DNA of 64,000 bases from Rehaibacterium terrae (GTDB taxonomy: Bacteria > Pseudomonadota > Gammaproteobacteria > Xanthomonadales > Xanthomonadaceae), in assembly GCF_014202935.1 (NCBI RefSeq), contig NZ_JACHHX010000005.1, positions 1-64,000 of the forward strand, read 5' to 3'. The position numbers and the translations under genes were made by a program. Of this stretch, positions 1-64,000 are shown piece after piece; positions within the stretch are counted from its first letter, which is position 1, and every line of letters starts with the position of its first letter. A model generated the notes under the pieces. That model did not search any database. It worked only from the letters and a program-made list of their open reading frames with translations, and was not told where the DNA came from.

Positions 1-3
1 GAA

Positions 4-92
4 CCCTCCGAACAGGATGTTCGGAGGGCGCGAGCACCTGGGGTGCCCTTCTCTTTGGTCACTTTCTCTTGGGCAAGCAAGAGAAAGTGACC
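4..92. repeat. Intergenic palindrome pair (Xanthomonad-type hairpins)
   Basis: Two perfect inverted repeats lie here. CCCTCCGAAC (4-13) pairs with GTTCGGAGGG (19-28). GGTCACTTTCTCTTG (57-71) pairs with CAAGAGAAAGTGACC (78-92), with a 6-nt loop. A smaller GCACC/GGTGC stem lies between them at 34-46. The AGAGAAAGTGACC palindrome is, from general knowledge, a frequent intergenic element in Xanthomonas, Stenotrophomonas and Lysobacter genomes. It may act as a transcription terminator or mRNA-stabilising structure for a gene left of the window. No coding region is supported in 1-313. Confidence 0.8.
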
Positions 93-99
93 CGGCCGC

Positions 100-312
100 C
101 GGCAGGCGGACGGAACATCCGGCGCGTAGCGCCGGCCAGATCGCGAGAAGCCGCAAGCGCACGAAACCCCGGCGCGCAGCGCCGGCCAAATCGCGACAAA
201 CCCGCAGGCAGGCGGAACTCCCGCCTGAAAGGCCAGCCAGATGAAGCCGCAGACGCACGGAACACCCGACGCGCAGCGCCGGCAGGTCGCGACAAACCCG
301 CACGCCGCAGAG
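100..312. repeat. Degenerate GC-rich intergenic repeats
   Basis: Three imperfect copies of a 60-70 bp pattern are visible. Each combines a GGAACnnCCG-like start, a core of the form CGCGCAGCGCCGGCC (near 120-135, 170-187 and 270-285), and a TCGCGACAAACCCGC-like tail. Reading frames across it give only Arg/Pro/Ala-rich translations with no recognisable protein. It fills the space between the left window edge and the end of the fnr gene. I see no gene or promoter in it. Confidence 0.5.
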
Positions 313-313
313 G

Positions 314-1093
314 CTATTCGCGCAGCACGCAGCGGGCGCGTTCTTCCAGCGCGGCCAGGTCGAGGATCTCGACCTCGCGCCGATCGACGCGGATCAGGCC
401 TTCGTCCTGGAAACGGCGGAACACGCGGCTGACCGTCTCGGCCGCCAGCCGCAGGTAGTTGGCGATGTCGGTGCGCGCCATGGTCAGCGCGAAACGGGTC
501 GGCGAGAAGCCGCGCACGGCGTAGCGGCGCGAGAAGGTGATCAGGAACGCGGCCATGCGCTCGTCGGCGCTGTAGTCGCCGGCCAGCAGGGCGGCCTTGC
601 CGATGTCCTGGCTGAGCAGGCGGAACAGCAGGGTCTGCAGGCCGGGCATGCGCTGGGCCAGCGTCGCCATCATCGGGAACGAGAAGCGGCAGAGCGTGAC
701 CGTGTCCAGCGCCACCGCGTTGCAGGGGTACTTGGCCTGGTGGATGGCGTTCAGGCCGATCACCTCGCCGGGCAGGAAGAAGCCCAGCACCTGCTCGCGG
801 CCGGCCGGATCGGTGACGTAGGTCTTGACCGTGCCGGCGCGCACGGCCGCGATCGCGTTGAACGGCTCGCCCTCGCGGAACACGTGCTCGCCGTCGTGGA
901 ACGGGCCGACGTGTTCGACCAGGCAGTGCAGCTCGCGCAGGGCGCTCTTGTCGTAGCCCTGCGCCAGGCACACCGCCGAGAACGCGCAGGTGCTGCAGAA
1001 GCGGAACTCGTCGCCGTCGTCGGCGATCGGGTTCGGGCGCGGGCTCACGCGCGGGTTCACGCGAGCGGGCGCGGGTCGCTTGAGTTCGTTCAT
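314..1093 (-). CDS. fnr: FNR-type oxygen-sensing transcription regulator
   Basis: This is a 259-residue Crp/Fnr-family regulator that senses oxygen through a [4Fe-4S] cluster and binds TTGATnnnnATCAA boxes. Three N-terminal cysteines (C33, C36, C42, in FCSTCAFSAVC) and a fourth at C135 (TLC) match the four cluster ligands of E. coli FNR. A cyclic-nucleotide-binding-like beta roll covers roughly 55-150. A C-terminal helix-turn-helix with AAETVSRVFRRF carries the E-x-x-S-R recognition residues. It follows hemN by only 22 bp on the same strand, so the two probably form one transcript. An FNR box sits upstream of hemN, which implies autoregulation of the pair. The Pseudomonas/Xanthomonas names anr or btr-like could equally be used. 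The family assignment is firm. Confidence 0.93.
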   Translation of the reverse strand: MNELKRPAPARVNPRVSPRPNPIADDGDEFRFCSTCAFSAVCLAQGYDKSALRELHCLVEHVGPFHDGEHVFREGEPFNAIAAVRAGTVKTYVTDPAGREQVLGFFLPGEVIGLNAIHQAKYPCNAVALDTVTLCRFSFPMMATLAQRMPGLQTLLFRLLSQDIGKAALLAGDYSADERMAAFLITFSRRYAVRGFSPTRFALTMARTDIANYLRLAAETVSRVFRRFQDEGLIRVDRREVEILDLAALEERARCVLRE

Positions 1094-1115
1094 CGCTCGG
1101 CCGTGGGGCGCCGGC

Positions 1116-2510
1116 TCAGATCGCCCGGGAATAGCGGGCGGGCTGTGCCTGCGGCCGCTGCAGGTACCTGTCGAAACACATCGCGATGATACGCAGCAGC
1201 AGGCGGCCGCGCGAGGTGGCGTCGATGTAGCGCGGACCGATCGCGACCAGGCCGTCGGCCACCAGCGGTTCGAGCTGGGCCAGGGCTTCGGCGAAATAGA
1301 TATTGAAATCGATGTTGTGGCGATCCTCGGTCAGCGCCTTGTCGATGCGCCCCTGGCACATCAGCTGCTGGATCACGTCGGCGCGCAGCAGATCGTCGGA
1401 GTTCAGCCGCAGGCCACGCCAGACCGGCAGGTGGCCGGCGTCGAGCGCGGCCTCCCAGCTTGGCAGGTCGCGGTGGTTCTGGCTGAAGCAGTCGCCGATG
1501 GCGCTGATCGCGCTCACGCCCATGCCGATCAGGTCGGTGTCGGCATGGGTGGTGTAGCCCATGAAGTTGCGTTGCAGGCCGCCACGTTGCTGGGCGATCG
1601 ACAGGTCGTCCTCGGGCAGCGCGAAGTGGTCCATGCCGATGTAGCGGTAGCCGGCAGCCGAAAGCTTCTCGATCGCGAGCTGCAGCAGGCCGAGCTTGTC
1701 CTCGGGCGAGGGCAGCAGCTCGGCGTCGATCTGCCGCTGCGGCTTGAACAGCTCGGGCAGGTGCGCGTAGCTGTACACCGCCAGACGGTCCGGACGCATG
1801 GCGATGACGGTGTCCAGGGTGCGGGCGAAGCCCTCGCGGGTCTGCTTGGGCAGGCCGTAGATCAGGTCGATGTTGACCGAGCGGAAGCCATGCGCGCGGC
1901 AGGCGTCCACCACCGCCTGGGTTTCCTCGACGCTCTGGATGCGGTTGACCGCTTTCTGAACCTCGGGGTCGAAATCCTGCACGCCGAGGCTGGCGCGGTT
2001 GAAGCCGAGCTTCGCCAGCGCGGCGATGCCGTCGGCATCGACATGGCGCGGATCCAGCTCGATCGAGAAATCGCGCTGCGCGGAGCCGGACAGGTGGAAC
2101 TGCCGCGCCAGACAGTGCATCAGGTCGCCGAGCTGGCCGGGGCTGAGGAAATTGGGCGTGCCGCCGCCCAGGTGCAGCTGGATCACGTCGCGGTCGCGGT
2201 CGAACAGCGGCGCGACGCGCTCGACCTCGCGCAGCAGCCGCAGCAGGTAGGCCTCGCCCTTGGCGGTGTCGCGGGTGATCACGCGGTTGCAGCCGCAGTA
2301 GAAGCACGGGCTGTGGCAGTAGGGGATGTGCAGGTACAGCGAGAGCCGGCGCGGGATCGGGTCCTCGTTGCTGCGCTGGGCGCAGGTGCGGAACTCGGCC
2401 TCGCCGAAATCCAGTCCGAACTGCGGCGCGGTCGGGTAGGAGGTGTAGCGCGGGCCGGGCCGGTCATAGCGGCGCAGCAGCTCGGCGTCGAAGGGCGGAA
2501 TCGTGTTCAT
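1116..2510 (-). CDS. hemN: Oxygen-independent coproporphyrinogen III oxidase
   Basis: This radical-SAM enzyme decarboxylates coproporphyrinogen III to protoporphyrinogen IX without oxygen, and is used for haem synthesis under anoxia. The first residues read MNTIPPFDAELLRRYD, followed by GPRYTSYPTAPQF, the typical HemN N terminus. The radical-SAM cysteines are C65, C69 and C72, followed by C74 (YCHSPCFYCGC). The length is 464 residues, close to the E. coli enzyme. A longer frame begins 14 codons upstream, but the ATG at 2510 matches family starts and leaves the FNR box outside the gene. It leads the hemN-fnr pair, and low-oxygen induction through the box at 2546-2559 is likely. Confidence 0.95.
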   Translation of the reverse strand: MNTIPPFDAELLRRYDRPGPRYTSYPTAPQFGLDFGEAEFRTCAQRSNEDPIPRRLSLYLHIPYCHSPCFYCGCNRVITRDTAKGEAYLLRLLREVERVAPLFDRDRDVIQLHLGGGTPNFLSPGQLGDLMHCLARQFHLSGSAQRDFSIELDPRHVDADGIAALAKLGFNRASLGVQDFDPEVQKAVNRIQSVEETQAVVDACRAHGFRSVNIDLIYGLPKQTREGFARTLDTVIAMRPDRLAVYSYAHLPELFKPQRQIDAELLPSPEDKLGLLQLAIEKLSAAGYRYIGMDHFALPEDDLSIAQQRGGLQRNFMGYTTHADTDLIGMGVSAISAIGDCFSQNHRDLPSWEAALDAGHLPVWRGLRLNSDDLLRADVIQQLMCQGRIDKALTEDRHNIDFNIYFAEALAQLEPLVADGLVAIGPRYIDATSRGRLLLRIIAMCFDRYLQRPQAQPARYSRAI

Positions 2511-2545
2511 GGGGCGCAGTCTGGCGGCGGCCTTGGCCGGGCGCC

Positions 2546-2559
2546 TTGACACGCATCAA
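2546..2559 (-). promoter_or_regulatory. FNR/ANR box upstream of hemN
   Basis: Read on the minus strand the site is TTGATGCGTGTCAA. It matches TTGAT-N4-ATCAA at nine of the ten defined positions. It lies 36 bp upstream of the hemN ATG, in the gap between the divergent hemN and diguanylate cyclase genes. FNR itself is encoded in the same operon, so a feedback loop is the natural reading (inference). Confidence 0.8.
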
Positions 2560-2681
2560 TTCCGGGCGAACCATCCAGGACGCGGGTACGCGGTGTATCG
2601 CGGCGACCATGCGTCCGGTTTCCGGTGGTCCTTTCCGGGAGTCCGGCATCGCAGGGGAGGTCGTATGGCAGAGGCGAAACC

Positions 2682-4403
2682 GTGAGCGGGGGCGAGGCCG
2701 GTGCAACCAGGCTCACGGCCTCGCTGGCCGCGCGGGCCCGTCGCGGCCTCTTGCTGATCGGCCTGCTGGCGGTCCTGCTTTCCGGCGTCCACCTGCTGTG
2801 GACCCACTACCAGCTGCGGTTGGCCGCCATGGCCGGGACCCTGGCGATGGTCGCCGAACTGAGCGCCGAGCATGTCGACGACACGCTGCAGCATCATCTG
2901 GCGGCGGTGGCGGTGCTGGGGGCCCTGGCGCCGGTGGAGTCGGACTGGCCGCGCTACCTCGGCGAGGTGCGGACGCGCTTCCCGGCCTTCGTGACGATGC
3001 TGGTGGCCGACGCCCGCGGCGATGTGCTGGCCAGCGTGCCGGCGCTGCCTGCAGGTTCGCGGCAGAACGTGGCCGACCGCGCCTACTTCAGCGAGCCGAT
3101 GCGCCACGGTCGCCCGTACGTCTCCGATGTGTTTCGCGGGCGCGGACATGGCAACGAGCCGATCGTCGCGGTCAGCGCGCCGCTGTTCGATGCCGAGGGC
3201 CGCATGGCCGGTGTCGTCGAGGGCTCCATGCTCAGCGACGACGTGGTGCGGATCCGTACCGGGCTGATGGCGCGCGGCGACCTCGCGCTGTTGCTGCTCG
3301 ATGGCGCCGGCCAGGTGGTGCATGCCAGCGCCGGACTGCCGTTCGCGCCGCTGGACCGCCTGCCGCCGGACCGTCTGCGAACCGTGCTGGAGCAGGCCGA
3401 CGGGCGGACCCTGCACCGTCTCGCCGGCCTGTACGCGGATGGTGCCAGCGGGCTGCTGGTGGCGACGGTCACGCCCCTGGGCTGGCGCATCGCCGTGATC
3501 GTGCCGGAGGCGAGGCTGCGCGGCGAACTGCTGCTCGATCTGTTCAAACTGCTGCTACCGGCGCTGCTCGCCGTGGTGGCGGTGTGGTGGGTGTCGGCGC
3601 GGGTGGCGCGGCGCTTCGTCGATCCGCTGCGCGAAGTGATCGCCCGCCTGCGGCTGTTCGCCTTCCACGCCGACCCGCAGCCGATCCGGCTGGCCGGCGC
3701 GCCGCGCGAGCTGGCCGAGCTGGCCGAAGCCTTCAATCACCTGATCGACCGGCTCGGCCGCGCCTTCCGCGACGTCAATCAGGCGCTGGCGGTGCAGAAG
3801 CGGCTGCGCGAGCAGCTGGAGCGGGTCGTCGCCGAGCGCGAGCAGGAAATCGCCCGCCGCACCGAGGAGCTGCGGCTCGCCGTGGACGCGCTGCGCGAGG
3901 ACAGCCTGACCGATGCCCTGACCGGGGTCGGCAACTACCGCGGCTACCGGCTGGCGCTGGACCGCCTGTGGGCACAGGCGCTGGAGCGCGGCATGCCGCT
4001 GGCGGCGCTGGTGATCGATATCGACTACTTCAAGTTCTACAACGACAGCCTCGGCCACCCCGAGGGCGACCAGTGCCTGCGGGCGGTGGCGGCGATCCTG
4101 CGCGACCTCGCCCGGCGCGAGCGCGCCGAGCTCGGCCGCAGCGGCGGCGAGGAGTTCGTGCTGCTGTTGCCGGACCGTGACAGCGCCGCCGCCGCGCGGG
4201 TGGCGGAGCAGGTCCGCCGTGCCGTCGAGACGGCGGCGATGCCGCATCCTGACTCGCCGTCCGGTCGGGTCACGGTGAGCGTCGGCTATGCCAGCCGGGG
4301 GCCCGGCGACGAGAGGGGAGCCGAAGCGCTGATCGCCGCCGCCGACCAGGCGCTGTACCGGGCCAAGCGCGAGGGCCGCAACCGGATCGCCGGCGCCGCT
4401 TGA
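2682..4403 (+). CDS. Membrane-bound diguanylate cyclase (Cache-like sensor, HAMP-like, GGDEF)
   Basis: The protein makes cyclic di-GMP from two GTP. From the GTG at 2682 (SD-like AGAGGCG a few bases upstream) it is 573 residues. A first membrane segment (about 22-42) is followed by a periplasmic Cache-like sensor with a RxYFxEPM-type motif (DRAYFSEPM). A second membrane segment (about 283-305) follows, then a HAMP-like stretch, a coiled coil, and a GGDEF domain with an intact RSGGEEF active site near residue 488. The position of the product-inhibition I-site reads RERA rather than RxxD, so feedback inhibition may be lost. An upstream in-frame GTG at 2625 is a less likely start. The ligand is unknown. 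Confidence 0.88.
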   Translation: MSGGEAGATRLTASLAARARRGLLLIGLLAVLLSGVHLLWTHYQLRLAAMAGTLAMVAELSAEHVDDTLQHHLAAVAVLGALAPVESDWPRYLGEVRTRFPAFVTMLVADARGDVLASVPALPAGSRQNVADRAYFSEPMRHGRPYVSDVFRGRGHGNEPIVAVSAPLFDAEGRMAGVVEGSMLSDDVVRIRTGLMARGDLALLLLDGAGQVVHASAGLPFAPLDRLPPDRLRTVLEQADGRTLHRLAGLYADGASGLLVATVTPLGWRIAVIVPEARLRGELLLDLFKLLLPALLAVVAVWWVSARVARRFVDPLREVIARLRLFAFHADPQPIRLAGAPRELAELAEAFNHLIDRLGRAFRDVNQALAVQKRLREQLERVVAEREQEIARRTEELRLAVDALREDSLTDALTGVGNYRGYRLALDRLWAQALERGMPLAALVIDIDYFKFYNDSLGHPEGDQCLRAVAAILRDLARRERAELGRSGGEEFVLLLPDRDSAAAARVAEQVRRAVETAAMPHPDSPSGRVTVSVGYASRGPGDERGAEALIAAADQALYRAKREGRNRIAGAA

Positions 4404-4434
4404 GGTCACCGCCGCATGCGTGTCGCCGTCGGAT

Positions 4435-4463
4435 TTGAAAGCGGCGTGGTGTACCCGGACAAT
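4435..4463 (+). promoter_or_regulatory. Candidate sigma-70 promoter for pgk
   Basis: TTGAAA (4435-4440) and GACAAT (4458-4463) are separated by 17 bp and lie about 43 bp upstream of the pgk ATG. Both hexamers stand out against GC-rich surroundings. Confidence 0.5.
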
Positions 4464-4505
4464 GCGCGGCCTCCCTTCCCACCGCATCCGCCGCAGGAGT
4501 CCGTG

Positions 4506-5678
4506 ATGAGCATCCTCCGCATGACCGACCTCGACCTTTCCGGCAAGCGCGTGCTGATCCGCCAGGACCTGAACGTGCCGGTGAAGGACGGCCGGGTGAC
4601 GTCCGACCAGCGCATCCTCGCCTCGATCCCGACGCTGAAGGCCGCGCTGGAGCAGGGCGCGGCGGTGATGGTGATGTCGCACCTGGGGCGGCCGAAGGAG
4701 GGCCAGTGGAGCGCCGAGGACTCGCTGGCGCCGGTGGCGCGGCGGCTGGGCGAGCTGCTCGGCCGCGAGGTGCCGCTGCTGCGCGATTACCTCGACGGCG
4801 TGGAGGTGGCGCCCGGCCAGCTCGTGCTGCTGGAGAACTGCCGCATGAACGTCGGCGAGGGCAAGGACGACGAAGCGCTGGCGCGGAAGTACGCCGCGCT
4901 GTGCGACGTGTTCGTGATGGACGCCTTCGGCACCGCGCATCGCGCGCAGGCATCCACCCATGGCGTGATCCGCTTCGCCGCCATCGCCTGTGGCGGCCCG
5001 CTGCTGATGGCCGAACTGGACGCGCTGGCCAAGGCGCTTGAGAACCCGGCGCGGCCGCTGATCGCGATCGTCGGTGGGGCCAAGGTCTCGACCAAGCTGG
5101 AGCTGCTGTCGAGCCTGCTGTCGAAGGTGGACCAGCTGATCGTCGGCGGCGGCATCGCCAACACCTTCATCGCCGCGGCCGGTCATCCGGTCGGCAAGTC
5201 GCTGTACGAGGCCGACCTGGTCGAGACCGCGCGGCAGATCCTGGCCGACGCCCGGGCGCGCGGCGCCGACATCCCGATCCCGTCCGACGTGGTGGTGGCG
5301 CCGGAATTCAGCGCCAGCGCGCCGGCGACGGTGAAGCAGGTCGAGGAGGTCGGCCCCGACGACCTGATCCTCGACATCGGCCCGCAGACCGCGCAGCGCT
5401 ATGCGCAGATGATCCGCGCCGCCGGCACCGTGGTGTGGAACGGCCCGGTCGGCGTGTTCGAGTTCGACGCCTTCGGCAAGGGCACCGAGACGCTGGCGCA
5501 TGCCATCGCCGAATCCGGCGCGTTCTCCATCGCCGGCGGTGGCGACACCCTGGCGGCGGTGGACAAGTACGGCGTGGCCGACGGCATCTCCTACATCTCC
5601 ACCGGCGGCGGCGCCTTCCTCGAATTCTGCGAGGGCAAGAAGCTGCCCGCGGTCGCCGCCCTCGAGGCGCGCGGCTGA
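4506..5678 (+). CDS. pgk: Phosphoglycerate kinase
   Basis: This enzyme converts 1,3-bisphosphoglycerate and ADP to 3-phosphoglycerate and ATP in glycolysis. It is 390 residues, the normal bacterial length. Family signatures include [16 protein letters not shown] near the N terminus (substrate-binding Asp and Asn), SHLGRPKEG, and [15 protein letters not shown] in the nucleotide-binding C-terminal domain. The start ATG at 4506 is preceded by CAGGAG at a good spacing, and the 30 upstream in-frame codons lack family similarity. It is transcribed alone. pyk and fba lie about 15 kb downstream on the same strand. Confidence 0.97.
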
Positions 5679-5680
5679 GT

Positions 5681-5709
5681 GCGGCAGGCGCGGCGTGAGC
5701 CGCGAGCGG
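5681..5709 (+). repeat. REP-like repeat relic A (GGCGTGAGCCGCGA)
   Basis: GCGGCAGGCGCGGCGTGAGC continues as CGCGAGCGG directly after the pgk stop. The core GGCGTGAGCCGCGA resembles the short dispersed palindromic repeat (GGCGYAAGCCGCGAC) common in Xanthomonads and Pseudomonads. A similar copy lies at 8831-8861 and a diverged core lies in frame at 6452-6470, so copies flank and interrupt the next gene. Confidence 0.55.
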
Positions 5710-5806
5710 CAATGCCTTGGCTTGTCCGGTCGCGGCCTGCCGCGCGCCTGCGGGGGCCGGAGGCGGTGACGGGTATGCTGCGCCGGTCTCCTCACACGGA
5801 ACGGGC

Positions 5807-8800
5807 ATGACGCGGGCCGGCGCCGGCCCGGCCCTGCTGGGACTGTTCGTCGTCTCCGGCGTCGCCGGGCTGATCTACCAGTCGATCTGGTCGCACTACC
5901 TGGGGCTGACGCTGGGCCACGCCGCCCATGCGCAGACACTGGTGCTGGCGATCTTCATGGGCGGCATGGCGCTGGGCGCCTGGCTGGCCAGCCGCTGGGG
6001 CGGGCGCTGGCGCGATCTGGTGCTGGCCTATGCGGTGGTCGAGGCGGTCATCGGCGTCGCCGGGCTGGGCTTCCATCCGCTGTTTCTGGGCTACACCGCG
6101 TTCTCGCAGCACACCGTGCTGCCGGCGCTGTCCGGCGGTGGGGTGACGGCCTGGCAGTGGCTCAGCGCGACGGCGCTGATCCTGCCGCAGTGCGTGCTGC
6201 TCGGCGCGACTTTCCCGCTGCTCAGTGCCGGCTGGTTGCGGCTGGCGCCGGCGCAGGCCGGACGGGTGCTGGGCGGCCTGTATTTCGCCAACAGCCTGGG
6301 CGCGGCGCTGGGCGCGCTGGCGGCGACCTTTGTGTTGTTGCCGCGGATCGGCATGCCCGGCGCGGTGCAGGTCGCCGGCGGGCTGAACCTCGCTGTCGCG
6401 GCGGGCGCGGCGCTGCTGGCATGGTCGCTGCGCCGCGCCGCTACGCGCGGGGGCGGCGCAAGCCGTGACCAGTGCGATCCAGACGGCGATGCGGACAGTG
6501 CGCGCTCCGGACCCCGTCCCCTCGCCCCTTCGCCGGCGGCAAATGGGCAGCCGTCGGCGGCAGCGCTTTCGCGGCTGGTGCTGTGGGCCACCGCCCTCTC
6601 CGGTGCCGCCTCGTTCGTCTACGAGATCGTCTGGGTGCGCCTGCTGCATCAGGCGCTGGGCACCACGCTGCACGCGTTCGAATTGATGCTGGCCGCGTTC
6701 ATCCTCGGCCTGGCCTGCGGGGCGTGGTGGGTGCGCGGCCACGGCGGACGGATCGCCGATGCATTGCGTTATGCGGGCATCGCGCAGGTGGCGATGGGCG
6801 TGGCGGCCTTGCTGTCCACACCGGTATTCGCGCAGAGCTTCGTCTGGGTCGGCTGGCTGGTCGGCGCGCTGCCGCGCGATGACGGTGGCTATGCGCTGTT
6901 CAACCTCGGCAGCGCGGCGATCGCGCTGGCGGTGATGTTCCCGGCGGCGTTTTTCGCCGGCATGACCCTGCCGTTGTTCACCCTGGCGCTGCTGCGCCGC
7001 GGCATCGGCGAAGCGGCGATCGGGCGGGTGTACGCGGCCAATACGCTGGGCGCGATCGTCGGTGTGTTCGCCTGCGTGCACCTGCTGGTGCCGTGGCTTG
7101 GCCTGCATGGCGCGCTGGTCTTGGCGGCGCTGGTGGACGCGGGGCTGGGGCTGGTGCTGCTGCGCATCGCCGGCCCCGTGCGGCTGCTGCGCCCGACGCT
7201 GGCGGTCCTGGCCGCGCTCGCCATCGCCTTCACGCTCGGCCGTCCCGACCCGCTGGCGCAGTTGTCGGGCGTGTTCCGCACCGGCCAGGCGCGCGCCGAC
7301 GCCGAGGCGCGGGTGGCCTACCTGCGCGACGGCAAGACCGCGACGGTGGCGGTGGCGGTGTACCCTTCCGGCGCGGCGATGATCGCCACCAACGGCAAGC
7401 CCGATGCCAGCCTGATGCTGCGGCTGGAGGACGCGCCGATGCCGGACGAGATCACCATGCTGATGGCCGGCGCGCTGCCGCTGGCCCTGCATCCGGCGCC
7501 GCGCGAGGTGGCGGTGATCGGCTGGGGTTCGGGTCTGACCACGCACACCCTGCTGGGCAGCCCCTTGCCCGTGCGTGTCGAATCGATCGAGATCGAGCGG
7601 GCGATGGTGGAGGGCGCGCGCGTGTTCGGCGCACGGGTCGCGCGGGCCTACGACGATCCGCGTTCGGTGCTGCGCATCGACGACGCCCGCACGCATTTCG
7701 TCGCCGGACGGCGGCGCTACGACGCCATCGTCTCCGAGCCCTCCAACCCGTGGGTGAGCGGGGTCGCGCACCTGTTCACCGAGGAGTTCTACGCGCTGCT
7801 TCACCGGCATCTGGCCGAACAGGGCGTGCTGGTGCAGTGGTTGCAGTCGTACGAGATCGACGATGCGCTGCTGGCGCGGATGGTGACGGCGCTGCTCACG
7901 CGCTTTCCGCAGGCCGAGGTCTACCTGACCAACGACTACGATCTGCTGCTGGTCGCCCGGCGCGACGGCGGCGTGGCGGCGCTCGACCTCGGGCGGCTCG
8001 ACCATGCGCCCTTGCGCGAGGAGCTGGCGCGGGTCGGGCTGGCCGGCGAGGCCGACTATCGCCTGCGACGGATCGGCGGGCCACGCGTGCTGGCGACCTT
8101 CTCGCGGCTGATGGGCGGCGCCGGGCATTCGGACTTCCATCCGGTGGTGGCGCTGGACGCGCCGCGCACGCGCTTCCTCGGCAGCCGTTCGGAATTCCTG
8201 CAGTACCTGGTGGACAACGGCCTGCCGGTGCTGGACCTGCTCGATGGTCGGGTGCCGCCGGCACGCGCCGAAGGCGTGAGCCAGGTCGAGCCGAGCCGTT
8301 TCGCCTATGCGCATCGCATCGCCGCCGAGGTCACCGCGATCCTGGAAGGCGGCGAGACCAGCGGTTGGCTGCGCGAACGCCTGCCGCTGCAGGCGCAGAC
8401 GGTCCAGCGCCTGCTTGCGCAGTCGGCGCGGCCGCTGGACGAGGACGGGCTCGGGGCATGGAGCGCGGATGCGGCTGCCATCGCCAAGCTCACGCTCGGG
8501 CTGCTGCCGGCGGCCGATCATGCCGCCAGTTGGGTCGAACCACGCTGGCTGGCGGAAGGTCAGCCGCGCCTGATCGGCGAACTGATGGCCGCCTGGTCCG
8601 CCGCCGCCCGGCGCGCACCGGCGGCGATGTTCGATGCCGCGGTGGCGGTGCTGGAGTCGCGCGACGCGCGGCTGCCGGTGGAGGTGCGCGAACAGATGCT
8701 GGTGATCGCCCAGCTCGGTGCGCTGGGGCTGGGCGACGCCGACGCTGTGACACTGCTGGAGACGCGCTACGGTGACTACGTGCCGCGCACGCGCAACTTC

Positions 8801-8842
8801 GACGGCATCCGCCATTTCCTGCGTGTCTGGGCGGCAGGCTGA
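5807..8842 (+). CDS. Multi-pass membrane protein fused to spermidine synthase-like domain
   Basis: The protein is 1011 residues from the ATG at 5807. The first 480 residues are two related sets of membrane helices. Each begins with a SGVAGLIYQSIWSHYL / SGAASFVYEIVWVRLL motif and an ILGLACGAW-type helix. Residues about 560-800 form a class I SAM-binding fold of the spermidine synthase family (VAVIGWGSGLTTHTLLG, then a YDAIVSEPSNPWVSG acidic motif). Similar fused membrane/spermidine synthase proteins occur in many proteobacteria, but the substrate is not established. The C-terminal 200 residues are of unknown function. The linker between the two membrane halves contains a diverged REP-like repeat translated in frame. 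It ends convergently with pilR across a long palindrome. Confidence 0.78.
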   Translation: MTRAGAGPALLGLFVVSGVAGLIYQSIWSHYLGLTLGHAAHAQTLVLAIFMGGMALGAWLASRWGGRWRDLVLAYAVVEAVIGVAGLGFHPLFLGYTAFSQHTVLPALSGGGVTAWQWLSATALILPQCVLLGATFPLLSAGWLRLAPAQAGRVLGGLYFANSLGAALGALAATFVLLPRIGMPGAVQVAGGLNLAVAAGAALLAWSLRRAATRGGGASRDQCDPDGDADSARSGPRPLAPSPAANGQPSAAALSRLVLWATALSGAASFVYEIVWVRLLHQALGTTLHAFELMLAAFILGLACGAWWVRGHGGRIADALRYAGIAQVAMGVAALLSTPVFAQSFVWVGWLVGALPRDDGGYALFNLGSAAIALAVMFPAAFFAGMTLPLFTLALLRRGIGEAAIGRVYAANTLGAIVGVFACVHLLVPWLGLHGALVLAALVDAGLGLVLLRIAGPVRLLRPTLAVLAALAIAFTLGRPDPLAQLSGVFRTGQARADAEARVAYLRDGKTATVAVAVYPSGAAMIATNGKPDASLMLRLEDAPMPDEITMLMAGALPLALHPAPREVAVIGWGSGLTTHTLLGSPLPVRVESIEIERAMVEGARVFGARVARAYDDPRSVLRIDDARTHFVAGRRRYDAIVSEPSNPWVSGVAHLFTEEFYALLHRHLAEQGVLVQWLQSYEIDDALLARMVTALLTRFPQAEVYLTNDYDLLLVARRDGGVAALDLGRLDHAPLREELARVGLAGEADYRLRRIGGPRVLATFSRLMGGAGHSDFHPVVALDAPRTRFLGSRSEFLQYLVDNGLPVLDLLDGRVPPARAEGVSQVEPSRFAYAHRIAAEVTAILEGGETSGWLRERLPLQAQTVQRLLAQSARPLDEDGLGAWSADAAAIAKLTLGLLPAADHAASWVEPRWLAEGQPRLIGELMAAWSAAARRAPAAMFDAAVAVLESRDARLPVEVREQMLVIAQLGALGLGDADAVTLLETRYGDYVPRTRNFDGIRHFLRVWAAG
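6452..6470 (+). repeat. In-frame REP-like core B inside the spermidine synthase-like gene
   Basis: GGCGGCGCAAGCCGTGACC lies in the Arg/Gly/Asp-rich linker between the two membrane halves. It matches the GGCGYRAGCCGCGA core of copies A (5681) and C (8831). The surrounding 45-residue linker has low complexity and looks like non-conserved inserted sequence. Confidence 0.45.
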
Positions 8843-8861
8843 CGGCGCAAGCCGCGACCGG
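8831..8861 (+). repeat. REP-like repeat relic C
   Basis: GCGGCAGGCTGACGGCGCAA continues as GCCGCGACCGG. It overlaps the last codons and stop of the preceding gene. It shares GCGGCAGGC and the GGCGYRAGCCGCGA core with copy A at 5681-5709. Confidence 0.55.
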
Positions 8862-9014
8862 AATGCAGCAGCGGAGATTCAGCCACGGATCTGTGCGGAC
8901 AAGCGCGGATGGAGCCAGGTCAAAGTCTTGTCCGCGGCCGAACGCTGTTGCCGTTCGCGGGTATCCGGTCGCGACTGAAGCCGCTGCTGCGGAGAAAGCC
9001 GCGGCGCGGGCTCG

Positions 9015-9193
9015 GAGCCTGTGAAAAATTCGCCCGCCGTCGCGAGACCGTCGCCGGGCGTTCGTGGCAAGGTCCGCTGCGTGAAATTCTGGGGAGTTGG
9101 GTGAACCCAATGACTCAGAATTTCACGTGGCGGGCCGCCGCCACGGGCGGCCGGAGGCGGTCGCAGTAGGCGGGCGATTTTTTTCACAGGCTC
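9015..9193. mobile_element. 179-bp MITE-like palindromic element
   Basis: The ends are inverted. GAGCCTGTGAAAAATTCGCC begins at 9015, and the complement of a near-identical sequence (GGCGATTTTTTTCACAGGCTC) ends at 9193. An inner inverted repeat CGTGAAATTCT (9080-9090) / AGAATTTCACG (9117-9127) closes a long hairpin with GAGTTGGGT against ACCCAATGACTC. No transposase is encoded and no clear target duplication is seen. It abuts the pilR stop codon exactly and lies between convergent genes, so it may also serve as a two-way terminator. The rest of 8862-9014 shows nothing recognisable. Confidence 0.6.
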
Positions 9194-10576
9194 TCAGTCG
9201 ATGTCCAGCTTCTTGAGCTTGTAGCGCAGCGCGCGGAAGGTGATGCCCAGGTGCGCGGCGGTCTTGGTCTTGTTGTAGCGGTTGGCTTCGAGCGCCTTGA
9301 TGATCGCCTCGCGCTCGATCTGTTCCAGCGCGTCCGGTAGCGGGGCGCTGTCGGCCGGCAGCCTCGCCGGTTCGACCACCGGACGCGGGGCGGCGACCGG
9401 CCCGCCCTGCTCGCCGCCGGGCTGCGGCGGCGTTTCCGGCAGGTGCAGGTCGGCGGCGGTGATGCGATTGCCGTCGCACAGAGCCACGGCGCGTTCGAGG
9501 ATGTTCTCCAGTTCGCGCACGTTGCCGGGGAAGGGATAGCGGCGCAGCGCGTCGAGGGCGTCGTCGCTCAGCGTGGGCACGGCCTGGCCGAGCGCCTCGG
9601 TCAGCCGGCGCAGGATGTGTCCGGCCAGGGCCGGGATGTCCTCGCCGCGGCGGCGCAGTGGCGGCACCGGCAGCTCGATGACGTTGATGCGGTAGTACAG
9701 GTCGTGGCGGAACTTGCCCTGCTCGACCAGCGCGGCGAGGTTCTTGTGGGTGGCCGAGAGGATGCGCACGTCCACCGGCACCTCGGTCGCGGCCCCGACC
9801 GGGCGCACCGATTTCTCCTGGATCACGCGCAGCAGCTTGACCTGCATGTGCAGCGGCAGTTCGGCGACCTCGTCGAGGAACAGGGTGCCCCCCTGCGCGG
9901 CCTGGAACAGCCCCCCGCTGTCGGCATGGGCGCCGGTGAAGCTGCCCTTCTTGTGGCCGAAGAACTCGCTCTCCATCAGTTCGGTGGGGATCGCGCCGCA
10001 GTTCACCGGAACGAAGGGGCCGCCGGCGCGCGGGCCCTGCTCGTGGATCAGCCGGGCCACCAGCTCCTTGCCGACGCCGGATTCGCCGCTGATGTAGATC
10101 GGCGCCTGGCTGCGGGCGAGCTTGGCGATGGTCAGGCGCAGCTGCTGCATGACCGGCGAGTCGCCGATCAGCCGCTGCGCCGATGGCGCGGCCACGCGGC
10201 GCTGCTCGTTGAGCTGCAGGGCGTGCTGAACCAGCCGGCGCAGCACGGCCAGGTCGACCGGCTTGGTGACGAAATCGAAGGCGCCGGCCTTGAGCGCGCT
10301 CACCGCGGCCTCGACGCTGCCGAAGGCGGTGATCATCGCCACCGGCGTGTCCGGGTAGCGGCCGGCGATGTGCTCGACCAGTTCCTGGCCGTTGCCGTCG
10401 GGCAGGCGCATGTCGGTCAGGCACAGGTCGTAACGATCCTGGGCGAGCAGCGCACGGGCACTGGCGAGATCGGCGGCGGTGTCGACCCGAAGGCCCATGC
10501 GGCCCAGCGTGAGCACGAGCAGTTCGCGGATGTCCCGCTCATCGTCCACGACCAGTGCGCTGCGCAGATTGCCCAT
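9194..10576 (-). CDS. pilR: Sigma-54-dependent response regulator PilR
   Basis: PilR activates type IV pilin transcription with sigma-54. This 460-residue protein has a receiver domain (phospho-Asp in CLTDMRLPDG, about residue 56), a central AAA+ domain with Walker A GESGVGKE, the sigma-54 contact loop GSFTGA and LFLDEVAELPL, and a C-terminal Fis-type helix-turn-helix ending in FRALRYKLKKLDID, a PilR hallmark. In related genomes pilS lies directly upstream. Here pilS is at 16308-17948 on the same strand and about 5.7 kb of exporter genes intervene. The stop codon is immediately followed by a long palindrome. Confidence 0.92.
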   Translation of the reverse strand: MGNLRSALVVDDERDIRELLVLTLGRMGLRVDTAADLASARALLAQDRYDLCLTDMRLPDGNGQELVEHIAGRYPDTPVAMITAFGSVEAAVSALKAGAFDFVTKPVDLAVLRRLVQHALQLNEQRRVAAPSAQRLIGDSPVMQQLRLTIAKLARSQAPIYISGESGVGKELVARLIHEQGPRAGGPFVPVNCGAIPTELMESEFFGHKKGSFTGAHADSGGLFQAAQGGTLFLDEVAELPLHMQVKLLRVIQEKSVRPVGAATEVPVDVRILSATHKNLAALVEQGKFRHDLYYRINVIELPVPPLRRRGEDIPALAGHILRRLTEALGQAVPTLSDDALDALRRYPFPGNVRELENILERAVALCDGNRITAADLHLPETPPQPGGEQGGPVAAPRPVVEPARLPADSAPLPDALEQIEREAIIKALEANRYNKTKTAAHLGITFRALRYKLKKLDID

Positions 10577-10700
10577 GCCGTTCCGGAAAGGAGGGACCGC
10601 CGCTCACCTTAGCTCAAGCCATGCAGGCGGCCAAGACATGCCGGCGCATGCCGCCCCGAGTGCGGTGCGACCCCGGCCTGCACCTTCGCTCCGCTCCCAG

Positions 10701-10725
10701 CCGGCAGCGATTCGAACGCTGCCGG
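10701..10725. terminator. Hairpin between permease gene and pilR
   Basis: CCGGCAGCG (10701-10709) and CGCTGCCGG (10717-10725) form a 9-bp stem with a 7-nt loop. It is downstream of the permease stop on the minus strand and upstream of pilR. It has no T-run, so a terminator role is tentative. No promoter for pilR was recognised in this 214-bp gap. Confidence 0.4.
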
Positions 10726-10790
10726 GTCGCAGCAGGCCAGGGGTCGAGCCCAGCCCCACTTCGTCCACGATGCACCATGCGGCTGTCGCT

Positions 10791-13232
10791 TCAGGCGTCG
10801 GCCTTCAACGCCAGCGTCAGCTCGTGGTCGTCCAGGCTGGTCGCCAGCAGCGCCAGCAACAGCAGTGCGAACCCCATGACGATCGCTGCGGCGATGGTCG
10901 TGATGCCCAGCAGTTGCGGCCAGGGCAGGTCAGGCCAGAGCCGGCCCAGCAGGGGCGGGATCAGTGCGGCGGCCAGCACGGGGGCCAGCAGCAGGCTGCG
11001 GCCCAGGTGGCGTCGGGCCAGGTCGCGGACGATGCGCAGGCGGCCGGCGCCGAGTGCCCGCATCACCGCGATGTCGCGACGGTATTCGAGCAGCAGGTGC
11101 GAGCCGGCGTTGAGCAGCACCAGCGCCGCCAGGGGCAGCGCCAGCAGCAGCACCGCATACAGCGCCTGCCGGCGCAGGCGCTGCTCGGACAGTGCCCGTT
11201 CCAGTTCCGAGCGCAGGCCGCCCTGGGGGCGGATCTGCCAGTCCGGCGCCACCGTTTGCAGCGCGGCCGTCAGCCGTTGCCCGAGCTCGGCCTGGCCGGC
11301 GCCGAAGACCATCACGGCCATCAGATCGCTCACCCGCTGCAAGGGCAGATAGACCACCGGAATCGGGCCATGCCGCGGATCCAGGTAATGCGCGTCGTCA
11401 ACGACCCCAAGGATGCGGAACGATTTGGACACGCCGGGAAAGCTGGCATCGGCCAGCGTGATGCGCTCGCCCACGACCTGTTCGCGCCCGAACAGTTGCC
11501 GCGCCTGGCTGCGGTTGACGATCACGCCATCATCGCGGTCGGCCTGGGTCTGGAAGCCGTGGCCATGCAGCAGACGGATGCCCAGGCGGCGGAAGTAGTT
11601 GTCGGAGACGGCGTTCAACACGACCGGATGCAGACCTCGGCTGAGGGCGTCCGGCGCGTTGCCGCGCTCCAGGTTGATGATGCGGCCGACACTCAGGGGC
11701 GAGGACGAGGCCAACACCACCTGGTCCGGATTGATGCCGGGCGACAAGGCCGCCAGTAGCGCCGCGATCTCGGTGTCGGCGCTTTGCTGGGACAGGCGGC
11801 GTTCCAGACCGGCACGATTCGATTCGGTCCGGTACTCCAGGATCTGGGCCTCACCGAGATCGAAGCCCAGGCCGACCCGGGCCCAGTGGCTGATCTGCCA
11901 ATGACCGGCCAGCGCAGCCGCCATGATTTGCGCGATCAGCAGCAGCGCCGCCACGATCACCAGCGCGCGCAGGCGCCGCTCGCTGCCGGGCAGCCGGTTG
12001 CGGGGCAGGTCCCGGCGCCACAGCGAGGGCGCTCCCAAAAGCGGCAGCAGCAGCAGGACCAGCAGCAGGAGCAGCACGATTCCGCCCTGCTTGAGCAGCG
12101 AGTGCAGCAGCAGGGCCGGGGTGAGCCCGGCGTCCTGCAGCAGGGAGCCCAGCCACAGGTCGCTGCGCGCCAGCAACAGGGCGGCGGCGGCGGCCGTGAT
12201 CGCCACCCAGAGCGTCAGCTCGCGGCCGCCTTCCACCAGGACGCGCCGCAGGGTGAAGGCGGGCGATTCGCCCAGACAGCGCCGCAGCGCCAGTTCCGGG
12301 CGCCGCCGTGACCAGTGCAGCCAGCGATCGAGCAGATAGGCGCAGACCACCAGCACCGCCAGCAGGCTGCTGCCCAGCTGCAGCGCGGCCACCATGGCAC
12401 TGAGCCGTTGCCGTGCGCGCGGGTCCAGACTGGCGCCGTGGGCCAGCTGCACCAGTCCCTGACGGGCATGCCACAGGCCGCGCCGCGCCGCATCGGCATT
12501 GAGCCGGTCCTGGAGCGCCGTCAGGGTGTCGTCGCCGACGGCGATCGCCACGAAGCTCTGGGCCCGTGACAGCGCATGGCTGGCCTCCTGGTCGGCCGGC
12601 AGCAGGATGTCGGGCCAGTCCGGCCATGCCAGCCAGGCTTGCTCCTCGACGCCGAGCCGGGCGCCGACGAAGCCGGGGGCGGTGACGCCGATCAGTCGCA
12701 GGTTCAGCGCAGCACGGTCCGTGCCGCGGGCGAAGCCGTCGGAGATCAGCGTGCTGCCGATCGGCGGCGCGCCGAGCCGTTGCCAGAGCGCATGGCTGAG
12801 CACGATCTCGCGCCGCGCTGCGCGGGTAGTGCCGAAGTCCGGCGCCTGAAACAGCTCGCCGACCTGTGGCCGCACCCCCAAGAGCTGGAAGTAGGGGCCG
12901 CTGACCAGTGCGGCGAGGGCCTGGGACACGGCGTGCTCGCCGTGGCGGAGGTCGATCCGCGCGCCGACGCTGCCGATGGCGCGCGCGGCCAGCGGATTGT
13001 CCTGGAACAGGGCATCCAGCAGGGCGCGGGAGCGGCCGTCGTTCTGCAGCGGTGAGGGTGGGCGCCACCGGATCTCCAGCGCCGCCAGTGCGCTGGGCGG
13101 GTTGGTGCCGGGCGGCACCGGGCGCTGGATCGCCTGCTGCAGGGCCGCGGCCAGGACCAGCCCGAGCAGGCCGAGCACGAAGCACAGCCGGGTGCTCAGG
13201 CCGGCCAGCCGAAGCGCAAGGGGGCGTCGCAT
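10791..13232 (-). CDS. Large FtsX/MacB-like ABC exporter permease (duplicated type)
   Basis: This 813-residue permease has an N-terminal membrane anchor (LCFVLGLLGLVLAAALQQAI). A periplasmic MacB_PCD-like domain (about 45-240) contains ISDGFARGTD and LIGVTAPGFVGARLG. A membrane block lies around 270-430, a second periplasmic domain around 440-690, and three C-terminal helices complete it. The doubled FtsX layout is like the acidobacterial duplicated orphan permeases. It probably works with the divergently encoded HlyD-like adaptor and ABC ATPase to export a peptide or lipid-like substrate from the periplasm (inference). Family membership is clear but substrate is not. Confidence 0.8.
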   Translation of the reverse strand: MRRPLALRLAGLSTRLCFVLGLLGLVLAAALQQAIQRPVPPGTNPPSALAALEIRWRPPSPLQNDGRSRALLDALFQDNPLAARAIGSVGARIDLRHGEHAVSQALAALVSGPYFQLLGVRPQVGELFQAPDFGTTRAARREIVLSHALWQRLGAPPIGSTLISDGFARGTDRAALNLRLIGVTAPGFVGARLGVEEQAWLAWPDWPDILLPADQEASHALSRAQSFVAIAVGDDTLTALQDRLNADAARRGLWHARQGLVQLAHGASLDPRARQRLSAMVAALQLGSSLLAVLVVCAYLLDRWLHWSRRRPELALRRCLGESPAFTLRRVLVEGGRELTLWVAITAAAAALLLARSDLWLGSLLQDAGLTPALLLHSLLKQGGIVLLLLLVLLLLPLLGAPSLWRRDLPRNRLPGSERRLRALVIVAALLLIAQIMAAALAGHWQISHWARVGLGFDLGEAQILEYRTESNRAGLERRLSQQSADTEIAALLAALSPGINPDQVVLASSSPLSVGRIINLERGNAPDALSRGLHPVVLNAVSDNYFRRLGIRLLHGHGFQTQADRDDGVIVNRSQARQLFGREQVVGERITLADASFPGVSKSFRILGVVDDAHYLDPRHGPIPVVYLPLQRVSDLMAVMVFGAGQAELGQRLTAALQTVAPDWQIRPQGGLRSELERALSEQRLRRQALYAVLLLALPLAALVLLNAGSHLLLEYRRDIAVMRALGAGRLRIVRDLARRHLGRSLLLAPVLAAALIPPLLGRLWPDLPWPQLLGITTIAAAIVMGFALLLLALLATSLDDHELTLALKADA

Positions 13233-13267
13233 CAGGGATGGGATGGATGTCGCCTGGGGCTGCCGGC

Positions 13268-13795
13268 TCAGGATCCGTATTCCAGCTCGACTTCGAGAAT
13301 TTCGGCCTCGACCTCAAACGCCTGCAGCCGCTCGGCCATCCGCGCCGCGGCGGTGGCGCAGGGGGGGCAGAAGGCTTTGGCCATGGGAGGGTAGAGCAGC
13401 ACCACGGTCGGCCTGCCCTCGTCCAATTCGGGCCTGTTTCCGGTCAGCGCCTCGATCTGTGCCAGCAGCTTCGGGCGCGAGTAGTCCCGCACCTCGATGC
13501 CACGCTCGCCGAGCAGGTCGGACAGCGGCGGCGCTTCGGCGAACAGGTCCTGGATCGGCTTGCCATGGGCGCTCAGCAGCCGGCCGTCGCCGGCATAGAC
13601 GAGTACGGTCGGGGCGGCGATCGCACGGCGGCCATCGGGACTGATGGAGGAGTGGCTGTCCGTGGCGGCGATCAGCGCATTGCCCCAATCCATCGGGACC
13701 CGCCAGGGTTCCGCGGCATGGGCAAGGGGCAGGCCGAGCAGGCCGAGAAGCAGGACGAGAACGAGGCGGGCGTACAGGGTGTGGGTCTGGCGCAT
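13268..13795 (-). CDS. Periplasmic thioredoxin-like CPPC protein
   Basis: From the ATG at 13795 the protein is 175 residues and begins with a Sec signal peptide (MRQTHTLYARLVLVLLLGLL, then GLPLAHAA). The mature part has a thioredoxin-like strand followed by a CxxC pair, TVVLLYPPMAKAFCPPCATA, near residue 145. The CxxC sits late in the chain, unlike classical thioredoxins, and no other domain is recognised. It lies 35 bp upstream of the permease gene and is probably co-transcribed. A periplasmic disulfide-active partner for exported cysteine-containing cargo is a reasonable inference. The family itself I cannot name. A 24-codon upstream extension is less likely because it would bury the signal peptide. 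Confidence 0.65.
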   Translation of the reverse strand: MRQTHTLYARLVLVLLLGLLGLPLAHAAEPWRVPMDWGNALIAATDSHSSISPDGRRAIAAPTVLVYAGDGRLLSAHGKPIQDLFAEAPPLSDLLGERGIEVRDYSRPKLLAQIEALTGNRPELDEGRPTVVLLYPPMAKAFCPPCATAAARMAERLQAFEVEAEILEVELEYGS

Positions 13796-13886
13796 CGCGT
13801 GTCGGGTGTCGTGGCAGCGTTGGAAGGAGTTACGGGGGGCGACTCGATCCGGCACGGGATTATCCATGGCCGCGGCGTCGAGCCAA

Positions 13887-13913
13887 GCCGGGGGCCGGGA
13901 TCCGGCCCCCGGC
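13887..13913. terminator. Strong GC hairpin (attenuator-like)
   Basis: GCCGGGGGCCGG and CCGGCCCCCGGC form a perfect 12-bp stem with a GAT loop. It lies between the candidate peptide ORF (stop at 13936) and the CPPC-protein gene on the minus strand. It has no T-run. A partial terminator or mRNA-stabilising role is possible. Confidence 0.5.
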
Positions 13914-13935
13914 GGTCATGGCGGGCCGGGGTGGG

Positions 13936-14070
13936 TCAGCGTTCCTGCTCGGCCGGCCGGAAGTAGCAGAAATTTCCGACGCAGCAATAGTCGCCGATTC
14001 GTGCCTGACCTTCCTTTGATCGTTGTGATTGGATTCGACGGCAGTGCCCAAGCCAGCCCCGTGACGCCAC
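13936..14070 (-). CDS. Candidate small Cys/aromatic-rich peptide (unannotated)
   Basis: This is a 44-codon frame on the minus strand, starting GTG at 14070 with an SD-like GAGGG six bases upstream (complement of 14077-14081). Its C-terminal half reads GDYCCVGNFCYFRPAEQER, with three Cys close together, two Tyr and two Phe. A fourth Cys is near residue 10. The composition is unlike the Arg/Ala/Pro shadow frames around it, and the local DNA is AT-richer. It would be the first gene of the minus-strand transcript leading to the CPPC protein and the permease, opposite the adaptor and ATPase genes. There is no ATG and no convincing -10 box, so it may be a chance frame. A ribosomally made exported peptide is a hypothesis only. 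Confidence 0.3.
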   Translation of the reverse strand: MASRGWLGHCRRIQSQRSKEGQARIGDYCCVGNFCYFRPAEQER

Positions 14071-14195
14071 CGCTTGCCCTCGGCGGGCGGCGCGCAAGCT
14101 GACTTTTTTTTGTCAAACTTTCGGGTCCGCGCTGCCGTCACGGACGGCGACGCCTGCAGGTTTGCCGTCCCTTCAGGCACTACGAACTTAAAGTC

Positions 14196-15449
14196 ATGGA
14201 CATCCAGCGCCCCGATCTGCAACGCAAAGCCCGCCTTCGTCGTCGCCTGCAACTCGGCGTGGCCGGGGCCGTGCTGCTGCTGCTGGTCATGATCGTGGCC
14301 GGGATGCAGCCGGCCATGCCGCGCGTTCCCCGGGCCGAGGCCTGGCTCGACACCGTGCAGCGCGGCGAGCTGGTGCGCGAGGTGCGCGCCCCGGGATCGC
14401 TGCAGCCGCGCGAACTGCGCTGGATCGCGGCCGAGACCGCAGGCAGGGTGGAGCGGATCCTGGTCCGTCCCGGCGCGCGGGTGAGTGCCGACACCGTGGT
14501 GCTGGAGCTGGTCAATCCCGAGCTGATCGAGCAACAGCTGGCAGCGGAAGCCGCGCTCAAGGCGGCCGAGGCCGAGCTGGTCGCCCGCGAGATCAGCTTG
14601 GGCGCCCAGCTCATCGATCATCGCGCCGAGCTGGAACGGGCCCAGAGCGAGTATGAATCGGCGCGGCTGCAGGCCGAGGCCGAGCGGCAACTCGCCGAAA
14701 GCGGCATCCTGTCGCGCATCCAGGCGCAACGCAGCGCGCTGGCTGCCGAGCAGTGGCAGCGGCGGGTCGAGCTGGAGCGGCAGCGCATCGCCAACTTCGA
14801 GCGCACGCTGCGGGCGCAGCTCGAGGCGGAGCGGGCGCGGTTGCAGCAGACCGCCGGCACCGCCGAGCTGCGCCGGCAGCAGGTGGCGGCGCTCCAGGTG
14901 CGTGCCGGCATCGACGGCGTGCTGCAGCAGATCGCGGTGGAGGAAGGTCAGCAGGTGAGCGCCGGCAGCAACCTGCTGCGGGTGTCGCGGCCGGATCAAC
15001 TGATCGCGGTGCTGCGGGTGCCGGAGACCCAGATCGGCGAGGTGGCACTGGATCAACGGGTGCGAATCGATCTGCGCGGCACCGAGGTCGAGGGCCGCAT
15101 CCTGCGCATCGACCCGGCGGTGAGCAACGGGGCGGTCCAGGTCGATGTCGCCTTCGAAGCCCCCTTGCCGTCAGGCGCCCGTCCGGATTTGTCGGTCGAT
15201 GGGGTGATCGAGATCGAGCGCCTGAGCGATGTGCTGTACGTGGGGCGGCCGGCCTATGGCCAGGAAGGCGCGGAGGTGCCGCTGTTCCGGGTCGATGAGG
15301 CGCGCGGCATCGCCGAGCGCGTGCGGGTGCGCCTGGGGCGCGCCTCGCTCGGCAAGATCGAGGTGCTGGCCGGGCTCGAGGCCGGCGACCGGGTACTGCT
15401 GTCCGATACCACCCCATGGAATGAACATGAGCGCATCCGTATCGAGTGA
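14196..15449 (+). CDS. HlyD/MacA-type periplasmic adaptor of ABC exporter
   Basis: This 417-residue membrane-fusion protein links an inner-membrane ABC exporter to the outer membrane. A single N-terminal membrane helix (about 19-37, GVAGAVLLLLVMIVAG) is followed by a lipoyl half-motif and a long alpha-helical hairpin rich in Glu, Arg and Gln (about 100-230). The second lipoyl half is LQVRAGIDGVLQQIAVEEGQ, then beta-barrel and membrane-proximal domains. The start ATG at 14196 has no good Shine-Dalgarno, and an AACTTA-like element directly upstream may indicate a very short leader. It overlaps the downstream ATPase gene, so the pair is translationally coupled. No outer-membrane TolC homologue lies nearby. 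Confidence 0.85.
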   Translation: MDIQRPDLQRKARLRRRLQLGVAGAVLLLLVMIVAGMQPAMPRVPRAEAWLDTVQRGELVREVRAPGSLQPRELRWIAAETAGRVERILVRPGARVSADTVVLELVNPELIEQQLAAEAALKAAEAELVAREISLGAQLIDHRAELERAQSEYESARLQAEAERQLAESGILSRIQAQRSALAAEQWQRRVELERQRIANFERTLRAQLEAERARLQQTAGTAELRRQQVAALQVRAGIDGVLQQIAVEEGQQVSAGSNLLRVSRPDQLIAVLRVPETQIGEVALDQRVRIDLRGTEVEGRILRIDPAVSNGAVQVDVAFEAPLPSGARPDLSVDGVIEIERLSDVLYVGRPAYGQEGAEVPLFRVDEARGIAERVRVRLGRASLGKIEVLAGLEAGDRVLLSDTTPWNEHERIRIE

Positions 15450-16161
15450 TGTCCCGACCCCGGCGAACGCCGGGCCGCTGCTGCAGCTTAAGCAGGTCGG
15501 CAAGGTGTTCTTCACCGAGGATCTGGAGACGCATGCCCTGCGCGGGGTCGATCTTTCGATCGGCCGGGGCGAGTTCGTCGCCATCGCCGGGCCGTCGGGC
15601 TGCGGCAAATCGACCCTGCTCTCGGTGCTCGGCCTGCTGGACGTGCCGAGCAGCGGTCAGTATCGGCTCAACGGCGTTCCGGTGAACGAGCTGGCGGCGG
15701 CCGAACGCGCACGGCTGCGCAATCGCGAGATCGGGTTCATCTTTCAGTCCTTCAATCTCATCGCCGACCTGTCCGTGCTGGAGAACGTCGAACTGCCGCT
15801 GAGCTACCGCCGTGGCCTGGGGCGCAGCGAGCGTCGCCAACGCGCGCAGCAGGTGCTGGAGCGGGTCGGCATGGCGCATCGCACCCGGCACTATCCGGCG
15901 CAGCTCTCCGGCGGCCAGCAGCAGCGCGTGGCGATCGCGCGCGCCTTGGTCGGAGAGCCCTCGCTGCTGCTGGCCGACGAGCCGACCGGCAACCTGGATT
16001 CGGAAAACGGCGAGGCGGTGATGCAGCTGCTGGGCGAACTGCACCGCGCCGGCACGACCATCTGCATGGTCACCCACGACAGCCGGCATGCCGCTTTCGC
16101 CCAGCGCCGGGTGCAGATGCTCGACGGCCGCATCGTTGCCGCGGCGGGGACCGAGTGCTGA
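15427..16161 (+). CDS. ABC exporter ATPase (LolD/MacB type)
   Basis: This is a 244-residue nucleotide-binding subunit of the LolD/MacB class. Walker A is GPSGCGKST, the Q-loop is GFIFQSFNLI, the signature is LSGGQQQR, Walker B is LLLADEPTGNLD, and the H-loop is MVTHD. The start ATG at 15427 overlaps the adaptor gene by 23 bp; an ATG two codons earlier (15421) is possible. There is no permease downstream on this strand, so its partner is most likely the 813-residue permease encoded divergently at 10791-13232. It ends 146 bp before the pilS stop, facing it convergently. Confidence 0.9.
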   Translation: MSASVSSDVPTPANAGPLLQLKQVGKVFFTEDLETHALRGVDLSIGRGEFVAIAGPSGCGKSTLLSVLGLLDVPSSGQYRLNGVPVNELAAAERARLRNREIGFIFQSFNLIADLSVLENVELPLSYRRGLGRSERRQRAQQVLERVGMAHRTRHYPAQLSGGQQQRVAIARALVGEPSLLLADEPTGNLDSENGEAVMQLLGELHRAGTTICMVTHDSRHAAFAQRRVQMLDGRIVAAAGTEC

Positions 16162-16307
16162 CCGCTGCCCGCGGCCGCAACGGTACGCCCAGGCGACGGT
16201 TCAAGGACTGCCGCCACTGTGAGCCCGAGGAAGGGCGCCAGGCAGGATCCTTAGCAGCAGGGAACGACTCTCGGGGGCGGAGCGGGCAGTGCTGGCAGAG
16301 CATGCTC

Positions 16308-17948
16308 TCAGTCCGCGCTGGCGGATCCGACCAGCACGTGCACGCGCGGCAGGGTGATGCGGAAACAGCTGCCGCTGCCGGGCACGCCGTGGTGGCTGAG
16401 TATGGCCTGGTTGGCCTCGCACAGCTGGCGGGCGATGTACAGCCCGAGTCCGGTGCCGTGGGGGTTGGTGGTGAAGAACGGATCGAAGATCGCCTCGGCC
16501 ACCTTGGGCGGGATGCCGGGGCCGCGGTCGATCACCTCGACGATCGGCACGCCGCGCTCGTCGGCGCGCACCGCCAGGGTGACCCTGGCCGCCTCGCCGG
16601 GCAGCCGCCCGTAGGTCAGCGCGTTGTGGACCAGGATGGTGAGCACCTGCTGCAGATGGCTCGGGTCGACCATGGCGTGGATGCGCGGCTGCGCGCAGAC
16701 CACGGCGATCTCGTCGTTCTCCAGCGGATGGCTGATGCGGTAGTCGTCGGCGAAACGGCGCAGCCAGGGCGGCAGGTCCAGCGCCTCGGGCTGGGCGCGC
16801 TCGCGGCGGGCGATGCTGAGCACGTTCTGGATGATGCCGTTCATCCGCTGGCATTGGGCGTTGATGATCTCGACCAGCCGGCGGTCCGGTTCGGGCAGCG
16901 ACTCGCATTCCTCCAGCAGCTGGGCCGCGTAGCTGATGGCGGCCAGCGGATTGCGGATCTCGTGGGCGATGCTGGCCGAGAGACGGCCCAGCGTGGTCAG
17001 GGTGAGCTCCTCGGCGCGGCGCGAGTACAGCGTGGTGTCCTCCAGGAAGATCAATACCAGATCCTCGCTGGCCGACAGGCGGGTGAAGCGCGGGATCACC
17101 TCGGGCACGTCCTCGGCCAGCGCCACCGGCTCCATGCTCACCGGTTTGTCGTGCTGCCAGTGCCACAGCCGGCGTGACAGCTCGGGCGCGATGTCGCCGA
17201 GCCGGCGCTTGTCCGGGCTCGGGCTGCCGAGCAGGTGCCAGGCGGCCTCGTTGAACAGGCGCACCTGGTTGTCGCCGTCCACCACCAGCAGGCCGGTGCG
17301 CATGCGGCGGATGATCAGTTCGTTGATCTCGGCGAGGTTGGCCACTTCGGCGCCGCGCTGCTCGGCCAGTTCCTGGGTGGCGCGCATCTGCCGGCCGAGC
17401 AGGTGGGTGAAGACGGCGGTGGCCAGGTAGGTGACCGCGAACATCACCGGCTCGGCTGCCGGGCGGGCGTTGGTCTGCTGAAAGCCGGAGAGCACGTACT
17501 CGCCCATGACCATCGCGGCGGCGGCGACCGCGAAGCCCAGCCCGGCGCGCAGCGGCAGCAGCAGCGCGCCGGCGCCGATGTTGAACAGCAGCAGCAGCGA
17601 CACCCCGGCTTCCAGTCCGGTCAGGCTGTTGAGCGCGATGGCGGCCGCGACCAGGTCCAGGCCGAGGCCGGCCATCACCTGCCGGCGCAGGTCGAAGCGC
17701 GGCACACGCCCGGCCAGCAGCAGGGCGCTGGACAGCAGCAGGTAGACGACGGCGGCGGTCTGCGCCAGCAGCGGGTGGCGCAGCTCGGTGAAGGCGGCGC
17801 CGAACGGGCTGAAGGCGAGGAAGGCGAGGATGCCGGCCTCGAGGATGCGGTAGAGGGTGAAGAAATACAGCTCGCGGCGGAGGGCGGACTCGCCGCTGTG
17901 GTCGCCGCCGTTGCCGACATCGTTGGATCGATACCTGCGCTCGGCCAC
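16308..17948 (-). CDS. pilS: Sensor histidine kinase PilS
   Basis: PilS phosphorylates PilR to control type IV pilin expression. The GTG at 17948 has AGGAGG six bases upstream and gives 546 residues. Upstream codons lack family features. Six hydrophobic segments occupy about 20-195, followed by a PAS-like region, the dimerisation/phosphorylation helix [20 protein letters not shown] (His near 330), and a catalytic domain with an N-box VHNALTYG, G1 DRGPGIP and G2 [10 protein letters not shown]. The C-terminal [20 protein letters not shown] is typical of PilS. It is divergent from sucC. Its cognate regulator gene is displaced by about 5.7 kb. Confidence 0.92.
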
Positions 17949-18045
17949 GAGGCTCCTCCTGGGGCTGGGGGCAGTATAGGGCGGCGCGGGCCGGGCAGGC
18001 CCTCCCCGGTTTCCGGCGTCCCTGCACCGCCGCTCCGGTCTTTTT

Positions 18046-18073
18046 TGCTTCACGGCCCCCCATCCGCCAAAAT
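18046..18073 (+). promoter_or_regulatory. Candidate sucC promoter
   Basis: TTGCTT (18046-18051) and CAAAAT (18068-18073), 16 bp apart, lie about 85 bp upstream of the sucC ATG in the pilS-sucC divergent gap. The match to sigma-70 is moderate. Confidence 0.4.
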
Positions 18074-18157
18074 ACGCGGCCTGCCCCGGCCCCCGCGGTC
18101 CCGGCGGCCCGCTCCGGCGCGTGTTCCGCGCCGTCCCCCCCTGTCATCAGGTGTCGC

Positions 18158-19318
18158 ATGAACTTTCACGAGTATCAGGCCAAGGAACTGTTTGCCGAAT
18201 ACGGCATTCCCGTCCCCGCCGGGCGCATCGCCCGCACTGCCGAGGAGGCGGTCGATGCCGCCAAGGCCCTCGGCGGCGACTTCTGGGTGGTCAAGGCGCA
18301 GATCCATGCCGGCGGCCGCGGCAAGGCCGGCGGCGTCAAGCTGTGCAAGTCGCTGGACGCGGTGAAGGAGGCCGCCGGCGCCATGCTCGGCACCCGGATG
18401 GAAACCTACCAGACGGCCGGCCGCGCGCTGCCGGTGGACACGGTGCTGGTCACCGAGGCCAACGACATCGCCAAGGAGCTGTACCTGTCGGTGCTGGTGG
18501 ACCGTTCCGCCAAGGCCATCACCTTCATCGTCTCCGCCGAGGGCGGCGTCGAGATCGAGAAGGTGGCCGAGGAGAATCCCGACGCCATCCACGTCGTCAC
18601 GGTCAACTACGTGCAGGGCCTGCAGCCCTACCAGTGCCGCCAGGTCGGCTTCGCGATGGGCCTGAACCCCAAGCAGGTCAACCAGCTGACCAAGATCATG
18701 CTGGGTCTGTTCAGGCTGTTCAACGAGCGCGACCTCTCGCTGGTCGAGCTCAACCCGCTGGCCATCGTCAAGAGCGGTGATCTGGTCGCCCTCGACGGCA
18801 AGATCAACTCCGACGACAACGCCGACTTCCGCCAGCCCAGGCTGGTGGCGATGCGCGACATCCGCCAGGAGGACGAGACCGAGGTGCTGGCCAGCCAGCA
18901 CAACCTCAATTACGTGACCATGGACGGCACCATCGGCTGCATGGTCAACGGCGCGGGACTGGCGATGGCGACCATGGACGTCATCAAGCTCCACGGCGGC
19001 GAGCCGGCCAACTTCCTCGACGTCGGCGGCGGCGCCACCAAGGAACGCGTCACCGAGGCGTTCAAGCTGATCCTGTCCAGCGACAAGGTGAAGGCGATCT
19101 TCGTCAACATCTTCGGCGGCATCGTCCGCTGCGACATGATCGCCGAGGGCATCGTCGCGGCGGTCAAGGAAGTGGGCGTGAAGGTGCCGGTGATCGTGCG
19201 CCTGGAAGGCACCAACGTGGAGAAGGGCAAGGAGATCCTCAAGAACTCCGGCCTGGCCATCCAGCCCGCCGACGACATCAACGACGGTGCGAAGAAGGCC
19301 GTCGCCGCGGCCGCCTGA
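18158..19318 (+). CDS. sucC: Succinyl-CoA synthetase beta subunit
   Basis: SucC with SucD interconverts succinyl-CoA and succinate with ATP or GTP in the TCA cycle. The 386 residues match E. coli SucC (388). It starts [20 protein letters not shown] and has an ATP-grasp domain with [16 protein letters not shown]. The C-terminal CoA-ligase domain has [17 protein letters not shown] and [17 protein letters not shown]. sucD follows after 123 bp and the two are likely one operon ending at the terminator near 20383. In relatives sucCD also lies beside pilS. Confidence 0.98.
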
Positions 19319-19441
19319 CACAAGCCAGCCCGACGTGGCCGGATGCAGGCGCATGGCGCCAGGATCCGGGAGCGACATGCCACGCGATTGCCCCGGATTC
19401 CGCTTTCGCTCCATCCGGGCCACGAAAACCAGGAAATCCCA

Positions 19442-20317
<876 letters not shown>

Positions 20318-20361
20318 GCCCCGGGCCGTGGCCTCCGCCACGGCGTCCCGGCAAAGGACAG

Positions 20362-20383
20362 GGCCGCCTCCGGGCGGCCTTTT
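20362..20383 (+). terminator. Intrinsic terminator after sucD
   Basis: GGCCGCC (20362-20368) and GGCGGCC (20373-20379) form a 7-bp stem with a TCCG loop, followed by TTTT. Confidence 0.85.
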
Positions 20384-20476
20384 CCGTGCCGCTCGCCATG
20401 CCGGCATACGAATGCAGCGCGGTGCGTCGCGTCGCGGCGTCGTGCTAGCGTGTCCGGGTTGAACACGGGACATGCC

Positions 20477-21943
20477 ATGACAGCCCCTTTGCGCCGCACC
20501 AAGATCCTCGCCACCCTCGGCCCCGCCACCGACACGCCGGGCCGCATCGAAGAGCTGCTCCGCGCCGGCGTGAACGTCGTGCGCCTGAACTTCTCCCACG
20601 GCACGTCCGAGCAGCACGCCGCGCGCGTGCGCAGCGTCCGTGAGGCCGCCGGGAAGCTCGGCCTGGAAGTCGGCGTGCTGGCCGACCTGCAGGGACCGAA
20701 GATCCGCATCGAGAAGTTCGCCACCGGCCGTGCCGAGCTCCGTGCCGGCCAACGTTTCGACCTGGTCTGCCGTGCCGACGCGCCGCCCGGCGATACGCGC
20801 AGCGTCGGCGTGAGCTACCTTGGTCTGGTCGACGACGTGCGCGCAGGCGACACCCTGCTGCTCGACGATGGCCTGGTCGCGCTGCGGGTGGAGGCGGTCG
20901 AGGGCGACACCATCCGCACCACCGTGCTCACCGACGGCGTGCTGTCCGACCGCAAGGGCCTCAACCGCCTCGGTGGCGGCCTGTCGCTGGGCGCGCTCAC
21001 CGATGCCGACCGCGAACACATCCGCGTCGCGGTGGGGCTGGAGGTGGACTTTCTCGCCGTCTCCTTCTGCCGCTCGGCCGAGGACATCCACGAAACCCGC
21101 CGCCTCGCCGCCGAGGCCGGCGGCCGGCCGCACCTGGTGGCCAAGATCGAGCGCGCCGAGGCGATCGCGAACCTGCGCGAGATCGTCGACGCCGCCGACG
21201 CGGTGATGGTGGCGCGCGGCGACCTGGGGGTGGAGATCGGCGACGCTGAGCTGCCCGGCCTGCAGAAGAAGATCATCCGCGAGGCGCTGGAGCGCAACCG
21301 CGTGGTGATCACCGCCACCCAGATGCTGCAGTCGATGGTGGACAACCCGATCCCGACCCGGGCCGAGGTGCTCGACGTCGCCAACGCGGTGATCGACGGC
21401 ACCGACGCGGTGATGCTGTCGGCCGAGACCGCCTCGGGCAGCTACCCGGTCAAGGCGGTGGAGGCGATGGTGCGCATCTGCCTCGGCGCCGAGCGCCAGT
21501 TCGACCACGACACCGATTTCGAGGCCGCCCCGCGCGGCCTGGCGCGCGCCGACCAGGCCATCGCGATGGCGACCATGTTCCTGACCGAGCACATCGACGT
21601 GCGCGGCATCGTCGCCCTGACCGAGTCCGGCGGCACCGCCCGCTACCTGTCGCGTTTCCGTTCCAACGTGCCGATCTACGGCCTGTCGCGGCACGCCGCG
21701 GCGCGCCGGCAGATGGCGCTGATGCGCGACGTCTACCCGGTGGCCTTCGACAGCCGCGGCCTGTCCTCGCGCGAGGCGGCCGGCAACGCCGTGCGCGAGC
21801 TCTTCGCGCTCGGTCTGCTGGCGGTCGGCGACCGGGTCGTGGTGACCAGCGGCGACAGCATGGAGTCCAAGGGCGCCACCAACACGCTGCGTCTGCTGGA
21901 AGTGGGCGAGGGCGGCGTGGCGGTCGGGCTGGGCGATCTCTGA
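20477..21943 (+). CDS. pyk: Pyruvate kinase
   Basis: This enzyme converts phosphoenolpyruvate and ADP to pyruvate and ATP. It is 488 residues from MTAPLRRTKILATLGPATD. Family motifs include RLNFSHGT, DLQGPKIRIEKF, VAKIERAEAI (active-site Lys region), MVARGDLGVEIG (metal-binding Glu and Asp) and MLSAETASGSYP. The C-terminal regulatory domain is complete. A GTG nine codons upstream exists, but the ATG at 20477 fits the family. The gene lies between the sucD terminator and the fba promoter and is likely monocistronic. Confidence 0.97.
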   Translation: MTAPLRRTKILATLGPATDTPGRIEELLRAGVNVVRLNFSHGTSEQHAARVRSVREAAGKLGLEVGVLADLQGPKIRIEKFATGRAELRAGQRFDLVCRADAPPGDTRSVGVSYLGLVDDVRAGDTLLLDDGLVALRVEAVEGDTIRTTVLTDGVLSDRKGLNRLGGGLSLGALTDADREHIRVAVGLEVDFLAVSFCRSAEDIHETRRLAAEAGGRPHLVAKIERAEAIANLREIVDAADAVMVARGDLGVEIGDAELPGLQKKIIREALERNRVVITATQMLQSMVDNPIPTRAEVLDVANAVIDGTDAVMLSAETASGSYPVKAVEAMVRICLGAERQFDHDTDFEAAPRGLARADQAIAMATMFLTEHIDVRGIVALTESGGTARYLSRFRSNVPIYGLSRHAAARRQMALMRDVYPVAFDSRGLSSREAAGNAVRELFALGLLAVGDRVVVTSGDSMESKGATNTLRLLEVGEGGVAVGLGDL

Positions 21944-21979
21944 GCGGTGTCACGGCCGGGGGCGCCGCGGACGGAGGAA

Positions 21980-22008
21980 ATGACCCCGGCTGCTCAGCGA
22001 CCTATAAT
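21980..22008 (+). promoter_or_regulatory. Sigma-70 promoter for fba
   Basis: ATGACC (21980-21985) and a consensus TATAAT (22003-22008) are separated by 17 bp, ending 39 bp upstream of the fba ATG. Confidence 0.7.
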
Positions 22009-22047
22009 GCCGGGCTTACCTTCCCACACCGCACAACGGATCCCCTC

Positions 22048-23058
22048 ATGAGCATCGAGCAGCTGGAAGAGACCGCCCGCGCCATGGTCGCCCCCGGCAA
22101 GGGCATCATCGCCATCGACGAATCCACCAACACCATCCGCAAGCGCTTCGATGCGGTCGGGCTGGAGTGCACCGAGGAAAACCGCCGCGCCTACCGCGAG
22201 ATGCTGCTGACCACGCCGGGCCTGGGCGAGCACATCTCCGGCGCGATCCTCTACGACGAGACCATCCGCCAGAAGACCCGCGACGGCGTGCCCTTCACCC
22301 AGGTGATGATGAAGAACGGCATCATCCCGGGCATCAAGGTCGACAAGGGCACCTTCCCGCTGGCCGGGTGCCCGGGCGAGGTCGTGACCGAGGGCCTGGA
22401 CGGCCTGCGCGACCGCCTCAAGGAGTACTACGCGCTGGGTGCCCGCTTCGCCAAGTGGCGCGCGGTGATCAACATCGGCGACGACATCCCCACCGGCACC
22501 TGCATCGAGGCCAACAGCCACGCGTTGGCGCGCTACGCCTCGCTGTGCCAGGAGAACGGCCTGGTGCCGATGGTCGAGCCGGAAGTGCTGATGGACGGCA
22601 GCCATGACATCGAGACCTGCTACGAGGTCACCGAGGTGGTGCTGCGCTCGCTGTTCGGCGCCCTGTACGACTTCGACGTGATGCTCGAGGGCACCATCCT
22701 CAAGGCCTCGATGGTGCTGCCGGGCAAGGACTGCGCCGAGAAGGCCAGCGTCGAGGAAGTCGCCGCCGCCACCGTGCGCTGCCTGAAGTCCAGCGTGCCG
22801 GCGGTGCTGCCGGGCATCGTGTTCCTCTCCGGCGGCCAGTCCGACGAGGAGGCCACCGCCCACCTGGACGCGATGAACCGCATGGGGCCGCACCCGTGGC
22901 CGCTGAGCTTCTCCTACGGCCGCGCCATGCAGTCGGCCGCGCTGAAGCTGTGGGCCAAGGACATGGCCGGCAACTACGCCGCCGCGCAGAAGACCGTCGC
23001 CCAGCGCGCCAGGGAAAACGGCCTGGCCGCCCTGGGCCAGTGGACGAAGGCCGCGTAA
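22048..23058 (+). CDS. fba: Class I fructose-bisphosphate aldolase
   Basis: This enzyme splits fructose 1,6-bisphosphate into two trioses by a Schiff-base mechanism. The 336-residue protein belongs to the animal/plant-like class I group rather than the metal-dependent class II enzymes of E. coli. It has GKGIIAIDESTNTIRKRF near the N terminus, FAKWRAVINIG, and EGTILKASMVLPG, which carries the Schiff-base lysine. PGIVFLSGGQSDEEAT and FSYGRAMQ also match. It has its own promoter and a strong terminator and so is a single-gene unit. Confidence 0.96.
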   Translation: MSIEQLEETARAMVAPGKGIIAIDESTNTIRKRFDAVGLECTEENRRAYREMLLTTPGLGEHISGAILYDETIRQKTRDGVPFTQVMMKNGIIPGIKVDKGTFPLAGCPGEVVTEGLDGLRDRLKEYYALGARFAKWRAVINIGDDIPTGTCIEANSHALARYASLCQENGLVPMVEPEVLMDGSHDIETCYEVTEVVLRSLFGALYDFDVMLEGTILKASMVLPGKDCAEKASVEEVAAATVRCLKSSVPAVLPGIVFLSGGQSDEEATAHLDAMNRMGPHPWPLSFSYGRAMQSAALKLWAKDMAGNYAAAQKTVAQRARENGLAALGQWTKAA

Positions 23059-23088
23059 GCGCCGCCCGAGCCAACGCTGCAACGACGG

Positions 23089-23117
23089 ACGCCGGCCTCG
23101 GGCCGGCGTTCGTTTTT
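23089..23117 (+). terminator. Intrinsic terminator after fba
   Basis: ACGCCGGCC (23089-23097) and GGCCGGCGT (23101-23109) form a perfect 9-bp stem, followed by TCG and TTTTT. Confidence 0.9.
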
Positions 23118-23160
23118 CCGGTTCGCGGCAGGTGTCACGGAACGAACGAAGCCACGCTTC

Positions 23161-23335
23161 GGTGCGGGAGCCGTTGTCCCGCGGCGCAGCGGCTCCTGCC
23201 GTGACCCGGGAGAGCGGAGGAGTGAGTGAAGAGGAGCGAGAAGTGAGAGAGGAGCATGGCTTCGAGACGCCGGCGCATCCCCTCGTTTCCCACTCCTCTT
23301 CACTCATTCCTCTTCACGCACTTCTCGCCTCCCCG
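23161..23335. repeat. Palindromic and purine/pyrimidine-skewed repeat region
   Basis: The gap between the fba terminator and the macro-domain gene holds a GGAGCCG/CGGCTCC palindrome (about 23167-23196). A purine tract follows at 23209-23255, then a pyrimidine tract at 23279-23335. The blocks GAGTGAAGAGGA and GCGAGAAGTG occur on one strand in the first tract and complemented in the second, so the tracts form an imperfect inverted repeat. No coding region is supported. Confidence 0.55.
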
Positions 23336-23415
23336 GTCGCTGCTGAAGCCGTCAGCCTCGGCAGGCGACGAGGTCGTTCCTGCAAAGAGCGTTGCCTGCG
23401 GCTTCCGTGGCGGGC

Positions 23416-23940
23416 TTACCGCGCCTGCAGCGCCGTGCGATACACCTGCGCCATCCCGGCGCCGAAGCAGCAGAACAGCACGCGCTCCGGGAGCGCATGC
23501 GTCGCCAGCCAGTCGCGGACCGCATGCACCGCGACCTGCACGGCCAACTCGGGCGGATAGCCGTACACGCCGCAGCTGATCGCCGGGAACGCGATCGAGC
23601 CGATGCCGTGCGCCTCGGCCAGCCGCAGCGATTCGTGGTAGCAGGCGGCGAGCAGCTCGGGTTCGCCCGACGCGCCGCCATGCCACACCGGGCCGACGGT
23701 GTGGATCACGTATCGCGCCGGTAGCCGATGGCCGCCGGTGATGCGTGCCTGTCCGGTGGGACAGCGCACGCCGGGCCGCACTTCCGGCACCGCGCGGCAA
23801 GCTTCGAGCAAACCCGGCCCCGCCGCGCGATGGATCGCGCCGTCGACGCCGCCACCGCCCAGCATCCGCTCGTTGGCGGCGTTGACGATCGCGTCGACCG
23901 TCAGCCGGGTGATGTCGCCCTCGACCACTTCGATACGCAC
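23416..23940 (-). CDS. Macro-domain ADP-ribose / O-acetyl-ADP-ribose hydrolase
   Basis: This is a 174-residue macro-domain protein, close to E. coli YmdB in length. From the GTG at 23940 it reads VRIEVVEGDITRLTVDAIVN, then AANERMLGGGGVDGAIHRAAG (ADP-ribose-binding loop), GHRLPARYVIHTVGPVWHGG and FPAISCGVYGYP. Such proteins remove the acetyl group of O-acetyl-ADP-ribose or ADP-ribose from targets. The frame extends 39 codons further upstream without family similarity. It is divergent from the nap operon, sharing a 191-bp gap. Confidence 0.9.
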   Translation of the reverse strand: MRIEVVEGDITRLTVDAIVNAANERMLGGGGVDGAIHRAAGPGLLEACRAVPEVRPGVRCPTGQARITGGHRLPARYVIHTVGPVWHGGASGEPELLAACYHESLRLAEAHGIGSIAFPAISCGVYGYPPELAVQVAVHAVRDWLATHALPERVLFCCFGAGMAQVYRTALQAR

Positions 23941-24131
23941 GCGTGGATGATACGCCCAGGGTATGGACACGACTGCGTCGCCGGCGCATGCGTTCTTCTC
24001 CACCAATGCCGCGAGACGGGTCGTACGATTTGCTGCGCCGCAAGATTGGCCTGCCATGCGTGTCGGGGCTATCCTCGAAACCCGTCGCCGTCCACGCCGG
24101 CACCGACCAGTCCTCCGCTGAAGGAGACGAC

Positions 24132-24293
24132 GTGTCCGCCACGCCGCCTGACGTCAACCGGCGCCGCCGGGAACTGTGGGTGTTCGTGTTCCTGACTGTG
24201 GTGCTGTTCCCGCTGCTGGCGGTGGGGATCGTCTCGGGCTACGGATTCGTGGTCTGGATCTGGCAGATCTTCACCGGCCCACCCGGGGTGTGA
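24132..24293 (+). CDS. napE: NapE, small membrane protein of nitrate reductase operon
   Basis: This 53-residue protein starts at a GTG with AAGGAG five bases upstream. It has one membrane helix (WVFVFLTVVLFPLLAVGIVS, then a GYGFVVWIWQ aromatic end), typical of NapE. The role of NapE in periplasmic nitrate reduction is unclear. It is the first gene of napEFDABC; the next gene starts 2 bp after its stop. I saw no FNR box in the upstream gap. Confidence 0.88.
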   Translation: MSATPPDVNRRRRELWVFVFLTVVLFPLLAVGIVSGYGFVVWIWQIFTGPPGV

Positions 24294-24295
24294 AT

Positions 24296-24805
24296 ATGCC
24301 CACGCCGGCCGTCCCCGACCCCTCGCGTCGTGCCTTCCTGCGCGGCCGGCCGCGCCCGGCGCCGACGGTGCGGCCGCCGTGGGCGCTGGCGGAAGGCGGC
24401 TTCCTGGATGCCTGCACGCGCTGCGCCGAATGCGTCCGCGCCTGTCCCGAGCGCATCCTGAAGCTCGGCGACGGCGGCTATCCGACGGTCGATTTCTCCG
24501 CCGGCGAGTGCACCTTCTGCCAGGAGTGCGTGGTGGTGTGCGAGCCGCGCGCACTCGACCTGACCCGAGTCCACATCCCGTGGCACTGGGTCGCCGGCAT
24601 CGCCGACACCTGTCTGGCTCGCCAGGGCATCGTCTGCGAGGGCTGCCGTGACGCCTGCCCAGAACATGCGATCCGCTTCCCGCCGCTGGGCGCGGTGGCG
24701 CGGCCGGTGCTCGATGCCGCGCTGTGCACCGGCTGCGGCGCCTGTCTGCGGGTCTGCCCGCCTGGCGCGATCGCTTTGCGCGACCGGCACGGAGAGGCTG
24801 CATGA
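24296..24805 (+). CDS. napF: NapF, 4Fe-4S ferredoxin-type protein
   Basis: This cytoplasmic iron-sulfur protein helps NapA maturation or electron supply. The 169 residues carry four Cys clusters: CTRCAECVRACP, CTFCQECVVVCEP, CEGCRDACP and CTGCGACLRVCPPG. The N terminus (PSRRAFLRGRP) is Tat-like but lacks a hydrophobic stretch, as in other NapF. It ends overlapping napD by 4 bp (ATGA). Confidence 0.93.
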   Translation: MPTPAVPDPSRRAFLRGRPRPAPTVRPPWALAEGGFLDACTRCAECVRACPERILKLGDGGYPTVDFSAGECTFCQECVVVCEPRALDLTRVHIPWHWVAGIADTCLARQGIVCEGCRDACPEHAIRFPPLGAVARPVLDAALCTGCGACLRVCPPGAIALRDRHGEAA

Positions 24806-25083
24806 GCGCACTGTTGCACATCGCCAGTTTCGTCGTCCACCACCGCCCGGAGGCCGCCGCGGCGCTCGACGCCGCGCTCGCCCGCCTCTCTGGCATCGAG
24901 CTGGCGCTGCGCGGGGACGGGCGCAGTGTGCTGCTGTGCGAGGGCGACAGCGAGACCGCGCTGCTCGATCGCGTCGAGGTGCTGCGCGCGCTCGATGGCG
25001 TGATCGGCGTGAGCCTGGTCTACCACCACGCCGAACCGTGCGAAGCCTTGATCAGGGAGATCGCCGATGACCACGCGCCGTGA
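24802..25083 (+). CDS. napD: NapD, NapA-specific chaperone
   Basis: This is a 93-residue cytoplasmic chaperone that binds the Tat signal of NapA. It reads [20 protein letters not shown] with a small ferredoxin-like fold, as in the family. The start ATG at 24802 overlaps the napF stop, and its end overlaps the napA start by 17 bp, so translation of napF, napD and napA is coupled. Confidence 0.9.
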
Positions 25084-27559
25084 CTTCATCCGCCAGTCTG
25101 CCGTCGCCACCGCCGCCGCGGCGGCCGGCATCGGCCTGCCCGCCGCGGCGCAGAACGTGCTGCTGGAGCGTCCCGCCACCGAGATGAAGTGGGACAAGGC
25201 GCCGTGCCGTTTCTGCGGCACCGGCTGCGGCATCAACGTCGCGGTCAAGGACGGTCGCGTGGTCGCCACCCACGGCGACATTCACGCCGAGGTCAACCGC
25301 GGCCTGAACTGCGTCAAGGGCTATTTCCTCTCCAAGATCATGTACGGCAGCGACCGTCTGACCCGCCCGCTGCTGCGCAAGAAGAACGGCGTCTACGACA
25401 AGAACGGCGAGTTCGAGCCGGTCGGCTGGGACGAGGCCTTCGACGTGATGGCCGCGCAGTTCAAGCGCGTGCTCAGGGAGAAGGGGCCGGAAGCGGTCGG
25501 CATGTTCGGCTCCGGTCAGTGGACGATCTGGGAGGGCTACGCCGCCAACAAGCTGTTCAAGGCAGGTTTCCGCAGCAACAACATCGACCCCAACGCACGC
25601 CACTGCATGGCTTCGGCGGTGATGGGCTTCATGCGCACCTTCGGGATGGACGAGCCGATGGGCGTGTACGACGACATCGAGCACGCCGACGCCTTCGTGC
25701 TGTGGGGTTCGAACATGGCCGAGATGCACCCGATCCTGTGGACACGGGTGGCCGACCGCCGGCTCTCGCATCCGCACGTCAAGGTGGCGGTGCTGTCCAC
25801 CTTCGAGCACCGCAGCTTCGACCTGGCCGACCTCCCGATCGTCTTCAAGCCGCAGACCGATCTGGTCATCCTCAACTACATCGCCAACCACATCATCCAG
25901 GCCGGCCGGGTCAACCGCGACTTCGTCGACCGGCATACCCGCTTCATGCGCGGCAACGACGACATCGGCTACGGCCTGCGTCCCGGGCATCCGCTGCAAC
26001 AGGCGGCGAAGAACGCCGCCGACCCGGGCGGCGGCCAACCGATCGGGTTTGAGGAGTTCGCCGCCTTCGTGCGGCCTTACACGCTGGAACACACGGTACG
26101 CATGACCGGCGTCGACCGCGGTTGGCTGCAGCAGCTCGCCGAGCTGTACGCTGACCCGAAGACGAAAGTGACGAGCTTCTGGACCATGGGCTTCAACCAG
26201 CACACGCGCGGCGTGTGGGCCAACAACATGGTCTACAACCTGCACCTGCTGACCGGGAAGATCGCCACGCCCGGCAACAGCCCGTTCTCGCTCACCGGCC
26301 AGCCATCGGCCTGCGGCACCGCGCGCGAGGTCGGCACCTTCTCGCACCGGCTGCCGGCCGACATGGTGGTGACCAACCCCGAGCACCGCAGGAAGGCCGA
26401 GGACATCTGGAAGTTGCCCCCCGGCACCCTCCAGGAAAAACCCGGCCTGCACGCCGTCGAGCAGAACCGCGCGCTTCGCGACGGCCGCCTCAACGCCTAC
26501 TGGGTGATGGTCAACAACAACCTGCAGGCGGCGGCGAACATCAATGAGGAGGGGCTGCCGGGCTACCGCAACCCGGACAACTTCATCGTTGTGTCCGAGG
26601 CCTATCCGACCGTCACCGCACAGGCTGCCGATCTGATCCTGCCGGCCGCGATGTGGGTGGAAAAGGAAGGCGCCTACGGCAATGCCGAGCGCCGCACCCA
26701 GTTCTGGCACCAGTTGGTGAAGGCGCCCGGCGAGGCGCGCTCGGACCTGTGGCAGCTGATGGAGTTCTCCAAGCGCTTCACCACCGACGAGTGCTGGCCG
26801 GAGGAACTGCTCGCCGCCCATCCGGACTATCGCGGCAAGACCCTGTTCGAGGTGCTGTTCCGCAACGGCCAGGTCGATGCCTTTCCGTTGAGCGACATCG
26901 CGGCAGGCTACGACAACGACGAGTCGCGCGCCTTCGGCTTCTACGTGCAGAAGGGCCTGTTCGAGGAATACGCCCGCTTCGGCCGCGGCAAAGGCAAGGA
27001 TTTCGCCGACTTCGACACCTACCACCGCGTGCGCGGTCTGCGCTGGCCGGTGGTGGGCGGCAAGGAGACGCTGTGGCGCTACCGCGAGGGCAGCGATCCG
27101 TACGTGAAGGAAGGCGAGGGCTGGAGGTTCTACGGCAACGCCGACGGCAAGGCGGTGATCTGGGCGCTGCCCTACGAGCCGCCGCACGAGTCACCCGACG
27201 CCGAGTTCGACCTGTGGCTGGTCACCGGCCGCGTGCTCGAGCACTGGCATTCGGGCTCGATGACCATGCGCGTGCCCGAGCTGTACCGCAGCTTCCCGCA
27301 GGCACCGGTGTTCATGCACCCCGACGATGCCGCCGCGCGCGGCCTGCGCCGCGGCGACGAGGCGCGGATCCAGTCGCGGCGCGGCGAGATCGTCGCCCGC
27401 GTGGAGACGCGCGGACGCAACCGGCCGCCACGCGGGATGGTGTTCGTGCCCTGGTTCGATGCCAGCGTGCTGGTCAACAAGCTGTTGATCGATGCCAACG
27501 ACCCGATCTCGCGGCAGACCGATTTCAAGAAATGCGCCTGCCGCATCGCGCGGGCCTGA
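25067..27559 (+). CDS. napA: Periplasmic nitrate reductase catalytic subunit
   Basis: NapA reduces nitrate to nitrite in the periplasm with a bis-MGD molybdenum cofactor and one [4Fe-4S] cluster. The 830-residue chain opens with a Tat signal ([10 protein letters not shown]). Cluster cysteines are C47, C50, C54 and C82. The Mo ligand is C180 in NARHCMAS. The C-terminal molybdopterin dinucleotide-binding domain includes [15 protein letters not shown]. The signal peptide, NapD and electron donors NapB and NapC are all encoded here, so the system looks functional. Confidence 0.98.
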
Positions 27560-27572
27560 GGGAGGGAGACCG

Positions 27573-28076
27573 ATGCTGCTTCGACCGCATTGCGCCTTGC
27601 CGCTCGCCGCCGCCGTGCTGCTGGCCGCTGCCGCCTTCGCCCAGGACCCGGAGGCCGACGCGCCGGCCCCGCCCGAGCGCCCCTACCAGTCGATCGACGC
27701 TCTGCGCCGCGGCGCGCCGCTCGACACCGAGCCGCCGGCGGCGCCGATGGCGCGGGTCGAGAACATCGACCTGCGCCGCGCGCGCGGCTGGCCCGAGCAG
27801 CCGCCGACCATCCCGCACAGCATCGACGGCTACCAGCTTGACATCAACTCCAATCGCTGCATGGTCTGCCATTCGCGCGCCGGCGCCGAGCGCTTCCAGG
27901 CGCCGATGGTCAGCATCACCCATTTCATGGACCGCGACGGTCAGGTGCTGGCGCAGATCTCGGCGCGGCGCTGGTTCTGCACCCAATGCCATGTGGTGCA
28001 GACCGATGCGCGGCTGCTGATCGGCAACGATTTCATCGACGTCGACACCGTGATCGCCACCCGGCGGGGGGACTGA
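27573..28076 (+). CDS. napB: Diheme cytochrome c NapB
   Basis: This is the small electron-transfer subunit of periplasmic nitrate reductase. The start ATG at 27573 follows GGGAGGGAGA. The 167-residue chain has a Sec signal peptide ending near AAAFAQ. It has two CxxCH haem sites, CMVCH (about 96) and CTQCH (about 136), with the NapB motifs [17 protein letters not shown] and [15 protein letters not shown]. It sits 14 bp after napA and 5 bp before napC. Confidence 0.95.
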
Positions 28077-28080
28077 CGCC

Positions 28081-28680
28081 ATGTTCGAACGCTTCCGCGA
28101 CGCCCTGCGCGCCGGCTGGGAGACGCTGCGCTCGCCCAGCGTCCACTTCAGCCTCGGCTTCCTCACGCTGGGCGGCTTCCTCGCCGGCATCGTCTTCTGG
28201 GGCGGCTTCAACACCGCGCTGGAGATCACCAACACCGAGAAGTTCTGCGTCTCCTGCCACGAGATGCGCGACAACGTGTTCGAGGAGCTGAAAAGCACCA
28301 TCCACTACACCAACCGCTCGGGCGTGCGCGCCACCTGCCCGGACTGCCACGTGCCGCACGACTGGACCCACAAGATCGCCCGCAAGATGCAGGCCTCCAA
28401 GGAAGTCTGGGGCAAGATCTTCGGCACCATCGACACCCGCGAGAAGTTCCTCGACAAGCGACTGGAGCTGGCCATGCACGAGTGGGCCAGGCTCAAGGCC
28501 AACGACTCGCTGGAATGCCGCAACTGCCACAACTTCGAGTACATGGACTTCACCCGCCAGTCGCCGCGCGCCGCCCAGGTGCACGCGCGCTGGCTGGAAG
28601 GCGGCCAGAAGACCTGCATCGACTGCCACAAGGGCGTGGCCCACAAGCTGCCCGACATGCGCGGCATCCCGCAGGGCTGA
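28081..28680 (+). CDS. napC: Tetraheme quinol dehydrogenase NapC
   Basis: NapC oxidises membrane quinol and passes electrons to NapB/NapA. It is 199 residues. One N-terminal membrane helix (about 20-42) is followed by four haem-binding motifs CVSCH (from 56), CPDCH, CRNCH and CIDCH. Because napG and napH are absent, NapC is the only visible quinol route. It is the last gene of the nap operon. No clear T-rich terminator follows. Confidence 0.96.
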
Positions 28681-28767
28681 GCCGCCGCCCCGCCGACGCG
28701 GCGTCTTCACGCCGCCTGCCCGGGGGGACGGGGTTAAAATCGGGTCCCGACCCCGCGAGTGGCCACC

Positions 28768-29025
28768 ATGACCGAGTCGCGCCCGCTCCGATCCGCTCCG
28801 TTCGCCGTGAAGGTCGAGGCCGGACGGACCTACTGGTGGTGCGCCTGCGGCCGCAGTGCCAATCAGCCGTTCTGCGACGGAAGTCACCGCGGTACGGCGT
28901 TCCACCCGGTGCGATACGTGGCCGAACGGCGCGAATGGCTGTGGTTTTGCGGCTGCAAGCACACGGCCAGCCAGCCGTTCTGCGACGGATCGCACCGCAC
29001 ATTGGCCGATCCGCCGGGAACCTGA
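28768..29025 (+). CDS. Double CDGSH iron-sulfur protein
   Basis: This 85-residue protein has two CDGSH-type [2Fe-2S] sites. The sequences CACGRSANQPFCDGSH and CGCKHTASQPFCDGSH are spaced by about 25 residues. No membrane helix or signal is present. The family (mitoNEET-like zinc-finger/CDGSH) binds redox-active clusters; bacterial functions are mostly unknown. It lies 87 bp after napC with a GTTAAAATC-like element in between, so it may have its own promoter. A GTG three codons upstream is an alternative start. Confidence 0.88.
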   Translation: MTESRPLRSAPFAVKVEAGRTYWWCACGRSANQPFCDGSHRGTAFHPVRYVAERREWLWFCGCKHTASQPFCDGSHRTLADPPGT

Positions 29026-29074
29026 CCACCGCCGCGCGGTCTAGCCCGGATCACGCAAGGAAAGCCTCCCCATC

Positions 29075-30142
29075 ATGCGCAATACCGCCACGCGCCTCGC
29101 CGCGCTCTTCTCCCTCGCCCTGTTCCTGATCGCCTGCGGTGGCGGCAACGGCAACGGCCGCGGCCCGGGCGCCGGGCTGACCGTGGTCACCACGGTGGTC
29201 GCGCCGGTGCAGTGGCGCGACACCCTGGAAGCGCTGGGCACCGCCCGCGCCAACGAATCGGTGGTGATCACCGCCAAGGTCAACGAGACGGTCGAGCGGG
29301 TGAACTTCGACAGCGGCGACTACGTCGAGGCCGGCCATGTGCTGGTGGACCTGTCCGGCCGGGTCGAACTGGCCGGGCTGGAAGAGGCGCGCGCCGCCTA
29401 CCGCGAGGCCGAGCAGCAGCTCAGGCGCGGCGAGGAACTGGCTGCCCGCCAGCTGATCCCGGCCAGCCAGCTCGATACCCTGCGCGCCACCCGCGATGCC
29501 GCGCGCGCGCGCATGGACGCGATCCGCGCCCGGTTGTCCGACCGCGTCATCACCGCGCCGTTCGACGGCGTGCTCGGCCTGCGCCAGGTCAGCCCCGGCA
29601 GCCTGCTCACGCCGGGCGCGCCGATCACCACGCTCGACGACATTTCGGTGATCAAGCTCGACTTCTCGGTGCCCGAGAGCTACCTGTCGGTGCTCACGCC
29701 GGGGCAGGAAGTGACCGCCGCCAGCGTGGCCTGGCCGGGGGTGGAGTTCCGCGGCGTGGTGCGCTCGCTGGACTCGCGCGTCGACCCGGTCACCCGCGCC
29801 ATCACCGTGCGCGCCGAGCTGCCCAATCCCGAACGCAAGCTGCGGCCCGGCATGCTGCTGACCGTGAACGTGGCGCAGCCGCCGCGCGAGGCCTTGGTGG
29901 TGCCGGAGCTGGCGCTGGTGCAGGTCGGCCGGCAGGCCTACGTGTACCGCGTCGACGCCGAGAACCGCGTGGCGCAAGTGCCGGTGACCACCGGCGTGCG
30001 CCGTCGCGGCGAGGTCGAGATCGTCGAGGGGCTGTCGGCCGGCGACCGCATCGTGGTCGAGGGCACGGTCAAGCTGCGCCCGGGGGTGCGCGTGGTCGAG
30101 GCCGGCGCCGGCAGCGACGGCAGTCTCGCCAGCGGAGGCTGA
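29075..30142 (+). CDS. RND efflux periplasmic adaptor lipoprotein
   Basis: This is a 355-residue membrane-fusion protein of an RND pump. The signal peptide ends in a lipobox LIAC, so the mature Cys is probably lipidated. Lipoyl, hairpin and beta-barrel domains follow (ITAKVNETVERVNFDSGDYV, short helical hairpin about 105-155, ITAPFDGVLGLRQVSPGS). It resembles the short-hairpin MexH/AcrA-like adaptors. SD AAGGAAA precedes the ATG. The pump gene starts 4 bp after its stop. No outer-membrane channel or regulator is linked. Confidence 0.9.
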   Translation: MRNTATRLAALFSLALFLIACGGGNGNGRGPGAGLTVVTTVVAPVQWRDTLEALGTARANESVVITAKVNETVERVNFDSGDYVEAGHVLVDLSGRVELAGLEEARAAYREAEQQLRRGEELAARQLIPASQLDTLRATRDAARARMDAIRARLSDRVITAPFDGVLGLRQVSPGSLLTPGAPITTLDDISVIKLDFSVPESYLSVLTPGQEVTAASVAWPGVEFRGVVRSLDSRVDPVTRAITVRAELPNPERKLRPGMLLTVNVAQPPREALVVPELALVQVGRQAYVYRVDAENRVAQVPVTTGVRRRGEVEIVEGLSAGDRIVVEGTVKLRPGVRVVEAGAGSDGSLASGG

Positions 30143-30146
30143 GCCG

Positions 30147-33100
30147 ATGAGACTGTCCGACCTGTCGATCCGCCGCCCGGTCTTCGCGACCGTGGTGAGC
30201 CTGCTGCTGGTGGTGCTGGGCGTGCTCAGCTTCACCCGCCTGCCGTTGCGCGAGCTGCCCAACATCGACCCGCCGATCGTCTCGGTGGACGTGAACTACC
30301 CTGGCGCCTCGGCGGCGGTGGTCGAGAGCCGCATCACCCAGGTGCTGGAAGACGCGGTCAGCGGCATCGAGGGCATGCAGACGCTGGAGTCGCGCAGCCG
30401 CAACGGCCGCGCCAGCCTCACCCTGGAGTTCAGCCTCAACCGCGACATCGAGAGCGCCACCAACGACGTGCGCGATGCCGTCAGCCGCGTGCTCTCGCGC
30501 CTGCCCGACGAAGCCGACCCGCCGCAGGTGGCCAAGGTCTCCGGCGACGCCGAGGTCATCCTCTGGCTCAACCTCAATTCGCCGACGATGGACTCGCTGG
30601 CGCTGACCGACTACGCGCGTCGCTACATCGTCGACCGGCTGTCCTCGATCGACGGCGTCGCCCAGGTGCGCGTCGGTGGCGAGCAGCGCTACGCGATGCG
30701 CATCTGGCTCGACCGCCAGGCGCTGGCGGCGCGCGGCCTGACCGTGGCCGACGTCGAGGCGGCATTGCGGCGGGAGAACATCGAGCTGCCCGCCGGTTCG
30801 ATCGAGTCCGAGACCCGCGACTTCCTGCTGCGCATGGAGCGCGGCTACGCCTCGGCCGAGGAGTTCCGCCAGCTCGCCCTGACCAAGGGCGCCGACGGCC
30901 ACGTGGTGCGGCTGGGCGAGGTGGCGCAGGTCGAGCTGGAGTCGGCCGACCGCCGCGCCTACTTCCGCGGCAACGGCCTGCCGCAGATCGGCCTGGGCGT
31001 GGTCAAGACCTCCACTTCCAACAGCCTGGAGGTGGCCCGCGCGGTCAAGGACGAGGTCGAGCGGCTGCAGCGGGTGCTGCCCGAGGGCATGAACCTCACG
31101 GTCGCCTTCGACTCCACTGTGTTCATCGACGTCGCCGTGGACCGCGTCTACAAGACCCTGATCGAGGCGATGGTGCTGGTGCTGGCGGTGATCTGGCTGT
31201 TCCTGGGCAGCGCCCGCGCCGCGCTGGTGCCGGCGGTGACGGTGCCGGTGTGCCTGGTCTCGGCCTTCATCGCGCTGTACGCCTTCGGCTTCTCGATCAA
31301 CCTGCTCACCCTGCTGGCGCTGGTGCTGTGCATCGGCCTGGTGGTGGACGACGCCATCGTGGTGCTGGAGAACTGCCAGCGCCGCGCCGACCTGGGCGAG
31401 CCGAAGGAGGTCGCCGCCATGCGTGGCACCCGCCAGGTCGCCTTCGCGGTGATCGCCACCACCGCCGTGCTGGTGGCGGTGTTCCTGCCGGTGGCCTTCC
31501 TGGAAGGCAACAACGGCCGCCTGTTCCGCGAACTGGCGGTGGTGATGGCCGGCGCCATCGCCATCTCCGCCTTCGTCGCGCTCAGCCTGACGCCGATGAT
31601 GTGCTCGCGGCTGGTGCGCCCGCACCAGGCCCGGCCGACCGGCTTCAACGGCTGGGTGGACCGCCGCCTGCAGGCGCTGGCCGCCGCCTACCGTCGCCTG
31701 CTCGCGCGCGTGGTCGGCCGCCCGCTGCTGTTCACCGGCGTTCTGCTGGCCACCCTCGCCGCCAGCGGGCTGATGCTCAACCTGGTGCCGCGCGAGCTGG
31801 CCCCGCCCGAGGACCGTGGCGCCTTCTTCGCCATGATCGTCGGCCCCGAGGGCGCGGGTTTCGATTACACCGTGCAGCAGATGGAGCAGGTCGAGCGCCG
31901 GCTGCTGGCCTACGCCGGTGAGGACGGGCCGGTGGACCGCGTCAACACCCGCGTGCCCGGCGGCTTCGGCGCCAGCGAGGAGATGCACACCGGCCAGGCC
32001 ATCGTGCTGCTCAAGCCGTGGAACCAGCGCAGCATCTCCACCGCCGAGCTGGTCGAGATGGTGCGCGCCGACCTCGCCGACCTGCCCGGCGTGGTGGCGC
32101 GTCCGACGGTCCGCTCCGGCCTGGTGCGCAGCGGCGGCCAGCCGTTCCAGGTGGTGCTGGGGGGTGCCAACTACGAGGAACTGGTCGAGTGGCGCGACCG
32201 CCTGCTGGCGCGGATGGAGGAGAACCCCGGCCTGTTCGGCGCCGACTCCGACTACAAGGAGACCCGCCCGCAGCTGCGCGTGCAGATCGACCGCGAGCGC
32301 GCCGCCGATCTCGGGGTGTCGGTCGGCGACATCGGCCGCACCCTGGAGACCATGATGGGCTCGCGCCGCGTCACTACCTTCGTGCAGGACGGCGAGGAGT
32401 ACGACGTGATCCTGCAGGCCCGCCTGCAGGACCGCACCGAGCCGGCCGACCTCAACAACCTCTACGTGCGCGCCCGCGGCGGCCAGCTGGTGCCGCTGGC
32501 CAGCGTGGTCACGCTGAGCGAGGTGGCCGAGCCTGGCACGCTCAACCGCTTCAATCGCCTGCGTGCGATCACGCTCAGCGCCGGCATCGCGCCGGGCTAC
32601 ACCCTGGGTGCGGCGCTGGACTGGATCCAGAAGGTCGCCGAGGAAGAGCTGCCGGAAACCGCCGTGCTCGACTACAAGGGCGAGTCGCGCGAATACATCC
32701 AGTCCGGCAGCGCGGTGCTGTTCACCTTCGCGATGGCGCTGCTGGTGGTGTACCTGGTGCTGGCGGCACAGTTCGAGAGCTTCATCCATCCGTTCGTGAT
32801 CATGCTGACCGTACCGCTGGCCGTGCTCGGCGCCCTGATCGGCCTGGCGGTGACCGGCAACACGCTCAACCTGTTCAGCCAGATCGGCATCGTCATGCTG
32901 GTCGGCCTGGCGGCCAAGAACGGCATCCTGATCGTCGAATTCGCCAACCAGCGCCGCGATGCCGGCCGCAGCGTGCGCGAGGCGATCCTGGATGCGGCCG
33001 AGGTGCGCCTGCGACCGATCCTGATGACCTCGATCGCCACCATCGCCGGCGCCATTCCGCTGGTGATGGCCACTGGCCCGGGTTCCAACAGCCGCGCCGC

Positions 33101-33275
33101 GATCGGCGTGGTGGTGGTATTTGGCGTCGCCTTCTCCACGCTGTTGTCGCTGTTCGTGGTGCCGGCGTTCTACGCGCTGCTGGCGCGCTACACCCGTTCG
33201 CCGGACGCCTTGGCACGCAAGATCGCGCAGATGGACGAAAACACCCGGGACGTCGATGGCCGCGCGCACGCCTGA
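30147..33275 (+). CDS. RND multidrug efflux transporter (HAE1 family)
   Basis: This is a 1042-residue proton-driven inner-membrane pump of the AcrB/MexF type. It starts MRLSDLSIRRPVFATVVSLL. Helix IV carries the proton-relay aspartates in GLVVDDAIVVLEN, and the second half has GLAAKNGILIVEFANQ. Two large periplasmic loops are present. Its adaptor is encoded immediately upstream; a TolC-like partner must be encoded elsewhere. The stop overlaps the next methyltransferase gene by 20 bp. Confidence 0.94.
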   Translation: MRLSDLSIRRPVFATVVSLLLVVLGVLSFTRLPLRELPNIDPPIVSVDVNYPGASAAVVESRITQVLEDAVSGIEGMQTLESRSRNGRASLTLEFSLNRDIESATNDVRDAVSRVLSRLPDEADPPQVAKVSGDAEVILWLNLNSPTMDSLALTDYARRYIVDRLSSIDGVAQVRVGGEQRYAMRIWLDRQALAARGLTVADVEAALRRENIELPAGSIESETRDFLLRMERGYASAEEFRQLALTKGADGHVVRLGEVAQVELESADRRAYFRGNGLPQIGLGVVKTSTSNSLEVARAVKDEVERLQRVLPEGMNLTVAFDSTVFIDVAVDRVYKTLIEAMVLVLAVIWLFLGSARAALVPAVTVPVCLVSAFIALYAFGFSINLLTLLALVLCIGLVVDDAIVVLENCQRRADLGEPKEVAAMRGTRQVAFAVIATTAVLVAVFLPVAFLEGNNGRLFRELAVVMAGAIAISAFVALSLTPMMCSRLVRPHQARPTGFNGWVDRRLQALAAAYRRLLARVVGRPLLFTGVLLATLAASGLMLNLVPRELAPPEDRGAFFAMIVGPEGAGFDYTVQQMEQVERRLLAYAGEDGPVDRVNTRVPGGFGASEEMHTGQAIVLLKPWNQRSISTAELVEMVRADLADLPGVVARPTVRSGLVRSGGQPFQVVLGGANYEELVEWRDRLLARMEENPGLFGADSDYKETRPQLRVQIDRERAADLGVSVGDIGRTLETMMGSRRVTTFVQDGEEYDVILQARLQDRTEPADLNNLYVRARGGQLVPLASVVTLSEVAEPGTLNRFNRLRAITLSAGIAPGYTLGAALDWIQKVAEEELPETAVLDYKGESREYIQSGSAVLFTFAMALLVVYLVLAAQFESFIHPFVIMLTVPLAVLGALIGLAVTGNTLNLFSQIGIVMLVGLAAKNGILIVEFANQRRDAGRSVREAILDAAEVRLRPILMTSIATIAGAIPLVMATGPGSNSRAAIGVVVVFGVAFSTLLSLFVVPAFYALLARYTRSPDALARKIAQMDENTRDVDGRAHA

Positions 33276-34059
33276 GCGCGACCGCGCCCGCCCACCCGTG
33301 CGGCGCGCGTCGGAAGTGCGCCTGTACGGGCTCAATGCCTGTCTGGCCCTGTTCGCCCGCCGCCCGCAGGACCTGCGCAAGCTGTGGCTGAGCGAATCGC
33401 GCATCGGCGCGCTCAAGCCGGTGCTGGCCTGGTGCGTGAAACAGCGCATCGGCTACCGCGTGGTGGCCGACGAGGATCTGGCGCGGCTGGCCGGCAGCAG
33501 CCACCACGAAGGCGTGGTGTTCGACGCGTTGCGCCGCGAGGAGCCGACGCTGGAGGCCTGGCTGCGCGGCTTGCCGCTCGAAGGCCCGGTGCTGGCGTTG
33601 TGGCTGGACGGCGTTGGCAATCCGCACAACCTCGGCGCGATCCTGCGCTCGGCGGCCCACTTCGGCGTGGCTGGCGTGCTGCTGCCGCACGGCAGCGGAC
33701 TGGGGCTTTCCGGCGCCGCCGCACGGGTGGCCGAGGGCGGCGCCGAGGCGGTGCCGCTGGTGCGCCTGCCGGCGATGCGCGAGGCGTTGCAGCGGCTCGC
33801 CGCGGCCGGCTTCGCGCTGGCCGCCACGGTGGTGCGCGACGGCACGCCGCTCTACGCCGCCGAACTGCCGGCGCGGCTGGTGCTGGTGATGGGTGCCGAA
33901 GGCGAGGGCGTCGATCCGGCGCTGGCCGCGGCCTGTGCACAGCGGCTGGGCATTCCCGGCACCGGTGCGGTCGAGAGCCTCAACGTCGCCGCCGCCACGG
34001 CGGTGTTCCTCGGCGAATGGTGGCGCCGACACCGCCAGCCGTACCCGCTGGATCGGTAG
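33256..34059 (+). CDS. TrmH/SpoU-family RNA 2'-O-methyltransferase
   Basis: This is a 267-residue SPOUT methyltransferase. The N-terminal substrate-binding domain reads VRLYGLNACLALFARRPQDL. The knotted SAM-binding fold has LDGVGNPHNLGAILRSAAHF, VLVMGAEGEGVD and ESLNVAAATAVFLGEWWR. It modifies rRNA or tRNA ribose; the target cannot be assigned, and RlmB or YfiF-like are possibilities. The ATG lies inside the 3' end of the RND pump gene, so the two may be co-transcribed despite unrelated functions. Confidence 0.9.
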   Translation: MAARTPERDRARPPVRRASEVRLYGLNACLALFARRPQDLRKLWLSESRIGALKPVLAWCVKQRIGYRVVADEDLARLAGSSHHEGVVFDALRREEPTLEAWLRGLPLEGPVLALWLDGVGNPHNLGAILRSAAHFGVAGVLLPHGSGLGLSGAAARVAEGGAEAVPLVRLPAMREALQRLAAAGFALAATVVRDGTPLYAAELPARLVLVMGAEGEGVDPALAAACAQRLGIPGTGAVESLNVAAATAVFLGEWWRRHRQPYPLDR

Positions 34060-34233
34060 CAGCAGGAGCAACGGACCCGGCCAGGCAAGGCAGGGCAGCC
34101 GGCACCACGCGCCGACCGGGTCGCTGCAGGATCGCCGCCCTGCGCAGCCCATCGGCGCTGATGCCGCCAGTTGTCGCAAGTTCACCCGCGCCCGGGCATC
34201 ATGTCCGTCCTTTCAACGACCCAAGTCCGGCCG

Positions 34234-35451
34234 ATGCGTGAACGCATCCTGATCGCCTGCGTCCTGCTGCTGCTCGCCCTGCCGGCACTGGCCGCCAAGC
34301 GCAGCAGCTACGACGTCGACTATCTGGTCGAGTTCCTGCCCGCGGAGAAGGTCGCGGCGGTGACGATCAGCGTGCGCCCGGGCACGGGAATGGCCAACAG
34401 CTTCGACTTCCGCATGGACCCGAGGCGCTACACGCAGATCGAGGGCGACGGCACGGTCGAGCGCGATGGCGACCGCCTGCTGTGGGATCCGCCGGCCACG
34501 GGCGGTGAGCTGCGTTACCGCTACCGCATCGACAAGCGCCGCCGCGGTGGCGGTTACGACGCGCGCATCACCGAGCACTGGACGATCGTGCGCGGCGATC
34601 ACCTGATTCCCTCCGCGGTGGTGCGCACCACGCCGGGCGCCGATTCGCGGGCGAGGTTGCGCTTCAAGCTGCCCGAAGGCTGGAGCGTCGACACGCCGTG
34701 GAAACTGGCCAGCGACGGCAAGAGCTACGTCATCGTCAACCCCGAGCGCCGTTTCGACCGGCCGACCGGCTGGATGATCGCCGGCGACATCGGCATCCGC
34801 CGCGAGCAGCTGGACGGCATGGAGGTCGCGGTCGCCGCGCCGCGCGGCGAGGCGATGCGGCGCAACGAGGTGCTGGCGATGGTGCACGTCAGCTATCCCG
34901 AGCTGCAGGCCGCGTTCGGCAAGCTGCCGAGCAAGATACTCATCGTCGGTGCCGGCGACCCCATGTGGCGCGGCGGCCTGTCCGGGCCGCGCTCGCTGTA
35001 CATGCATGCCGCCCGCCCGCTGATCAGCGAGAACGGCACCAGCACCCTGATGCACGAGCTGGTGCACGTCATCACACGCATCCAGGGCACCCACGAGCCG
35101 TGGATCGCCGAGGGCATCGCCGAGTACTACTCGCTGAGCCTGCTGTACCGCTCGGCGCTGATCAGCGAGGCGCGTTACCAGCGTGGTCTGGAGTGGATGC
35201 GCAACCACGGCCGCAGCGTGAGGACGCTGCGTGGCGTACGCTCGCACGGCCCGGTGACGGCGCGTGCGGTAACGCTGTTTGCCGAGCTCGACGCCGAGAT
35301 CCGCGAGCGCAGCGGGGGCGAGCGCGACCTCGACGACGTCGTGCAGGCGCTGATGAAGATCCGCCGGCCGACGCTGGAGGATCTGCGCCGTGCCGCCGAG
35401 GACGCGATCGGCGCCCCGTCGAAGACCCTGCAGTCGCGCGTGCTGGACTAG
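34234..35451 (+). CDS. Secreted M61-like metallopeptidase (gluzincin)
   Basis: This 405-residue protein starts with a Sec signal (MRERILIACVLLLLALPALA). An N-terminal beta-rich domain is followed by a zinc-binding HELVH motif (about 274-278) and a downstream WIAEGIAEYYSL, whose glutamate would be the third ligand. The arrangement is like the M61 glycyl aminopeptidases but shorter, with no PDZ domain. Periplasmic or outer-membrane location is expected. The first ATG of the frame (34171) would precede an unlikely 21-residue extension. It is convergent with the M28 peptidase gene. Confidence 0.75.
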   Translation: MRERILIACVLLLLALPALAAKRSSYDVDYLVEFLPAEKVAAVTISVRPGTGMANSFDFRMDPRRYTQIEGDGTVERDGDRLLWDPPATGGELRYRYRIDKRRRGGGYDARITEHWTIVRGDHLIPSAVVRTTPGADSRARLRFKLPEGWSVDTPWKLASDGKSYVIVNPERRFDRPTGWMIAGDIGIRREQLDGMEVAVAAPRGEAMRRNEVLAMVHVSYPELQAAFGKLPSKILIVGAGDPMWRGGLSGPRSLYMHAARPLISENGTSTLMHELVHVITRIQGTHEPWIAEGIAEYYSLSLLYRSALISEARYQRGLEWMRNHGRSVRTLRGVRSHGPVTARAVTLFAELDAEIRERSGGERDLDDVVQALMKIRRPTLEDLRRAAEDAIGAPSKTLQSRVLD

Positions 35452-35550
35452 CTGGCCGTCGGAGAACGGCCCGCCGCCCGCCAGCCCGCCCGGCCCTCGG
35501 CGCGTCGCACGAACTTGGCGCGGAGGCTGGTGCGGTGGGGCGTGCCCCGG

Positions 35551-36966
35551 TCAACGGTTTTGCACGGCCTCGCGCGGCGCGCTGCCGAAATCGCCCTCGG
35601 CCTCCGCCGCCAGGTAGGCGAAGGCGGCGTAGGCGGCGACCTGCTGGTCGAGCGCCTCGGGGTCGATCTTGTCGAGGGTGTCGTCCGGGGTGTGGTGGTA
35701 GTCGAAGTAGTCGCTGCCGTCCTGGGCGAGCTGCGCCCAGGCCATGCCGCGCTGCGCCAGCGGGATGATGTCCGGGCCCGGGCCGCCGACGCCGCGCTCG
35801 GTGACGATGCCCAGCGGCGCCAGTACCTGGCCGATGCGCTCGATCGCGTCCCAGGCCGAGTCCTTGACACCGGCGCGCAGGGCGTAGATGCGCCCGGCCC
35901 CGAAATCGCTCTCGGCGCCGATCAGGTGCCGGGTGATCGCGTCGGCATGGCGGGCGGCGTAGGCGTAGGCGCCGAGCAGGCCGATCTCCTCGGCGCCCCA
36001 GGCGATCACCCGCACGCTGCGACGCGGCCGCTGCGTCTTGTCGAGCTGGCCGATCAGCGCGCCGGCGGCCATGGTGATGGCGATACCGGCGCCGTCGTCG
36101 AGCGCGCCGGTGCCGAGGTCCCAGGAGTCCAGGTGGGCGCCGATCACCACCACCTCGTCGGGGCGCTCGCGTCCGGTGATCTCGCCGATCACGTTGTGGG
36201 TGGTGTGTTCGCCGATCGTGCCGGCCTCGAAGTCCAGCCGCAGCCTGACCGGCTGGCCGCGCGCGAGCAGGCGCAGCAACTGGTCGGCGTCGGGGTTGGA
36301 CAGGGCGGCGGCCGGGATCTTCGGTACGTCGTCCACGTAGCGCATGTTGCCGGTGTGCGGGAAGCGCGCCGAGTTGGTGCCGATCGAGCGGATGACGATG
36401 GCCTTGGCGCCGAGCCGGGCCGCTTCCACCGCGCCGTTGCTGCGCGCGACCACCGCCGGGCCGTAGCCGCTGCCGTCGATGAAGCGTTCCATGCGGTTGC
36501 TGATGAAGGCGATCTTGCCTGCCAGGCTGCCCTCGGGCGCCTCGCGCAGCGCCTGCAGGGTGGGGAACTCGGCGATCTCCGCTTCCAGCGCGCCGTCGGT
36601 GCCCACGCTGCCGCCCAGGGCGGTGATCACCAGCGGCTGGGCGAAGGCGCCGACCACCTCGGCGCGCGCGTGACCACGCCGCCAGACCGGGATGGTCACC
36701 GGCTCGGTCCAGACCCGGTCGAAACCCAGCGCCTTGAACTTCGCGACCGCCCAGGCCACCGCGCGGGCATCGGCCTGGCTGCCGGGCAGGCGCGGGCCGA
36801 CGGTGGTGGTCAGGTCCTCGACGATGTCGAAGGCCGGCGTGCCGGCCAGCGCCCTGTCGCGCAGCGCCTCGGCGATCGGGATGGCGCGCTCGGGGATGCG
36901 GGTGGGCGTGTCCGCCGCGGCGGTGGCGGCAGTGAGGACCAAGGCCAGGCCAAGCATGCGCAGCAT
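35551..36966 (-). CDS. Secreted M28-family zinc aminopeptidase/carboxypeptidase
   Basis: From the ATG at 36966 (SD AGGAG) the protein is 471 residues with a Sec signal (MLRMLGLALVLTAATAAA). A PA-type insert domain (about 125-240) precedes the M28 catalytic domain. Metal ligands are visible in GAHLDSWDLGTGALDDGAG, WGAEEIGLLG and the late DYHHTPDDT. It is similar to plasma glutamate carboxypeptidase-like enzymes of Xanthomonads. A terminator for the upstream mscL gene lies in its leader, so it has its own promoter. Confidence 0.88.
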   Translation of the reverse strand: MLRMLGLALVLTAATAAADTPTRIPERAIPIAEALRDRALAGTPAFDIVEDLTTTVGPRLPGSQADARAVAWAVAKFKALGFDRVWTEPVTIPVWRRGHARAEVVGAFAQPLVITALGGSVGTDGALEAEIAEFPTLQALREAPEGSLAGKIAFISNRMERFIDGSGYGPAVVARSNGAVEAARLGAKAIVIRSIGTNSARFPHTGNMRYVDDVPKIPAAALSNPDADQLLRLLARGQPVRLRLDFEAGTIGEHTTHNVIGEITGRERPDEVVVIGAHLDSWDLGTGALDDGAGIAITMAAGALIGQLDKTQRPRRSVRVIAWGAEEIGLLGAYAYAARHADAITRHLIGAESDFGAGRIYALRAGVKDSAWDAIERIGQVLAPLGIVTERGVGGPGPDIIPLAQRGMAWAQLAQDGSDYFDYHHTPDDTLDKIDPEALDQQVAAYAAFAYLAAEAEGDFGSAPREAVQNR

Positions 36967-36980
36967 CGACGAGCTCCTGG

Positions 36981-37010
36981 AAAAACGAACGCCGGCATCT
37001 GCCGGCGTTC
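36981..37010 (-). terminator. Intrinsic terminator of mscL
   Basis: On the minus strand a perfect 11-bp stem GAACGCCGGCA / TGCCGGCGTTC (36987-37010) is followed by GTTTTT. It lies about 90 bp downstream of mscL and just upstream of the M28 peptidase SD. Confidence 0.85.
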
Positions 37011-37101
37011 GCGAGTGTAGCCCATGCCTGCGGGCCGGGACCGGTGACGAAAGACACACTCCGGGCCAGCGCCGGGACAATGCCGGACGGGCCTGGCCCG
37101 C

Positions 37102-37503
37102 TCAGCGCGACTTGAGCGCGTCGCGGATCTCGGTGAGCAGCCTGACCTCGGCGCTGGGCTCGGGCGGCGGCGCGGGCGTGGCTTCCTCCTTGCGCTTGAG
37201 GCGGTTCATGACCTTCACCACCACGAAAATGGCGAAGGCGATGATCACGAAGTCGATCACCGTCTGCAGGAAGGCGCCGTAGCGCAGCAGCACCGGCTCG
37301 CCGCCATCCACGCCCTCGCGCAGGGTGATGGCGAGGTCGCCGAAGTGCACGCCGCCGACCAGCAGGCCGATCAGCGGCATCAACAGGCCGTCCACCAGCG
37401 ACGAGACGATCTTGCCGAACGCGGCGCCGATCACGATGCCGACCGCCAGGTCGACCACGTTGCCGCGCATGGCGAATTCCTTGAACTCCTTCATCAGGCT
37501 CAT
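37102..37503 (-). CDS. mscL: Large-conductance mechanosensitive channel
   Basis: This pentameric inner-membrane channel opens under hypo-osmotic shock. The 133-residue protein starts [20 protein letters not shown] with SD GGGAG. TM1 ([20 protein letters not shown]) and TM2 ([19 protein letters not shown]) are followed by a charged C-terminal helix ([17 protein letters not shown]). The length matches E. coli MscL. The gene is monocistronic with its own terminator. Confidence 0.97.
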
Positions 37504-37656
37504 GGTGCTCCCCTCTCGGATCCGGGCCGGGTTGCCCGTGGGCGGCAATCTACATGGCCGGCACGCGGCGTGACGATGCTCGCTGCGGGAGGGGGTGAGA
37601 CGCGACCGGCCGCCGCGGGGTCTTCCGGGGCACGGCTTATGCCGTCTGCGCAAGCC

Positions 37657-38352
37657 TCAGGCGGCGAAGCCGCCGGCGAACTCGACCAGCCCGTCGATGC
37701 CGGCGCGGAAGCGGTCGCCCGGCCGCAGCGCGGCGACGCCGGCCGGGGTGCCCATGAAGACGAGATCGCCGGCCTTGAGGTCGTACAGCGTCGACAGCGC
37801 CTGGATCACCTCGGCCACGCCGAACACCATCCGGTCCAGCGTCGCCTGCTGGCGCAGCTCGCCGTTGACCTCCAACCACAGCCGCCGCTGTGCGATTGCG
37901 CCGGCCTCGGTTGCCGGCACGATCTCGCTCACCGGCGCGGAGCGGTCGAAGCCCTTGGCGGTGTCCCAGGGCAGGCGCTTGTCCTTGGCGATAGCTTGCA
38001 GGTCGCGGCGGGTCAGATCCAGGCCGACGCCGTAGCCGAACACCAAGTCGAGCGCGGACGCGAGCGGTACCTCGCCGTCGGCGTCGCGGCCCAGCGCGAC
38101 CACCAGTTCCACCTCGTGGTGCAGGTCGGCAGTGCCGCGCGGGAAGGGCATGTCGCCGCCGCCGGGCACCACCGCATCGGCCGGTTTCATGAAGAAGGTG
38201 GGCGTGCCGCGCTCCACGCTGGCGCCCATCTCCTTCGCATGCTCGGCGAAATTGCGGCCCACGCAGTAGATGCGGTGCACCGGAAAGCGTGCGGCGGTGC
38301 CGCGCACGGCAAGGCTGGGGATGGCGGGGGCGGGAAAGAGGTAGCGGCTCAT
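37657..38352 (-). CDS. Fumarylacetoacetate hydrolase-family protein
   Basis: This 231-residue FAH-fold enzyme hydrolyses C-C bonds of acylpyruvates or related diketo acids. The metal-binding motif HHEVELVVALG and FGYGVGLDLTRRDLQ are present, and the C terminus has LKAGDLVFMGTPAGVAALRPGD. The length and order are like fumarylpyruvate hydrolase/YcgM rather than tyrosine-pathway FAH. The physiological substrate is not evident from the neighbours. Confidence 0.87.
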   Translation of the reverse strand: MSRYLFPAPAIPSLAVRGTAARFPVHRIYCVGRNFAEHAKEMGASVERGTPTFFMKPADAVVPGGGDMPFPRGTADLHHEVELVVALGRDADGEVPLASALDLVFGYGVGLDLTRRDLQAIAKDKRLPWDTAKGFDRSAPVSEIVPATEAGAIAQRRLWLEVNGELRQQATLDRMVFGVAEVIQALSTLYDLKAGDLVFMGTPAGVAALRPGDRFRAGIDGLVEFAGGFAA

Positions 38353-38441
38353 CCGTCAGGGCGGGACGGCAGGGCGGGACGGGCGGGGGCGCCCGGGGCG
38401 GCGACCGGTCGAGGCGAGCGCGACCGCGGCAGGACGACGGC

Positions 38442-38717
38442 TCAGCGCGAGGCCAGCGGCGGGTGGTGCTTGCGGACGACGGTGTACTCGCCGTCGATCA
38501 CGCCACCCTCGGCGGCGGCCGGACGGCTGCGGCGGAACAGGGCCCCGCCGATGCGCCAGAGCGCGGCGGCGGCCAGCATCGCCAGCCCGAGGAACAGTCC
38601 GCCGACCACCAGCAGCGCCAGCACGCCGACGCCCACCAGCCCCAGGAACACGCGCAGCAGCGGGTGGCGGGGCTTGCGGAACTCGAAGCGGGTCCAGGTG
38701 GATTGGAATCGCGACAT
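38442..38717 (-). CDS. Small conserved membrane protein, unknown function
   Basis: This is a 91-residue protein starting MSRFQSTWTRFEFRKPRHPL. One long or two short hydrophobic segments lie at about 22-52 (RVFLGLVGVGVLALLVVGGL, then FLGLAMLAAAALW). A basic C-terminal tail (ALFRRSRPAA...DGEYTVVRKHHPPL) follows. An in-frame start 8 codons upstream is possible. The pattern resembles small Xanthomonad membrane proteins, but I cannot name a family. It is divergent from the Rieske gene. Confidence 0.65.
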   Translation of the reverse strand: MSRFQSTWTRFEFRKPRHPLLRVFLGLVGVGVLALLVVGGLFLGLAMLAAAALWRIGGALFRRSRPAAAEGGVIDGEYTVVRKHHPPLASR

Positions 38718-38804
38718 GGCGGCTGACCGGCTGTGGGACAATGGCGCGCCCCGGGTGGGGCGTCGCGCGGACCCCGAATGCTACAGAGTGATGACGAGGC
38801 AGTC

Positions 38805-39146
38805 GTGAGAACTTCGTTAAGCGCCATCGATCAGATTCCGGACGGCGGCGCGACCGAAGTCGAGGCCGAGGTGCAGGGCGTGCCCGAGTCGCTGATCCTG
38901 GTCCGCGAGGGGATGCAGGTGGCGGCCTTCCTCAACATCTGCCCGCATGCCGGCCGCCGGCTGGACTGGGCGCCGGGGCGCTTCCTGATCGACAAGGGGC
39001 GGCTGGTCTGCGCCGCCCATGGCGCGACCTTCGAGCGGATGAGCGGCGAGTGCGTGGCCGGGCCTTGTCGCGGCCAGTCGCTGCGCGCGGTCGCGGTCGA
39101 GGTGCGCGACGGCCAGATCTGGCTGGCCGAGCCGCATGCGCGGTAA
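38805..39146 (+). CDS. Rieske [2Fe-2S] ferredoxin-like protein
   Basis: This is a 113-residue single-domain Rieske protein. The cluster motifs are CPHAGRRLDW and CAAHGATF, the CxH...CxxH arrangement. The GTG at 38805 is preceded by GAGG at five bases; an ATG at 38778 would add nine residues. It lacks membrane helices and resembles the ferredoxin subunits used with oxygenases or small soluble Rieske proteins. No oxygenase gene is adjacent, so its partner is unknown. Confidence 0.85.
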   Translation: MRTSLSAIDQIPDGGATEVEAEVQGVPESLILVREGMQVAAFLNICPHAGRRLDWAPGRFLIDKGRLVCAAHGATFERMSGECVAGPCRGQSLRAVAVEVRDGQIWLAEPHAR

Positions 39147-39211
39147 ACCCGGCCCAGGTCCTGCTGGCAGGGTGTCCGCGCCACATCGCGGCGCAGGCCA
39201 GGCCCGGCGTT

Positions 39212-41068
39212 TCAGAACATCAGATTGACCACCAGCAGCACCACCGCCAGGTAGAGCAGGGTCAACGGCAGGCCGACCCGCAGCAGGTCGCGCGGCCGGT
39301 AGCCGGCCGGGCCGGCGATCACCGACAGCACCGGGTTGGAGGCGCTGAGGAAGTTGTTCGATGCCGACAGCGCGACGATCAGCGCGAACACGGTCGGATT
39401 GCCGCCGACCGCGATGGCGAAGTTGATCGCCATCGGCACCATCACCACGGTGGCGCCGACATGGGTGATGACCAGTGCGAACAGCGTGGTGAGCAGACCG
39501 ACCGCGGCCTCCAGCACCCAGATCGGCCAGTCGCCGCCCAGCCGGGTGAGCACCTGCTGCGACACCCAGGCCGCGGTGCCGGTGGCGTCCATCGCCCAGC
39601 CGAGCGGAATCAGCGAGGCCATCAGGAAGACGGTCTTCCAGTTGATCGCGCTGTAGGCCTCGTCCATGTTCAGCACGCCCAGCACCAGCATGCCGACCGC
39701 GCCGGTCATCAGCGCCACCGGCACCGGCAGCTCGGCCGACAGCGCCAGGCCGAGCGCCACGGCGAACACCAGCAGCGCGTGCCAGAGCTTGTGCGGTCGC
39801 TGCTCCTCCTTGGGGTAGTCGGTGACCACGACGAAGTCGCGGCTCTCGGCGGCGGCGGCCAGGTCCTGCCAGATGCTGTGGAAGACCAGCATGTCGCCGG
39901 CCTTGATCGGCATGTGGCGGATGTCTTCGCGCCAGACCTGGCCGTCGCGGTTGATCGCCAGCAGGCTCAGGCCGAACCGCTTGCGCAACTGCAGCTCGGC
40001 CTGGGTCTTGCCGATATAGCGCGAGGTCGGCGGCACCACCGCCTCGGAGATGCCGGCGCGGCTGGGGTTGAACAGGTCGCCGAAGTGGCGCAGCCGTGGC
40101 GACACGCGCAGCAGGTTGTTCTGCGCGTAGTCGTTGATTTGCTCGCGGGTGCCCATCACGCCGAGCACGCTGCCGACCCAGATCATGGTGTCGGCCGGCG
40201 GCGCCAGCCGCGACTCGTTGCCGCTCTTGATCGCCAGGAACAGTGGCGCGCCCTTCTGTGCCTCGGCCTCGCCCACCGACATGCCGACCAGCGGGCTCTC
40301 GGAGGTGACGGTGAGCTCGAACACATCGCCCTCGATGCCGTAGGCCTGGGCGAAGTAGCTCTCGGTGCGTGCCGGGGTGACGTTCTTGTCCTCGCCGACC
40401 AGCCACTTGCGGCCGACCAGGCGGAAGAACAGCAGGCCGAGCAGCAGCAGGGCGAGGCCGATCGGGATCGGCGCGAACATGGTGAACGGCTGCAACGTGG
40501 CCACGCCCGGCGGCAGGTTGCGGTTGGCCGAGAGCAACAGGTCGTTGAGCATGATCAACGGCGAGTTGCCGACCATGGTCAGGCTGCCGCCCATCACGAT
40601 CGCCACGCCGATCGGCAGCAGCAGGCGCGACAGGGCGATGCCGGTGCGCGCCGACAGGCGTGAGGCGACCGGCAGGAACAGCGCCGCCGCGGAGGGGTTC
40701 TGCATCACCGAGGAGACGCCGCCGGCAATCGCGGAGGTGAGCAGGATCAGCCGCTCCTCCATGCCCCGGGACACGCGCAGCAGCCACACCGCCAGGCGGT
40801 TGAGCGCGCCGGTGCGGTCCAGGCCGGCGCCCAGGATCATCGTGGCGATCACCGAGATGACCGCGTTGCCGGCGAAGCCGTCGAACAGCTGGTCGGCCGG
40901 GACCAGGCCGAGCAGGCCGAGGGCGACCAGGACGATCAGCGCGGTGACGTCGGGCCGCAGCTTCTCCACCATGAACATCACCATGGTGAAGCCCACCAGC
41001 CCGAGCACCAGCATCATCTCGGTGGTGAGCGCCAGGCCGGCGGGGCCGATGTCCAGGCCGATCTCCAT
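39212..41068 (-). CDS. SLC13/DASS-type ion transporter with two RCK_C (TrkA-C) domains
   Basis: This is a 618-residue secondary transporter. Membrane helices flank a central soluble part (about 205-370) with two TrkA-C-like domains (SPLVGMSVGEAEAQKGAPLF and KRFGLSLLAINRDG). The DASS-like motifs SNNFLSASNPVLSVIAGPAG and TMVGNSPLIMLNDLLL mark the two substrate hairpins. Similar proteins carry sulfate, tricarboxylates or other anions; the substrate is not predictable. It stands alone between the Rieske gene and trmB. Confidence 0.85.
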   Translation of the reverse strand: MEIGLDIGPAGLALTTEMMLVLGLVGFTMVMFMVEKLRPDVTALIVLVALGLLGLVPADQLFDGFAGNAVISVIATMILGAGLDRTGALNRLAVWLLRVSRGMEERLILLTSAIAGGVSSVMQNPSAAALFLPVASRLSARTGIALSRLLLPIGVAIVMGGSLTMVGNSPLIMLNDLLLSANRNLPPGVATLQPFTMFAPIPIGLALLLLGLLFFRLVGRKWLVGEDKNVTPARTESYFAQAYGIEGDVFELTVTSESPLVGMSVGEAEAQKGAPLFLAIKSGNESRLAPPADTMIWVGSVLGVMGTREQINDYAQNNLLRVSPRLRHFGDLFNPSRAGISEAVVPPTSRYIGKTQAELQLRKRFGLSLLAINRDGQVWREDIRHMPIKAGDMLVFHSIWQDLAAAAESRDFVVVTDYPKEEQRPHKLWHALLVFAVALGLALSAELPVPVALMTGAVGMLVLGVLNMDEAYSAINWKTVFLMASLIPLGWAMDATGTAAWVSQQVLTRLGGDWPIWVLEAAVGLLTTLFALVITHVGATVVMVPMAINFAIAVGGNPTVFALIVALSASNNFLSASNPVLSVIAGPAGYRPRDLLRVGLPLTLLYLAVVLLVVNLMF

Positions 41069-41104
41069 GGCGTTGCCGCGCGTGCCTCCCCCGGTTCGGT
41101 TGCG

Positions 41105-41839
41105 TCAGATGCGGTCGTAGAGCAGATCCCACACCCCGTGGCCCAGCCGCAGCCCGCGCGCCTCGAAGTGGGTCTGCGGACGCCACGGCGGCCGCGGCAG
41201 GTGGCCGCCCGGGCCGGCCCGGTTGCGCAGGCGCGGCTCGGCGTCGAGCACCTCCCACATGTGCCGGGCATAGTCGGCCCAGTCGGTCGCCAGGTGCAAC
41301 AGCCCGCCCGGACGCAGCCGTTCTGCCAGCAGCGCGGCGAACCCGGGCTGAATCAGCCGGCGCTTGTGGTGGCGCTTCTTGTGCCACGGGTCGGGGAAAT
41401 AAATGCGGATCTCGTCGAGGCTGCCGGGCGCGATCTCCTGGCCGAGCACCTCGACCGCGTCGTGGCAGTACACGCGCACGTTGTGCAGGTCGGCTTCGGC
41501 CAGCGCGTTGAGCAGGCGGCCCACGCCGGGGCGGTGCACCTCGACGCCGATGAAGTCGCGCGCCGGCTCGTGCTCGGCGGCATGGCGCAGCGCCTCGCCG
41601 TTGCCGAAGCCGATTTCCAGCACCCGCTCGGCGTGGCGGCCGAAGACGGCGTCGAAGTCGCGCGGCCGGCCGGTGTAGTCGAGCCCGTAGCGCGACCAGT
41701 GCGTCGCGAAGGCGCGCTCCTGCGCCCCGGTCAGCCGACCCTGGCGCAGCACGAAGCTGCGTACCTGGCGGCGGCCGGGTTCGCCGGTGAAGGGCTTCTT
41801 CGGGCCGTCGGGCGGGGTGCTGGACTCGTCGGCGGACAT
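41105..41839 (-). CDS. trmB: tRNA (guanine-N7-)-methyltransferase
   Basis: TrmB methylates G46 in the tRNA variable loop. The 244-residue protein has [15 protein letters not shown]-binding [17 protein letters not shown], and the catalytic [20 protein letters not shown]. The C-terminal [17 protein letters not shown] matches. It follows thiG by 14 bp on the same strand, the usual thiG-trmB pairing in this order. Confidence 0.96.
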
Positions 41840-41853
41840 CCGTGTCGTCCGCC

Positions 41854-42648
41854 TCAGAAGAAGGTGCCGTCGAGCGGCGACGAGGCGCTGGCGTGGCGCT
41901 TGCGCGGAATGCGGCCGGCGAGGAAGGCCTCGCGGCCGGCCTCGACCGCCTTCTTCATCGCGCTCGCCATCAGCACCGGGTGCTTCGCCCCGGCGATGGC
42001 GGTGTTCATCAGCACGCCGTCGCAGCCCAGCTCCATCGCGATGGCGGCGTCCGAAGCGGTGCCGACGCCGGCGTCGACCAGGATCGGCACCTTGGCGTTC
42101 TCGACGATCTCCAGCAGGTTCCACTTGTTCTGGATGCCCAGGCCCGAACCGATCGGCGCGGCCAGCGGCATCACTGCCACACAGCCGATCTCTTCCAGCC
42201 GCTTGGCGACGATCGGATCGTCCGAGGTGTAGACCATCACCTGGAAACCCTCGGCCACCAGCGTCTCGGCGGCCTTGAGCGTCTGCACCACGTCCGGGAA
42301 CAGGGTCTTGGGGTCGCCCAGCACCTCCAGCTTCACCAGCGCATGGCCGTCGAGCAGCTCGCGCGCCAGCCGGCAGGTGCGCACCGCGTCCTCGGCGCTG
42401 TAGCAGCCGGCGGTATTGGGCAGCAGGGTGTATTTCGACGGCGGCAGGACGTCGAGCAGGCTGGGCTGGTCCTTGTCCTGGCCGATGTTGGTGCGGCGGA
42501 TGGCGACGGTGACGATCTCGGCGCCGGCGGCCTCGGTGGCCAGGCGGGTTTCCTCGAAATCCTTGAACTTGCCGGTGCCGGTGAGCAGGCGAGAACGGTA
42601 AGTCTTGCCGGCGATCACCAGCGGGTCGTGCGGGGCGTTCTGATTCAT
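41854..42648 (-). CDS. thiG: Thiazole synthase
   Basis: ThiG forms the thiazole phosphate of thiamine from DXP, ThiS-thiocarboxylate and dehydroglycine. It is 264 residues from [37 protein letters not shown], the Schiff-base lysine in [18 protein letters not shown], and [20 protein letters not shown] are present. The frame runs on upstream through the riboswitch region but that part is not coding. In relatives thiS lies directly upstream; here thiS is 3.1 kb away beyond an inserted plus-strand module. Confidence 0.97.
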
Positions 42649-42737
42649 GTTTGTGCAGCGCGGGGCAGGCGTCCATGGTACCAGCGCCGCCCATCCGCTG
42701 CCCACGCGCCGTTCGTCGGCAACGGACGATCCCGCGC

Positions 42738-42766
42738 TTGTGGCGATGGCCGGGCTGGCGTTGTAT
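42738..42766 (+). promoter_or_regulatory. Possible promoter for the triple-riboswitch transcript
   Basis: TTGTGG (42738-42743) and TTGTAT (42761-42766), 17 bp apart, lie about 20 bp before the first aptamer. This is the only plausible sigma-70-like pair seen in the 140 bp before it. The match is weak. Confidence 0.3.
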
Positions 42767-42786
42767 TCGCGTCTACCTGAAGCGGG

Positions 42787-42867
42787 TGGTTCCGACAAAG
42801 GGCAAGGCCGCAACGGCCGCGCAAAGCCACGGGCCGGGAGCGATCCCGACGGCCGGGCTGCCTGAAC
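42787..42867 (+). promoter_or_regulatory. Cyclic-di-GMP-I (GEMM) riboswitch, copy 1
   Basis: The strand reads GACAAAGGGCAA, then a GGCCG-CAA-CGGCC hairpin, then the conserved GCGCAAAGCCAC (GCAAAGCC at 42821-42828). A GGGCCGGGA/TCCCGACGGCC stem and the closing GGGCTGCCTG follow. This is the GEMM-I consensus order (GGCAA-P2-GCAAAGCC-P3-GGGYTRCC). It is the first of three tandem copies before the secreted-protein gene. Confidence 0.88.
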
Positions 42868-42897
42868 CCTCACCAAGGTGGCGCGGCGTCCCCGCGC

Positions 42898-42992
42898 GGT
42901 CGACAAGGCACACCCGGCGCGAGCCGGGGCCGCAAAGCCAAGGGTCCTGGAATCCGATGTCCCCCTGTTCCCAGGACAGCCCGGCTCCCGAA
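42898..42992 (+). promoter_or_regulatory. Cyclic-di-GMP-I (GEMM) riboswitch, copy 2
   Basis: GACAAGGCACA is followed by CCCGGC-GCGA-GCCGGG, a perfect stem with a GNRA tetraloop. CCGCAAAGCCAAGGG (GCAAAGCC at 42932-42939), a GTCCTGG/CCAGGAC stem and AGCCCGGCTCCCG follow. An AATCCG...CGGATT hairpin enclosing GAGACGC/GCGTCTC lies just after it (42991-43020) and may be its expression platform. Confidence 0.9.
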
Positions 42993-43024
42993 TCCGCCGG
43001 AGACGCGCGCGTCTCGGATTAGGT

Positions 43025-43112
43025 CTCGTCAAGAGCACACCCGGCGTGAGCCGGGGCCGCAAAGCCGACGGATGCTCCCCGACCCCCGGGGGGGATGGCC
43101 GGGCTGCCGAGC
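43025..43112 (+). promoter_or_regulatory. Cyclic-di-GMP-I (GEMM) riboswitch, copy 3
   Basis: GTCAAGAGCACA is followed by CCCGGC-GTGA-GCCGGG (GNRA tetraloop). GCCGCAAAGCCGACGG (GCAAAGCC at 43059-43066), a variable P3 with CCCCC/GGGGG, and GGCCGGGCTGCCGAG complete the aptamer. It ends 66 bp before the ATG of the secreted-protein gene. Confidence 0.9.
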
Positions 43113-43151
43113 GTGGAACAGGGGTTCCGGGGCGGCACAAACCACGCACCC

Positions 43152-43171
43152 GGACTCCGCGTAAGGAGTCC
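43152..43171 (+). promoter_or_regulatory. Shine-Dalgarno-sequestering hairpin
   Basis: GGACTCC (43152-43158) pairs with GGAGTCC (43165-43171) around a 6-nt loop. The right arm contains GGAG of the Shine-Dalgarno AAGGAG, 10 nt before the ATG at 43179. It is placed to act as the translational expression platform of the upstream aptamers (inference). Confidence 0.6.
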
Positions 43172-43178
43172 TGAGACC

Positions 43179-45626
43179 ATGAAACTTCCCAAACTGACCC
43201 ATGGGGCGCTGGCGGCCGCATTGGCCGTGTTCGCACTGGGCACGGGCAGCGCGTACGCCACCCATGTGGATCCCATTCTCGTGGCCGGCAATCCCAACTG
43301 CCCCAGCCAGGGCTTCGGGATCGGCTTCAAGCCCCAGCCCGAGCCGCCACCGGCCGGCACCTACACCATCCCGGGCACCAGCCACACTCTCACCATCACC
43401 TACGTCAGCACCTCGTCGGGCCAGACCTTCGACTGGACCTCGACGCTCGGCATGGACGCGGTGATCGTCAAGGGCGGCCCCAACGCCAACCTCTACGTCT
43501 ACAACCCGCCGGCGGCCAGCCTGGGCGACACCGGGCTGCATGCGCCGGTGAACCCGAACGGACAGTACGCTGGCGTCAGCCACATCGAGTTCTGTCTCGG
43601 TGAGGAACTCGAGCCCAACATCGTCGCCGACAAGCAGATGAGCGGCGAATGGGAGCGCGAGTGGACCTGGGAGCTCGAGAAGACGGTCAGTCCGAACGTG
43701 CTCGACCTGTTCGTCGGCGACAGCCACCAGGTCAAGTACACCATCACGACCAGCGCCGAGGCGGCGGTGACCTATCGCCTGAGCGGCACCATCGTGGTGA
43801 CCGACAGCACCACGCCCAGCCAGGTGCAGAGCTTCGCGGCCTTCGCCGACGTGCTGACCCTGTACGACGCCGCCGACAACGTCGTGGCCACGCTGGACAC
43901 CACCGGCGGGTCGGCGCTCGACCAGAAGTTCGCCGCCGCGCACAGCGGCTGCGACCAGCTCAGCATCTCGGGCACGCAGATCTTCAGCTGTTCGTTCGCA
44001 CTGGAGCTGACCGAGGCCGATATCGCCAACCTGGCCGACGTCCGTCGTGCCGCGAACGAGGCGGTGGTCGAGTTCAACTTCCCGAGCGGCGTCCTGGGCG
44101 CGAGCGACACGGCCGAGTACACGTTCAATGCCAGCCCGGACATCGAGATCGACGAGCAGCTGAACGTCGTCGATCCGGATCTGCCGGCGCTGAACCACGT
44201 GGCCAATGCCCCGGCCGGCAGCGAAGTCTCGGCGAACGCGACCTACACCTGCGACGCAGGCGACCGCCGCGTGACCAACACCGCGACCGGTACCGCCAAC
44301 GACAGCGGCGACGAGGTCAGCGACAGCGCGCACGTCGACATCTACTGCCGCGAGGTCAGCATCGAGAAGACCGCCGATGCCAAGTTCGACCGCACCTACC
44401 GCTGGGAGGCCGACAAGTTCGTGCTCATCTCGGCCGCCAAGTTCGCCGAGCTGGATGCCGAGTACGCCGACACCTGCGAGCTGATCGAGGGCGGCGACCA
44501 CGACGGCAAGTACAAGTGCGAGAAGAGCCTGGTCACGCTGGGCAACAGCCAGACCCTGGGCGTCGAGTACCTGGTGGAGGTCGAGCCGTTCATCGACTTC
44601 GACGACAACTACCGGATCACCGGCAACATCGTCATCAGCTGGCCGCAGGCGCAGCATGGCGGTGCGGGCCCGGATCTGCTGCTGCCGCCGAGCGACGTGA
44701 TCACCTTCCTGGGCGGCGCGACGGTGAATCCGAGCGTGAACTGCGGCGACCCGGTGCTCGACGCGGGCATCTTCACCCGGACCTGCAGCTACGAGTACCA
44801 GAGCGACACCGTGCCGGCGCTGAGCGGCCAGAACGCCGCCACCGTGACGCGCAACGTGAAGTGCTACAACGATCAGGGTGTGGCCAGCAACTGCGGCACG
44901 CAGGCCATCGGCCCGGCGACGGCGAACTTCACCTTCGCGCTGGACGGCACCACCAACGCCTGCGTCGAGGTCGTGGATTACTTCAACAACGACCTGGTGG
45001 GCGACGTGATCGACGCCAACGTCTGTGCGGCCAGCTCCTTCGTGGTGAGCCTGTACAGCGTCAGCGCCAACGATGTCGACGACTACGCGGTGAGGGACGA
45101 AGAGAATTGCCTGTGGACCGTGCCCAACATCGTCATCCTGTTCAGCAAGGACAGCGACGACGAGTGGGTGTCCAGCCAGGCGGACATCGACGTCTCCGTG
45201 CCGAGCCTGTGCCAGACCGGTTGCACGCTCACCCCAGGCTACTGGAAGACGCACTCGGTCTACGGGCCGGCGCCGTACGACGCCACCTGGGCGCTGATCG
45301 GCGAGGACACGCCATTCTTCCTGTCCGGCCAGACCTGGTACCAGGTGCTGTGGACGCCGCCGACGGGTGGCAACGCCTACTACATCCTGGCGCACGCCTA
45401 CATCGCGGCCACGTTGAACACGCTCAACCTGAGCAACCCGGCGATACTCTCGGGCGACCAGCTGGCCGCGTACAACTTCGCGACCTCGGTGTTGAGCAGC
45501 AATACGCCTGCCCAGATCGGCGCGCTGCGCGGCAACAGCGCGCTGCGCAACCAGATCATCGCGGCCGCCGGCGTGCTCGACGCCTGGAACAACGGCATCA
45601 CCGGCCCCGGCCACTGCGACGAATGA
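43179..45626 (+). CDS. Large secreted protein with C-terminal GYWKTH domain, c-di-GMP-controlled
   Basis: This 815-residue protein has a Sec signal ([20 protein letters not shown], then GTGSAYA). The mature chain is acidic and beta-rich, with several Ig-like or DUF11-like modules. Two parts share a W-x-LEKTVSPN / Y-x-W-x-ADKF pattern (about 160 and 400), each followed by VxYTI or VEYLVEV strands. Paired cysteines are scattered through the chain. The C-terminal ~135 residues begin [20 protein letters not shown] and contain aromatic and Asn-rich helices. No sortase, PEP-CTERM or membrane anchor is visible. Three c-di-GMP riboswitches precede it and a terminator follows, so it is a one-gene unit. 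A matrix or surface role is inferred. I do not recognise a named family for the whole protein. Confidence 0.8.
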
Positions 45627-45667
45627 CATCCTGTTGACTTTGCGCACGTGACCACGTGTGCCCCCAG

Positions 45668-45698
45668 CCCCGGCGACGCCAGTCGCCGGGGTTTTTTT
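45668..45698 (+). terminator. Intrinsic terminator of the secreted-protein gene
   Basis: CCCCGGCGAC (45668-45677) and GTCGCCGGGG (45682-45691) form a perfect 10-bp stem with a GCCA loop, followed by seven T. Confidence 0.95.
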
Positions 45699-45743
45699 CG
45701 TGTGGTGCCGTGCGCTTTCTGCCGGCGCCCCTGCCAGGCCGCC

Positions 45744-45944
45744 TCACCCGCCGCCGATGGCGTGCACGATCTCCACCCGGTCGCCGTCGGCGAGGCGGTG
45801 CTCGGCGTGGCGGCTGCGCGGGACGATCTCGCGGTTGACCTCGACCGCGACGCGGCGCTCGGCCAGGCCTTCGCTGGCCAGCAGTTCGGCGATGGTGGGG
45901 GCGGCGGGCCATTCGCGCGCCTGGCCGTTGAGGACGATCTGCAT
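45744..45944 (-). CDS. thiS: Sulfur carrier protein ThiS
   Basis: ThiS carries sulfur as a C-terminal thiocarboxylate for thiazole synthesis by ThiG. The 66-residue ubiquitin-like protein runs from [20 protein letters not shown] to HAIGGG, ending in the required Gly-Gly pair. An upstream frame extension of 34 codons overlaps the tRNA and is not coding. It is separated from thiG by the c-di-GMP/secreted-protein module, and the terminator of that module lies 46 bp from its stop. No TPP riboswitch was seen upstream. Confidence 0.92.
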
Positions 45945-45970
45945 GGGGTTCCTGCCGGTGCTGCGCCGCG

Positions 45971-46000
45971 TTGCGCGGCCCCTGGCCCGCTGGGCATAAT
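45971..46000 (+). promoter_or_regulatory. Promoter of tRNA-Gly
   Basis: TTGCGC (45971-45976) and CATAAT (45995-46000), 18 bp apart, end nine bases before the mature tRNA 5' end. Confidence 0.65.
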
Positions 46001-46009
46001 CGCCGCATC

Positions 46010-46083
46010 GCGGGTGTCGTCTAATGGTAAGACAACAGCTTCCCAAGCTGTGAACGTGGGTTCGATTCCCATCACCCGCTCCA
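46010..46083 (+). tRNA. tRNA-Gly (anticodon CCC)
   Basis: The 74-nt gene has an acceptor stem GCGGGTG/CACCCGC and a D arm GTC-TAATGGTAA-GAC. The anticodon stem ACAGC/GCTGT has loop TTCCCAA (anticodon CCC, reading GGG). The T arm is GTGGG-TTCGATT-CCCAT, and CCA is encoded. A hairpin terminator follows at 46091. Confidence 0.97.
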
Positions 46084-46090
46084 GATGCGA

Positions 46091-46117
46091 CGGCGACCCG
46101 GTGGGGTCGCCGTTTTT
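46091..46117 (+). terminator. Intrinsic terminator after tRNA-Gly
   Basis: CGGCGACCC (46091-46099) and GGGTCGCCG (46104-46112) form a 9-bp stem with a 4-nt loop, followed by TTTTT. Confidence 0.9.
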
Positions 46118-46141
46118 CGTTGGCGCAGGCACGGGGCTGAC

Positions 46142-46597
46142 ATGGCCGCAGGCGCAGGGACGGGATTGATCGTGCTGGGCTGGCGCGAGTGGGTCGCGCT
46201 GCCGGCGCTGGGCATCGCGGCGATCCGCGCCAAGGTCGACACCGGCGCGCGCTCGTCCTCGCTGCACGTGGACAGGCTGGCGACCTTCGAGCGTGACGGC
46301 ACCGAGTGGGTGCGTTTTTCCATCGACACCGGCGTCGACGGTGCGCCCGAGGCCAGCGCCGAGGCTCCGGTCGCGGACCGCCGGCCGGTGACCGATTCGG
46401 GCGGCCACACCACCCGGCGCATCTTCATCCGCACCCGGCTGGCGCTGGCGGGCGCGGATTACGAGATCGAAATCAACCTGACCAACCGGCGCAACATGCT
46501 GTTTCCCATGCTGCTCGGCCGTACCGCGCTCGCCCGGCGCTTCCTGGTCGATGCGGCGCATTCCTTCCTGCAGGGCGATCCTCCGCCCCTCCGGTGA
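46142..46597 (+). CDS. RimB-like retropepsin-type protease (Zn_protease family)
   Basis: This 151-residue protein of the family annotated as ATP-dependent zinc protease has a retropepsin-like aspartic motif [13 protein letters not shown] near the N terminus. [20 protein letters not shown] follows near the C terminus. In Pseudomonas a homologue (RimB) cleaves poly-glutamate tails added by RimK to ribosomal protein S6. The rimK gene starts 6 bp downstream here, in agreement with that role. Confidence 0.85.
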
Positions 46598-46603
46598 TCC
46601 GGT

Positions 46604-47497
46604 GTGAAACTCGCCATCCTCTCCCGCAACGCCACCCTGTACTCCACCCAGCGCCTGGTCGAGGCCGCGCGCGGGCGCGGCCACAGCGTGCGCGTGCTCG
46701 ACCCGCTGCGCTGCTACCTGCGCATCGCGCCGGACGGCTTCCAGATGCATTACAGGGGCCGCGAACTGGCCGACTACGATGCGGTGATCCCGCGCATCGG
46801 CGCCTCGGTGACCTTTTACGGCACGGCGGTGCTGCGCCAGTTCGAGATGATGGGCAGCTACACGCCCAACTCTTCCGACGCCATCCTGCGCGCCCGCGAC
46901 AAGCTGCGTGCGCACCAGCTCCTGGCCAAGGCGGGCATCGGTCTGCCGGCGACGGTGTTCGGTGACAACCCGGACGACATCGCCGACCTGCTGCGGATGC
47001 TCGGGCCCCCGCCGCACGTCATCAAGCTCAACGAGGGCACCCAGGGCAACGGCGTGATCCTGGCCGAGCGGCTCAGCGCCTCGCGCAGCGTGATCGAGGC
47101 CTTCAGCGGCCTGTACGCGAACTTCCTCGTGCAGGAGTTCATCGGCGAGGCCAAGGGGGCCGACCTGCGCTGCTTCGTGGTCGGCGGCAAGGTGGTGGCG
47201 GCGATGCGGCGCAAGGCGAAGAAGGGCGAATTCCGCTCCAACCTGCATCGCGGTGGCAGCGCCAGTGCGGTGAGTCTCAGTCAGGACGAGACGGAAACGG
47301 CCGTTCGGGCCGCCAAGGCGATGGGCCTGAACGTGGCCGGCGTCGACCTGATCCGCTCCCGGCGCGGTCCGCTGGTGTTGGAGGTCAATTCCTCGCCCGG
47401 CCTGGAGGGCATCGAGGGCGCCACCGGACTGGACGTGGCCGGGGCCATCATCGACTACGTGGCCTATCGGGTGAAGCGGCAGAAGGCGCCCCGCTGA
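46604..47497 (+). CDS. rimK: RimK, ATP-grasp glutamate ligase for ribosomal protein S6
   Basis: RimK adds glutamate residues to the C terminus of ribosomal protein S6. The 297-residue protein starts with GTG ([20 protein letters not shown]). It has the ATP-grasp motifs [31 protein letters not shown] and [17 protein letters not shown], and the [11 protein letters not shown] segment. It is co-transcribed with the RimB-like gene 6 bp upstream. RimK activity is linked to c-di-GMP in Pseudomonas, an interesting parallel given the riboswitches nearby. Confidence 0.95.
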
Positions 47498-47566
47498 ACT
47501 CCGGTTCCGGCATCGCCCGGTCAAGGAAGGCCTGAACGAGTCCATCCTGGACTTGCCAGCCCACGC

Positions 47567-47676
47567 CGCGTCCGGCGCATGTCCGGACGCGGCTACGACG
47601 AATCAAGCACTTGCGTGCTTGATCCGCGGGCCGGCCATCCCTGGCCGGCGGAACCTCTGAATTGATCAGAGGTTCC
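47567..47676. repeat. Cluster of intergenic palindromes downstream of rimK
   Basis: Consecutive hairpins are visible. CGCGTCCGG/CCGGACGCG lies at 47567-47591, ATCAAGCAC/GTGCTTGAT at 47602-47623, GGCCGGCCATCCCTGGCCGGC at about 47630-47650, and GGAACCTCTGA/TCAGAGGTTCC at 47650-47676. From general knowledge, composite hairpin blocks of this kind, followed by CTTAACGAAAGCATGCACC-like text, recur after genes in Xanthomonas and Lysobacter. No coding region is supported. Confidence 0.6.
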
Positions 47677-47812
47677 TTAACGAAAGCATGCACCGGGTTT
47701 AACGGGGTTTTAAGTGGTCGCTGCGTAACCTGCGCGGGCTGTGAGTTCTGTTCGACCCTCCTAGATCCCAGGTTCGGCGCCGACAGACTACGGTAATCGG
47801 GGCAGTAGCTTT

Positions 47813-47861
47813 CGGCCCGGGTGAGGAGCGTTCCCCAATCACGCCTCCCCGGGCCGTTTTT
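47813..47861 (+). terminator. Long hairpin terminator, possible small RNA end
   Basis: CGGCCCGGG (47813-47821) pairs with CCCGGGCCG (47848-47856) and is followed by TTTTT. GAGG and GCG pair with CGCCTC inside the loop. It lies 316 bp after the rimK stop and 86 bp before the response-regulator start. That is far for a simple rimK terminator, so an independent sRNA ending here is possible. The loop is C-rich (GTTCCCCAATC). No convincing promoter was found. Confidence 0.55.
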
Positions 47862-47946
47862 CTTTGTGCGCCCGTCTTTGTGCCGCTTTGTGCCGCGGCC
47901 TGCGGCTCTGGCAGAATCCCCCCATCTCCCTTCGAGCCATCGCCGC

Positions 47947-48633
47947 ATGCGCATCCTGGTGATCGAGGACAACCGCGACATCGCCGCCAACCTGGGCGAT
48001 TACCTCGAAGATCGCGGCCATACGGTGGATTTCGCCGCCGACGGCGTCACCGGCCTGCACTTGGCCGTGGTCAACGACTTCGACGCCATCGTGCTCGACC
48101 TCAACCTGCCGGGCATGGATGGCCTGGAACTCTGCCGCAAGCTGCGCGAGGACGCGCGCAAGCAGACCCCGGTGCTGATGCTCACCGCCCGCGACTCGCT
48201 CGACCAGAAGCTCGAGGGCTTCGAATCCGGCGCCGACGACTACCTGATCAAGCCCTTCGCGCTGCAGGAGGTCGAGGCGCGGCTGAACGTGCTCGCCCGC
48301 CGCGGCAAGGCGGCCCAGCCGCGCGTGCTGCACGTGGCCGATCTCGAGTACAACCTCGACACGCTGGAAGTACGCCGCCAGGGCAAGCTGCTGCAGCTCA
48401 ATCCGACCGCGCTCAAGATCCTGCAGGCGCTGATGGAGGCCTCGCCCGCGGTGGTCACGCGCCAGGATCTGGAAACCCGCGTGTGGGGCGAGGAGCTGCC
48501 CGACTCGGACAGCCTGCGCGTGCACATCCATGGTCTGCGCGCCGCGGTCGACAAGCCGTTCGAGAAGCCGCTGATCCACACCCGTCACGGCATCGGCTAC
48601 CGCATTGCCGACCCCGATGCAGTATCGGCATAG
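47947..48633 (+). CDS. OmpR-family response regulator
   Basis: This is a 228-residue two-component regulator. The receiver domain has acidic residues E7/D8, phospho-acceptor D51 (IVLDLNLPGMDG) and K in LIKPF. The winged-helix DNA-binding domain runs from about 125 (LEYNLDTLEVRRQGKLLQLN ... RVHIHGLRAAVDKPF). The partner kinase gene overlaps its 3' end by 17 bp. The regulon is unknown. Confidence 0.92.
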   Translation: MRILVIEDNRDIAANLGDYLEDRGHTVDFAADGVTGLHLAVVNDFDAIVLDLNLPGMDGLELCRKLREDARKQTPVLMLTARDSLDQKLEGFESGADDYLIKPFALQEVEARLNVLARRGKAAQPRVLHVADLEYNLDTLEVRRQGKLLQLNPTALKILQALMEASPAVVTRQDLETRVWGEELPDSDSLRVHIHGLRAAVDKPFEKPLIHTRHGIGYRIADPDAVSA

Positions 48634-49924
48634 GCTGCGCAGCCGCATCATCGTCTCCTTCCTGCTGTTGGGCTTCGGCCTGACGGCCTTGTTCGCCGCG
48701 TCGGTGCTGTTCCTGCGCGCCGAGATGGAGGACGAGCTGGTCGAGTCCTGGCTGCGCCGCGAGGCGCAGAACTTCGCCGAGTTCAAGCGCGAGAATCCCG
48801 ACCCGAACGCGCCCTACGAGCTCAGCGCGCAGGGCATCGAGATGTCGGTGTTCCGCCCCGACAGCCCGCGCATTCCGTTCGAGTGGCGCGACCTGCCCAC
48901 CGGCGTCTACGACTACAAGGACCCGCTGGTGCCCGGCCGCGCCGGCCACTTCAAGCTGGCGGTCGAGCGCTACGACGACATGGTGGTGTTCGTCCGTTAC
49001 GGCTACGGCAGCCGCACGCTCGACCAGCAGCAGCTCTACGTCACCCTGGCGGTGTCGATCGTGCTGTTCTCGGCGGTGGCGCTGGCCTTCGGGCTGTGGC
49101 TGTCGTCGCGGGTGATGCGGCCGGTGACCGATCTGGTCTCGCGCATCCGCGCCTACCGCGGCAGCGAGATGCCGGAGAAGCTCGCCCCGCGTTTCGCCGA
49201 CGACGAGGTCGGCGAGCTGGCCGCCGCGCTCGACGAGTACGCCGAGCGGCTGACCGAGCGGGTCCAGCGCGACCGCGAGTTCAACGCCGACGTCAGCCAC
49301 GAGCTGCGCACGCCGCTGGCGGTGATCCGCGGCGCCACCGAGCTGATGCTGTCCAACCCGGACCTGGCACCGAAGATGCGCGAGCGGCTCGAACGCATCG
49401 CCCGTGCCGAGCAGCAGTGCACCCACCTGATCACCGCGCTGCTGATGCTCTCGCGCAACGAGCGCGGCAGCGGCCGCACCAACCTGTTCCAGCTCGCCGA
49501 ACAGCTGGCCGAGGCCAACCGCATCCAGCTTGCCGGCAAGCCGGTGGCGATCCGCGTGGAAGGCGACCGCGAGGCCACGATCGACGCGCCCGAGGCGGTG
49601 GTGTCGGTGGCCCTGGGCAACCTGCTCGGCAACGCCTGCCGGTACACCGCCGAAGGCGAGGTGGTGGTCCGCGTCGCGGCCGACCGGATCGAGATCGAAG
49701 ACACCGGCCCGGGGCTCTCGGCCGAGGACGCCGCGCGTCTGTTCGAGCGCGGCTACCGCGGCTCGGCGGCGGGCAACACCAAGGGCGGCGGCATCGGCCT
49801 GTCGATCGTCAGCCGGCTCTGCACCCTCTACGGCTGGCAGGTCGGCATCGCGCCGCGCCAGGACCGTACCGGTGCGGTGGCGACGCTGGTGTTCCAGGTC
49901 TCCAGGTCGCCGGACGGCGCCTGA
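48617..49924 (+). CDS. Sensor histidine kinase
   Basis: This 435-residue membrane kinase has TM1 at about 12-35 and a periplasmic sensor of about 100 residues (SAQGIEMSVFRPDSPRIPFE). TM2 is at about 138-160. A HAMP domain follows, then a phosphorylation helix FNADVSHELRTPLAVIRGA (H228) and a HATPase domain (GNLLGNACRYTAEG, EDTGPGLS, GGGIGLSIVSRL). The ATG at 48617 overlaps the regulator gene, a coupled pair. The stimulus is unknown. Confidence 0.92.
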   Translation: MQYRHRLRSRIIVSFLLLGFGLTALFAASVLFLRAEMEDELVESWLRREAQNFAEFKRENPDPNAPYELSAQGIEMSVFRPDSPRIPFEWRDLPTGVYDYKDPLVPGRAGHFKLAVERYDDMVVFVRYGYGSRTLDQQQLYVTLAVSIVLFSAVALAFGLWLSSRVMRPVTDLVSRIRAYRGSEMPEKLAPRFADDEVGELAAALDEYAERLTERVQRDREFNADVSHELRTPLAVIRGATELMLSNPDLAPKMRERLERIARAEQQCTHLITALLMLSRNERGSGRTNLFQLAEQLAEANRIQLAGKPVAIRVEGDREATIDAPEAVVSVALGNLLGNACRYTAEGEVVVRVAADRIEIEDTGPGLSAEDAARLFERGYRGSAAGNTKGGGIGLSIVSRLCTLYGWQVGIAPRQDRTGAVATLVFQVSRSPDGA

Positions 49925-49936
49925 GGCCGGGGCGGC

Positions 49937-50854
49937 TCAGGCCGGCTCCAGCCAGCCCCAGCGGTCCTCGCTGCGGCCGTCGAACAGACCGAAGAACAGC
50001 GCCTGCAGGCGGCGGGTGAGCGGGCCGGGGCGGCCTTCGCCGACCGGCCGGCCATCGACCGCGCGCACCGGCGTGATCTCGGCGGCGGTGCCGCACAGGA
50101 AGACCTCGTCGGCGAAGTACAGAGTCTCACGCGGCAGTCCGCACTCGATCACCTCGATGCCATCGCTGCGGGCCAGGGTGATCAGCGTGTCGCGGGTGAT
50201 CCCGGGCAGGATGCCGGCGCGGACCGGCGGGGTATGCAGCCGGCCGTCCAGGACCAGGAACAGGTTCTCGCCGGCGCCCTCGCTGAGCAGGCCGTCGACG
50301 GTGAGGGCGATTCCCTCGCCGAAGCCGAGCCGGCGGGCCTCGCGCGCGATCAGTTGGCCGGACAGGTAGTTGCCGCCGGCCTTGGCGCCGGTCGGGATCG
50401 TGTTCGGCGCCGGGCGCTGCCAGCTCGACACGCAGGCATCGATGCCGGTTTCCAGCACGCCGGCGCCGAGGTAGGGGCCCCATTCCCAAGCGGCCACCGC
50501 GACCTCGGTCGGGCAGTCGGCGCCGAGGCCGAAGCCGCCCAGGCCACGGAACGCGATCGGCCGCAGGTAGGCGTTGCGCAGTCCGTTGGCGCGGATCACC
50601 TCGCGGCTGGCCGCCTTGAGCTGCTCGACCGTGTACGGCATCGCGATGTCGTAGACCTTGGCCGACAGCCGCAGCCGCTTCATGTGGTCGGTAAGGCGGA
50701 AGATCGCCGGCCCGCTCGGCGTGTCGTAGCAGCGGATGCCCTCGAACACCGACGAGCCGTAGTGCAGCGCGTGCGCCATCACGTGCACGGTGGCCTCGGC
50801 CCAGGGCTTGATCGCGCCGTTGTGCCAGATGAAGGGAGGATAGGCAGGACTCAT
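49937..50854 (-). CDS. ilvE: Branched-chain amino acid aminotransferase
   Basis: This PLP enzyme makes Leu, Ile and Val from their 2-oxo acids. The 305-residue fold-type IV protein runs from MSPAYPPFIWHNGAIKPWAE. It has HALHYGSSVFEGIRCY, the catalytic lysine in IPTGAKAGGNYLSGQLIARE, and LSEGAGENLFLV. The C terminus has LCGTAAEITPVRAVDGR. It ends 12 bp from the kinase gene, facing it convergently. Confidence 0.95.
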   Translation of the reverse strand: MSPAYPPFIWHNGAIKPWAEATVHVMAHALHYGSSVFEGIRCYDTPSGPAIFRLTDHMKRLRLSAKVYDIAMPYTVEQLKAASREVIRANGLRNAYLRPIAFRGLGGFGLGADCPTEVAVAAWEWGPYLGAGVLETGIDACVSSWQRPAPNTIPTGAKAGGNYLSGQLIAREARRLGFGEGIALTVDGLLSEGAGENLFLVLDGRLHTPPVRAGILPGITRDTLITLARSDGIEVIECGLPRETLYFADEVFLCGTAAEITPVRAVDGRPVGEGRPGPLTRRLQALFFGLFDGRSEDRWGWLEPA

Positions 50855-51069
50855 GGCGGCTCCGGTCGGGAGGGCGGCGGACAGACAACGGGGTGCGGGT
50901 CGGCGTGCAGGCCGAAGGGCAAAGCCCGGGACAGAGCATCGAAGCATCGCCCTTCCGGCGCAAGCCGGCAGGTGTGGGGTCGCCAAGGCGGCCCGGGCCG
51001 TCCACGCCAGGATCGCGACCGCACCCGCACGTCTCCGCCCAGGCCGCTCCGGTCAGGCTTGCCCGCCGC

Positions 51070-51579
51070 TCAGTGGCGAAGCCACCAGCACCCGGCATGC
51101 CGCGCGACGGCGAAGCGGGTGACGCCGGCGGGTTGCTGGAGTATCAGCGCAACCGGTGGCGGTGGGTCGGGCCCGGTCCTCGCGACGGGCGGTACCGGCC
51201 CGGGCTCGGCGACCAGTTCCGTCAGCGGCTGCGCGGCGAGGCGTTCGAGCTCGGCCATCACCGCGCGGGCGGTGTGCTGCGTGGTGCCGGGCCAGTGATA
51301 CAGCGCGGCCAGCGCATTGACGTCGCCGGCGTCGATGGCCAGGCGCAGGCGTGCGTGCAGTTCGGCAGGGGTCGTGGCGCAGCCTGGTAGCGGGTCCTCA
51401 CGCGCTTCGGGCGTCGCCGGCGCGCCGCGCTCGCGCGCGCCGAGATCCGCGCAGGCGCGGTCGGTGTAGATCGTGACGCCGTCGGCGCCGAGGCAACGGT
51501 TCAGGCGGTGCTGCGTCGAGGCCGGCGTGGCCGGCAGCATGAGCGCGAGCGCGAGCAGCGGCGGCAGGAGCCCGGGCAT
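51070..51579 (-). CDS. Small secreted protein, unknown function (DUF4124-like N terminus)
   Basis: This is a 169-residue protein with a Sec signal (MPGLLPPLLALALMLPATPA). An N-terminal CLGADGVTIYTDRACADLGA segment resembles the YTDxPC motif of DUF4124 secreted proteins. An Ala/Leu-rich helical part (about 70-115), a Pro-rich linker, and a C-terminal GVTRFAVARHAGCWWLRH complete it. No enzymatic motif is seen. The 215-bp gap to ilvE holds nothing recognised. Confidence 0.6.
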   Translation of the reverse strand: MPGLLPPLLALALMLPATPASTQHRLNRCLGADGVTIYTDRACADLGARERGAPATPEAREDPLPGCATTPAELHARLRLAIDAGDVNALAALYHWPGTTQHTARAVMAELERLAAQPLTELVAEPGPVPPVARTGPDPPPPVALILQQPAGVTRFAVARHAGCWWLRH

Positions 51580-51610
51580 GGCGCCAGCCTAGCCCGAAGC
51601 CGCCCGCCGG

Positions 51611-52435
51611 TCAGCCCAGGCGCGCGAGCACCGCCTGGGTGGGCCGGGCGAGATTGAGGGTGTAGAAGTGCAGTTCCGGCGCGCCGCCGTCGACCAGGCG
51701 CCGGCACAGGTCGGCGACGAAGTCGGCGGCGAAGTCGCGGATGCTGTCCACGTCGTCGCCGTAGGCCTGCATGCGCTTGAGGAACCAGCGCGGGATCTCG
51801 GCGCCGCATTGCTCCGAGAAGCGCCGGATCTGGCCGAAGTTGGAGATCGGCATGATGCCGGGCACGATCGGCTGGGTCACGCCGATGGCGCGCGCTGCCT
51901 CGACGAAGCGGAAGTAGGCGTCGGCGTTGTAGAAGTACTGGGTGATGGCGGCGTCGGCGCCGGCATCCATCTTGGCCTTGAAGTGGCGCAGGTCGGCGAA
52001 GGCATCCTCGGCCTGCGGGTGCATCTCCGGATAGCAGGCCACCTCGATGCGGAACCAGTCGCCGTGCTCGGCGCGGATGAACTCGACCAGCTCGGCGGCG
52101 AAGCGGAAGTCGCCGCTGCGCGCCATGCCCGAGGGCAGGTCGCCACGCAGCGCCAGGATGCGGCGGCAGCCGAGGGCGCGGTAGAGCTTGAGCAGCTTGC
52201 GGATCTCCTCGCGGCTGCCGCCCATGCAGCTCACGTGCGGGGCGGCATCCAGGACGAATCGCTCACGCAGGCGGCGCACCGTTTCCGGCGTGTAGCTCAG
52301 CGTCGAGCCGCCGGCGCCGAAGGTCACCGAGACGAAGCTCGGGTCGTGCCGCCGCAGTTTCCCGGCGGTGCGGTCGAGCTGTTCGCGCTGTTCGTCGGTC
52401 TTGGGGGGGAAGAATTCGAAGCTGATCGGCGTCAT
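51611..52435 (-). CDS. metF: 5,10-methylenetetrahydrofolate reductase
   Basis: MetF reduces methylene-THF to methyl-THF for methionine synthesis, using FAD and NADH. It is 274 residues from MTPISFEFFPPKTDEQREQL. SVTFGAGGSTLSYTP, ILALRGDLPSG and AAITQYFYNADAYFRFVE match the family, and PGIMPISNFGQIRRFSEQCG is typical of bacterial MetF. It is last in a minus-strand series ahcY - small gene - metF. Its leader carries an operator-like motif shared with metK. Confidence 0.96.
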   Translation of the reverse strand: MTPISFEFFPPKTDEQREQLDRTAGKLRRHDPSFVSVTFGAGGSTLSYTPETVRRLRERFVLDAAPHVSCMGGSREEIRKLLKLYRALGCRRILALRGDLPSGMARSGDFRFAAELVEFIRAEHGDWFRIEVACYPEMHPQAEDAFADLRHFKAKMDAGADAAITQYFYNADAYFRFVEAARAIGVTQPIVPGIMPISNFGQIRRFSEQCGAEIPRWFLKRMQAYGDDVDSIRDFAADFVADLCRRLVDGGAPELHFYTLNLARPTQAVLARLG

Positions 52436-52465
52436 CGTGCGGCGTCGCGGTGGCGTGACCGAAAC

Positions 52466-52487
52466 ATATCGCTTTATCCGGATGAAA
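52466..52487 (-). promoter_or_regulatory. Operator-like palindrome upstream of metF
   Basis: On the minus strand TTTCATCCGGATAAAG is a near-perfect palindrome, 31 bp or more upstream of the metF ATG. Over 22 bp (52466-52487) it matches the metK leader at 55776-55797 at 18 positions without gaps. The half-sites TTT-AT and AT-AAA around CCGG suggest a dimeric regulator of SAM-cycle genes. Confidence 0.6.
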
Positions 52488-52517
52488 TAAAAGTAATCGG
52501 CGAGAGGTCCACGCTGC

Positions 52518-52874
52518 TTACAGCGGTGCGTCGAGGAGGGCGTCGAGGTCGCCGGCCAGTGCCAGCACGTCGGCATCGGCTTCGATCGCGACGGAAACGT
52601 GGCCGTCGCGGAGAGGGCGGACGAACTGGAAGAAGCGGCCGTAACGGATCAGCACGTAGCGCATGCCGCCGCAGTCGATGTCGCCGCGCTGGCGGACCAG
52701 CGTGAGCAGGGTCGGGTTCACAAGCAGTTCTTCGTAGCGGTCGCTCTCGCTCGCGCTGGCGTCGGCGATGCCGGCGCGCTCGCGCATCGTCACGCCGTCC
52801 GCCGCGCGCACGGCGACGTAGCGGATCTGCGAAGAGAGGGCGAACAGGCGGTCGATCAGTGCATTCGCATCCAT
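52518..52874 (-). CDS. Small protein between ahcY and metF (possible roadblock/LC7-like fold)
   Basis: This is a 118-residue soluble protein. It reads MDANALIDRLFALSSQIRYV, then AVRAADGVTMRERAGI, followed by a long polar helix (SASESDRYEELLVNPTLLTL), GGMRYVLIRYGRFFQFVRPL and an acidic C terminus. The helix-strand order looks like a roadblock/LC7 domain, but this is a visual impression. It is placed 62 bp after ahcY and 82 bp before metF, so co-regulation with the SAM cycle is likely. No catalytic motif is seen. Confidence 0.6.
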   Translation of the reverse strand: MDANALIDRLFALSSQIRYVAVRAADGVTMRERAGIADASASESDRYEELLVNPTLLTLVRQRGDIDCGGMRYVLIRYGRFFQFVRPLRDGHVSVAIEADADVLALAGDLDALLDAPL

Positions 52875-52936
52875 GGCACTCAGGCTTCGTTGGTTTCAAA
52901 GCGCGATGGGCGGCCAGTGGCCGCCCATCGGGTCGA

Positions 52937-54379
<1,443 letters not shown>

Positions 54380-54450
54380 GGCGTGTGCTCCGTTCGTTGG
54401 CGGGCCCGCGGGACAGTGCGGACGCGATGCGCGTGATGCGCGGCGGCAAC

Positions 54451-54520
54451 GGGCGCCGTTGAATCTTCGTCCCCGCCGAGCCTGGCCGTGCCTTGCGCAC
54501 GGTCGCAGCGCCCCTCGGCG
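54451..54520 (-). promoter_or_regulatory. S-adenosylhomocysteine (SAH) riboswitch upstream of ahcY
   Basis: On the minus strand the leader reads CGCCGAGGGGCGCTGCGACC, then a GTGCGCAAGGCAC hairpin. GGCCAGGCTCGGCGG and AACGGCGCCC follow. These are the SAH aptamer elements in order (GAGGrGCGCUGCRAC, CCAGGCUCGG, AACGGCGCYC), including the pseudoknot half GGCGCCC pairing with GGGCGC. It lies about 70 bp upstream of the ahcY ATG. SAH binding activates expression in known members. Confidence 0.92.
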
Positions 54521-54527
54521 AAGGCGC

Positions 54528-54552
54528 GGCGGGAGGCATCGCGCCTCCCGCC
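54528..54552 (-). terminator. Hairpin downstream of metK
   Basis: GGCGGGAGGC (54528-54537) and GCCTCCCGCC (54543-54552) form a perfect 10-bp stem with a 5-nt loop, 12 bp after the metK stop. There is no T-run. It may end metK transcripts or insulate the SAH riboswitch. Confidence 0.55.
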
Positions 54553-54563
54553 GTGTTGCGGGA

Positions 54564-55766
<1,203 letters not shown>

Positions 55767-55775
55767 CGTGGGGTT

Positions 55776-55797
55776 ATATCCTTTGATTCGGATGAAA
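55776..55797 (-). promoter_or_regulatory. Operator-like palindrome upstream of metK
   Basis: On the minus strand CTTTCATCCGAATCAAAG is a near palindrome (CTTT-AT...AT-AAAG) 10-31 bp upstream of the metK ATG, overlapping the likely ribosome-binding region. It matches the metF leader motif at 18 of 22 positions. It also resembles an FNR-type box (TTGAT-TCGG-ATGAA on the plus strand), so that alternative cannot be excluded. Confidence 0.6.
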
Positions 55798-55903
55798 GGA
55801 TTTCGTGGGCGGCAAATGATACACGCAGTCGCGGGAGTATGCATCCGCCCCGGTTAAGCCGGTGTTGCTCGGCGGTGCCGTCCGGGGCCGCTACCATCAC
55901 GGC

Positions 55904-56932
55904 ATGGATTCACTGACCCAGATCGTCCTCGGCGCCTCGGTCGCCGCGCTCGCCGTCCCCGCCGCCCACCGCCGCCGTGCCCTGTTGGCGGGCGCGGCGC
56001 TCGGCACGCTGCCCGACCTCGACGTGATCCCGTTGGCCCTGCTCGGCGTCGATCCGGTGACCAACATGACCTGGCATCGCGGGCCGTCGCACTCGTTGCT
56101 CGTCCTCGCACCGCTGGGCTGGCTGCTGTGGCTGTGGCTGAAACGGGTGTGGGCGCCGGTGCGTGAGGCGCCGCGGGCGTGGCTGCTGGCGATCCAGCTG
56201 GCATTGCTGACCCATCCGCTGCTCGATGCCTTCACCGTCTACGGCACGCAACTGCTCTGGCCGCTGCCGCTGCGGCCGACGATGTGGTCGAGCCTGTTCA
56301 TCATCGACCTCGGCTACACGCTGTGGCTGCTGCTCGGCGTGATCGTGGCATGCTGGCTCGGCGCGCGGCCGGCGGCGCGGACCTGGCTGCTGGCCGGGGT
56401 GGTGCTCAGCACCGTTTACCTGGGCTGGTCGCTGGTCGCCAAGGCGCTGGTCGAGCGCGAGGCGGCGCGGTCGCTGGCGGCGCTGGGCCTGGCGGACGCA
56501 CCGCGCTTCTCGGTGCCGATGCCGTTCAACACCCTGCTGTGGCGGGTGGTGGCGATGACGCCGGATGGCTTCGTCGAGGGCGAGCGCTCGCTGGTGGCCG
56601 ATCGCGGGCCGATGCGCTTCCGCCATTACCCGAGCGACACCCGGGCGCTGGCCGAGGTCGCCCATTTCCCCGCCGTGCGCCGGCTGACCTGGTTCAACCA
56701 CGGCTTCATGAAGGCCGAGGTGCGTGACGGCAAGCTGGTGCTCAGCGATCTGCGCATGGGCGCCGAACCGGACTACACCTTCCGCTTCGCGGTGGCCGAG
56801 GGCGGCAACCCGCACTGGCAGGAAATCGTTCCCGAGCAGCAGCGCTGGCCGTGGAGCGAGCGGCGCGCGCTGGATGTGCTGTGGCGGCGGATCTGGGCGC
56901 AGCCGGAAGAGTCGGTAACCGGTAGCCGGTAG
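55904..56932 (+). CDS. Membrane-bound metal-dependent hydrolase (YdjM/DUF457 family)
   Basis: This 342-residue protein has an N-terminal hydrolase-like membrane domain. It starts MDSLTQIVLGASVAALAVPA, with LPDLDVIPLALLGVDP, the conserved HRGPSHSLL and LTHPLLDAFTVYGTQLLWPL. Four to five membrane helices lie in about 1-190, and a soluble C-terminal domain (190-342) follows. Family members are annotated as inner-membrane metal-dependent hydrolases; the substrate is unknown. Its last codons are made of a 7-nt tandem repeat. Confidence 0.85.
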   Translation: MDSLTQIVLGASVAALAVPAAHRRRALLAGAALGTLPDLDVIPLALLGVDPVTNMTWHRGPSHSLLVLAPLGWLLWLWLKRVWAPVREAPRAWLLAIQLALLTHPLLDAFTVYGTQLLWPLPLRPTMWSSLFIIDLGYTLWLLLGVIVACWLGARPAARTWLLAGVVLSTVYLGWSLVAKALVEREAARSLAALGLADAPRFSVPMPFNTLLWRVVAMTPDGFVEGERSLVADRGPMRFRHYPSDTRALAEVAHFPAVRRLTWFNHGFMKAEVRDGKLVLSDLRMGAEPDYTFRFAVAEGGNPHWQEIVPEQQRWPWSERRALDVLWRRIWAQPEESVTGSR

Positions 56933-56986
56933 CCGAAAAGCTTGCGGGTTGCGATGTTTTCCCGGTTCCCGGTTCCCGGTTCCCGG
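56914..56986. repeat. 7-nt tandem repeats in converging gene ends
   Basis: GGTAACC/GGTAGCC units occur three times at 56914-56934 and span the hydrolase stop codon. CCCGGTT occurs three times plus a partial unit at 56961-56986. The two arrays are roughly complementary. This type of intergenic repeat is prone to slippage and probably varies between strains. Confidence 0.65.
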
Positions 56987-56994
56987 CCCCAACC

Positions 56995-57828
56995 TCAATA
57001 CACCGTCGCCCGCGCCTGCACGAAGGCGAAGAAGAACACCGCGTCCGGGTCGTTCTGCACCTGGTGCAGCTCGGCGCGCATGCCCTCGACGGTGGCCTGG
57101 TCGACCTTGCCGGCGGCGATGAGCTGGTCGGCGCCGGACAGCAGCAGTTCCTCCCAGAACGCGATCATCGCCTTGCGCCGGTCCGGTTGGCGGTTGTCGT
57201 AGTGGAAGGTCTTGATTTCGGTGGCGACGTCGCGGAAGCCGCCGGCCAGCAGCAGGTTGCCGAGCTTGGCACCGACGAACGGATCGCCGCCGCTGTCGTA
57301 CTGGTGGTCGTTGAAGGCCATCCAGTAGCGCAGCAGGTTGGGCGAATAGGGGTCGAGGAAGAACGAGGAGTTCATCACCTCGGTGACGTATACCGGCGCG
57401 CCCGGCATCAGCACGCGGCGCACCTCGTTGAGCACCCGCGCCGGCTGCGGCACGTGTTCCAGCACCCAGCACAGGAAGGCGCCGTCGAAGCTGCGTGGCT
57501 CGAACGGCAGATCGGTGGCGTCGGCCTTCGTCAGCGTGTAGCGCTCGGCGCACCAGGGGTGCCGGGCGAGATTGTGTGCGGCGGCTTCGAGCTGGGCGTC
57601 GGACAGATCCACGCCGGTCACGTGCAGGTCGGGGAAGCGGCGCAGCAGGATCTCGGTCTGCGCGCCGACGCCGCAGCCGACTTCGAGCAGGCGGCGCACG
57701 CCGTCGAAGTCGATGTGGCGGTAGATGGTCTGTTCGGCGATGCGCGCCTGCTTGACCAGCCGCGCCTGCTCGGTCGGCGAGAAGCCGTGGATGTAGGGGA
57801 AGTCGGTGGCGGTGGAGGAGTCGGTCAT
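56995..57828 (-). CDS. Class I SAM-dependent methyltransferase
   Basis: This is a 277-residue soluble methyltransferase. The SAM site motif I is LLEVGCGVGAQTEILL, motif II includes VTGVDLSDAQLEAA, and DLPFEPRSFDGAFLCWVLEH is the Methyltransf_11-like core. The C-terminal third (PNLLRYWMAFNDHQYDSGGD) is shared with bacterial methyltransferases of unknown substrate. It lies 59 bp upstream of the end of lhr on the same strand side but reads away from it, so it may be co-transcribed after lhr. Confidence 0.85.
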   Translation of the reverse strand: MTDSSTATDFPYIHGFSPTEQARLVKQARIAEQTIYRHIDFDGVRRLLEVGCGVGAQTEILLRRFPDLHVTGVDLSDAQLEAAAHNLARHPWCAERYTLTKADATDLPFEPRSFDGAFLCWVLEHVPQPARVLNEVRRVLMPGAPVYVTEVMNSSFFLDPYSPNLLRYWMAFNDHQYDSGGDPFVGAKLGNLLLAGGFRDVATEIKTFHYDNRQPDRRKAMIAFWEELLLSGADQLIAAGKVDQATVEGMRAELHQVQNDPDAVFFFAFVQARATVY

Positions 57829-57887
57829 GGCGTGCTCCGGCGCGCTCAATGTGCGGATTGTCGCGCGGGGTGAGGTGTCCGCAGCGT

Positions 57888-62732
<4,845 letters not shown>

Positions 62733-62829
62733 GGCGGCGTCGGCCCGGAACTTTTTTCGATGCTGCCCCCGGCCGGTCGCAGATTCCGGGACGCGCCAGT
62801 GTCGCGCAGGCGGCGTTCGCGCCGCGTCA

Positions 62830-63828
62830 TCAGGCCGCTGCGGGCAGGTGCGGCGTCACGCCGGCGATCAGCGCGTCGAAATAGTCGCGAGTCAGGCGCA
62901 GTTGCTCGTCGGCGCTCTCGGCGCGGTTGACCACGGCACGGAAGGCGGAATTTTCCGGGCGGTCCCTGGCATACCAGCCCAGGTGCTTGCGGGCGATGCG
63001 CACGCCCGATGGCTCACCGTAGAAGGCGTGCAGGGCTTGCAGGTGGCCGAGCAGGATATCGCGCACTTCGGCCAGTGACGGTGGCGGCAATTGCTCGCCG
63101 GTGGCCAGATAGTGCGCGATCTCGCGGAAGATCCACGGTCGCCCCTGTGCGGCGCGGCCGACCATCACCGCGTCGCAGCCGGTGTGGCGCAGCACGAAGG
63201 CGGCCTTCTGCGGCGAGTCGATGTCGCCGTTGGCCAGCACCGGGATGGACAGCGCCGCCTTGATCTCGGCGATGGTGTCGTACTCGGCCTGGCCGGTGTA
63301 GTGCTGGTCGCGGGTGCGGCCATGGATGGCGAGCGCGGCGATGCCGCAGTCCTGCGCGATGCGGGCGATGGCCGGCGCGTTGCGCTGATCGGCGGCCCAG
63401 CCGGTGCGGATCTTGAGCGTGACCGGCACCTCCACCGCCTTCACCACCGCCGTCAGGATGCGCGCCACCAGCGCCTCGTCGCGCATCAGCGCCGAGCCGG
63501 CCCAGGCATTGCAGACCTTCTTGGCCGGGCAGCCCATGTTGATGTCGATGATCTGCGCGCCGTGGGCGACGTTGTGGCGCGCCGCTTCGGCCATGATCTC
63601 GGGCACGGTGCCGGCGATCTGCACGCTGACCGGCTCGGGCTCGCCTTCGTGGTCCATGCGGTGCCGCGATTTGGCGGTCTGCCAGAAGCGCGGATCGGAT
63701 GTGGTCATCTCCGACACGCACAGCCCCGCGCCCAGACGCTTGCACAGCATCCGGAACGGCTTGTCGGTGACGCCTGCCATCGGGGCGAGCGCCAGCGGCG
63801 GATCGATGACGTGGGGGGCGATGCGCAT
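62830..63828 (-). CDS. dusB: tRNA-dihydrouridine synthase B
   Basis: DusB reduces uridine to dihydrouridine in tRNA D-loops with FMN. It is 332 residues from [20 protein letters not shown]; an ATG three codons upstream (63837) is an alternative. [17 protein letters not shown], the catalytic cysteine motif [13 protein letters not shown], and [11 protein letters not shown] are present, and [15 protein letters not shown] separates DusB from DusA and DusC. The fis gene that often follows dusB is absent; lhr follows after 97 bp with no clear signals. Confidence 0.93.
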
Positions 63829-63883
63829 GGCGCGCATTGTACGCGCCGGGCGACCGCGGTCTGGGCCCGCCGCTCGTGCCGTC

Positions 63884-64000
63884 TCAGCCGCCGTAACGCG
63901 CCTGGAACTCCGCCCGGGTCGGCATCGCCAGCGCCGCGCCGGGGCGTTCGGTGGAGAGGGCGGCGTAGCGGTTGGCGAGGCGCACGGCGTCGGCGAACGG
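63884..64000 (-). CDS. C-terminal end of a PfkB/ribokinase-family kinase (partial)
   Basis: The last 38 codons of a minus-strand gene enter the window from the right. They read ADAVRLANRYAALSTERPGA followed by ALAMPTRAEFQARYGG and a stop. The A-N-x-x-A-A-L-S-x-x-R-P-G-A pattern with PTRAEF is the usual C terminus of PfkB-family sugar or nucleoside kinases. The substrate cannot be told from this fragment. Confidence 0.65.
   Translation of the reverse strand, partial: PFADAVRLANRYAALSTERPGAALAMPTRAEFQARYGG

Follow-up and report, generated by a model that had tools for sequence, protein, structure and literature searches.

An apparently composite leader of three cyclic-di-GMP-I aptamers, one with an altered selectivity base, ahead of an exported-protein gene in Rehaibacterium terrae

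Introduction

Triple arrays of cyclic-di-GMP-I (GEMM-I) aptamers are rare, yet already known: Sherlock et al. (2022, PMC9481103) catalogued 347 tandem doublets and 12 triplets, and in the Bc3-5 triple-tandem of B. thuringiensis, digital behaviour comes from the own terminator of each copy (PMC4759541). The initial annotation of the stretch of Rehaibacterium terrae DNA analysed here (64,000 nucleotides, hereafter the window) placed such a triplet ahead of one secreted-protein gene and considered triple copies uncommon, which is borne out by the 12 catalogued triplets and by a count in which only this genome, among 397 of the same family, has three.

The question raised by this locus is whether the three aptamers repeat one switch, read different ligands, or form a composite of unequal parts. 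The reading favoured here, and held to be fairly probable, is that of a c-di-GMP-sensing composite 5' leader in which three unequal sensors control one exported, beta-rich protein, mainly by translational ON control through a shared platform. Such a locus would be an example of how a multi-aptamer leader is put together from two riboswitch elements, each conserved separately, and would draw attention to a GEMM-I RNA that occurs gene-less in many genera and whose role is directly testable. An array that combines G20 with A20 pockets in a single leader and is drawn from gene-linked and gene-less elements was not found described among the open-access papers searched, which is weak evidence in itself.

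Three full-length aptamers of different build

Scanning of the whole window with cmscan against Rfam 15 (RF01051 gathering score, 35 bits) returned three matches on the forward strand, as anticipated by the annotation, all above the gathering score and all full length (1-87/87), and no RF01051 match exists outside this array in the 34 contigs (2.89 Mb) of the genome. The aptamers and the bordering genes of the locus are as follows.

42791-42865, + strand: aptamer copy 1 (RF01051, 41.9 bits, E 8.2e-5)
42897-42992, + strand: aptamer copy 2 (RF01051, 54.3 bits, E 7.6e-8)
43024-43111, + strand: aptamer copy 3 (RF01051, 43.2 bits, E 4e-5)
43034, + strand: selectivity base of copy 3, A (cmscan alignment, RF01051 model position 11)
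43179-45626, + strand: exported-protein gene, 815 aa, ATG at 43179, monocistronic
41857-42648, - strand: thiG, divergent neighbour and conserved left border (tblastn across relatives)
45747-45944, - strand: thiS, right border of the locus (tblastn across relatives)

A family-specific model, built partly from the window copies and run on 397 family and 300 order genomes, recovered all three copies, copy 1 standing apart at 46 bits (vs 74 and 77), and returned the same loci plus one in G443, a genome from another family of the order. Across the 397 family genomes it disclosed no new strong locus with hidden extra aptamers, weak matches of 26-31 bits also being present.

Copy 1 retains a 5-bp P1 (GGTTC/GAACC) and the core of the binding pocket (G20, G21 C22, GCAAAGCC); its P2 is shortened and lacks a GNRA loop (GGCCG-CAA-CGGCC), no close counterpart exists among the aptamers of relatives, and without that loop its activity may be low or absent. 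The annotation was right about the GCAAAGCC strand and about the tetraloops, GCGA in copy 2 and GTGA in copy 3, but its description is to be amended in two respects, the first being the P2 of copy 1. The second is that the GGCAA/GGCACA strand, claimed for every copy, is not found in copy 3, which has GAGCACA (reading AAGAGCACA) and closes with the P1 CTCG/CGAG. The canonical P3 tetraloop receptor is absent from all three copies, with gaps at those model positions. Membership of copies 2 and 3 in RF03167 (c-di-GMP-I-GGC), a model that likewise has no P3 tetraloop receptor, was rejected: the scores of 53.7 and 42.6 bits fall below the cut-off of 59, and that model has G where the window copies have A47 (GCGAA vs GCAAA).

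The exported-protein gene

The secreted-protein gene proposed downstream is a reasonable assignment, given a signal-peptide-like N-terminus from the ATG at 43179, followed by domains rich in beta strands and, at the C-terminus, by a Cys-containing domain (TPGYWKTH...GPGHC) that is strongly conserved in 15 of 15 aligned sequences. An intrinsic terminator lies 3' of the gene, and the unit is therefore regarded as monocistronic; this terminator is a strong one, so that the organism does use intrinsic terminators.

45668-45698, + strand: intrinsic terminator, CCCCGGCGAC-GCCA-GTCGCCGGGG-TTTTTTT (read from the sequence)

Homologues were found in 9 other genomes among the 199 family genomes searched, those with GEMM-I upstream being about 31-36% identical, and a GEMM-I aptamer stands directly upstream of every full-length family homologue examined, as well as in seven more genomes of genus g17 reached via the aptamer. 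A scan of genome contigs found one relative of the protein, from Chloroflexi, on a locus that does not extend to its upstream region; Pfam and NCBIfam yielded nothing above cut-off and a PDB fold search nothing usable, and the AlphaFold model is of low confidence (pLDDT 66). Export, architecture and the presumed control by c-di-GMP together suggest that the protein probably has a surface, matrix or adhesion role.

A composite of two separately conserved elements

Comparison with relatives resolves the aptamers into two kinds. The D-type, with P1 CTCG/CGAG near the start codon, includes copy 3 and occurs beside the exported-protein gene in 15 relatives; the U-type, with P1 GCGGTACG...ACCGC, includes copy 2, as judged by alignment and synteny. 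The U-type lies 5' of the D-type aptamer in G035 and G008, each with two tandem aptamers, whereas G013 and 12 genomes of genus g17 have a single aptamer before the gene. In 15 further genomes the U-type occurs by itself in the thiG-thiS interval; the next recognised gene is thiS, within about 0.5 kb on the opposite strand, and this locus carries no homologue of the exported protein in any of these genomes. Judged from sequence and gene order, the array is a composite of separately conserved aptamer kinds.

The association also extends beyond the family, since G443 carries two A20 aptamers ahead of a 31% identical homologue of the exported protein (locus L156), with neighbours, named from sequence as truB and pnp, that differ from those of the window; aptamer and gene thus move together between sites. 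Upstream of a D-type aptamer in locus L061 (genome G181), at a distance of about 120 nt, the palindrome TGTGATTGCAATCACA (near 2332-2347) resembles a CRP/Clp site; in this bacterial group, Clp responds to c-di-GMP as a regulator.

The lone U-type elements (loci L076, L079, L080, L108, L110-L113 and L115-L121) are distributed over many genera as gene-less GEMM-I RNAs on the strand opposite to thiS-thiG. Like the merRNA of Bdellovibrio bacteriovorus, they comprise a c-di-GMP riboswitch RNA without a recognised downstream gene, small ORFs being possible; merRNA, however, is 445 nt long, massively expressed and restricted to Bdellovibrio (PMC3627812), whereas the U-type is compact and occupies the thiG-thiS interval in many genera.

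The U-type is preceded by a hairpin, GCGCGATG/CATCGCGC, whose pairs are kept in 12-17 of 17 aligned sequences, and a counterpart stands just ahead of copy 2.

42881-42897, + strand: hairpin GCGCGGCGTCCCCGCGC, counterpart of the U-type pre-aptamer hairpin (alignment)

The 5' arm of this hairpin has two equally possible partners, its own 3' arm and a repeat of that arm beyond the aptamer, and the A-T/G-C exchanges at one flank pair are compatible with both pairings. In G099, G126, G151 and G170 a terminator hairpin with U6-U8 is completed by this second arm, and the 5' arm of that terminator in G099 (ACCGC) is the P1 3' strand itself. No strong U run follows the U-type in the three genomes with a gene behind it, which would fit a need for polymerase read-through; as several lone elements are likewise without one, the comparison is no more than suggestive.

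A further feature of the U-type is a CCCCTG motif about 75-95 nt before the GCAAAG core in 15 of 18 elements (for example L117 and L110), against a mean of 1.4 in mononucleotide shuffles, the sequences being related; it is possibly a promoter or another site. The same motif occurs in copy 2 of the window, as TCCCCCTGTTCCC inside the P3 loop (42960-42972).

As to the function of the gene-less U-type RNA, a tentative proposal is that it acts as a free-standing cyclic-dinucleotide RNA, in trans or as a sponge, or else switches thiS as a ligand-gated antisense element, with position 20 repeatedly changed (G, A or C), and that it was drafted into the mixed G20/A20 leader of the window.

A probable single translational platform

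How the leader transmits its signal must be read from the sequence around and beyond the aptamers, in which no intrinsic terminator-like site (0 in 42600-43300) and, across the array region, no promoter-like site was found. The structures considered are as follows.

42991-43020, + strand: hairpin AATCC(GCCG)GAGACG-CGCG-CGTCTC-GGATT (fold, -13.5 kcal/mol), overlapping the P1 3' strand of copy 2
43108-43147, + strand: candidate start of the platform, with the P1 3' strand CGAG (43108-43111), GCGTGG (43111-43116) and CCACGC (43142-43147), read from the sequence
43152-43171, + strand: 7-bp hairpin GGACTCC-GCGTAA-GGAGTCC around the Shine-Dalgarno sequence AAGGAG (43163-43168), from the computed ensemble

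GCGTGG overlaps the CGAG of copy 3 by one base and can pair with CCACGC; the resulting duplex amounts to -9.3 kcal/mol, but is absent from the computed ensemble. A hairpin overlapping the D-type P1 recurs in relatives (GAGCG/CGCTC, CGAGG/CCTCG). In the free ensemble the GGAG of the Shine-Dalgarno sequence is unpaired with a probability near zero, and in a two-state fold of copy 3 with the platform its hairpin stayed closed both with and without the aptamer enforced, no switching being seen, so that the direction of the switch is inferred rather than computed. An apparent closing helix beside the AUG, GGUCUC/GAGACC, is unconserved in G008 and G013 and was treated as chance.

The absence of terminators in the array, the Shine-Dalgarno sequence within a hairpin and the recurrence of a P1-overlapping hairpin together favour one shared translational platform, which is the likely arrangement; control of the leader by Rho or by pausing is possible. 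Ligand binding stabilises P1 in GEMM-I switches (PMC4759541). In the proposed mechanism, copy 3, adjoining the ribosome-binding site, would be the gene's own riboswitch of the D-type, and its P1 would compete with a hairpin in the stretch ahead of the start codon; stabilisation of P1 by the ligand would free the leader, giving an ON switch, a direction also predicted from the overlap of P1 with a terminator in several U-type elements and in the first G443 aptamer. Control in the window would then be mainly translational, through one platform served by copy 3. Copy 2 would derive from a U-type element and copy 1 would be an additional, more divergent aptamer, the two possibly acting through the fold or the abundance of the leader.

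An alternative is a conventional triplet in which every aptamer is an independent c-di-GMP ON switch with an attenuator to itself, so that control is steep and digital, as in Bc3-5. This design is documented in B. thuringiensis, where three c-di-GMP-I aptamers likewise share one 5' UTR with a proposed ON logic (PMC4759541), and P1-overlapping terminators do occur in some U-type relatives and in the first G443 aptamer, which runs into a terminator-like GCCG...CGGC-ATTTTT hairpin. In Bc3-5, however, each copy is complete with a terminator and the three switches are similar (PMC4759541), whereas the window has one Shine-Dalgarno hairpin, an A20 in copy 3 and no U-run terminator between or after its copies: where several relatives have terminators, the hairpin at 42991-43020 is followed by AGGTC. 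With no terminator found for each aptamer, as a pseudo-cooperative tandem would have, and platforms of another type being possible, this alternative is unlikely. The steep or multi-threshold control by c-di-GMP suggested in the initial annotation stays a possibility only, in view of the missing terminators and of the altered selectivity base of copy 3, so that the response to a given ligand may differ between copies.

The selectivity base and the ligand of copy 3

The RF01051 model position 11, the base before the paired GC, is taken here to be Vc2 G20. In this numbering, which agrees with PMC6274999 and PMC9481103, copies 1 and 2 have G20 (at 42801 and 42907, respectively), A47 and C92, and copy 3 has A20, A47 and C92. 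Identity of this ligand-contact base as G or A separates c-di-GMP from c-AMP-GMP binding (PMC9481103); the equivalent position is A14, the final J1/2 base before P2, and the Vc2 mutant G20A binds 3',3'-cGAMP (PMC6274999). An A at the selectivity base is accordingly a known GEMM-Ib signature (PMC9481103, PMC6274999), and copy 3 displays it on a GEMM-I scaffold (AAGAGCA).

The base is variable in both conserved kinds of element and constant elsewhere: G, A and C were counted in 8, 6 and 4 of 18 U-type elements and in 13, 2 and 1 of 16 D-type elements, so that 13 of these 34 are non-G, and all ten GEMM-I RNAs at other loci have G. The diverged G081 element (GCAAAA) was left out of this set. Positions 21-23 and 45-50 are invariant in the collected set, partly by construction, as the parser demanded GCA and GCAAAG; A20 is always accompanied by G19, and C20 by A19. 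A weakly resolved thiG tree requires at least 8 changes at position 20 in the 18 U-type elements, and A, C and G all occur inside one genus, g59. Beside the exported-protein gene, A20 is found also in G013 and in both G443 aptamers.

Two known systems are close in this respect. In the Desulfobacca acetoxidans series, as here, an aptamer class is repeated and neighbouring GEMM-I RNAs differ at the selectivity base, but there the c-AMP-GMP variant is paired with an AdoCbl riboswitch in a cluster apart, whereas the window joins G20 and A20 in one leader (PMC9481103). The GEMM-Ib or 3',3'-cGAMP riboswitches of Geobacter, some of them tandem, have A at the selectivity base, but Geobacter possesses a Hypr GGDEF enzyme (GacA), whereas none was found in the window genome, and copies 1 and 2 have G (PMC6456294).

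These parallels bring up an array of mixed ligands, in which copies 1 and 2 would sense c-di-GMP and copy 3 3',3'-cGAMP, the leader integrating two second messengers. The GEMM-Ib signature and its recurrence beside the gene in G013 and in both G443 aptamers, as well as in six U-type elements, speak for it, but the synthases expected of such a system were not found. Hypr GGDEF domains have Ser instead of Asp at the specificity position (PMC6456294), and all 30 GGDEF domains of the genome that match the motif parser have the canonical Asp there (PleD D344), those outside the parser, read by eye, including some with Asp and a few that are degenerate. A degenerate-codon search for the Ser motif was negative in the window genome, in 12 of 14 relatives and in G443, with candidate matches in G098 and G126, and SMODS CD-NTases were not found in the window genome and gave no match above cut-off in those A20 relatives that were searched; neither known kind of 3',3'-cGAMP synthase was thus found in this genome by these searches. 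Furthermore, position 20 also turns to C and flips within one genus, which looks like drift, and an A20 aptamer can still bind c-di-GMP (PMC9481103). Altogether, a second ligand is improbable.

The favoured reading is therefore that copy 3 probably still senses c-di-GMP, more weakly, both because no cGAMP synthase was found and because in a natural GEMM-I aptamer the same G-to-A change improved c-AMP-GMP binding while perhaps only slightly weakening that of c-di-GMP (PMC9481103). With binding kept and affinity shifted, the copies of the leader would act as unequal sensors of c-di-GMP. As to the origin of the signal, the diguanylate cyclase at 2682 proposed in the initial annotation has nothing special about it, in a genome with 36 GGDEF-domain places, a high density for 2.9 Mb. 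The locus and its relatives provide a natural series in which the base setting the preference between c-di-GMP and c-AMP-GMP differs within one leader and flips among close relatives, the rest of the pocket being kept, and they pose the question of whether this base tunes affinity, changes the ligand or is simply tolerated.

In another reading, copy 3 works alone or together with copy 2, copy 1 and the base changes are products of decay, and the triplet has no special behaviour. This is very improbable: copy 1 does have the lowest family-model score and no GNRA loop, and one or two copies suffice in relatives, but copy 1 retains both its pocket core and its 5-bp P1.

Other RNA features of the window

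Two further RNA features were detected by cmscan, namely an SAH riboswitch at 54444-54522 on the - strand (65.8 bits) and, just past thiS, a tRNA gene at 46010-46080 on the + strand, whose anticodon loop CTTCCCAA reads as Gly-CCC.
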